Under the pieces are notes generated by a model. The model ran no database searches. It had not been told where the DNA came from and saw only the letters and a list, made by a program, of their open reading frames with translations. A stretch of 33,718 nucleotides of DNA. It comes from Methanobacteriota archaeon. Lineage in GTDB: Archaea > Thermoplasmatota > Poseidoniia > Poseidoniales > Thalassarchaeaceae. This document shows, piece after piece, positions 1 through 33,718 of this stretch. The translations under genes and the position numbers were made by a program. Each line of letters starts with the position of its first letter. The first letter of the stretch is position 1. The stretch is from NCBI GenBank assembly GCA_004195715.1, contig PSPX01000013.1, positions 1-33,718 on the forward strand. The letters run 5' to 3'.

Positions 1-374
1 TTCCCTGGTCACGATTGCTCGCATTGCCAAGTTTTCGCGCCTGCTGCACCCCGTAGGGTCTGGATTCGTGTCTCAGAATCCATCTCCGGGCGATGTCTCC
101 CAACACCCGTACGCGTAGAGGGCTAGAGGGTACATTACACCCCCTACAACCTGATACGCCGCAGGCCCATCCTATGCCGCCGGAGCTTTCATCCACCCAC
201 CGTTCCAGGCGTGGTGAACTATGGGGTATTATTCTCAGTTTCCCGAGGTTATCCCCCAGCATAGGGCAGGTTACCCACGTGTTACTGAGCGGTACGCCGA
301 GTCCCTAAGACTCGCGACTCGCATGGCTTAATCGAACTCCAATAGCGGTAGCCTCCGGCAGGATCAACCGGATT
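1..374 (-). rRNA. rrs: 16S ribosomal RNA, 5' part (partial, runs off the left edge)
   Basis: The minus strand reads TCCGGTTGATCCTGCCGG starting near position 372, which is the conserved start of archaeal 16S rRNA. Further in are the helix containing GGGTAACC and, near positions 40-60, the conserved CCTACGGGGTGCAGCAG element used by archaeal primers. About 374 nt are present and the rest lies outside the window. The mature 5' end is placed by similarity to other archaeal 16S genes and may be off by a few bases. No 23S or tRNA is seen next to the 5' end. The gene is co-directional with the ribosomal protein operon ending at secY. Confidence 0.97.
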
Positions 375-408
375 TCGCGTGAGCGGAATCTCACTGATCC
401 TTGCAGAG

Positions 409-418
409 TTATTTATCA
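409..418 (-). promoter_or_regulatory. Candidate TATA element for 16S
   Basis: The minus strand reads GATAAATAAC about 36-45 nt before the mature 16S 5' end. A second AT-rich candidate (AGATAAATTACATTT on the minus strand) lies at 467-481 and would give a longer leader. Archaeal TATA boxes sit about 25 nt before the start site, so either could serve. The choice is not decided by sequence alone. Confidence 0.3.
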
Positions 419-537
419 CAAGTTGTCACTAATTGGTTAATTGGCGCAGATGCACTTCATTCATTGAAATGTAATTTATCTGCTTCTTGCACCCCCTGTA
501 TCGGGGGCCAAGTCATAATTGTGGTTAACCTCCTCAA

Positions 538-555
538 CCACGAACTAGTTCGTGG
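538..555. repeat. 18-bp perfect palindrome upstream of 16S
   Basis: CCACGAACTAGTTCGTGG is its own reverse complement over all 18 bases. It lies about 165 bp before the 16S 5' end, between the secY stop and the AT-rich promoter-like stretch. It could be a binding site for a dimeric protein or a DNA or RNA cruciform element. Its function is unknown. Confidence 0.6.
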
Positions 556-646
556 CCGCACTTCCTCGGCTGCGCCATACCTGAAGGAGAATATCATCGC
601 ACTAGGTGCTCAATCTCCAACGCCGGTTTAACGCAGCGTCCCGCCG

Positions 647-659
647 ACCGTCCTACGGT
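647..659 (-). terminator. Small hairpin downstream of secY
   Basis: ACCGT-CCT-ACGGT forms a perfect 5-bp stem with a 3-nt loop about 60 nt 3' of the secY stop. No clear T-run follows, so the terminator role is tentative. It resembles other short hairpins found between genes elsewhere in the window. Confidence 0.3.
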
Positions 660-718
660 ATTTCAACGTGACGAGAGGGGCTGAGAGGGCATCGCAGAGC
701 AGTGTGGCGATTATCGAC

Positions 719-2641
719 TCAGTCAGCTCCGAAGAACTCGCGGAGAACAGGATGCATTTCCATGGCCTGCTCCTTCTGGATCTGCTCGTATGTTCGCAGG
801 ATTATGCCTACGGCTAGGAGCAGTCCGGTGCCAGTTGCATTACCCACAGTCCCGAGCAGGTCAGCACCGGATGCGAGTAGCCCGACGAAGGCACCAGAGA
901 ACAAAGTCACGGGCGGAATATAGCGCTGGAGGATACGTTCGAGGACGACGGGGTTCTTGCGGAATCCTGGAATCTGCATGCCGGTACGCTCAATCTGCTT
1001 GGCGACATCTTTGGCCCCCATGTTAGTGGTCTCAATCCAGAACTTTGCAAACACAGTAGAGCCGGCAGTCATGAAGAAGACGTATGTGAAGACGTGAATC
1101 ATAATCTGGGGCAAACTATGGCCGTAGGCGTCGCCTGTTTGATTGAGCAGTGGAATCAGCCAGTCTCCTACTCCATTGACCATTGACGAGTACCATGCAA
1201 AGCCGTCAGTCGGAGTGGTAGCACCGGGCTCATAGGCTCCGAACCAGTGTGCCCTGCTCCCCCATCCCTGACTACCTAATATCGGAACTGTGGAGAGCAC
1301 TGGGTGGCTCCAGAAGAGAAGGGTGAACATGTTGACGTTGGCTAGAAGAGCGGCCATCAGAATGACCGGTATGTTGCTCGCGTAGACAAGCCGAATCGGG
1401 TACTGCCCCCTGTGGCCGCGGACCTTGCCGTGGGTAAGTGGCAGTTCGAGCTTGCTAGATTCGGCGTACGCTACCACTAGGAAGACAAGAATTGAGGATG
1501 CGAGCGCAGCGACCGGATTGGCGTGATTTAGGAGCATCATCTCGAAACCATTCTGAGACACCAGTTCGGAATTGGTCGCAGTTCGCAGGGTGTAGAAAAT
1601 CATGGGCAGGGCTCCCGAAGGCGGGTTGTCGATACTCATTGGAGAGCCTTGGACCACAGGTAGTGGAGATAGTGTTCCGACAAACGTCGACTGCGCAACC
1701 CCTGCGGCAATGAACAGCGAGATACCGCTGCCGATTCCCCACTTGCTGACCAGCTCGTCGAGTAGGAACACGAGGTATGAACCGATGAACAGTTGTGAGA
1801 CGATGATGGCGTTGGCCCATCCGAGGCCGTACTGCCCGATGACGCTCTCACTCGGGTCAAGGAAGCCGTAGACTTGGGGAATCGACTCGACAGGAATCAT
1901 AAACAGGACAAGGAGTTTCTGAACGCCTTGGTACAGCTGCTTGTCGCTTGAGTCCTGCAAGTCGAGTTGGATGATCTTGGCTCCAGCGAATAGCTGCATG
2001 ATAATCGAGCCGGTGACGATGGGTCCTATCCCAAGATGCATGATAGAACCGGATGCACCAGCCATGATGGCGCGGAACGAGGAGAAGATGTCGAGAGTCG
2101 AGTCCGAGAGCCCGTAAATCATCACGTTGGTCATCATGAAGTAGATGATTAGTACCAGAACGGTAGTCCACATCTTCTGGTTGAATCTGACGTGCCCTTC
2201 GGGCTTGGTGATGCTTGGGTAAACATCCACTAGTCTCGATAGGGCATACAATCTGCTTGACTCAGAACCAGAGTACAACAAAATTGTCATGGCCCCGGAA
2301 GCCCCTAGACCGAGCAGAGCCACTCCGACCAGTAGGTATCCAACTGCAGCCTTGTCTACCCAACCCCAATAGGCGAGACTGAGTACGAAGACGAGCCAGA
2401 TTAGTCCTTTGAGAGACTTGCCCAGAAACGGTATTTCCCTGATATTCTCAGGGAGATCCCTCATAGACGCCCACATCACAAAGCCGACGTAAGGGAAGGA
2501 GATGAGGAACATCTTCAGAGCACGCGTTTGTTCGTCGACCGAACCGTCGAGCAAGTCGTCCCTGAGCCAGTAGAATAGAGCGCCCCAGTAAATGATGGCC
2601 ATGATGCCAAAGCCAATCGGGTTTGGTCGGCGCTCAACCAT
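719..2641 (-). CDS. secY: Preprotein translocase subunit SecY with N-terminal membrane extension
   Basis: This is the central channel subunit of the Sec translocon in the cytoplasmic membrane. The canonical part starts near residue 135 (SITKPEGHVRF, then the first core helix). It includes the plug and second-helix region with HLGIGPIVTGSIIMQL and IIQLDLQDSSDKQLYQG, matching archaeal SecY closely, and ends with the usual cytosolic tail. Archaeal SecY is usually about 450-500 aa; here it is 640 aa. Most of the excess is an N-terminal segment with about four hydrophobic helices (roughly residues 10-27, 42-62, 77-98 and 102-127). The ATG at 2641 was chosen because GAGGAGTGA sits just before it; an in-frame GTG at 2662 would overlap uL15. 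It is the last gene of the ribosomal protein operon, as in many archaea. Confidence 0.95.
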   Translation of the reverse strand: MVERRPNPIGFGIMAIIYWGALFYWLRDDLLDGSVDEQTRALKMFLISFPYVGFVMWASMRDLPENIREIPFLGKSLKGLIWLVFVLSLAYWGWVDKAAVGYLLVGVALLGLGASGAMTILLYSGSESSRLYALSRLVDVYPSITKPEGHVRFNQKMWTTVLVLIIYFMMTNVMIYGLSDSTLDIFSSFRAIMAGASGSIMHLGIGPIVTGSIIMQLFAGAKIIQLDLQDSSDKQLYQGVQKLLVLFMIPVESIPQVYGFLDPSESVIGQYGLGWANAIIVSQLFIGSYLVFLLDELVSKWGIGSGISLFIAAGVAQSTFVGTLSPLPVVQGSPMSIDNPPSGALPMIFYTLRTATNSELVSQNGFEMMLLNHANPVAALASSILVFLVVAYAESSKLELPLTHGKVRGHRGQYPIRLVYASNIPVILMAALLANVNMFTLLFWSHPVLSTVPILGSQGWGSRAHWFGAYEPGATTPTDGFAWYSSMVNGVGDWLIPLLNQTGDAYGHSLPQIMIHVFTYVFFMTAGSTVFAKFWIETTNMGAKDVAKQIERTGMQIPGFRKNPVVLERILQRYIPPVTLFSGAFVGLLASGADLLGTVGNATGTGLLLAVGIILRTYEQIQKEQAMEMHPVLREFFGAD

Positions 2642-2646
2642 CGAGC

Positions 2647-3054
2647 TCACTCCTCTTCCCACTCGTCCCCGACAGTGACGGATCCGCCAGCCGCCTCAAC
2701 CTTCTCTATGGCGCGCGCGCTGGCCTCTGCGACGGTGATGTGGATGGCGCGGTCGATTCGACCCTTGCCGAGGAGCTTGTCGTAGCCCATCTCGCTGAGA
2801 TTGATGGAATCGCCATCAGCGAGGGCTTGAACTTCCTGCATGTTGATCGATACGTTCACGTTGCGCAGGCTAGGATGGCGGTTGAAGCCGTACATCCCCC
2901 AGTGCCCAGGCATGTACTTCAATCGAGTCATCAGTCTGTGTTTGTTGATTCCGGCGTTGCCGCGGCCGCCTCTCTTACCGGCACCTCGGCCGGCCTTCTT
3001 GCCACGGCCGTGGTAACGGCTTCGACCTCGGAACTTGTTTGTTCGTGAAACCAT
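2647..3054 (-). CDS. rpl15: Large ribosomal subunit protein uL15
   Basis: This 135-aa protein begins with the very basic glycine-rich tail typical of uL15 (SRYHGRGKKAGRGAGKRGG), which threads into 23S rRNA during 50S assembly. The globular C-terminal half (roughly residues 65-130) has the expected alternating pattern and ends in an acidic EWEEE tail. It starts 9 nt after the uL30 stop with GAGGG upstream of the ATG, and ends 5 nt before the SecY start. The order uL30-uL15-SecY is the standard archaeal spc order, which supports the call. Confidence 0.95.
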   Translation of the reverse strand: MVSRTNKFRGRSRYHGRGKKAGRGAGKRGGRGNAGINKHRLMTRLKYMPGHWGMYGFNRHPSLRNVNVSINMQEVQALADGDSINLSEMGYDKLLGKGRIDRAIHITVAEASARAIEKVEAAGGSVTVGDEWEEE

Positions 3055-3063
3055 GTTAATCCC

Positions 3064-3534
3064 TCAAATCATCCTTACGACTAGGTCGGTTATTGCCTCG
3101 CCCCTGAAGCCCAGTGCACCACCTACGACGAAGCTGCGCTTGATGCCGCCCCATCCCTTGGTGCCCCTCGGTGGGTGCAGTCGGAAGACGGGTTTCATTC
3201 CCTCAACATCGCTGGTTCGCGCATCGCCAGATGCGATGGCTTTCGAAAGTGCCCCGATGGTCGAGAACTTGCTGCCGGACTTGATGACTGCATTGGTGAC
3301 TAGTTTGTCGCCAATCATGCGACCTCGCTCTGAAATCAGGCTGGAAACTGTGTCTGCGTCGACCTCCCCCCAGGTCACGTAGTCCTTGGCCTTGTGCAGC
3401 ATCCCGGCATAGGCTGGGGTGTCAGGTATCAGGACGGCGTGGTTGACCCTAGTCAGGTTGAGCATTGACATGGTGTCGCGAATCTTCGGCTTGACACCGC
3501 GATCGCTGCGAACGCGGATTACTAAGAAAGTCAT
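3064..3534 (-). CDS. rpl30: Large ribosomal subunit protein uL30
   Basis: This 156-aa protein begins MTFLVIRVRSDRGVKPKIRD, the standard opening of archaeal and eukaryotic uL30 (L7 family), followed by the TMSMLNLTRVNHAVL segment. The length matches the longer archaeal form and not the roughly 60-aa bacterial form. A longer open frame extends upstream to 3834, but it is a shadow of uS5. The true ATG at 3534 overlaps the uS5 stop in an ATGA arrangement, so translation is probably coupled. The protein belongs to the 50S subunit and binds 23S rRNA. Confidence 0.94.
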   Translation of the reverse strand: MTFLVIRVRSDRGVKPKIRDTMSMLNLTRVNHAVLIPDTPAYAGMLHKAKDYVTWGEVDADTVSSLISERGRMIGDKLVTNAVIKSGSKFSTIGALSKAIASGDARTSDVEGMKPVFRLHPPRGTKGWGGIKRSFVVGGALGFRGEAITDLVVRMI

Positions 3535-4331
3535 CTGATAGTCCTCCCTTCGGTGATGTTGAGTCGGAGACGATCCGCCTCGGTGATTCGAGTGCGGTTG
3601 AGTTCGACCAGTGCGTTGAATGTGGCGCGGGCGAAGTTGATGGTGGTGCGGGTTTGGCCAGAGGAGCGTGACCAGACGTCGGTGATGCCAGCGAGATTGA
3701 GGACCCTGCGACCGTAGTCTCCGATGACCAGTCCCTTCCCTGCGGGTGCGGGCATGAGTGTGATTCGAGTGGAACCGGAGTGGCCGGTTACCTTGAACGG
3801 GACGCTTGTGCCGGGGCCTTCTGAGGACTCCCACGAACCATTGCCACGCATCACAGTGATGAGATTGAGCTTGGCCCTGTCGATAGCCTTGCGGATGGTG
3901 CCCGCCACTTCCTTACCCTTGCAGACCGATATTCCGACGTAACCGTCTCCATTGCCGACCGCGCACAGAACGTTGAATCTCACTCTCCGGCCCGAGTCAG
4001 TCATTCTCTGAATCATGTTGACCGAGAGCACGTCATCAGTAAGATCAGGGAGGAGTGCGTCCACAATCTCGACCTCGCGTACCGGCAAACCGGTATCCAA
4101 GGCCTGCTCGTAGGTGTAGACCTGTCCGCTCGCAACCATACGGCCGAGGCGAGTGCGGGGCTGCCATGCCCTGAGTGCAGCCAATGGGTCGGGGCCCCGG
4201 CGGCGGCGATCGGTCTCCTTTTCCACCACGGGAGCTAGGGCCATGGCCAAGCCAGGAGCTAGGTTGACTGGTTCCTCAGTAGGTTCTTCAGTAGGTTCCT
4301 CTGTGGGTTGCTCAACCGTTTTTTCGCTCAT
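3531..4331 (-). CDS. rps5: Small ribosomal subunit protein uS5
   Basis: This 266-aa protein belongs to the 30S subunit near the mRNA entry and decoding region. The S5 double-stranded-RNA-binding-like domain covers about residues 95-165 (RVRFNVLCAVGNGDGYVGIS), followed by the C-terminal S5 fold with MPAPAGKGLVIGDYGRRVLN. The N-terminus has an unusual low-complexity acidic stretch in which a TEEP unit repeats (about residues 10-22), matching a 12-bp DNA repeat near 4268-4306. It lies 1 nt after uL18 and overlaps the uL30 start by 4 nt. Confidence 0.95.
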   Translation of the reverse strand: MSEKTVEQPTEEPTEEPTEEPVNLAPGLAMALAPVVEKETDRRRRGPDPLAALRAWQPRTRLGRMVASGQVYTYEQALDTGLPVREVEIVDALLPDLTDDVLSVNMIQRMTDSGRRVRFNVLCAVGNGDGYVGISVCKGKEVAGTIRKAIDRAKLNLITVMRGNGSWESSEGPGTSVPFKVTGHSGSTRITLMPAPAGKGLVIGDYGRRVLNLAGITDVWSRSSGQTRTTINFARATFNALVELNRTRITEADRLRLNITEGRTIR

Positions 4332-4332
4332 A

Positions 4333-4839
4333 CTATGCCCCCTCTATCGCTTTCTTCGCCGCTTCGACCGCCGTAGCAATCGAATCGTCGATGTGAGTTC
4401 CATTGATTCTGTCATCATCCGGCAGAACGGACTCGCCGTGCGGCACTTCCAATCCAGCGTCCACCATTCCCCTGAGAGCAGCGAATACGCGACTACCTGG
4501 AGATGATGCTGCAAGACCGATGTCGAGTATGGCGTTGTCGTGGCCTGCGGCGATGGCCGACTTGGCCAGAGCGTATCCGGCGACGTAACAAGCCGGGACT
4601 GATTTCCTCGAAGCGCCATCGGGCCAGCCGTACTTGGCCAGCGTATTGCCGGTAACCGAGGCGAGGATGTTGTCGCCATCCATCCTGAACTCGGCCAACT
4701 GGCAGGTCACCTGGGTGTTAGATACCCTGACAACCGCCCTAGGCACGCCACCTCTGAGCATTCTCATGCGGCGCCTGTAGTCGGTTCTCCCGTTGCGTCG
4801 GCGCTTGAAGCGGAGCCTCTGGCTCTTTCCATGGGCCAT
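4333..4839 (-). CDS. rpl18: Large ribosomal subunit protein uL18
   Basis: This 168-aa protein binds 5S rRNA in the 50S central protuberance. It shows the family opening with a basic cluster (LRFKRRRNGRTDYRRRMRML), then VPRAVVRVSNTQVTCQLAEF, and the conserved region around GLAASSPGSRVFAALRGMVDAG. The archaeal uL18 length (about 165-195 aa) fits. The ATG at 4839 was chosen: it shares one base with the eL19 stop (TGATG) and follows a GGGGGTGATGAG ribosome binding stretch. An in-frame GTG lies one codon earlier at 4842. Confidence 0.94.
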   Translation of the reverse strand: MAHGKSQRLRFKRRRNGRTDYRRRMRMLRGGVPRAVVRVSNTQVTCQLAEFRMDGDNILASVTGNTLAKYGWPDGASRKSVPACYVAGYALAKSAIAAGHDNAILDIGLAASSPGSRVFAALRGMVDAGLEVPHGESVLPDDDRINGTHIDDSIATAVEAAKKAIEGA

Positions 4840-5315
4840 CACTCATCACCCCCCAAAGCTATGCCGTCGAGTTCGATGTTGGATCGCATGTGCGCGATTG
4901 ATCTGTACGAACCTCCCTTCGACTTGCGGTAGTAGTAACGGTACTGAGATGGGTTCAGCGCCTCACTGGAGCGGAGGCCCTTGAGTTCCCTGCGCTGGGC
5001 CCGAATCAGACTCATCCAGCGCTGCTTCTTAGGATAGCGCGAGTTGGCACTGCCCTTGCGTGAGCCGTGCCCCTTGCGGCGGCCCTTCGCCTTCTGAGCT
5101 GCAGCCTTACGGGCTCGTACACGGCTGGTCCCCTTGATTGGCTTGGCCTTAATCAGGCCCTCCTCAATGAGTTCGCGGATGTCGTCCTTCTGGACAGCGC
5201 TGGAAACCTCTTCGAGGTAGTCCGGGTGGATCCAGACGCGGTGGACCCCTACCTCCCTGCCTTCCTTCCTCGAGAGTATCTGAGCGGCCATCCGCTTCTG
5301 GTTGGTAATCATCAT
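4839..5315 (-). CDS. rpl19e: Large ribosomal subunit protein eL19
   Basis: This 158-aa archaeal/eukaryotic-type 50S protein has no bacterial equivalent. It opens with TNQKRMAAQILSRKEGREVG, then VWIHPDYLEEVSSAVQKDDI and LIEEGLIKAKPIKGTSRVRA. A long basic helical tail with RRKGHGSRKGSANSRYPKK follows, the family signature. The ATG at 5315 overlaps the eL32 stop; a second ATG follows at once, so the start is certain only to within one codon. The archaeal order eL32-eL19-uL18 is kept. Confidence 0.95.
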   Translation of the reverse strand: MMITNQKRMAAQILSRKEGREVGVHRVWIHPDYLEEVSSAVQKDDIRELIEEGLIKAKPIKGTSRVRARKAAAQKAKGRRKGHGSRKGSANSRYPKKQRWMSLIRAQRRELKGLRSSEALNPSQYRYYYRKSKGGSYRSIAHMRSNIELDGIALGGDE

Positions 5316-5968
5316 TGCAAGTCCCCCTTGCGCTCGAAGCGCCTCCGGTTTAGCACCCTGAGTCCGAGATCGTCGGCGCGGTCGTGAATCTGGGCCCGTT
5401 TCCTGTTGCCGACCCTTGAGCCAATGCGGACTGCCTGACGCTCAGGGTCGATGCCGTCGAGATCCGCTGGCTTGTGGGCCATGACTTCTTCGAAGCCTGA
5501 TGGGTGCAAGCCCCTAACTGAGGCGATTTTGCGGTATCCAACCCTAGCCATGGGGGAGCGATACTTACGGTTCATTCGTTGGCTGGACTGCATGCCCTTA
5601 GGCTTCCTCCAACCGGTCTTCGAGAGTCTTCTGTAACGGAACCATTCCTGCCTCCTAAATGCGGGCTGCTTCTTCTTCTGAGCTTTTAGCACCTCGATGT
5701 CAGAGATGGTCGAGTCGTCGAGAACTGGCTTCTGCCGGGCGACGTGGAAGTCGTCCCACTCGTCATCAAAGAAATCATCATCGTCATCGTCATCGAAGCC
5801 GTCGTCCTCGCCCATCTCCTCCTCGGGGGTTTCTTCGGCTTCAGGAGTGTTGTCATCCTCGGCCAGTCTGGCAACCAACTCAGCCTTCTTACCAGATACT
5901 GGCAACTCGCGCTCGCGCAGGAAGTCCTTGAGTTGGGCAACGGTGAATTCCTCGTAGTCCGTATCCAT
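5312..5968 (-). CDS. rpl32e: Large ribosomal subunit protein eL32 with N-terminal SAP-like domain
   Basis: The C-terminal half (about residues 97-210) is eL32, with FRRQEWFRYRRLSKTGWRKP, then QRMNRKYRSPMARVGYRK and RVGNRKRAQIHDRADDLGL. The N-terminal part is unusual. Residues 7-36 read as a SAP motif, with FTVAQLKDFLRERELPVSGK followed by KAELVARL, a two-helix DNA-binding module. A linker of about 40 residues, very rich in Asp and Glu (about 37-75), joins the two. Total length is 218 aa, against about 130 for a simple eL32. Haloarchaeal eL32 also has an N-terminal extension, of a helix-hairpin-helix type, so extensions at this end are known. The SAP assignment is by eye. Confidence 0.92.
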   Translation of the reverse strand: MDTDYEEFTVAQLKDFLRERELPVSGKKAELVARLAEDDNTPEAEETPEEEMGEDDGFDDDDDDDFFDDEWDDFHVARQKPVLDDSTISDIEVLKAQKKKQPAFRRQEWFRYRRLSKTGWRKPKGMQSSQRMNRKYRSPMARVGYRKIASVRGLHPSGFEEVMAHKPADLDGIDPERQAVRIGSRVGNRKRAQIHDRADDLGLRVLNRRRFERKGDLQ

Positions 5969-5972
5969 GTTA

Positions 5973-6524
5973 TCATGCTCCCTTCGAGACGATATAGATT
6001 CCGTCCTGGAATACTCGTCTGTCTCGCTTCTTGATCTTGCAAGCGCTTTCGATGTTAGCCGATGTCTGGCCGACCTTCTCGCGGTCAGCGCCTCTCACAA
6101 CTACGTCGGTCTTGTTCTCCACCCTGACCTCCACTTCGGCGGGGCTCCACGGCAACTTGGCCACGCGGGGGACCTTTTCGCCGAACAGGTTGTTGATTGT
6201 GAGCTGCTTGCCTTCTACCTTGAGGTTCATCGGGAAGTGACTGAACACTGCCTTGAGGCGGTATTCGAAGCCCTCGTCGATGCCATGTGCCATGTTGCGC
6301 AGGTGCGCGGCCCAAGTACCGGCGATGGCCTTCTCGGAGCGACGTGGTAGATTGACGAATATCTCGAGTCCTCCCTCGACTTCCCTAATCTCCACCTTGG
6401 TGTGCCTGAACTCGCGTGATAGCGATTGGCCGTCCTTCGAGATGGTTACCGTATCTCCTTCGATGCTCGCACTTGCACCCTCTGGAAGTGCGATGGAATG
6501 CGAGATGTGGTCTAGCTTCGGCAT
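5973..6524 (-). CDS. rpl6: Large ribosomal subunit protein uL6
   Basis: This 183-aa protein of the 50S subunit sits near the factor-binding site and sarcin-ricin loop. It has two tandem uL6 repeats: the first holds LPEGASASIEGDTVTISKDG, and the second begins near MNLKVEGKQLTINNLFGEK with the archaeal signature VPRVAKLPWSPAEVEVRVE. The ATG at 6524 was chosen because GGAGGG precedes it by 6 nt and it gives the usual length. A longer in-frame start at 6590 would run into uS8. It ends just before eL32. Confidence 0.95.
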   Translation of the reverse strand: MPKLDHISHSIALPEGASASIEGDTVTISKDGQSLSREFRHTKVEIREVEGGLEIFVNLPRRSEKAIAGTWAAHLRNMAHGIDEGFEYRLKAVFSHFPMNLKVEGKQLTINNLFGEKVPRVAKLPWSPAEVEVRVENKTDVVVRGADREKVGQTSANIESACKIKKRDRRVFQDGIYIVSKGA

Positions 6525-6537
6525 TCTAATCCCTCCT

Positions 6538-6927
6538 TCAAAAAATGTATGCGAGAAGTCGTCCGCCGACCCTCTCCTTCTTGGCTTCATAGTGGTTCAT
6601 GACGCCTTGATTGGTGGTCAGAATAAGTAGGCCGAGGTCGCGAGCAGGTAGGTACCTAGACTCCCACTTATCAAAGTCGGAACGCTTGACGGAGTGCCTC
6701 GGCTTGATTACGCCGCAGCGGTTTATGGCTCCGATAAGCTCAACGCGGAAAGAGCCGCCACGGCCGTTGTCTATTCTCTCGTACTCACCAATGTAATCGG
6801 AGGCCTGCATGATGGACAACAGGTTGCCCAGCATCTTGCTGGCCGGGTTAACAGTCACTTCGTAGTGACCGGCTTGCTCGGCATTGAATATTCGCGTGAA
6901 CGCATCACTTAGGGGGTCAAACTGCAT
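6538..6927 (-). CDS. rps8: Small ribosomal subunit protein uS8
   Basis: This 129-aa 30S protein organises the central domain of 16S rRNA. The opening DPLSDAFTRIFNAEQAGHYE and the C-terminal block with ARDLGLLILTTNQGVMNHYEA (Leu-Leu-rich strand then TTNQGVM) are archaeal uS8 signatures. The ATG at 6927 is preferred: GAGGTGA lies 5 nt upstream, and the in-frame GTG at 6936 falls inside that ribosome binding site. It follows uS14 by 10 nt. Confidence 0.95.
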   Translation of the reverse strand: MQFDPLSDAFTRIFNAEQAGHYEVTVNPASKMLGNLLSIMQASDYIGEYERIDNGRGGSFRVELIGAINRCGVIKPRHSVKRSDFDKWESRYLPARDLGLLILTTNQGVMNHYEAKKERVGGRLLAYIF

Positions 6928-6937
6928 TTCTTTCACC

Positions 6938-7090
6938 TCACGAGTATTTCTTGAATCCTATTTCGGGAGCTACATCTCGGAAGCATTGCCTGCACAGCCT
7001 GAGGCCGTGTCGGCGGATCATTCCCCGCTTGCGGCCGCAGCGTCGGCAGCCGTTAGAACGCCCTATCTCCTTACCGTGGTCGTGCGCCAT
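6938..7090 (-). CDS. rps14: Small ribosomal subunit protein uS14, zinc-binding form
   Basis: This 50-aa protein was read by hand from the minus strand between uL5 and uS8. It begins [20 protein letters not shown] and ends EIGFKKYS. Two CxxC pairs (C15/C18 and C33/C36) form the zinc ribbon of the short archaeal uS14, and [16 protein letters not shown] is the family core. It joins the head of the 30S subunit. The ATG at 7090 follows GTGAGAAGG, 5 nt after the uL5 stop. Both length and position match the archaeal spc operon. Confidence 0.95.
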
Positions 7091-7095
7091 CCTTC

Positions 7096-7623
7096 TCACT
7101 CCTCCACTATCTCGAGTTCATAGAACTCTTGGAACCACTGCTTGCTCTCCTCGCGGCCGACCCTGTGCTTGAGGCCGACCTTCGAGCTTCTCTGGCGGCG
7201 ACGCGAGACCCGGTGCCCGGGCCTCTCAAGAACGATGTTGACATCCATCCCAAAGATGCCGATGTCTGGATCATACTTCTGCTTCGGGAAGTCAGTGTAG
7301 TCCGAGATTCCGAAGGAGAGGTTGCCCTGAGTGTCGAAGTTGTAGGCTGGTAGAGTGTTCTGGCGGACCCAGAATGCATCCTTGAGGAACTTCTTGATTT
7401 CCTTCTCGCCACGGATGGTAACCTTGCATCCGATTGGAGAACCTCTGCGTGTGCCGAGGTCGCGGTTGGTTTGAGTAGCCAAGGTGCGCACGGGCTTCAT
7501 GCCAGTGAGGACCTCGAGGACCCTTTCGGCGAGTTGTAGCCTCTGGCCTCCCTCGCCGACACCGATGTTGATGGTTACCTTGATGATGGACGGAGTCAGC
7601 ATGGCATTGCTCTCTTCGCTCAT
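7096..7623 (-). CDS. rpl5: Large ribosomal subunit protein uL5
   Basis: This 175-aa 50S protein contacts 5S rRNA and P-site tRNA. It contains [20 protein letters not shown], then [20 protein letters not shown] and the archaeal [20 protein letters not shown]. The later [10 protein letters not shown] and [20 protein letters not shown] blocks are also family signatures. The ATG at 7623 overlaps the eS4 stop (ATGA), so the two are probably translationally coupled. The C-terminus is basic and then acidic (ELEIVEE). Confidence 0.96.
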
Positions 7624-8315
7624 GATTCAGCCCCCGGGATGTCTGACTCAGAGCCGATGACGAAGACATAGTCTGCAATGGTCAGGAAATCGTCGAACTG
7701 GACCTCGTTCGCCTTGGAAGAGCGCTTGACGTCGTGTCCACGAACTGTAGCGATCTCGCCGATGTGACTGCCGCCCGTCAGGTATGACTGAGCGCCTTCA
7801 GTGAATGGAAGGTGAGAGGTAATCTGCTGCTCTGGAAGAGAGATGATGACACTGTCGCCGCTCTTGTAGGCCGAGGCATCGTCCATCAGCAGGTTCCTGC
7901 CGTCGTGCAAGTGCAACTGTATCTTCGCACCTCGAATAGTGGTTTTGCCGGTTACACGGCAAATCTTGCTGCCGGCTGCATTCTTTGGGATAGGGCGATA
8001 GCGCAGCTTGCCGTTGGTGTCGAGTACACAGCGGAAGTTCTTCTCGCCTACCGACAGAACGTCCATCAAACCGACTCCTCGCCCGTCGTCGGTCTCGATG
8101 CGACCATCCACCATGACTTCGCGAGAGTGTAGGATACGCTTGGCCTCACGTCGAGTATGTGCGACACCGAGGACGTCGCGCAGGACGAGAGCGAGAGGCA
8201 TGCAGTTCTCGATGGAGTGTCCACCGGCGTTGGGCTTCTGCACCCAAATGGAGGACTTGCGAGGCAGGGGCCAGCTGCGTGGCATGACTAGGCGCTTGAT
8301 GTGGCTCCTACTCAT
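7620..8315 (-). CDS. rps4e: Small ribosomal subunit protein eS4
   Basis: This 231-aa archaeal/eukaryotic 30S protein is unrelated in origin to bacterial S4. It begins MSRSHIKRLVMPRSWPLPRK. An S4-like RNA-binding segment covers about residues 40-100 (PLALVLRDVLGVAHTRREAK), and a KOW-like segment lies near the C-terminus (GGSHIGEIATVRGHDVKRSS). The ATG at 8315 was chosen because GGAGGTGA precedes it; the in-frame GTG at 8324 lies inside that site. It overlaps the uL24 stop by 8 bp, a coupled arrangement. Confidence 0.95.
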   Translation of the reverse strand: MSRSHIKRLVMPRSWPLPRKSSIWVQKPNAGGHSIENCMPLALVLRDVLGVAHTRREAKRILHSREVMVDGRIETDDGRGVGLMDVLSVGEKNFRCVLDTNGKLRYRPIPKNAAGSKICRVTGKTTIRGAKIQLHLHDGRNLLMDDASAYKSGDSVIISLPEQQITSHLPFTEGAQSYLTGGSHIGEIATVRGHDVKRSSKANEVQFDDFLTIADYVFVIGSESDIPGAES

Positions 8316-8745
8316 CGGTGTCACCTCCTGATCTCTCCATCAGCCTCTTGATTCTCAACGGATCGCCCTCGAACAGAGAGGTTACTATGAGGTTGGAGGG
8401 CCTGATTGGCACACCCTCCTCCTTGCCATCAGCAGTGGTAGAGGTGATTCCGTCGACAAATATCATTCCCCTCTCGGTATCCACACTGGCCACCTTGGCC
8501 TTGATTCCGGCGCGACCCCTAGATTGACCTAGGCGCTTGCCGCTTGAGTCTGGCTTGATGCTGTTCGGATTGCCGAAGTCGCCGCGTACTACTTCGACCT
8601 CGTCGCCCACTCGCACAGTGACGGTTCGGATGGCCTGTAGTTCGGGATCATCAGTCAGCAGGCGAGCCCGTAGTCGCTTGCGTTGGACGTGCAAGGCGGC
8701 CTTGCGGCTTGTTCGACGCTGTTTTCCGGGATTCTTACTCGCCAT
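8308..8745 (-). CDS. rpl24: Large ribosomal subunit protein uL24
   Basis: This 145-aa assembly-initiating 50S protein shows the archaeal opening SKNPGKQRRTSRKAALHVQR and a KOW segment around TVTVRVGDEVEVVRGDFG (about residues 40-60). A second strand-rich half follows with VASVDTERGMIFVDGIT. The ATG at 8745 follows GAGGTGA; the GTG at 8754 lies within that site. It sits 10 nt after uL14 and overlaps eS4 by 8 bp. The C-terminal tail is acidic. Confidence 0.95.
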   Translation of the reverse strand: MASKNPGKQRRTSRKAALHVQRKRLRARLLTDDPELQAIRTVTVRVGDEVEVVRGDFGNPNSIKPDSSGKRLGQSRGRAGIKAKVASVDTERGMIFVDGITSTTADGKEEGVPIRPSNLIVTSLFEGDPLRIKRLMERSGGDTDE

Positions 8746-8755
8746 TCTTCTCACC

Positions 8756-9154
8756 TCACACTATCTGCTTTGCAGTGGCGGCTATCCGAGGCCACCGCTC
8801 TGCCGCCTCTCGGCTCACAGGGCCCTTGATGTCGGAGCCCTGTACCTCACCGCGCCTGTTCGTAATAACGCATGCGTTGTCTTCGAACTGAACCCAAGTT
8901 CCATCGACGCGCCTGAACGGGCGCGCCTGTCGAACGATGACGGCATCGAATATCTGACGGCGTGTCTCGGGGGTACCACGCCTTACGGTGACGCGAATCA
9001 TGTCGCCCACTCCAGCAGCGGGGTAGCGGCGTGCCACGCCGCCCTTCTTCAGGACGGTAATCAGTTGCACGACCTTTGCGCCAGTGTTGTCCACGCAGTC
9101 GAGACGCGCCTGCGTAGGCAGGCCCGCTGTGACGCGTCCGGCTATTCCCCTCAT
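8756..9154 (-). CDS. rpl14: Large ribosomal subunit protein uL14
   Basis: This 132-aa, highly conserved 50S protein sits at the subunit interface. Diagnostic stretches are ARLDCVDNTGAKVVQLI, then ARRYPAAGVGDMIRVTVRRG and RPFRRVDGTWVQFEDNACVI. The length is exactly that of archaeal uL14. The ATG at 9154 overlaps the uS17 stop by 4 bp (ATGA), giving coupled translation. Confidence 0.96.
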   Translation of the reverse strand: MRGIAGRVTAGLPTQARLDCVDNTGAKVVQLITVLKKGGVARRYPAAGVGDMIRVTVRRGTPETRRQIFDAVIVRQARPFRRVDGTWVQFEDNACVITNRRGEVQGSDIKGPVSREAAERWPRIAATAKQIV

Positions 9155-9483
9155 TCAGACGCCTCCTTCTCGATGACGCAGAACTTGACGGTCTTCGACA
9201 GTGGCCTGCACTCCATGATGCGGACCTTGTCGCCCCTACTGACGCCGCCTATGCAAGTAGGCAGATGGGCGGCATAGCGTCGAGTTCGCTTCTCGTAGCG
9301 CTCGTACTTCTTCATGTAGCGCGAGGTCTCCCTCTCGACTACGATGGAATCGGTCATTCCCGATGTGGACACGATGCACTCGATGATCTGGCCGCGCACC
9401 CTCAGACTGCCGAAGAAGGGACAGTTGTCATTGCCGTCCCACTCTCCCTCGGGAGTTCTGACGTCTACACCGATATCTCTCAT
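9151..9483 (-). CDS. rps17: Small ribosomal subunit protein uS17
   Basis: This 110-aa 30S protein has an OB fold that binds 16S rRNA early in assembly. It contains DNDCPFFG-type sequence (NDNCPFFGSLRVRGQIIECI), then the ETSRYMKKYERYEKRTRRY block and CIGGVSRGDKVRIMECRPLS, all archaeal uS17 signatures. It begins 1-2 nt after the Rpp29 stop and overlaps the uL14 start. Confidence 0.95.
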   Translation of the reverse strand: MRDIGVDVRTPEGEWDGNDNCPFFGSLRVRGQIIECIVSTSGMTDSIVVERETSRYMKKYERYEKRTRRYAAHLPTCIGGVSRGDKVRIMECRPLSKTVKFCVIEKEASE

Positions 9484-9484
9484 C

Positions 9485-9742
9485 TCAGCGCCCCCTGTAC
9501 CTGCGGTTGATTCGATCCTCGGGGCGTTGTGTTACGGCTGAGCCGTCGATAACCTCCCCGGAGTCGATGGTGAATGTGATAACATCCTTCGCGAGACGGA
9601 CGCGTCCGTTCTCGGTAAGGACGCGTATGGTTCTGCGAGTCTCGTCTAATACGGTACCTCTGAGGCCGACTAGAGAGGGGTCCGGCGAATCGACCACCGT
9701 GATGGTGCGTGACAACCATGGCATGTGCATCAAATCCCCCAT
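9485..9742 (-). CDS. rnp1: RNase P protein component 1 (Rpp29/Pop4 homologue)
   Basis: This 85-aa protein is the archaeal Rpp29 subunit of RNase P, which supports 5' maturation of pre-tRNA. Key sequence is DPSLVGLRGTVLDETRRTIR, then LTENGRVRLAKDVITFTI, forming the Sm-like barrel. It is at the short end for the family and lacks a long N-terminal tail. The ATG at 9742 follows GGAGGTG by 6 nt. In many euryarchaea this gene lies between aIF1 and uS17, exactly as here. Confidence 0.93.
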   Translation of the reverse strand: MGDLMHMPWLSRTITVVDSPDPSLVGLRGTVLDETRRTIRVLTENGRVRLAKDVITFTIDSGEVIDGSAVTQRPEDRINRRYRGR

Positions 9743-10042
9743 CTAGCGCACCTCCACTTGGTAGCCGTTCTGCTCGAGTACCTTGGCGGCCCTCTTCTTG
9801 TGATCTCCCTGCAGTTCTATGGTTCGTCCCTTGACGGTGCCGCCACTCGCGCACGCGCCCTTGAGAATCTTGGCGAGTTGGCCCAGATCGATGGCAGTGT
9901 CCTCTATTCCCTCGACGATTGTGACCATTTTTCCGTACCTCCTTCTTACTACTGAAATTGTCGCCTTCTGCTGTTCTTTCGCTATTTCTTGACATATGCA
10001 CAGTTCATCCGGTAATCCACATAAGTTGCATATCCCAGCCAT
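9743..10042 (-). CDS. Translation initiation factor aIF1 (SUI1 domain)
   Basis: This 99-aa protein promotes start-codon selection on the 30S subunit. The N-terminus has a small cysteine knuckle (CNLCGLPDELCIC), and the SUI1 domain covers about residues 28-99 (KMVTIVEGIEDTAIDLGQLA, then ILKGACASGGTVKGRTIELQ, ending QNGYQVEVR). The cysteine-rich start is typical of archaeal aIF1. It abuts the Rpp29 start and follows uL29 by 5 nt, the usual archaeal order. Confidence 0.95.
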   Translation of the reverse strand: MAGICNLCGLPDELCICQEIAKEQQKATISVVRRRYGKMVTIVEGIEDTAIDLGQLAKILKGACASGGTVKGRTIELQGDHKKRAAKVLEQNGYQVEVR

Positions 10043-10047
10043 CTACC

Positions 10048-10248
10048 CTACTCCTGCTTCTGCTTGATACGAGTCAGCATCCGCGCTATGCTCCTACGCG
10101 TTTGCTTGTATGCTCCTGAGTTTGATACTGAGCCCCCCAGAGCTTGTTGAGCACGAAGCTGCAGTAGCTCCTCGCGGAGTTCCTCCAGCATTTCCTCTCG
10201 CTTCTCGGGGCTCATCGTCTCGATGTCCCTTGATCTGATGTGCGACAT
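10048..10248 (-). CDS. rpl29: Large ribosomal subunit protein uL29
   Basis: This 66-aa two-helix protein lies near the peptide exit of the 50S subunit. It reads as the standard family: a helix with SPEKREEMLEELREELLQLR, a short loop holding GGSVSNSGAYKQTRR, and a second helix SIARMLTRIKQKQE. The length is typical. The ATG at 10248 directly abuts the uS3 stop. Confidence 0.95.
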   Translation of the reverse strand: MSHIRSRDIETMSPEKREEMLEELREELLQLRAQQALGGSVSNSGAYKQTRRSIARMLTRIKQKQE

Positions 10249-11025
10249 TCACTCCTCCTCCTTCTTCTGCTCGATTTCGGCCATCATGTCGACAACCGAA
10301 TCGACCACACCCTCGGCGTCGGCCTTGGGCTCCTCGGTGACGGCAGACAGTTCCTCGTCGGCCTCCTCGTCGGAGACTTCGAAAACGGCGACCTCGGCCA
10401 GAGGCGGCAGGCCTGAGTCAACGCGCTCGGTGATGATTATCTCGTGTGGGAGTTTGGCATCTGGCCGCATTATCCTGACTGTGCAGCCAATCGTACCCAG
10501 CTTCTTGACAGCGGTCGAAAAGCCGGTGTCCATGAACTCAAGGGCAGTCTCACCGCAGAACTTGATGTGACCCTGCTGGAACTTCTCGACTCGGTGTCGG
10601 GCACCTGTGATTTTGCCACTGAGGATGACTAGGCAGCCACGCGCGCCTGCGTCCATTATCTGCTGGGCCGTGCCATGACCAGCGCGGCGGAAGAACCAAC
10701 CACGCTCAAGGGAGCTAGACATACGGCTGGCCATTATCTGGGCGTTGAGGCGAGGCTCGGTGACCTCTTCGACGTCGAGGTGGGGACGATCTAGGAAGAA
10801 GTCGTTCTTCAGACGGTTGCTGAGTTCGTGGATGACCTTACCTCGGCGACCGATTACGCGACCAACCTGTTCTGCTCGCAGGCTAATCTTGGTGCCCTCT
10901 GGAGTGCGGTTGAAAGTCAGGCCACCAAAACCAGCGCGCTCGGTCTCCCTCAGCAGGTACTCGCGGACGAGCTGGCGCTCGACATTGCGGCCGATGAGGG
11001 TTCTGATGGTACTCTGATGCCTCAC
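10249..11025 (-). CDS. rps3: Small ribosomal subunit protein uS3
   Basis: This 258-aa 30S protein sits at the mRNA entry site. A KH type 2 domain occupies about residues 18-95, with the GxxG loop at VGRVIGRRGKVIHEL. The C-terminal S3 domain follows with RGWFFRRAGHGTAQQIMDAG. The last 45 residues form an acidic tail. The start is a GTG at 11025, supported by GAGGTGA 5 nt upstream; no in-frame ATG fits. It lies 9 nt after uL22. Confidence 0.95.
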   Translation of the reverse strand: MRHQSTIRTLIGRNVERQLVREYLLRETERAGFGGLTFNRTPEGTKISLRAEQVGRVIGRRGKVIHELSNRLKNDFFLDRPHLDVEEVTEPRLNAQIMASRMSSSLERGWFFRRAGHGTAQQIMDAGARGCLVILSGKITGARHRVEKFQQGHIKFCGETALEFMDTGFSTAVKKLGTIGCTVRIMRPDAKLPHEIIITERVDSGLPPLAEVAVFEVSDEEADEELSAVTEEPKADAEGVVDSVVDMMAEIEQKKEEE

Positions 11026-11034
11026 ATAATCACC

Positions 11035-11559
11035 TCAGAAATCGTCCTCTCCCTCTCCAGCACCAAAGTGCTCAAGGAAGATCTCGAGATTGACTTGGTA
11101 GTGGTTGCTGGGCGTGGCACGACCCATGGCCCGGGGGCGCCAGTTGGTAGCAACCTGACCGCGATGTGCGGCTACGTGTGTAATCGTCATATCCTCAGCA
11201 TCGAGAGTGTCAAAGCGCTGACGCGCGTTGTCCATGGCGCTGTTGATGAGCTTGATGAATATCTTCGAGGCCTTGTTCGGGTACTTACCAGGACCCATCT
11301 TACCCTTGCGATGCCCTGCCATCGTGTTGCCGCCGCGACCCCTGCGAGAGCGACGGGTGTATGGAATCGCTCGCTTCTTGGCGACGACGTCCTCGAGGTA
11401 CTCTACTGCGTCTGCGGCGTTCATGCCGCGAATCGCCTTTGCGATGTGGTAGCAGTGCTTGTGGTGACAGTCTACGTTGACTGCGCGGGCGGTGACTAGG
11501 TTGGAGCCCTCCAGCAACTGGGTGTATCCGGACTGTGGATCTCCTGTTTTCCTGCTCAT
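11035..11559 (-). CDS. rpl22: Large ribosomal subunit protein uL22
   Basis: This 174-aa 50S protein has a long loop that lines the peptide exit tunnel. It shows HKHCYHIAKAIRGMNAADAV, then RRSRRGRGGNTMAGHRKGKM in the tunnel loop and THVAAHRGQVATNWRPRAMG near the C-terminus, all archaeal. The ATG at 11559 is preferred over the GTG at 11568, which lies inside the GAGGTGA ribosome binding site. Confidence 0.95.
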   Translation of the reverse strand: MSRKTGDPQSGYTQLLEGSNLVTARAVNVDCHHKHCYHIAKAIRGMNAADAVEYLEDVVAKKRAIPYTRRSRRGRGGNTMAGHRKGKMGPGKYPNKASKIFIKLINSAMDNARQRFDTLDAEDMTITHVAAHRGQVATNWRPRAMGRATPSNHYQVNLEIFLEHFGAGEGEDDF

Positions 11560-11569
11560 CACTCTCACC

Positions 11570-12070
11570 TCACTTCAGCGCCACGTGCTGTGACGAACGG
11601 GTTGCTCCGACTCCAGGGCCGGTGTGCGTGACCGACTTGCGCGTGTGGGCGAACTCGCCCAACGCGTGACCAATCATCTCTGGAACTATCTCGACTCTGA
11701 CGAAGTCCTTGCCGTTGTGGATTCCGACTGTCGTCCCGACCATCTCGGGAAGGATGTGCATGCTGCGGCAGTGGGTCTTGACGATCTTGCCGTCATTGGA
11801 ACGGATGCTTTCGAGTAGATTTTCGCACTCCAGATTGAGTCCGCGAGAGAGTGAACGCTTTGCGCGCGAGGGCATCAGAGTGGCTATGCAAATGGCTTCC
11901 ATGTCATCCTCAGGAGGGTATAGAGGCAACTCAAGGAGTTGTTCCATGTTGTACCCACGCCACAGGAACTCCTTCTTACGGCGCTCGGATATCATCGAGC
12001 GTCGCTTACGGGCCTGGCGCCTCGCCAACTTGGGCGAGCGGAATACCTTCTTTGACCTGCGGCGAGCCAT
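11570..12070 (-). CDS. rps19: Small ribosomal subunit protein uS19
   Basis: This 166-aa protein of the 30S head contains SRAKRSLSRGLNLECENLLE, then KTHCRSMHILPEMVGTTVGI and the hallmark VEIVPEMIGHALGEFAHTRK. The N-terminus has a strongly basic extension (about 30 residues of Arg and Lys), longer than in the bacterial protein but usual for archaea. It starts right after the uL2 stop. Confidence 0.95.
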   Translation of the reverse strand: MARRRSKKVFRSPKLARRQARKRRSMISERRKKEFLWRGYNMEQLLELPLYPPEDDMEAICIATLMPSRAKRSLSRGLNLECENLLESIRSNDGKIVKTHCRSMHILPEMVGTTVGIHNGKDFVRVEIVPEMIGHALGEFAHTRKSVTHTGPGVGATRSSQHVALK

Positions 12071-12071
12071 T

Positions 12072-12797
12072 CTAATCAGTCTCCTGTTCTCGTACCCTTC
12101 CGCGTCCAGTCCGACGCGGTGCGATGTTTCCGACCTTCTTGCCCGGCGGGGCGTTCCGGCTCACCGAGTTCGGACCGTGCACGGCCTGGTGGTTGCCACC
12201 GCCATGGGGGTGATCGACCGGGTTCATCGCCACTCCGCTGACAGTTGGGTAGGGTTTGCCGCGCGCCTTGGCGCGGTAGTGAGCAGCACCAGCCTTCATC
12301 AGCGGCTTCTCAGACCTTCCGTGGCCAGACAAAACGCCGATGGTAGCGCGACAGTTCGCTGGCAGTTCCTTGACTCGACCACTCGGTAGACGTACGCGAG
12401 CCCTGTCATCTATCCTCGCCTCAAGGGTAGCGGAATTACCTCCCGAACGAGCGAACTTGCCGCCGTCTCCAGGACGGGCTTCGATATTGCATATCGGAGT
12501 TCCCTCGGGAATCTGGGAGAGCTTGGTGACGTTGCCCGGTCTCAGGGACACGTTGTCGCCAAATGCTAGGTTCTGTCCTACCGAGATACCCTCAGGCGCG
12601 GCGATGTGGGCAATGTTGCCATCAGCGAACTTAATCTTGGCCAAAGGAGCGGTGTGAGCGGGACTGTGAACCAGATCCACTACCTCACCAATCTCATCAT
12701 TGACACGAGGAATCCTGTTGGCCGCTGGGAAGCGATGACTCGAGACTTTGTTTTTGGGGCTCGAACCGCGGAGTTGTGAACGTGTGCGCTTACCCAT
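12072..12797 (-). CDS. rpl2: Large ribosomal subunit protein uL2
   Basis: This 241-aa 50S protein is required for subunit joining and peptidyl transfer. The catalytic-core-contacting loop VAMNPVDHPHGGGNHQ, with its essential histidine, is intact. The OB segment (HTAPLAKIKFADGNIAHIAA) and SH3-like segment (GREKELPANCRATIGV-type) are present. The length is that of archaeal uL2. It lies 13 nt after uL23 and 1 nt before uS19. Confidence 0.96.
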   Translation of the reverse strand: MGKRTRSQLRGSSPKNKVSSHRFPAANRIPRVNDEIGEVVDLVHSPAHTAPLAKIKFADGNIAHIAAPEGISVGQNLAFGDNVSLRPGNVTKLSQIPEGTPICNIEARPGDGGKFARSGGNSATLEARIDDRARVRLPSGRVKELPANCRATIGVLSGHGRSEKPLMKAGAAHYRAKARGKPYPTVSGVAMNPVDHPHGGGNHQAVHGPNSVSRNAPPGKKVGNIAPRRTGRGRVREQETD

Positions 12798-12810
12798 ATC
12801 CTCACCTCGT

Positions 12811-13101
12811 TCAGAACGCGCCTAGTTTGAGCGCGGCCTCCTCTGCATCGTAACCTTCGGCGAGACGCACGCTGGCGTGCTTGCCGGTCATCGTAAATTT
12901 GGTGTTCACCTTGCGAACCTTGACGTCGAACATCTGCTCGACGGACTCTCGAATCTGTTTCTTCGTTGCGTCCTTGTGTACAATGAACTCGATTCTGTTG
13001 TTATTCTCCCTGTAGCCGCTCTCCTCATCTGCGACGCGGCGCGCCTCGAGCGTCTTCTCGGTAATCCAAGGCATGATGATGATGTCATACGGGTCAGTCA
13101 T
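12811..13101 (-). CDS. rpl23: Large ribosomal subunit protein uL23
   Basis: This 96-aa protein is at the exit tunnel rim, where it docks the signal recognition particle and the Sec translocon. It has PYDIIIMPWITEKTLEARRV, then RIEFIVHKDATKKQIRESVE and VRKVNTKFTMTGKHASVRLA. A short insertion (DEESGYRENN) precedes the conserved strand. It starts 4 nt after uL4 ends. Confidence 0.95.
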   Translation of the reverse strand: MTDPYDIIIMPWITEKTLEARRVADEESGYRENNNRIEFIVHKDATKKQIRESVEQMFDVKVRKVNTKFTMTGKHASVRLAEGYDAEEAALKLGAF

Positions 13102-13105
13102 CGAA

Positions 13106-13984
13106 TCACTCCAGTTCCTCTATCGCAGCCTTTGTCCACACGGTCAGACGTCCGGAATCGCCACCAGGGGCTAGGTCCTCAGCGGACAGATCCTTGGTGA
13201 CTACCGCATCTACACCCGGGACATTTCGAGCCGCCTTGTGAAGGCCGTCCCGGTTGGAAACTACGAGTAGTATGCTCTTGGGGGTCCTGTACCGGCGACC
13301 TCTCATCTTGCCCTTTCCAGCACGGATGTTCCTACCGCTCTTTGCCCTTTCGAGGTCGGCCCCTAGGCCAAGACCTTCCATCATGGCCACGAACTTACGA
13401 GTTGAGTACTGCAGAGGGATGGACTCAATCTCGTACTTCTCTTCCGAGTCGTTGCGCGACTCGACGTAGCCGTCGATGATTACCGGGAAGCGCACGTCGT
13501 CGTCAAAGCGATGGCCACGTGCGGCTACGGATTCGGCATCAGCGGTAGCGGCGATGGCGGAGTCACGGGCCATGCGGCGCTGCTTCGAGTTGACCTTCTG
13601 AGACCAGTCCTTTGCCACCAGCGGGCCATGTGCCCTGCGACCGCCCCGAGTGTGGGGGTTCTGGGCTCCGGTTCGCTGGCCTGTCTTGCGCATGATTCTC
13701 GATACGCCGCGCCCCTTGCCCCACCACTCTACTGAGTGTTTCATACCGGGCTGAGGAGCCCTCTTGCCATCGTGCTCACGGTGGCCGTACGGCTGCCGGC
13801 GATTGGCCCGAGAAGCCAGTACGGTCGAGCGGATGAGGTCCTCGCGGACATCGGAGGAGAATGCTGAGGGCAGAGTTATGCTCTTGCCGTCGTTGGCTTC
13901 CACGGAATAGTACTCAGCCAGAAGTCCAGCATCGAGCTCTTCCTGCTCTACCGAATTAACCAGATTGTAGGCCTTCATCTTCAT
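13106..13984 (-). CDS. rpl4: Large ribosomal subunit protein uL4
   Basis: This 292-aa 50S protein has an extended loop lining the exit tunnel. It contains ANRRQPYGHREHDGKRAPQP and the tunnel-loop segment RTGAQNPHTRGGRRAHGPLV. The C-terminal globular part includes GKMRGRRYRTPKSILLVVSN. The ATG at 13984 was chosen; a second in-frame ATG lies two codons on. GGGAG precedes the start by about 9 nt. It follows uL3 by 4 nt. Confidence 0.95.
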   Translation of the reverse strand: MKMKAYNLVNSVEQEELDAGLLAEYYSVEANDGKSITLPSAFSSDVREDLIRSTVLASRANRRQPYGHREHDGKRAPQPGMKHSVEWWGKGRGVSRIMRKTGQRTGAQNPHTRGGRRAHGPLVAKDWSQKVNSKQRRMARDSAIAATADAESVAARGHRFDDDVRFPVIIDGYVESRNDSEEKYEIESIPLQYSTRKFVAMMEGLGLGADLERAKSGRNIRAGKGKMRGRRYRTPKSILLVVSNRDGLHKAARNVPGVDAVVTKDLSAEDLAPGGDSGRLTVWTKAAIEELE

Positions 13985-13988
13985 GATA

Positions 13989-15065
13989 TCACACTCCCTG
14001 CTTGCTCGAAGTGCTCACATAAGTGATGTCGACCTCGGGCTTGGCCGGCCTTGGGCGAATGGCGTCTCGGAACCTCAGCATTCGCTTGGAGGGGCCGGGT
14101 AGGCTGCCCTGGATAATCATGTACGGGTTGGTGACCTCGCCATAGTTGAGGAAACCGCCAGCGGGAGTGATATCAGACTCCCCCGGGTTTGAGACCCTCA
14201 GGATACGCTTGTTCAATTCTGTGCGGTTGTGGTAGCCGACTTGGCCCGCCTGGCGTATGGTCTTGCGGACGTACCCGGTACCGAAGTCCCCCATGTTGCC
14301 GCCCTGCCGCCTGCGCTTGCTGTTCTTGTGCGAGAGGAGTTTGATTCCCCACCTCTTGATTGCGCCCTGCCAACCCTTGCCCTTGGTGACGCCGACCACG
14401 TCGATATCCTGACCTGTCTGGTAAACGTCATCCAGAGTTATTGTACCACCGAGCCTCTCCTCCGCCCAGTCCAGTTTGGATGCGTTGTCCCCGCCCGCTA
14501 AGGCAACCTCCATGATCTCGGGAGTCTTGCTAGACACACTCTTGACCAAAGCAGGCTGTGTGGAAACGATGAGTCGTACTTCGCAGAGGTCGGCCTCGCG
14601 CAGGGCCTCAAGAGCCGCATCCGGTGAGCCTTTGCCCCTAGAGGGGATGCGTCCAGCGCGCTTGGAGGGCTTGCGGCCCTCCTCGGCGTCGCGCTCGCCA
14701 CGACTCTGATTGGCCAAGCGAGGCGACAAGCCCTCCGGGCCGCTGTCTGAGTTGAACCAAGCCTCACCGGCAGTCTGCATGCCGTAGGGAGTCATCCTGT
14801 AGCCTCGGACAGCCAACACGCTCATTGGAGGTGTCTCGACAACTGTCACGGCTTTGCGGACCTCTTGTCGGGCCGAGGGGGAATTGGGATTGTTGTCACG
14901 AACTAGGAGGTGGGTCATACCGGCCTTCCAGCCGGCGAAGCCCTGTACCCTAATCTCAGCGGAGTCTGACTCGGGCCAGGAACTGATTCTGCCGTACTGG
15001 CGGTTTGCCCTCTTACGAGGGCTATAGCCCATGCTACCACGGCGGGGTTTGCTACGGTCGCCCAT
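13989..15065 (-). CDS. rpl3: Large ribosomal subunit protein uL3
   Basis: This 358-aa protein begins the operon in this window. It binds near the peptidyl transferase centre. Signatures are GDRSKPRRGSMGYSPRKRA at the N-terminus, FAGWKAGMTHLLVRDNNPNS, and the central VVGVTKGKGWQGAIKRWGIK loop followed by HKNSKRRRQGGNMGDFGTGY. The length is typical of archaeal uL3 (about 330-360 aa). The ATG at 15065 follows TTGGAGAAATTGAA. The 299-bp upstream gap divides it from a divergent helicase gene. Confidence 0.96.
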   Translation of the reverse strand: MGDRSKPRRGSMGYSPRKRANRQYGRISSWPESDSAEIRVQGFAGWKAGMTHLLVRDNNPNSPSARQEVRKAVTVVETPPMSVLAVRGYRMTPYGMQTAGEAWFNSDSGPEGLSPRLANQSRGERDAEEGRKPSKRAGRIPSRGKGSPDAALEALREADLCEVRLIVSTQPALVKSVSSKTPEIMEVALAGGDNASKLDWAEERLGGTITLDDVYQTGQDIDVVGVTKGKGWQGAIKRWGIKLLSHKNSKRRRQGGNMGDFGTGYVRKTIRQAGQVGYHNRTELNKRILRVSNPGESDITPAGGFLNYGEVTNPYMIIQGSLPGPSKRMLRFRDAIRPRPAKPEVDITYVSTSSKQGV

Positions 15066-15364
15066 TTCAATTTCTCCAAGTGTTTACCGTCATCAGGCCG
15101 CACGGCGGCCGTCTGCCGGGCCCACTTCGTCAAGGAGAAACCGTGACACCGAACCCGAGTCGCGAGTGCGAGTCGAGCATGCAGGGTGCTTCAGCAGAGC
15201 CTTTTGGTGTCTGGTTCCTCACGTAGTGAGCGGCCTTGCGACTAACATACCCTATTTGAACGAATCGGGGAAGAAGATGCACCACCCCTACGGGGTGTAA
15301 GGGTAATCCCGGAATCCCGGGATTGTGCAACGATTTTGAACCCTGACTCCCAAGATGCGGGTCC
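15066..15364. promoter_or_regulatory. Divergent promoter and leader region of the ribosomal operon and the helicase
   Basis: No gene is seen here. From left to right it has a hairpin GGCCGC-ACG-GCGGCC (15096-15110), which would lie in the uL3 leader about 30 nt before its start. A minus-strand AT-rich element CAAATAGGG near 15250 is a weak TATA candidate. Two adjacent perfect hairpins follow (15283-15324). The region must hold the promoter of the ribosomal operon and probably that of the helicase. The exact start sites cannot be read from sequence. Confidence 0.5.
15283..15324. repeat. Tandem pair of perfect small hairpins
   Basis: CACCCC-TAC-GGGGTG (15283-15297) is followed 7 nt later by AATCCCGG-AATC-CCGGGATT (15305-15324). 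Both stems are perfect. They lie between divergent promoters, upstream of both genes, so they are not simple terminators of a neighbouring gene. They may be a regulatory or structural DNA element. Confidence 0.5.
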
Positions 15365-17155
15365 ATGCAGCACGGAATTCTTCATCCGAGCCTCACGCCG
15401 GGGCTAATCGAGGCCCGTGCTTACCAGCTCGAGGCGGCAGATGAGGCGCTTTCCGGATCGATGATGCTCGTTCTGCCAACCGCTGCTGGTAAGACAGTGG
15501 TCGCGTGGATGGTAATCGCCGATCGATTAGAGAGCAGGGACGGCTGGGTCCTGATGATCGCCCCGACCGTCGCTCTGGTAGAGCAGCACCTACGTGGAAT
15601 CGAGTCCGTGCTGTCAGGCAGCGCTTCGGTCAATCCGATATCCGTGACAGGTCAGAATCCGGTCGCGAAGCGTGCTACTCTTTGGGGCTCGTCCAGACTT
15701 GTAATAGCGACTCCGCAGGTTGTCAGGAACGATGTCACCCGAGGAGTCTTGGACCTCTCTGACTGCTCTCTCCTCGTTGTCGACGAGGCGCATCACGCGA
15801 CGGGAAATCACGCAATGGCCCAGGTCGGTGACATGTATCTATCACAGACATCTGAACCACTCGTCCTAGCTACCACAGCGAGCCCTGGTTCCAAGACCAA
15901 TCAGGTCGAGGAAATCTGCGACCGACTGGGCATAGGTAGAATCCATCTGAAGACAGGTGCCAATGCGATGGTGGCACAGCACCTCGCAGGATTGGATATC
16001 CAAGAGGTAAAGGTCAGGGTCCCGAATCGGATCAGGGAGCTCGCAGAGCCCCTAGTCATGTGGCAGAGCGGCATTGTCGACCGCGAGAGGAGGCTGGGCA
16101 GGTACGTCATTCCCGGGGTAATCAGCCATGCTGGTCTGTCCAATGCAATGGAGCGGGCCCAGCAGGCAATTTCTAGGGGCGAGTCCAGCGCCTACCAGTC
16201 GGTTTCTAGAATCGCCACTGCGATGCGTCTGCATCACCTAATCAACCACCTGCTGTGCCAAGGTGTCGCCGCCTCAAGCGAGTTCCTCGAACGACTCTCG
16301 AGGAGTGAGCAGTCTCAGAACAAATCGACGCGGAACTTCCTGAGGGATGGACGGGTGTCAAGCCTGCGCAAGAGCCTGTCCGAGATGGGCGAGATCCACA
16401 CCAAGGTCAGCGCGGTTCGAAGGCTCGTCTCTGAGAGGTTTCGTAGGAACTCCGATTCGCGCATCATCGTGTTCGCCACCTTCAGAGATACCGTCGCAGC
16501 CGTCGAGGAATCTCTAGGCGAATTAGATGGAGCCCGTCCGATACAGTTCGTCGGTCAATCCAGCCGCGAGGGTAGGGATGGACTGACCCCCAAGCAGCAG
16601 ATTGAGAGACTGGACAAATTCAGGTCGGGTTCTGCGAATATACTAGTCGCGACTTCGGTAGGCGAGGAAGGGCTCGACATCCCTAGCGCCGATCTAGTGA
16701 TATTCTACGAACCGGTGTCCAGCGAGATACGCACCATACAGAGGCGTGGTAGGACCGGTAGGCACCGAGAGGGAGAGGTTGTCGTCCTGATAGCCGAGGA
16801 CACGCGCGACGAAGGAGCTAGAGCGTCCGCCGAGAGGCGGGAGGAATTTATGCAGCGAGCCGTGCACAGGGTTCGCAGGAAACTCCCTCGCAGCCCTCAC
16901 ACAGATCTCTCCAACCTAGGTAGATTCGAGATCGACTCAGAGGACGGCCCCCTATCTGCCTCGGAGTTCGTTTCCAGACAACGCCAAATGCACCGGATAG
17001 AGATTACCGAATCGGACGTCAGCACAGTACAGGAAAGTGAGGGGGCCACTGCACTCCCTCCGGACACATTCAGAGCAAGGGGGCAAGCCGGGTTGGAACA
17101 GTTCGGTGTTGAGTCCGTCATCGACCCCGAAAATGACCTAGAGCAGGGCACTTAG
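15365..17155 (+). CDS. Hef/FANCM-family DEAH superfamily 2 helicase, no nuclease domain
   Basis: This 596-aa protein has a full SF2 helicase core: a Q-like motif RAYQLEA (18-24), Walker A LPTAAGKT (37-44), DEAH (140-143), TTASPG (170-175), motif V ATSVGEEGLDIP (429-440) and motif VI QRRGRTGR (459-466). The helical insert between the two lobes (about 200-340) and the motif details fit archaeal Hef, which remodels stalled replication forks. Pyrococcus Hef carries a C-terminal XPF nuclease with an ERKGxxxD motif; none is visible here, and the last 80 residues are acidic and unassigned. The stop abuts the stop of the converging gene at 17156. The start is the ATG at 15365; no strong ribosome binding site is seen. 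Confidence 0.88.
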   Translation: MQHGILHPSLTPGLIEARAYQLEAADEALSGSMMLVLPTAAGKTVVAWMVIADRLESRDGWVLMIAPTVALVEQHLRGIESVLSGSASVNPISVTGQNPVAKRATLWGSSRLVIATPQVVRNDVTRGVLDLSDCSLLVVDEAHHATGNHAMAQVGDMYLSQTSEPLVLATTASPGSKTNQVEEICDRLGIGRIHLKTGANAMVAQHLAGLDIQEVKVRVPNRIRELAEPLVMWQSGIVDRERRLGRYVIPGVISHAGLSNAMERAQQAISRGESSAYQSVSRIATAMRLHHLINHLLCQGVAASSEFLERLSRSEQSQNKSTRNFLRDGRVSSLRKSLSEMGEIHTKVSAVRRLVSERFRRNSDSRIIVFATFRDTVAAVEESLGELDGARPIQFVGQSSREGRDGLTPKQQIERLDKFRSGSANILVATSVGEEGLDIPSADLVIFYEPVSSEIRTIQRRGRTGRHREGEVVVLIAEDTRDEGARASAERREEFMQRAVHRVRRKLPRSPHTDLSNLGRFEIDSEDGPLSASEFVSRQRQMHRIEITESDVSTVQESEGATALPPDTFRARGQAGLEQFGVESVIDPENDLEQGT

Positions 17156-18016
17156 TCAGTCGCCGATGACTGCAATCCTAGTTCTCAACTGTGCCAGCCT
17201 AGTGTTGTGGTGACCCATAGAGAAAGAAAGCATCTCTGTTAGATGGATAACTGGGATATTGGTAGCGAGTCCGGTTGACCTCGAAGCCTTGCCCTGATAG
17301 ATATCGAGAACGCTGTGCGAGAGGTTGCAAGCGCTTACGATGAGTTCTGCTCCCTCAGACTTGGCCTCATGGAGCACCGCAGCGGCCTGCCGCAGCACCG
17401 TCGGCTCCTCAGATAACAGCCCTGGAACTCCTACGCTCTGTGTGCGCCCCTCCCACTGCACAGGCTTCCCTCCGATGGCATCGATGACCTGCTCGAGGTA
17501 GTCCGGATCGTGGACGTCATCGCCCCCGCAGGCTCCGGCCTGCTGTATGTTCGGACCGTAGTATGCAGCGACATCGAAGTCAATGGGGTTCAGTATCGCG
17601 GCCTCGAGTTTCTCGAGGCCGACCTCGTCCACTATCACGTGCAGGAGATGATGGACTTCGACTCCCCCAGAGAATCTCTTGCCGCAAGTCCTCTCAAGGA
17701 CCTCGTTGACCTCTGCGAGCAGATTGGGATTCTGTTTGAGGGCGGAGAGATCCTCATGCAGGTTCCCAGCTGTAGCTGCACACGGTGTGATGATGTCGAG
17801 GCCGAGTTCCTCTGCCATTGCGAAGGTGCGGGCATTGAGGGTCAACTGCAAACGCCTGCTGGCCTGTCTAATTATCCCGGCTCCGCAACTGGTCGCGCCC
17901 CTCATTGGGACCAGTTCGATGCCCAGTGATTGGGCGACAGGTTCCATCGTCTCAGCCACCTCGGTAGCGCTGCTGTGGGCCACGTTACCAGGATGATAGG
18001 CGTACTTCAGTGGCAT
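17156..18016 (-). CDS. CCG-domain protein (HdrB/SdhE-like) with degenerate cysteine motifs
   Basis: This 286-aa protein has the two-repeat layout of HdrB, archaeal SdhC/SdhE and the TfrB C-terminus: YHPGNVAHSSATE, the first CCG position at 43-44, VNEVLERTCGKRFSGGVEVH, then AAYYGPNIQQAG and a second CCG region. In functional relatives these motifs bind non-cubane Fe-S or zinc. Here the ligands are mostly replaced: N11 for the PGC cysteine, S43-C44 for CC, C79 with T82 for CxxC, P155 for the YYGC cysteine, S194-V195 for CC, and C230 with S233 for CxxC. The fold is probably kept but cluster binding is probably lost. The ATG at 18016 shares a base with the stop of the upstream fusion gene (TGATG), so the two are made together. 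Confidence 0.8.
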   Translation of the reverse strand: MPLKYAYHPGNVAHSSATEVAETMEPVAQSLGIELVPMRGATSCGAGIIRQASRRLQLTLNARTFAMAEELGLDIITPCAATAGNLHEDLSALKQNPNLLAEVNEVLERTCGKRFSGGVEVHHLLHVIVDEVGLEKLEAAILNPIDFDVAAYYGPNIQQAGACGGDDVHDPDYLEQVIDAIGGKPVQWEGRTQSVGVPGLLSEEPTVLRQAAAVLHEAKSEGAELIVSACNLSHSVLDIYQGKASRSTGLATNIPVIHLTEMLSFSMGHHNTRLAQLRTRIAVIGD

Positions 18017-19986
18017 CAGAACCTACCATCCACTTCGTTGAATATCGCGACGACCTCGTGGTGGTGGTCGACAGAGGAGTTGAACTGCTTCGGCATCTTT
18101 CCAATACCGGCAGGTGGAGCCAACATTCCCAACATGCCGTTGAATACATTGCCGCCGGTTCTAGTGAACCCGAATACCATGCGAGCAGTGACCCCCGAGA
18201 ACAGGTTTCCGAGCAGCCCCATTGGACCGAGAACCTGCCTGTAGATCACGGTATCATTTACTCTACCGCTGCTCTTCACGGACCAGCTGTACCACCAGAC
18301 GTGCTTGCCGTGGCGGCCGTTGAAACCACCTCTGCTCAGAGTAGAGGTCCGCGCGTCGAGGAGGGCGTCAGCAATGATTCTCGCCGAACCATTCTGTCGG
18401 CGGATTGAAGCGAGGTCGGTCTCGGCCTTTATTCCCTCCTTGGAGTCCATTACATCTTGCATCCCAACTATGCTAGATTCCGAAGAGCGCGGGTCGTTAA
18501 TGCGCGCCCATGTCCGTGCTAGGACTGCGGGGCCGAGGTATGCCTCGGAATGAGGAGTGGCATCAGAGCAAGAATGCAGCAGTGGTGCACTGCAAAAGTC
18601 GGTAATCGAATGCAGTATGTCTGCAGTCGAGGGGTCCATGGTCCCCACTACACCCTGAGCGGTATCGGCACCCTCCCTAGTGGCTGCGACCATCCACGGC
18701 TTGGAAGACTCTCTGCCTCTCTCGAGAGGCCAATGGTCCACAACTAGATCTCGAACGACGTCGAACGATGGCAGGGGCTCTATGCGCAGCCTCAGTCCAC
18801 CGTCTCGGATTGGGGCTACCGAATCAAGTCTGACGCTACCGGGCAGAATCAACCTGCCATTGACTGATATCGCGGTGGCTGGGTCGTCGCTGGGGCCGTC
18901 CCTGAAAGTCAGGGTGCCATCATGAGTCTCCTTCAGCGCCCTCAAGGACTCGAGTACCGACATGTGGCCGGGCAGGGCGCAGACCCAGGTGTCCTTGCCC
19001 GTGGTGGCGCTGACAGGGTCGTATCGGAATATGCTAATCTCAGCTTGGATGACCTCTGCAGCGGTCTCGGGAACGGTGAAGCCGTCCTCGCCGGCTGCTC
19101 CCGCTGCGGCCGCGCCGCTGACTCGATCCTTGATTGCCTCCACCTGATTCTCATGGAACTGGCCGCTACCGTCAACCGCGGCCATCACTGCGAGTGCATC
19201 GATGGCCCAGGCTGCTGCAGAGGAGTCGTAATCCACGTCGCAGTCAACGCGGTCAAGTAGTCTCGTCGCTCCCAGATGCTGCAATCGGTCGTCCCAGTCC
19301 TTGCCAGACTGGCAGTAGAACTCGTAACTGGTATCACCAAGAGCGAGGATTGAGAAGTTGACTCCTGACAGATTGGGTGCCGAGTCTGAGCTGGCTTGTA
19401 GCCACAACTCCTCGGCGTTGTCGGGCATTTCGCCCTCGCCCCAAGTCGAGCAGATAATCAGGACTCTCTTCATTCCAGGCAGAGCGGACAGGTCGAATCC
19501 GTCCATGTCGTGCACTGCGGCGTCGAGGCCGTAGTCAGTGGCCTGCTTCGCGAATTTGGCCGCCAGTTCCTCGGAGTTGCCTGACTGCGAGCCGAATAGG
19601 ATGCTCATCGTCCGGTCTCCTGCAGTCAGAAGGGACTCGAGGTCATCACCCGTTATCTCCACGGACTCCTCGGGGACTATCTCCACCTCTGGCTCGGGAG
19701 CTGCTTCCTCTGCTGCCTCAGGTACTTCCTCTCCAGTGCCCTCCACTACGATGATGACATCGACCGGGCAGGCGTCTGCGGCATCGAAGATGTCATCTGA
19801 GAGAGAAGATACCACATCCGGTTTAAGCCCGGATTTGCCAATGTTGCGGTCGTAACCGCCATCGAGCCTAGCGTCGGGTTTGATGAAGCAGGTGTCTTCA
19901 GTGACCTCGAAGATGTCCGGAGCCGCTTCCTCGCATGCATCGCAGACGATACAGCCATCATCGATGAAGACGCTGAATATCGCCAT
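18016..19986 (-). CDS. Ferredoxin-flavodoxin-SdhB-like fusion protein
   Basis: This 656-aa protein has three parts. Residues 5-85 form a ferredoxin with CIVCDAC (C12, C15, C18) and a distal CP (C73), enough for one [4Fe-4S] cluster. After an acidic linker, about 125-270 is a flavodoxin with the FMN-phosphate loop GSQSGNSEE and STWGEGEMPDNAEE. About 316-550 follows SdhB/FrdB: IFRYDP, then VLESLRALKETHDGTLTFRD, RIEPLPSFDVVRDLVVD and AYLGPAVLARTWARINDPR. The cysteines that bind the [2Fe-2S], [4Fe-4S] and [3Fe-4S] clusters in SdhB are missing. The last 100 residues are Gly- and hydrophobic-rich around 585-630, perhaps membrane-associating. The ATG at 19986 was preferred; an in-frame GTG lies at 19995. 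No SdhA-like flavoprotein is in the window. Confidence 0.82.
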   Translation of the reverse strand: MAIFSVFIDDGCIVCDACEEAAPDIFEVTEDTCFIKPDARLDGGYDRNIGKSGLKPDVVSSLSDDIFDAADACPVDVIIVVEGTGEEVPEAAEEAAPEPEVEIVPEESVEITGDDLESLLTAGDRTMSILFGSQSGNSEELAAKFAKQATDYGLDAAVHDMDGFDLSALPGMKRVLIICSTWGEGEMPDNAEELWLQASSDSAPNLSGVNFSILALGDTSYEFYCQSGKDWDDRLQHLGATRLLDRVDCDVDYDSSAAAWAIDALAVMAAVDGSGQFHENQVEAIKDRVSGAAAAGAAGEDGFTVPETAAEVIQAEISIFRYDPVSATTGKDTWVCALPGHMSVLESLRALKETHDGTLTFRDGPSDDPATAISVNGRLILPGSVRLDSVAPIRDGGLRLRIEPLPSFDVVRDLVVDHWPLERGRESSKPWMVAATREGADTAQGVVGTMDPSTADILHSITDFCSAPLLHSCSDATPHSEAYLGPAVLARTWARINDPRSSESSIVGMQDVMDSKEGIKAETDLASIRRQNGSARIIADALLDARTSTLSRGGFNGRHGKHVWWYSWSVKSSGRVNDTVIYRQVLGPMGLLGNLFSGVTARMVFGFTRTGGNVFNGMLGMLAPPAGIGKMPKQFNSSVDHHHEVVAIFNEVDGRF

Positions 19987-20056
19987 GAAGTCCACTCGTG
20001 CCTATCGGCAGTCTGGGCACCCTGACACGATTATTGAATCTAGTGCAACCGGGGTC

Positions 20057-20073
20057 TACGGCCGCAGGCCGTA
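20057..20073 (-). terminator. Perfect hairpin 3' of the thermosome gene
   Basis: TACGGCC-GCA-GGCCGTA is a perfect 7-bp stem with a 3-nt loop, starting 15 nt after the thermosome stop. It is well placed to end that transcript before the ferredoxin-flavodoxin gene. No T-run is present, so the role is inferred from position. Confidence 0.45.
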
Positions 20074-20087
20074 TTCCACCCTATGCC

Positions 20088-21707
20088 TCACATCATGCCC
20101 ATGCCGTCGAACTCGCCGCCATCTGGCATAGGGGAGCCTGCGCGGCTAGATATCACATCGTCAATCCTCAGGATCATCACTGCGGTCTCTGAGGCGCTCT
20201 GGATGGCCTGCTCCACGACTCTGCTGGGCTCGAAGACCTGGGCTTCACTCATGTCGGCAACTCCGCCATCGTAGACATTGACTCCGAAGTGCGACTTGCC
20301 TTCCGAGTGTGCCTTCCTGAGGTCGATGATGGTGTCGACTGGATCCAGTCCGGCGTTCTCAGCGAGGGTCCGAGGAATTACCTCAAGAGCCCCCGAGAAT
20401 GCCTCGATAGCCATCTGCTCCCTTCCTCCGATTCCCTCGGCGTAAGAACGTAGGTCGCGGCTTATCGCGGCGACAACCGAGCCGCCTCCAGTCAGGACTA
20501 CTCCATCCTCATGAGCCACAGCGACTACGCCAACAGAATCGTCGAAGGCTCGACGGACCTCATCGACCACGTGCTCGGTTCCGCCTCTGAGTAGTACCGA
20601 GACGCTCTTAGCGTCGGAGCAACCAGTGACGAAGACCATGTCTGACTCACCTATCTTGCGCTCCTCAACCTTCGAAGCGCTGCCTAAATCATCGGAGGAC
20701 AGGTCGTCTATGTTGGTCACGATCCTGCCGCCAGTAGCCTTTGATAGGGCCTCCATATCACTCTTCTTAGCCCGGCGAATGGCGAACAATCCAGCCTTCG
20801 CCATGTAGTGCTGAGCCATGTCATCAATGCCCTTCTGGCAGATGACCACACTGGCTCCAGAGGCCTGGATCTTCTCGACGAGGGACTTGAGGTACTGCTC
20901 CTCCTCATCGAGGAACTGCGAGAGCATGCTCGGGTCGGTAATCTGAATCTTAGCGTCGACCTCGGTTTTCTTGACCTCGATGGCCGAGTTGATTAGGGCG
21001 ACCTTTGCATCAGTCACGCTGCGCGGCATGCCACTGTGGACACGTTCCTTGTCGAGGATGATTCCGTCAACTAAGGAACTGTCCTTAATCGATCCACCCT
21101 GCTTCTTCTGCACCTTGATGTCGTCGAGGTCGACCACTATCTCACCATCTGCATTTTCTTGGGCCACCGAGAGGACTGCTCTGACCGAGATATCTGCGAG
21201 GAACTCCTTGACTGCGCCTGCACTCTTGCCTGTGAGTGCAGTCTTCGCCACCTCTTCCAGCATATCCTGATTGACGGCGATGGAATGAGTCTCGATGAGT
21301 TCTGAGGCCTTGTCGGAGGCGAGTCTGAAGCCCTCGCAGATTACTGTTGGATGGACATTCTGTTCGACTAGGTCCTCACTACGCTTCAGCAGCTCTCCTG
21401 CGATTACGACGGCACTTGTGGTGCCGTCGTAGCAGTGCTGCTCCTGAGTCTTTGCGATCTCTATGATCATCTTCGCCGCAGGGTGCTCTATATCCATCTC
21501 CTTGAGAATAGTAGCGCCGTCATTGGTGATGACTACGTCACCCATGCTGTCTACCAGCATCTTATCCATACCCTTCGGACCTAGAGTAGAACGCACCGAG
21601 TCAGCCACTGCCTTGGCAGCAGCGATGTTGTTGCTCTGTGCCGAGCGACCACTGGTACGCTCTGTGCCTTCCTTGAGGATGAAAATTGGTTGTTGACCGC
21701 TGTACAT
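20088..21707 (-). CDS. Thermosome subunit (group II chaperonin)
   Basis: This 539-aa ATP-driven protein-folding ring subunit is of the usual length. It has [20 protein letters not shown] and [20 protein letters not shown] near the nucleotide site, [20 protein letters not shown] in the C-terminal equatorial part, and the Met-rich end FDGMGMM. The motif that reads GDGTT in nearly all group II chaperonins is CYDGTT here (about residues 92-97), with Asp kept and the preceding Gly replaced by Tyr. The ATG at 21707 has no ribosome binding site, suggesting a leaderless or short-leader transcript. It is a single gene, with another chaperonin subunit probably elsewhere. Confidence 0.95.
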
Positions 21708-21790
21708 AGGAAATCACACTCCGGAATCCGGCGACCAATAGGGGGGTCATAAGGCCTCGCACGGGCGTGTGGGGGCGTGCATCAAGACGC

Positions 21791-24700
21791 TTATTCGCTG
21801 TTCTGTTGGTCTAACCAGCGCTGGCCGTAGTGGACCCACTGCTCTTGGGACCATCCCTCAGGGAGGCCTTCCTCCGGAATCGGCGGTACCGCTGGAGGAA
21901 GTTCGGACGAAGACTCTGGCTCTGGCTCTGGCTCTGGCTCTGGTTCTGGTTCTGGTTCTGGCTCTGGCTCGGGTTCTACGGAAGGAGGTGGTGGCATCTC
22001 CGGGGGCTGTTCAAAAATCTCCTTTGCACCTCCATACATTGAATTGGCCACCTCGTCGTCTGCGGGCAGTTCTGGAGCGTTTGGGATTCCATCCTGATCG
22101 TCCCAGCCGCTGCCGTCTACGGTCATCTCGTAGGTGTCTAGGGTCGATATCTCCTCCATCGGAGCGGTCGCGCTCTTGAATATCCTGAGCGAGGCGACTA
22201 GAATCGCAACCACGACTCCCAGTCCGATAAGGAGGAACAGGATGTTGCCGGCCCACCAAGCTGTCGCTTCAACGTCGACGCCGGTTTGAATGGGGTTCAG
22301 TTTGTGCATGACTACAGATCCGTTCATCGAGACCTTGTCCCTGTCGCCGTCGACCTCGAGCACTATTCCGAAAGTCATCTCGTTCTCGAGGAGATTCTCT
22401 AGGTTGTCATCGGTCACCGTAAGCCAGACGGTGATGTCCCTAGACTCATTGGCGAGTAGGACGAAGTCCCTGTCGCCCATATCCACACGCGCATCGAAGA
22501 TGTTGAAGAAGATGTCAGAGTTCCTGTCGATGTCGGCCCTCAGGAGTTGGTCATCGGGGTACAGGTTGACCACTGTGTACACAAGTGCGTAGTCGTCCCC
22601 ACTCTCCATTATCACCAGTGGCGTGGGTGCTAGAATCTGAAAGAAGCCTTGTGTGCCAACGATGAACTCGGCCTTTCCACTGCCACTGACTGTGAGTCCG
22701 TCACTAGCAGCCTCGACGCTGGATGCGGTTAGGGTGATGTCGCGCTCCCCCGAGGTTGAAAAGTCGAACGAATAGCGCACGGTGAGGTTCAGTGATGAAC
22801 CCGCTGGGATATATGGAGTCCGCCCATTGGTCAGCCCGGTCGCCTGAACCCAGACGTCGGGGTGACTGGTATCAAAATCAATGGTGAAGGCGTCGTTGAC
22901 GTTGCCGTCGTTCCAGATTTCCCAGTTAACAGTCCTAGCATCATCCCCTCCTCTGAACACCTCCTCTGTCATGTCGAGGTCCTCGACTGCGACCAGATTG
23001 GTCACAGGGATTGTGAGCAGGATCCTTACACTCGATTGGTAGCCCGAGTCATCCTGACTGGCTGCGATTATCCAGATCTCGTAGGTCTCATTGGCAATCC
23101 CATAAGGCATCGGCAGCAACAGCAAAACGGTGCTGTCTCCACCAAATGGATCTATCCCGAGGCTCTGCTCTGCATTTAGGGAGGCGCCGAGTTTCCAGTC
23201 TGATAGCACAGCTAGATCGAATGCCTCCTCCGAGTTTCCATTGTTAACCATCCTGACTTCGATTAGCCTCAGGAAGCCGTCGGCAGAGGCCATCATCTCC
23301 GTGGTCTCCGGCTCGAGCACTAGGTCGTGGAATACCGGGACCTCGATGTATATCGTCCAGTCTGCCACGAAATTGGCAGGAGGTCTGCCGCTTGCGAGCA
23401 GAGTTATCGCATAGGTGCCCGGAGATACCTCATCGGGTACGATGACAGTTGCCGTGAGTTCGAACTCATCGGTGATGTTCATCGAGAGGCTGGTAACCAC
23501 AGAGCCGTTGGCATCGTGCCAAACCAAGTTCTCATCACCCCAACGGCTATCGCCAAAGGTAGCACCCAAGTTCCAGGTCGCTATCTGATTCCCAGTGTTC
23601 TTCATCACCATCGCCACATCCCCGGTGGTTCCTGGATACAACACCGCGGCTGGGTTTGCAAGGGCCTTCTGATCTAGGGAGATTGAGTATGCAGCAATGA
23701 CCGATACGGGCAACTCAATGTACACCTTGGAGAGATTAGTGGTCCCATCGTTAATCCAGACAAACCAGTCTAACTCCTCGACACTGGCGCCCTCTGGAAT
23801 ACTGAGATTGAACCACGTGTTCATGGTATCGAGGGCGCTGATGACCTCGGAGACAACATAGTTGTCGTGATCGAACCTGTTGTTGGAGTCAATCCTCAGA
23901 GGGTAGCCATTCATCCAAGTCTGGTTGGAGATTTCGGTGTACAGGCGGAGAGTGATGTCAACGTACCCATTGTTCTTGATTTTGCAGAATAGAGAAGGTG
24001 GCCTAGAATCGTCAGGCACCACCATGTAGGCGTTGGGCAACGGGTCGTCGCAATCGACGTCGAGGGTGTACTCTGCGACCTTCTCGAATCCGAACAATAG
24101 GAAAGAGTCCAGATGGATGCCCTGATTCGCGAGGGAGCTGTCTGAATCGAAGCGGAAGGCGAGAGAATAGTCGGCATTGGGATGTACGTCGGTCATGTTC
24201 CAGACCAATCGGGACCAATCGCCGTGGTTCTTCGAGAGGTTTTGTTCAGAGTAGTTGTAGTACTCCAGAGATCCTCCGGCATCAGCCTCCATCCTGATGG
24301 TGTCGCCGGGAGCCATCTCCCCCCATGCCGCAGTCACCAAGTGCATCGATATGAAGTCGAACGACCTTACCCTGATCTTGCAGAAATTGTTTCCATACAG
24401 TACCGATACTGCTGAGTCTAGGGTTCCATACTTGAGCCCGTGTCCAGGATCGTCGCAGTTGTCGAACGGAGTGAACCAGCCCCACCAGAGCCTGTCATGT
24501 CTGTTGCTGGCGTAGTCTGAACCAGGCCTCGACACCCTCCAGTGCATCTCGCCCTCGTCGCTGGAGGCGTTCTCCATCCTCCAGTGCCCGTAGTAGTCGG
24601 GGTCCGATGAGAGAGTTCCGTCCGAATCATACCCGGCTCCGACCCATGTCGGCTCGTTGGCGCTGAGTTGGTTGGTGCAGTCAACAACCTGATCGCCGTC

Positions 24701-25273
24701 CACATCCCCACAAAATCCATTGTCCATAGGGTCCTTCCAGACCGCCACTGGTACTTCCCTATCGAACTCGTTGTTGTCCTCGTTGTCATCAGCGAGTCCA
24801 CCGTCGATGATGCCACGCAGTATGATTCCGCCGTAGAGATTGCCATCTTCATCAATAGCACTGTGAGCAGCGCTAGGAGTCCAGTAGAACGACTCGGTGG
24901 TAGACTGCAGGCCGGACAGTGTCATGTTGACATAATGTTCCTCCATCAGAAATCCGACGGGATGCCAGACCTGCATCCAACCCTCTGCGTAGGCAGGCTG
25001 ACTTGATGTGCCAGCCTGAGTGAATGTGATACTCACCAAGACGTACTCGTTTCGGAGAACGTATTCTAGCGTAGAGTTGTCCGGCTGGTCCCACTGCAGG
25101 GCCGAAGTCAAAGAGTCGCCGAGCTCGATAGAGGTGACTTCGAAGTCAATCAGTGCCTTCGGGGTGGCCGCACGTTCCTCGGCAGTTGGAGGCATCACCG
25201 AGTTTGCAGCCAAAGGGGCCATGCTCATGATGAGGAGTAAAGACACCAGAAAGAGAGAGGACAGGCTACGCAT
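21791..25273 (-). CDS. Large secreted protein with C-terminal membrane anchor and acidic Pro-rich tail
   Basis: Function unknown. From the ATG at 25273 it is 1160 aa: a signal peptide (about 1-25, cleavage near PLAANS), a roughly 980-residue extracellular region rich in beta strands with repeated CARDB-like or NEW3-like segments (VMKNTGNQIATWNLG, VRMVNNGNSEEAFDLAV, NWEIWNDGNVNDAFTI), one transmembrane helix (about 1005-1027) and a cytoplasmic tail of about 130 residues. The tail holds ten EP dipeptides in a row and ends PEGWSQEQWVHYGQRWLDQQ, which looks like a small folded motif. Cysteines in the N-terminal third (GFCGDVDGDQVVDC) may form disulfides. An alternative ATG lies at 25300. Neither start has a clear ribosome binding site. 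It probably belongs to the cell surface. Confidence 0.85.
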   Translation of the reverse strand: MRSLSSLFLVSLLLIMSMAPLAANSVMPPTAEERAATPKALIDFEVTSIELGDSLTSALQWDQPDNSTLEYVLRNEYVLVSITFTQAGTSSQPAYAEGWMQVWHPVGFLMEEHYVNMTLSGLQSTTESFYWTPSAAHSAIDEDGNLYGGIILRGIIDGGLADDNEDNNEFDREVPVAVWKDPMDNGFCGDVDGDQVVDCTNQLSANEPTWVGAGYDSDGTLSSDPDYYGHWRMENASSDEGEMHWRVSRPGSDYASNRHDRLWWGWFTPFDNCDDPGHGLKYGTLDSAVSVLYGNNFCKIRVRSFDFISMHLVTAAWGEMAPGDTIRMEADAGGSLEYYNYSEQNLSKNHGDWSRLVWNMTDVHPNADYSLAFRFDSDSSLANQGIHLDSFLLFGFEKVAEYTLDVDCDDPLPNAYMVVPDDSRPPSLFCKIKNNGYVDITLRLYTEISNQTWMNGYPLRIDSNNRFDHDNYVVSEVISALDTMNTWFNLSIPEGASVEELDWFVWINDGTTNLSKVYIELPVSVIAAYSISLDQKALANPAAVLYPGTTGDVAMVMKNTGNQIATWNLGATFGDSRWGDENLVWHDANGSVVTSLSMNITDEFELTATVIVPDEVSPGTYAITLLASGRPPANFVADWTIYIEVPVFHDLVLEPETTEMMASADGFLRLIEVRMVNNGNSEEAFDLAVLSDWKLGASLNAEQSLGIDPFGGDSTVLLLLPMPYGIANETYEIWIIAASQDDSGYQSSVRILLTIPVTNLVAVEDLDMTEEVFRGGDDARTVNWEIWNDGNVNDAFTIDFDTSHPDVWVQATGLTNGRTPYIPAGSSLNLTVRYSFDFSTSGERDITLTASSVEAASDGLTVSGSGKAEFIVGTQGFFQILAPTPLVIMESGDDYALVYTVVNLYPDDQLLRADIDRNSDIFFNIFDARVDMGDRDFVLLANESRDITVWLTVTDDNLENLLENEMTFGIVLEVDGDRDKVSMNGSVVMHKLNPIQTGVDVEATAWWAGNILFLLIGLGVVVAILVASLRIFKSATAPMEEISTLDTYEMTVDGSGWDDQDGIPNAPELPADDEVANSMYGGAKEIFEQPPEMPPPPSVEPEPEPEPEPEPEPEPEPEPESSSELPPAVPPIPEEGLPEGWSQEQWVHYGQRWLDQQNSE
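21914..21976. repeat. Hexanucleotide repeat coding for (Glu-Pro)10
   Basis: The plus strand repeats CTCTGG or TTCTGG ten times (last unit CTCGGG), and the minus strand codes for alternating Glu and Pro. The repeat lies in the cytoplasmic tail of the secreted protein. The near-perfect hexamer makes length change by slippage likely. Confidence 0.85.
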
Positions 25274-25431
25274 GTGACGAATCTTCGGTTCTACATACAT
25301 GTATGAAGGTTCGCTAGCAACGTTCGCCGCCCGTAGGGCGCTACGCAGAGGATTGGTGGCTCTTAGACGCCTCTCTAACCGCCCGGAGGCGGCTCGGTCC
25401 CGATGAAGGGCTTATGGTGACTCGATGAGGC
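25274..25431. promoter_or_regulatory. Divergent intergenic region with palindrome and small hairpins
   Basis: The region lies between a minus-strand secreted protein and a plus-strand membrane protein. It has a 12-bp perfect palindrome CATACATGTATG (25294-25305), a hairpin CGCCC-GTA-GGGCG (25328-25340) and another, CCGCC-CGGA-GGCGG (25379-25392). Both promoters should lie here. No clear TATA element was identified. Confidence 0.45.
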
Positions 25432-26526
25432 GTGGAGGGTGTGACAGCGGAGGATCTGTACCAGAGGTTCGTCCTCTACATAGTAGTCGTGTTGCAAGTC
25501 ACTCTGATTCCTATCGTGGGGTTCTCCCTGACCTATCTGCTTGAGGTAGATCGGGATAACTTCTCAATCGCCGTTCGCACCGAACTGATCTACTGGATCA
25601 TCGTCGCAGGACTGTTGTACGGGCTCTTGTCACTCCTCCTAGCTCTGTTCTTCGGAGGTTACAAACCAACTTCAGTCGCTGACAAAGGAGGCTGGATGCC
25701 AATCCTAGGCCTCAGCAGAAGAGCTGGGGATCCCGAGCTCATAGACCGGGCGAGGCTAGCCCTGCAGGCGAGCCCCTATGGCAGGATGGCGAGGATCGTC
25801 CACGCGAAGACAATCGAAGAGGGGCAGGACCTGATAGCGGTTCACGGGGGGCTGCAGCTGCTGGCCGTCCCGATGCAGGTTCTGCTGATCGCCGTTCCCC
25901 TGCTCATCATGGAAGGCGTGCCCGAAGCGATAATCAAGCCAGATCAGGCATTCGAATTGGGCATAGCAGGATATCTGATAGCGCTGTGGATGGCAGTGAG
26001 GATTCAGCCGGTTGTGTCCAGCGGGCTCGTGTCTTACGCAGCAATGTTCAGGAGTGTGTTATGGAAAATTTCGCGGTTCTCATGGGTACTCCCGGTTCTG
26101 CTCTTCTGGATTATCGCCAGGACGTTTCTAGCCGCCTCCCTGAGCTGGCTAGACGTCGATGTAACACAGTGGAACGAGGTCCAGTTGGAAACTGTTCTTC
26201 TGCATGCAGTAGTTCCCGATGCGGTAGTTCCTGAGACTGCAGTCATTGACTTCCTAGTGGCGATATCAGTGCTACCGATGGCGACCTTCACTACCCTGTC
26301 TGTACTAGGAGGAACTCACGACATGCCAAATTGGATGAGGGGGCAGGGGAGTGGGCTTGAGAATCTACAGATGGACCTGCTGGAGGCTCCCGATGAGGGC
26401 GAAGAAACCGAGACCTCTCCGATATATGATGCCCCAGTGCCGGAGGAATCTGAGGTGGAAGGGGTAGAGAGAGAAGATGGAGAGAGCAGGATGATTGACC
26501 TACCATTCAGACTGTTTGATGACTGA
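25432..26526 (+). CDS. Polytopic membrane protein of unknown function
   Basis: This 364-aa protein is not recognised as a named family. It has about six hydrophobic helices (roughly 13-37, 50-76, 140-160, 173-197, 220-241 and 270-293), with a cytoplasm-like basic segment between helices 2 and 3 (RRAGDPELIDRARLALQAS). The last 65 residues form a Glu-rich soluble tail ending in FRLFDD. The start is a GTG at 25432; another GTG at 25441 is possible and the ribosome binding context is unclear. The stop directly abuts the stop of the converging small gene at 26527. Confidence 0.75.
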   Translation: MEGVTAEDLYQRFVLYIVVVLQVTLIPIVGFSLTYLLEVDRDNFSIAVRTELIYWIIVAGLLYGLLSLLLALFFGGYKPTSVADKGGWMPILGLSRRAGDPELIDRARLALQASPYGRMARIVHAKTIEEGQDLIAVHGGLQLLAVPMQVLLIAVPLLIMEGVPEAIIKPDQAFELGIAGYLIALWMAVRIQPVVSSGLVSYAAMFRSVLWKISRFSWVLPVLLFWIIARTFLAASLSWLDVDVTQWNEVQLETVLLHAVVPDAVVPETAVIDFLVAISVLPMATFTTLSVLGGTHDMPNWMRGQGSGLENLQMDLLEAPDEGEETETSPIYDAPVPEESEVEGVEREDGESRMIDLPFRLFDD

Positions 26527-26745
26527 TTACTGCAAGGGAAAGGGTCGGTCTACAACTTGGTTTAACAACACCCACCCCGAGCCCATGCACAGTCCGAATC
26601 CGATTGACGTGGGCCCGAGCAGAGACAAGGAAACGAGAGAGCCGATCAGGATAACAGGAGGGTATAATCTAGGCTCTATCCTAGAACCCTCGCTCCCGAT
26701 GAATAGTGATATGAGGAAGAGTGCAAAGGATGCGACGGGACCCAT
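26527..26745 (-). CDS. Small two-helix membrane protein (72 aa), hypothetical
   Basis: Two hydrophobic stretches are seen (VASFALFLISLFIG, about 4-17, and YPPVILIGSLVSLSLLGPTS, about 28-47), with further hydrophobic sequence to about residue 62. The ATG at 26745 lies 6 nt after the aminotransferase stop, with GGAGATTGA overlapping that stop as a possible ribosome binding site. It fills the space exactly up to the converging stop at 26526. It is probably co-transcribed with the aminotransferase; no family is recognised. Confidence 0.5.
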   Translation of the reverse strand: MGPVASFALFLISLFIGSEGSRIEPRLYPPVILIGSLVSLSLLGPTSIGFGLCMGSGWVLLNQVVDRPFPLQ

Positions 26746-26751
26746 TGGGGG

Positions 26752-27900
26752 TCAATCTCCCCTCAGCTCAGCCAACACTGCTTCGACCCTATCCATGCCC
26801 TTGTCGATGTCTTCTCGGCCGATAGTGTAGGCGAAGCGGAGGTGACCCTCACCTAGCTCACCGAAGGCTGTGCCCGGTGAGCACAGCACTCCACCCTCAA
26901 GCAGCGCCATGGCAATCTCTTCACTGTTCATCCCCGGGATATCGACTTTAGGGAATACGTAGAACGCTCCAGTGGGGACGCGGCAGGAGACGCCGGGCAT
27001 CGCATTGAGTCGTTCGCATACCAAGTCGCGCCTAGCCTTGAACTCTGAGCACATTTCCTCCGGGTAATCTGGGGCCTTCACGAGGGCCTCGAGGACAGCG
27101 TGCTGCATTGCATCGTTACTGCACGCGGTTACGTAGTACTGCATCTTGGTCAGTTGCAACATTGCTTGGGCGTCAGGAGACAACAGATATCCAATTCTCC
27201 ATCCAGTCATGGCGAAGGTCTTGGAGAACGACTGTACCATAATCACCTTGTCATAACCCGCTCCGAGGAATGAGACGTGCGGGGCATCGTAAACGATGCG
27301 GTCGTAGACTTCGTCACTGATTATCCAGAGGTCGTTATCTATAGCGAAGGTGACCAGTTCGTCCCTCTGTGACTCGTCGACGTTGCCTCCAGTTGGGTTG
27401 CTCGGGAAGTTGTACAGGATGGCTACGGTGTTCTCATCGACTCTGCTCTGCAGGTCCTCGATGGTCGGCACGAAACCGTTCTCGAAGGTGCAAGGGTACA
27501 GATTGGGCTCACCGCCGCAGATTACTACATCCTGAGGGTACAGCGGGAAGTACGGCTCTGGCAAGAGTACGTTGTCCCCGGGCTGGACCAGAGCTAGGAA
27601 GATGTCGAGGAGACCATTGGTTCCGCTCATGGTAATACAGACGTTGGATTCATCCAGACTGGGGACGAGGTGATGCCACATCTCGGCTATCTTCCTCCTC
27701 AGATCCGGTAGTCCGGCAGTGGTGGTGTACTTGTTCTTGCCATCTTTCATCGCCTTGGTGAACGCCTCGATGGCAACCGGAGGAGGCTGGAAGTCAGGCT
27801 CACCCAAGCCGAACTGAACGGCATTGTCTCCTGCCATGTCAAACATCCTCCGAACCCCTGTCGGACGGATGCTGTTAACACGCTCGGAGAACCTCACCAT
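26752..27900 (-). CDS. Class I/II pyridoxal-phosphate aminotransferase (aspartate aminotransferase-like)
   Basis: This 382-aa fold type I PLP enzyme transfers amino groups between an amino acid and a 2-oxoacid. It has FGLGEPDFQPP at the start, the NPTGG loop (168-172), DEVYD with D196 facing the PLP ring nitrogen, the Schiff-base lysine K227 in SFSKTFAMTGWR, and R235. A C-terminal Arg in GHLRFAYT probably binds the substrate carboxylate. The overall sequence fits archaeal AspC-like enzymes, but the substrate (Asp, Ala or aromatic) cannot be fixed from sequence. The ATG at 27900 has no clear ribosome binding site. Confidence 0.93.
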   Translation of the reverse strand: MVRFSERVNSIRPTGVRRMFDMAGDNAVQFGLGEPDFQPPPVAIEAFTKAMKDGKNKYTTTAGLPDLRRKIAEMWHHLVPSLDESNVCITMSGTNGLLDIFLALVQPGDNVLLPEPYFPLYPQDVVICGGEPNLYPCTFENGFVPTIEDLQSRVDENTVAILYNFPSNPTGGNVDESQRDELVTFAIDNDLWIISDEVYDRIVYDAPHVSFLGAGYDKVIMVQSFSKTFAMTGWRIGYLLSPDAQAMLQLTKMQYYVTACSNDAMQHAVLEALVKAPDYPEEMCSEFKARRDLVCERLNAMPGVSCRVPTGAFYVFPKVDIPGMNSEEIAMALLEGGVLCSPGTAFGELGEGHLRFAYTIGREDIDKGMDRVEAVLAELRGD

Positions 27901-27940
27901 GGCCTGTGGACGAGAGTTCTAGGATTTGAACAAGGCGCTT

Positions 27941-27957
27941 CGAATCCTTCGGATTCG
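27941..27957 (-). terminator. Perfect hairpin directly 3' of the subtilisin stop codon
   Basis: CGAATCC-TTC-GGATTCG is a perfect 7-bp stem with a 3-nt loop, beginning right after the protease stop codon and ending about 40 nt before the aminotransferase start. The position suggests transcript termination. No T-run follows. Confidence 0.5.
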
Positions 27958-30090
27958 CTATTCAGGACCCTGTTCAGGGATTAATTCAGCTTCGAGTACT
28001 TCATCGACGACTGAATCCTCCTCCTTCCTCAATCTTGAGATTAAACTGTCAATCTCGCTATCCGAGCGAAGTCGGACCAGAGACAGCGAGGCTACCCATA
28101 TCACGAATACGACGAGGATGCCGGCAATGACGAGAGGAGGGACTGAGATGTCAGTGACGCTGCCGGCAGAGCCGTGCACAGTCACTAGGACAGGGAGTGA
28201 GGAGAAGTCTTCCGAAATCGCTCTGACCTCAATCTGATGGGCGCCCTCGCTGAGTTTGTTTGGATTAAGAATCACATGCCACATGAAAGGTGTTAGAGCG
28301 CCAATTTCCTCTGGCTCAGATGAGTATGTTGCCTCCTGCCAACCCTCTCCATCGATTCTGAACTCGACTCTATCGATACTGCTCAATTGACCCCAAGAGT
28401 GTCCGGTGACGTTAATCGTTCCATTCGAGTCGATAAGGTTCAGCAAGTGGTTCTGGAGGCTGGAATCCACTGATTCGGTCTGCTCGGTCTCATCGAGATG
28501 GAGGGCGAGGGCAACAGCTGCATGTGCGTCGACCATTCCCCATCCGAAATCGCGGTTCCAGTAGGGGTCGATATCGGGAGCACTGGGCTCACCCCTGCGC
28601 TCCGCGGTCTGCTTGAGCACTTCCTTAATCTGCAGGGGAGTGAGATTGCCATTGGCCTCAATGACTAAAGCGATGACTCCAGAAACTGCCGGGGTGGCAT
28701 AGGAGGTCCCACTGCCGCGGCCGGTGTAGGTGTTATCGGAAGCGTCTCCGCCGAGGAAGTTGTTGCAGCCTCCGCTAGTGACGCAACCTTCGGCCTGCAC
28801 TATGTTGGTACCTGGTGCAGCAACTTCGGGCAATAGCTCATTGAGAGGGTTGCCGTCTCCGTTGTCCTTGCGAGGTCCACGCGAGGAATAGGAGGCAATG
28901 CTGTCATCGGACCTGTCGACGGTATTGAGGTCGTCTGTAGCGGCAACTGTGATTGAGAGAGATGAGGCGCTCATTCCCGACAGGCCGTCATTGTCGGGTC
29001 CGTCGTTTCCAGCCGCGTTGGAGACTGTGACTCCAGCCAGCATCGCATCGTCGAGTATCCTGCTGTGCATGTCCGAGCCATCAGAGCCGCCATTCTCGTG
29101 ACTGGTTATCCCCCAAGACAGAGAGATGATGTCAATGCCGTGGTTCGCCTCATCCACCCCAGGCCATGCATCGTCTTTGTGATCTATTATCCACTGTAGG
29201 CCATTCATTGCCGACTCGTAGAACTCTTGCTCAAGCAAGTAGTTCTCGAATGGGCCTGCCCCAACATCAGTCCCAATTCGGACGTCGACTAGGGAAGCAT
29301 TTGGAGCTGACCCATAGAACTCTGACTGGCTGCCATCCTGCTCCAAACCTGTTGCACTGGCCATCCCCATACATGCCGTACCGTGCTGGTTGCCATCGTC
29401 GGGGTCGAATGACCCGTCATCCTCCCTGCCTCCCGAAAGAATGCATTGAGGGTCCGAATGTACAAAGCAAACTGCATCGTATCCAGCAACAAATTTTCCC
29501 GATAACCCTGGGTGCTCATTGTCCACGCCAGTATCTGTCAATGCTATATTCACCCCGTGTCCACTAACCCCGAGATCCCATGCCCCCACCGGGTACTCCG
29601 TGGAGTTTCGCGCCTTTACCGCAGGCGTCTGGACGTCGCCGTAGAAAACGAGCGAGCCATAGCGCTCGACCATCACCACGCCTTCGAGCTGTGATAGCGC
29701 ATACACCTCGGAGGCATCGACATCACCGATCAGAAGAGCATCAACTGACGGGAGCTCTAGGTGGATATCGTGACCCGCCAGAGCTAGATCAAAGCGGTTT
29801 GAATCGGTAATCCTCCCGTCGTATGAAAGGCCTACGTTGACGGGTCCAGAAGCCGTCTGCAACGAGTCGTGGATGCTGTTCCTGTCTGAGTCTAGAGATG
29901 TCCAGGTCCACCAGGGCCCTGGATTCGCCCAACTGACAGCAGTCTGGACGGGTGTCGTGGTCTGTTGATACTGCCCCATCAGTTGCAGCCCCTCGCTGTC
30001 TATTTCGGACAGATGAGGAGGGGCTACGCTCCCGGCTAGGGGGGCCAGTAGGAAAGCGCATAGGACAGCGCTGAGTGCCTTGGTGTCCAT
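27958..30090 (-). CDS. Membrane-anchored subtilisin-family serine protease (S8)
   Basis: This 710-aa protein has a signal peptide (about 1-22), an N-terminal region that may act as a propeptide (about 25-165), then an S8 catalytic domain. The triad is complete: D186 in ALTDTGVD, H236 in GNQHGTA, and S463 in GTSYATPAVSG; N362 in NAAGND is the oxyanion-hole residue. A strand-rich domain follows (about 555-640). One transmembrane helix (about 649-671) and a charged cytoplasmic tail rich in Glu complete the protein. It should sit on the cell surface and cut proteins outside the cell, consistent with a protein-degrading lifestyle. No ribosome binding site is seen at the ATG. Confidence 0.94.
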   Translation of the reverse strand: MDTKALSAVLCAFLLAPLAGSVAPPHLSEIDSEGLQLMGQYQQTTTPVQTAVSWANPGPWWTWTSLDSDRNSIHDSLQTASGPVNVGLSYDGRITDSNRFDLALAGHDIHLELPSVDALLIGDVDASEVYALSQLEGVVMVERYGSLVFYGDVQTPAVKARNSTEYPVGAWDLGVSGHGVNIALTDTGVDNEHPGLSGKFVAGYDAVCFVHSDPQCILSGGREDDGSFDPDDGNQHGTACMGMASATGLEQDGSQSEFYGSAPNASLVDVRIGTDVGAGPFENYLLEQEFYESAMNGLQWIIDHKDDAWPGVDEANHGIDIISLSWGITSHENGGSDGSDMHSRILDDAMLAGVTVSNAAGNDGPDNDGLSGMSASSLSITVAATDDLNTVDRSDDSIASYSSRGPRKDNGDGNPLNELLPEVAAPGTNIVQAEGCVTSGGCNNFLGGDASDNTYTGRGSGTSYATPAVSGVIALVIEANGNLTPLQIKEVLKQTAERRGEPSAPDIDPYWNRDFGWGMVDAHAAVALALHLDETEQTESVDSSLQNHLLNLIDSNGTINVTGHSWGQLSSIDRVEFRIDGEGWQEATYSSEPEEIGALTPFMWHVILNPNKLSEGAHQIEVRAISEDFSSLPVLVTVHGSAGSVTDISVPPLVIAGILVVFVIWVASLSLVRLRSDSEIDSLISRLRKEEDSVVDEVLEAELIPEQGPE

Positions 30091-30169
30091 CGGGTCACGC
30101 GAAATGCGCTAAGTCCTTCAACCCAACCTATACCAGAATTGCTCGGAATGCTGCACGCCTATGCCAAAA

Positions 30170-30358
30170 TGGTGGGGGCACTGGGATTTGAACCCAGATC
30201 AGCGGGTGTCTTCCGCCTAGCGTGCACCCGGAATGCGCACGCTCTCGGGTTGCGACAGGTCGGTGCTCCAGTTGGTCATCAAAGCCATCAGAAAAACCAC
30301 TTGTCGTCATTCCCGTGCAACTGGAGCCCGCGGTACTACCAGGTTATACTATACCCCC
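30170..30358 (-). tRNA. tRNA-Trp (anticodon CCA) with a 113-nt intron and encoded CCA
   Basis: On the minus strand, exon 1 is 30358-30321 and exon 2 is 30207-30170. The acceptor arm GGGGGTA pairs with TGCCCCC, the D stem is GTAT/GTAC, the anticodon stem is GCGGG/CCCGC with loop CTCCAGA (anticodon CCA), the variable loop is TGAT, and the T arm is CTGGG-TTCAAAT-CCCAG. The discriminator A and CCA end are encoded and followed by TTTT. The intron (30320-30208) interrupts the loop after position 37, the usual archaeal site. A bulge-helix-bulge can be drawn with AG|T and AC|A bulges and a 4-bp helix between CTCC (32-35) and intron GAAG, with one mismatch at C34. Confidence 0.93.
30260..30311 (-). 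ncRNA. Box C/D guide RNA within the tRNA-Trp intron
   Basis: Within the intron the minus strand shows, in order, a box C-like AATGACGA (30311-30304), box D' CTGA (30291-30288), box C' TTGATGA (30282-30276) and a box D-like CCGA (30263-30260). Between C' and D, CAACTGGAGC (30274-30265) pairs perfectly with GCTCCAGTTG of the precursor (30327-30318). Counting five nucleotides upstream of box D gives the G at 30268, which pairs with C34, the wobble base. This matches the known haloarchaeal tRNA-Trp intron that directs Cm34. The first guide (between C and D') has no target seen here. Confidence 0.75.
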
Positions 30359-30420
30359 TAAGGAGTGCATCGCCCTAGGGCCTCACTCTTATGATGCTCT
30401 CGGTCGGTCGAATATGAGCC

Positions 30421-32737
30421 TCACATAGGGCCCAAGATTGGACCCACCAGAAGAGCGAGTGCGGTCCAACCCCCTAGGATTGCTGACGCCAGACCCCACG
30501 CGCGCGGGCGTATGCCCGCTCTGAGCCAGCCGAACACCCGTGAGAGTTTGCCAGGTGCCAAAGCGATGAGGCGCGCCAGATTGACAATGACTCCAGCAGC
30601 GATGAGGAAGCCCAGCATAGCTAGGACGGAAAGTGGGATACCCAACATATCCGAGCGGGCTACACAGTGCCGGAGTTCGCAGCCACAGCAGCCAAGCCAG
30701 CCATAGTCCCAGATAGGCATCCTCAGCAAAACTGGAACGGTCGCGCCAGGCACGGAATCCCTCGGGCAACCGCGAGTACGTCACTGTAACTAGGTACTCA
30801 ACCTCAGGAATCCTACCACGCAGGAGGACGGAGAGACCGTGATACACCATAACCAACGCAAGCAGTAGTTCAATCCATATCCAGAAGGCCCCAAACCCGA
30901 ACGCGGCCATCAGGGCGACGGGTAGTGCCCATGTCCCAAAGCCGACGGCAGCGGCCACTGTAGTCATGAATGAACCAGCACCGGGGAACAGTAGCTCATC
31001 GGGCACCTTGAGTTCCCGGTCCCTTGGCATAGCGAGAACCACCATAGGCAGCAATGCTGTACCAATTATGATTGAGAACAGAGACAACGGGTGGTTCCCC
31101 GAACCTCTAGAAGCCGAAGATACAGCCTCGTCTATCTCCAGTGCCGACATTGTACCGGGCTGCCAATCTGTGACGAAGCCAGCTGAGTCGATTATGATAA
31201 TAGCGTCCGTCGCACCGCTAGGGAATGCCTTGCCCACTGCAGCATCAGCCTCGTCCATCAGTAGTGGCCATGTCTCGTTGAGAATCAACGAATAAGTGTC
31301 CAGATCGACAGATTGTATCCCTTCTCCCGTGGCAATCTGGATGAAGGCGATGTCCGAGTCGCTGATGATTTGCGCTCCTCTGAAATCATCGAACTGCCTG
31401 ATTGCATTAGGTGATCCGGTGCGGAACAGCCCGACCACGACAGCGTCATGCCCTGATATCAAATCGGAAAGTTTGACCAGTTCGCCATCGTGAGACAGTA
31501 GTGCAAACGAGGGCGCGGCGCCCTCCTCTCTAGGAGAGTTGTTGTCGATGTCTGGCAAGTGCATAGCGGGACCGAGGGCGGTGATTGCAAGCAGCAGTAA
31601 TATCGCATAGGCCTGCAAGGGGAGCATGGCCTCTCGCATCGAGGCGCCAATCCATGCAATTATGCCCAGCGGGACCACGACCGCGGCCCACATTGAGGAC
31701 AACATTGGTTTGGAATCCTCCGGGACCTCAAAACGCAGCACGCCTACTGCATCGCACAGTTCTCCCGGATCCTGGTCAGTGACTGTGAAACAGGCGTCAA
31801 TCATGTACCTCCCTGGAATGAGTGGCTTCTCTGAGGACCAAGTGAAAATCGTCCTGTTGGCCTCGCCGGTCCTCGTCCCATGAGGGGTCTCGAAATGTTC
31901 CATCCGCTGGTCCTCCTTGCCGAAGCCGTGGACCATCTCATCCCAGTCCAGCGGCCCGACGATCTCGAGTACCTGGTTATCGAAGTCTTCTGGCCCCCAA
32001 GGGGATATCGGTGTGAACTCGACCCTTACCATCCTGTTAGAATCGATGCTGTAGTCCAGTTGCGGATCGATAACCTCTCCATCGAAGATGATTCCCGAGG
32101 TCGCGTCATAGGTCCCCCACCACAGCACTCCCTGCTGCAAGCAGTCGTGCTGCACATCGACTTGTAAGGAGATGAGGTCGCCCGAAGAAAGCGAGGCGTT
32201 GACATCGGACGCCTGTACAGTGAATTCGTGGGCTGAGAGATATGACTCCTCCATCGGCAGTGAATTGGTCTGAACGTTATCTAGAACCACATTGCTACCG
32301 AGAGACAAAGTCACAGAAAATGAAGTCTCGGCACCCGCAACTCCGGGCAGTACGTTGGTGAGTCTGCAGCCGTCGTTGGTCGAATCCAGAGATGCAAACA
32401 ACCGCACCGTGATGTTGCCCTCGAACCTGAACGACTCTGCCAGCGGAGCCGATTGGATGTCGATGAGGTTAGGGCTGAGGGCGGAACTGGTCTTGGTGAA
32501 CTCGGCCTTGCCTAAGGGCTGGCCAGTGTTCGTCGTCCAGTTACGATCTAGGAACGGCTGTTCCTCGGTTCCCTTCAGATACAGCATGTGACTGTCAGGA
32601 AGGGCCCAGTTAATTCCAGGTCCTTCGACCCCCTCGGGATTCTGGGCATTCACCATCGATACGGCTGAAGTCATCATCAGAAGCAAGGCCAGAGCAATTA
32701 GGACACCGGCCCTAGATGCGTTTGTTCCTTCTCCCAT
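30421..32737 (-). CDS. Membrane protein with cysteine-less thioredoxin-like domain, apparent frameshift near the C-terminus
   Basis: The protein starts at the ATG at 32737 (MGEGTNASRAG), followed by a signal-type hydrophobic helix. About 330 extracellular residues come next, then two helices (around WAAVVVPLGIIAWIGA and YAILLLLAITALGPA). A peroxiredoxin/TlpA-like domain follows: APSFALLSHDGELVKLSDLI, then VVVGLFRTGSPNAIRQFDDF. The usual catalytic Cys position is Ser or Pro here. More helices follow. The frame encoding AYLGLWLAWLLWLRTPAL becomes poor in sense near 30640-30700, while the next frame continues with GIPLSVLAMLGFLIAAGVIV and runs to a stop at 30421. One extra base would explain this. 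An open reading frame extending upstream past 32737 is only a shadow of the DUF92 gene. It follows the DUF92 gene by 44 nt. Confidence 0.7.
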
Positions 32738-32781
32738 GGTTTTGTCCTCATCTCGTACAGTACAAACCCCACGTCTTGATG

Positions 32782-33531
32782 TTACAGGATCCTGAAAGCC
32801 ACAACAACGGCCATTGCAACCCCTGAAAGGGTTGCTAAGAAGTTCACTGAGTGCTTTCCAATGTACCCCTTGTTCTCTAGAAGTTCGCCGAGTATCGAGT
32901 CGACTTGACAGCCTAACCAACCTACAATTGTAACTGTGACGAAGATGCTGGTGGCGCTCATCGACTCGCCGAAGACAGGAGCAAGCAAGACTGCCCCTCC
33001 GGCGATAATCAAAGCGCCGAGCAGCGCGGCCACCGTGCCTGTCGGGGACATTCCTCCATTGGTCCCGGGTGGGACCGCTTCGAGGGTGATGATGCTTCGA
33101 GTCCTCACATCGAGGCTGCCTATCTCCGAGGCCAGCGTGTCGGACAACGCCACTGAGATGCTGCAGGATAGGGCTAGGTAGTACCAATCTCCTTCGCCAA
33201 ACCAACTCAGAATCGCGACCAACGAGGCCGCCGCGCCGTTCGCCATCACATTGCGCCAGCCCCTTGTTCCCTCGTTGGACTCCTGTATCGCTAATGCTCG
33301 CTTCTCCTCAAAGCGCCACTTAGTCGCCATGGAGCCGACGAAAAGGAAGGTCACGAGGATTGCCAGCCAGGTCCAGTGCCCGAGGAGAGAGACGGTGAGT
33401 CCAACCACCATGGCAGCTAGTAGACCGCTCGAGTCGAGCATGTCACGAAGTTTGGATACTAACAGCAGTGCGGCAACAAGGGCGATGGAAATCATCTGGT
33501 CGTTGGAAAAAAAAGCCGATGCATCCACCAT
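32782..33531 (-). CDS. DUF92 family integral membrane protein (VTE6/TMEM19-like)
   Basis: This 249-aa protein has about six hydrophobic helices. It shows the family signatures SDTLASEIGSLD (about residues 129-140) and AVPPGTNGGMSPTGTVAALL (about 150-170). In plants and cyanobacteria, VTE6 of this family phosphorylates phytyl phosphate from CTP; the archaeal substrate is probably an isoprenoid phosphate, but this is inference. The gene is just upstream of, and probably co-transcribed with, the frameshifted membrane protein. The ATG at 33531 has only a weak ribosome binding site (GAGTAG). Confidence 0.85.
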   Translation of the reverse strand: MVDASAFFSNDQMISIALVAALLLVSKLRDMLDSSGLLAAMVVGLTVSLLGHWTWLAILVTFLFVGSMATKWRFEEKRALAIQESNEGTRGWRNVMANGAAASLVAILSWFGEGDWYYLALSCSISVALSDTLASEIGSLDVRTRSIITLEAVPPGTNGGMSPTGTVAALLGALIIAGGAVLLAPVFGESMSATSIFVTVTIVGWLGCQVDSILGELLENKGYIGKHSVNFLATLSGVAMAVVVAFRIL

Positions 33532-33586
33532 TCTACTCGTTCATGCTGCCTTATGCGACGGTCATGAAGGATTCCCCTGTGAGAAG

Positions 33587-33606
33587 TCCGTTCCTACGGG
33601 AACGGA
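33587..33606. terminator. Perfect 8-bp hairpin near the right edge
   Basis: TCCGTTCC-TACG-GGAACGGA is a perfect stem-loop 55 nt upstream of the DUF92 start. It may end a minus-strand gene that lies to the right of the window. The remaining sequence from 33532 to the edge shows no convincing gene. Confidence 0.4.
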
Positions 33607-33718
33607 GGGATTCGGTAAACCTGAACCATGAGTCACTGAACAGCCACGAAGATTCAAGGGTCCTAATGCACTCCATCGCATATGCTCGATGAGCCTGATA
33701 ACAACCCATTTGATTCCA

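Follow-up and report, generated by a model that had tools for sequence, protein, structure and literature searches.

We describe here a conserved gene pair of the archaeal order Poseidoniales (Marine Group II), in which homologs of SdhB and of the SdhE/HdrB family have both lost ligands of their iron-sulfur clusters, and in which the SdhB-like protein carries ferredoxin and/or flavodoxin domains with intact cofactor-site motifs. The pair is universal in the sampled order, it is maintained by purifying selection, and ferredoxin and flavodoxin have been exchanged for one another repeatedly. We estimate the probability at about one half that the pair forms a cluster-free SdhB-SdhE dock with tethered, interchangeable low-potential carriers.

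The window, that is, the whole analysed stretch of 33,718 nucleotides, comes from a 1.45 Mb draft genome. The fusion gene occupies positions 18016..19986 on the minus strand and encodes 656 amino acids from the ATG at 19986; the open reading frame extends over 18016-19995, and an alternative GTG start at 19995 would give a protein of 659 amino acids. The original prediction of a ferredoxin, a flavodoxin and an SdhB homolog in one chain, which named no strand, is confirmed by Pfam, where Fer4_13 (residues 8-79, 19750..19965), Flavodoxin_1 (residues 129-253, 19228..19602) and Fer2_3 (residues 317-418, 18733-19038; 34.9 bits against a cut-off of 27) all score above their cut-offs on this strand. 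The first domain is, as had been proposed, an intact single-[4Fe-4S] ferredoxin with all four cysteines of the CxxCxxC...CP pattern, and the second is of the CysJ type with its FMN-site motifs kept. Between them lies a linker (19621..19737, minus strand) rich in Glu, Ala, Pro and Val, with pLDDT below 50 at residues 83-113, as expected of a tether. The SdhB-homologous region without cluster ligands spans residues 317-504 (18475..19038, minus strand); the NCBIfam SdhB model PRK05950 aligns to residues 314-504 at 57 bits, far under its cut-off of 228, and a profile of the region matches SdhB chains at 2e-16. The C-terminal extension (residues 505-656, 18019..18474, minus strand) is conserved, poorly modelled, and aligns with the extension of SdhABE-type SdhB.

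The partner gene (17156..18016, minus strand) encodes an SdhE/HdrB-like protein of 286 amino acids, in which both CCG motifs are broken, and its start overlaps the stop codon of the fusion gene. According to Pfam, SdhA is not encoded beside the fusion in the window, the adjoining genes being the SdhE-like gene and, directly upstream, a thermosome/chaperonin subunit (20088..21707, minus strand), which we regard as a neighbor and not as a part of the system. No redox partner was identified by Pfam at the locus, where the neighbors are this chaperonin and an unrelated superfamily 2 helicase of 596 amino acids (15365-17155, plus strand), convergent with the SdhE-like gene. Farther away, positions 21791-25300 of the minus strand encode a large protein of secreted or membrane type, which ends close after a (Glu-Pro)n repeat and has no Pfam match over cut-off. 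In the fetched relatives a long open reading frame lies upstream of the fusion gene.

Loss of the cluster ligands was assessed in an alignment of 115 non-redundant sequences, including that of the window, with cysteine-bearing SdhB proteins from genomes G234 (family f6) and G097 as well as canonical ones from two members of the Poseidoniales; the 12 cluster cysteine positions of the f6 SdhB served as the reference. The window fusion has other residues at all 12 positions, as proposed originally for the sites of all three clusters. For the third cluster the predicted loss stands and the predicted place does not: the site aligns slightly further on, at GIKAETDLASIRRQ with Glu522 at the first ligand, and not at the quoted DVMDSKEGIKAE. 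None of the 12 cysteines is kept in 112 of the 115 sequences and only one in the other three (L023, L025 and L050), so that a complete ligand set is absent from every SdhB part in the alignment. Two replacements are invariant (115/115), Ser at C165 (S474 of the window protein) and Glu at C210 (E522); Thr replaces C67 in 105 of the 115, and most of the 12 positions are hydrophobic, Gly, Thr or variable. The two cysteines of the segment FCSAPLLHSC are not conserved (9/50 and 8/50). Of ten pairs compared, nine gave a value of dN/dS, lying between 0.02 and 0.07, with dS saturated in several. The fusion is thus not a decayed gene and is under purifying selection.

The partner is homologous to SdhE/HdrB over its full length and has the HdrB fold, with scores below the curated equivalog cut-offs. 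It scored 134 bits against the HdrB model TIGR03288 and 112 bits against MFR_anch_SdhE, the SdhE of methylmenaquinol:fumarate reductase, both far under the NCBIfam cut-offs. The name SdhE stands here for the HdrB-like subunit and not for the FAD assembly factor, which shares that name (PMC10238741). The second CCG motif is broken in all 113 partners, with only the first Cys of its CxxC remaining in each. The first motif is complete in only six of the 113 (L023, L025, L026, L043, L048 and L185), two others being cut at this place, so that the stripping has not gone to completion in every lineage. All six adjoin fusions of the ferredoxin-flavodoxin form, an association that is weak given the few lineages concerned. 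The invariant cysteines are C228 (113/113) and C77 (111/111, the other two being cut), and in a 22-row alignment H234, D238, Y240 and Q241 are invariant as well. In one metagenome-assembled genome (REDSEA-S11_B3N4; L273/L022) both genes are joined in frame into a flavodoxin-flavodoxin-SdhB-SdhE protein of 997 amino acids; this form was seen in that MAG only, the last residues of its SdhB part are missing, and it may be an assembly error.

The AlphaFold2 model of the window fusion has a mean pLDDT of 63, being good in the flavodoxin, fair in the SdhB N-terminal domain and poor in the C-terminal parts; the full-length model is poor except in the flavodoxin, in parts of the SdhB N-terminal domain and in parts of the ferredoxin. 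Its flavodoxin matches that of E. coli CysJ at Z 22, and since all VIA-align rows of the full-length model are flavodoxin domains, the missing SdhB rows there carry no meaning. The SdhB-SdhE part of the close relative L273 (612 amino acids, AlphaFold2, mean pLDDT 62) includes the partner, whose region is mostly at 70-94 with dips to 47-59 and matches HdrB 5odc_B with Z 32.8 over 274 residues at 2.5 A; we use this model for its separate domains and not for an interface between the subunits. In the same model the SdhB N-terminal domain matches 2h88_B with Z 11.8 over 98 residues at 2.4 A; the SdhB matches range over Z 10.1-13.0, the top one, at Z 13.0, covering 137 residues at 7.1 A. Model confidence is low for the C-terminal domain of SdhB as well as for the extension, and the originally proposed likeness to SdhB from end to end is accordingly borne out by structure for the N-terminal domain and by sequence alignment for the second one. 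The two outcomes named at the outset as adverse, a predicted structure unlike SdhB and cysteine-keeping close homologs revealing a decayed copy, were not found, and the search for homologs with the same domain order recovered ferredoxin-flavodoxin-SdhB in 53 of the 115 sequences.

Scanning named genomes gave 261 relatives, and the titles among the best 80 of these 261, which were kept, are Marine Group II, Ca. Thalassarchaeaceae, Poseidoniales, and unspecified Euryarchaeota or Thermoplasmatota. In a phylum sample of 243 genomes, the SdhB-like part and the partner were matched in all 64 members of the order, the partner being weak or split in two of them (G055 and G231), and neither was matched in the five same-class genomes outside the order (0/5). 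Among close relatives, 57 of 60 genomes carry the fusion; the three that lack it are 60-85% complete, and all 25 genomes that are at least 90% complete are positive. Outside the order the partner is most similar to proteins of eight f6 genomes (221-245 bits, the next outside genome listed scoring 202), whereas the fusion SdhB profile alone gives higher scores in G097 and G083 than in f6. Fourteen loci from outside the order that had matched SdhB were read; nine of them, including all five fetched from f6, encode SdhA, SdhB and SdhE with the cysteine motifs.

The same archaea retain a conventional complex: SdhA and a cysteine-bearing SdhB were found in 12 of 12 Poseidoniales genomes tested, the canonical SdhA adjoins its own SdhB on contig C23, and in genome G000 the few kb read on the flanks of the canonical SdhAB showed no gene of the SdhE/HdrB type. 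Descent of the fusion from the genomes' own canonical SdhB was considered and is unsupported, the two forming separate clades in an unrooted tree with long branches. In this tree the fusion SdhB sits on a long branch beside no one group, and the case for an SdhABE ancestry therefore rests on the partner scores and on the extension. From these similarities we infer that the pair probably descends from an SdhABE-type complex; succinate would be oxidized by the classical complex, and the B-E arm of the older one would have been stripped and reused.

The carrier end of the fusion is variable in its composition and conserved in its cofactor sites. The CxxCxxC...CP pattern is retained in all 54 ferredoxin domains, and three FMN-site patterns covering the phosphate and flavin loops are all matched in 135 of 149 flavodoxin domains; 13 of the others miss the first pattern only, those inspected having YGSQ instead, and the last fails at the third. 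Against the NCBIfam CysJ model the flavodoxin scores 146 bits. The 115 sequences comprise 53 with ferredoxin-flavodoxin, 40 with two flavodoxins (one also fused to the partner), 19 with one flavodoxin (three of them cut at a contig end), one with a ferredoxin only and two cut before any carrier. The ferredoxin-only form, a protein of 471 amino acids in the Cayman_51_deep MAG (L205; G012:C9) with ferredoxin and SdhB-like parts and no flavodoxin, comes from a single genome and is a possible artefact. The forms with a single flavodoxin or ferredoxin indicate that two carriers are not required, so that a two-step relay within the chain is not general.

The tree on which changes of architecture were counted covers the SdhB region and has 114 rows (L271 was too short and was left out); the counts use 109 of the 115 sequences after exclusion of L216, L257, L260, L272 and L274, which are cut or have a truncated flavodoxin. 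At least 22 changes of architecture and at least 18 of ferredoxin presence are needed, the counts being approximate because these quick trees have many weak forks. Even very near relatives differ, such as L153 (two flavodoxins) and L262 (ferredoxin-flavodoxin), or L033 (ferredoxin-flavodoxin) and L170 (two flavodoxins). The flavodoxin tree is built from no more than 146 columns and leaves many forks open. In it, family f1 has all but two of its 36 first flavodoxins in one group along with four single flavodoxins, and the four first flavodoxins of family f2 sit among f2 sequences. By this separate grouping, tandem flavodoxins arose at least twice, and the f1 first flavodoxins seem to have been exchanged between lineages.

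The possible source and destination of the electrons are suggested by the whole genomes of G000 and 11 relatives. All 12 encode POR_N, a hallmark of 2-oxoacid:ferredoxin/flavodoxin oxidoreductases, and all 12 have NuoD, but a NuoF-type 51K protein is present in only one. Its absence from the other 11 argues against an NADH module, and from gene content these archaea seem to have a complex I without the NADH-binding part, whereas their NADH dehydrogenases are described as canonical in a published survey (PMC6336850). A CysJ-like role together with sulfite reductase was ruled out, since no sulfite/nitrite reductase (NIR_SIR) was detected in any of the 12 genomes. We propose that in a non-classical complex of the SdhABE type the SdhB-SdhE arm, which resembles HdrC-HdrB, lost its clusters and became a protein dock, to which ferredoxin and/or flavodoxin are tethered by flexible linkers. 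A 2-oxoacid:ferredoxin oxidoreductase may hand low-potential electrons to the tethered carrier, and the acceptor may be the complex I that apparently lacks its NADH subunit; removal of clusters and replacement of ferredoxin by flavodoxin would both spare iron. More tentatively, the carrier could be a cassette at one chromosomal locus, iron-containing as ferredoxin or iron-free as flavodoxin, by which lineages adjust how much iron they spend on a universal and probably essential step, the passage of electrons released by 2-oxoacid oxidation to a complex I that has no NADH module; this extension of the proposal is possible rather than probable.

The conserved residues of the partner are open to a different interpretation, since a chemical role would account for the invariant C228 and C77 as readily as a scaffold does. 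The SdhE/HdrB-like subunit might be a new enzyme, in which the invariant cysteines, the first of each CxxC, act with the His, Asp, Tyr and Gln on a thiol, a disulfide or another substrate, FMN or ferredoxin feeding electrons in directly without clusters. Retention of the HdrB fold agrees with such an enzyme; however, no substrate or pathway gene is found among the neighbors, and several of the invariant residues also occur in cluster-bearing SdhE/HdrB and may be structural. We consider this rather unlikely. Still less probable, in our opinion, is a role in assembly or regulation, for instance as a decoy or chaperone that binds SdhA of the canonical complex II and delivers electrons or senses redox state. 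The N-terminal domain of SdhB binds SdhA, its fold is retained in the fusion, and every one of the 12 genomes has an SdhA with a cysteine-bearing SdhB for such a factor to serve; on the other hand, fusion and canonical SdhB of the same genome group separately, and the canonical SdhAB of G000 has no SdhE/HdrB-like gene nearby.

Clusters bound through other ligands such as invariant Ser, Glu or Asp are very improbable: the Ser at C165 and the Glu at C210 would be candidates, but most of the 12 positions hold residues of other kinds and no complete set remains. Decay of the gene or an assembly artefact has a negligible probability; the SdhE-fused and ferredoxin-only forms, known from one genome each, are the only ones that could be artefacts, but the 115 non-redundant sequences come from many assemblies, and decay is ruled out by the dN/dS values, the invariant replacements and the universality of the fusion.

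An SdhB scaffold with electron carriers supplied by the N-terminal domains, as proposed originally, is plausible, and the evidence for it is strengthened by the stripped SdhE/HdrB partner and the repeated exchange of carriers, both of which the original prediction overlooked. Searches of the open-licence PMC literature gave no account of this protein, and it is not named in the passages covered of a survey devoted to fusion proteins in archaea (PMC11237513). Each domain is known, and as far as could be tested the pair of cluster-stripped SdhB and SdhE with an exchangeable carrier is new. It is unusual for redox subunits to lose their iron-sulfur clusters and yet to occur throughout an order, where strong purifying selection maintains them. 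The pair offers a natural experiment on the interchange of ferredoxin and flavodoxin inside one protein, in an abundant and uncultured ocean lineage, and a candidate route for low-potential electrons where the NADH-binding subunit of complex I was not found; if the proposed dock is real, it would amount to an iron-saving rewiring of respiration, and would caution that the labels SdhB and HdrB may be misleading in these genomes.

Among known systems, SdhB/FrdB, SdhABE-type SdhB and the SdhB of methylmenaquinol:fumarate reductase resemble the fusion in the Fer2_3 domain and in the alignment over residues 314-504, the SdhABE type also in its extension; the fusion differs from SdhB/FrdB in its lost ligands, its fused carriers and the lack of an adjoining SdhA. 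The partner shares the fold of SdhE of SdhABE complexes and of the HdrB subunit with two CCG domains, and differs in having one Cys left of the second motif and, with six exceptions, an incomplete first one. The flavodoxin is similar to those of CysJ and CPR, but the FAD/NADPH-reductase domain of CysJ is absent from the fusion chain by Pfam. TfrB, subunit B of the CoM/CoB thiol:fumarate reductase, unites SdhB-like and Hdr-like parts and retains its clusters; its match is weak, 23.6 bits falling far short of the 385 that NCBIfam requires. Finally, PDB 3kwl from Helicobacter pylori, labelled as of unknown function in a table of PMC3397514, differs by its 15% identity and by the placement of its halves, but in structural alignment it matches both the SdhB and HdrB halves on one chain (Z 23.7, 346 residues, rmsd 13), and among the matches listed it is the only one to span both halves of the SdhB-SdhE model.
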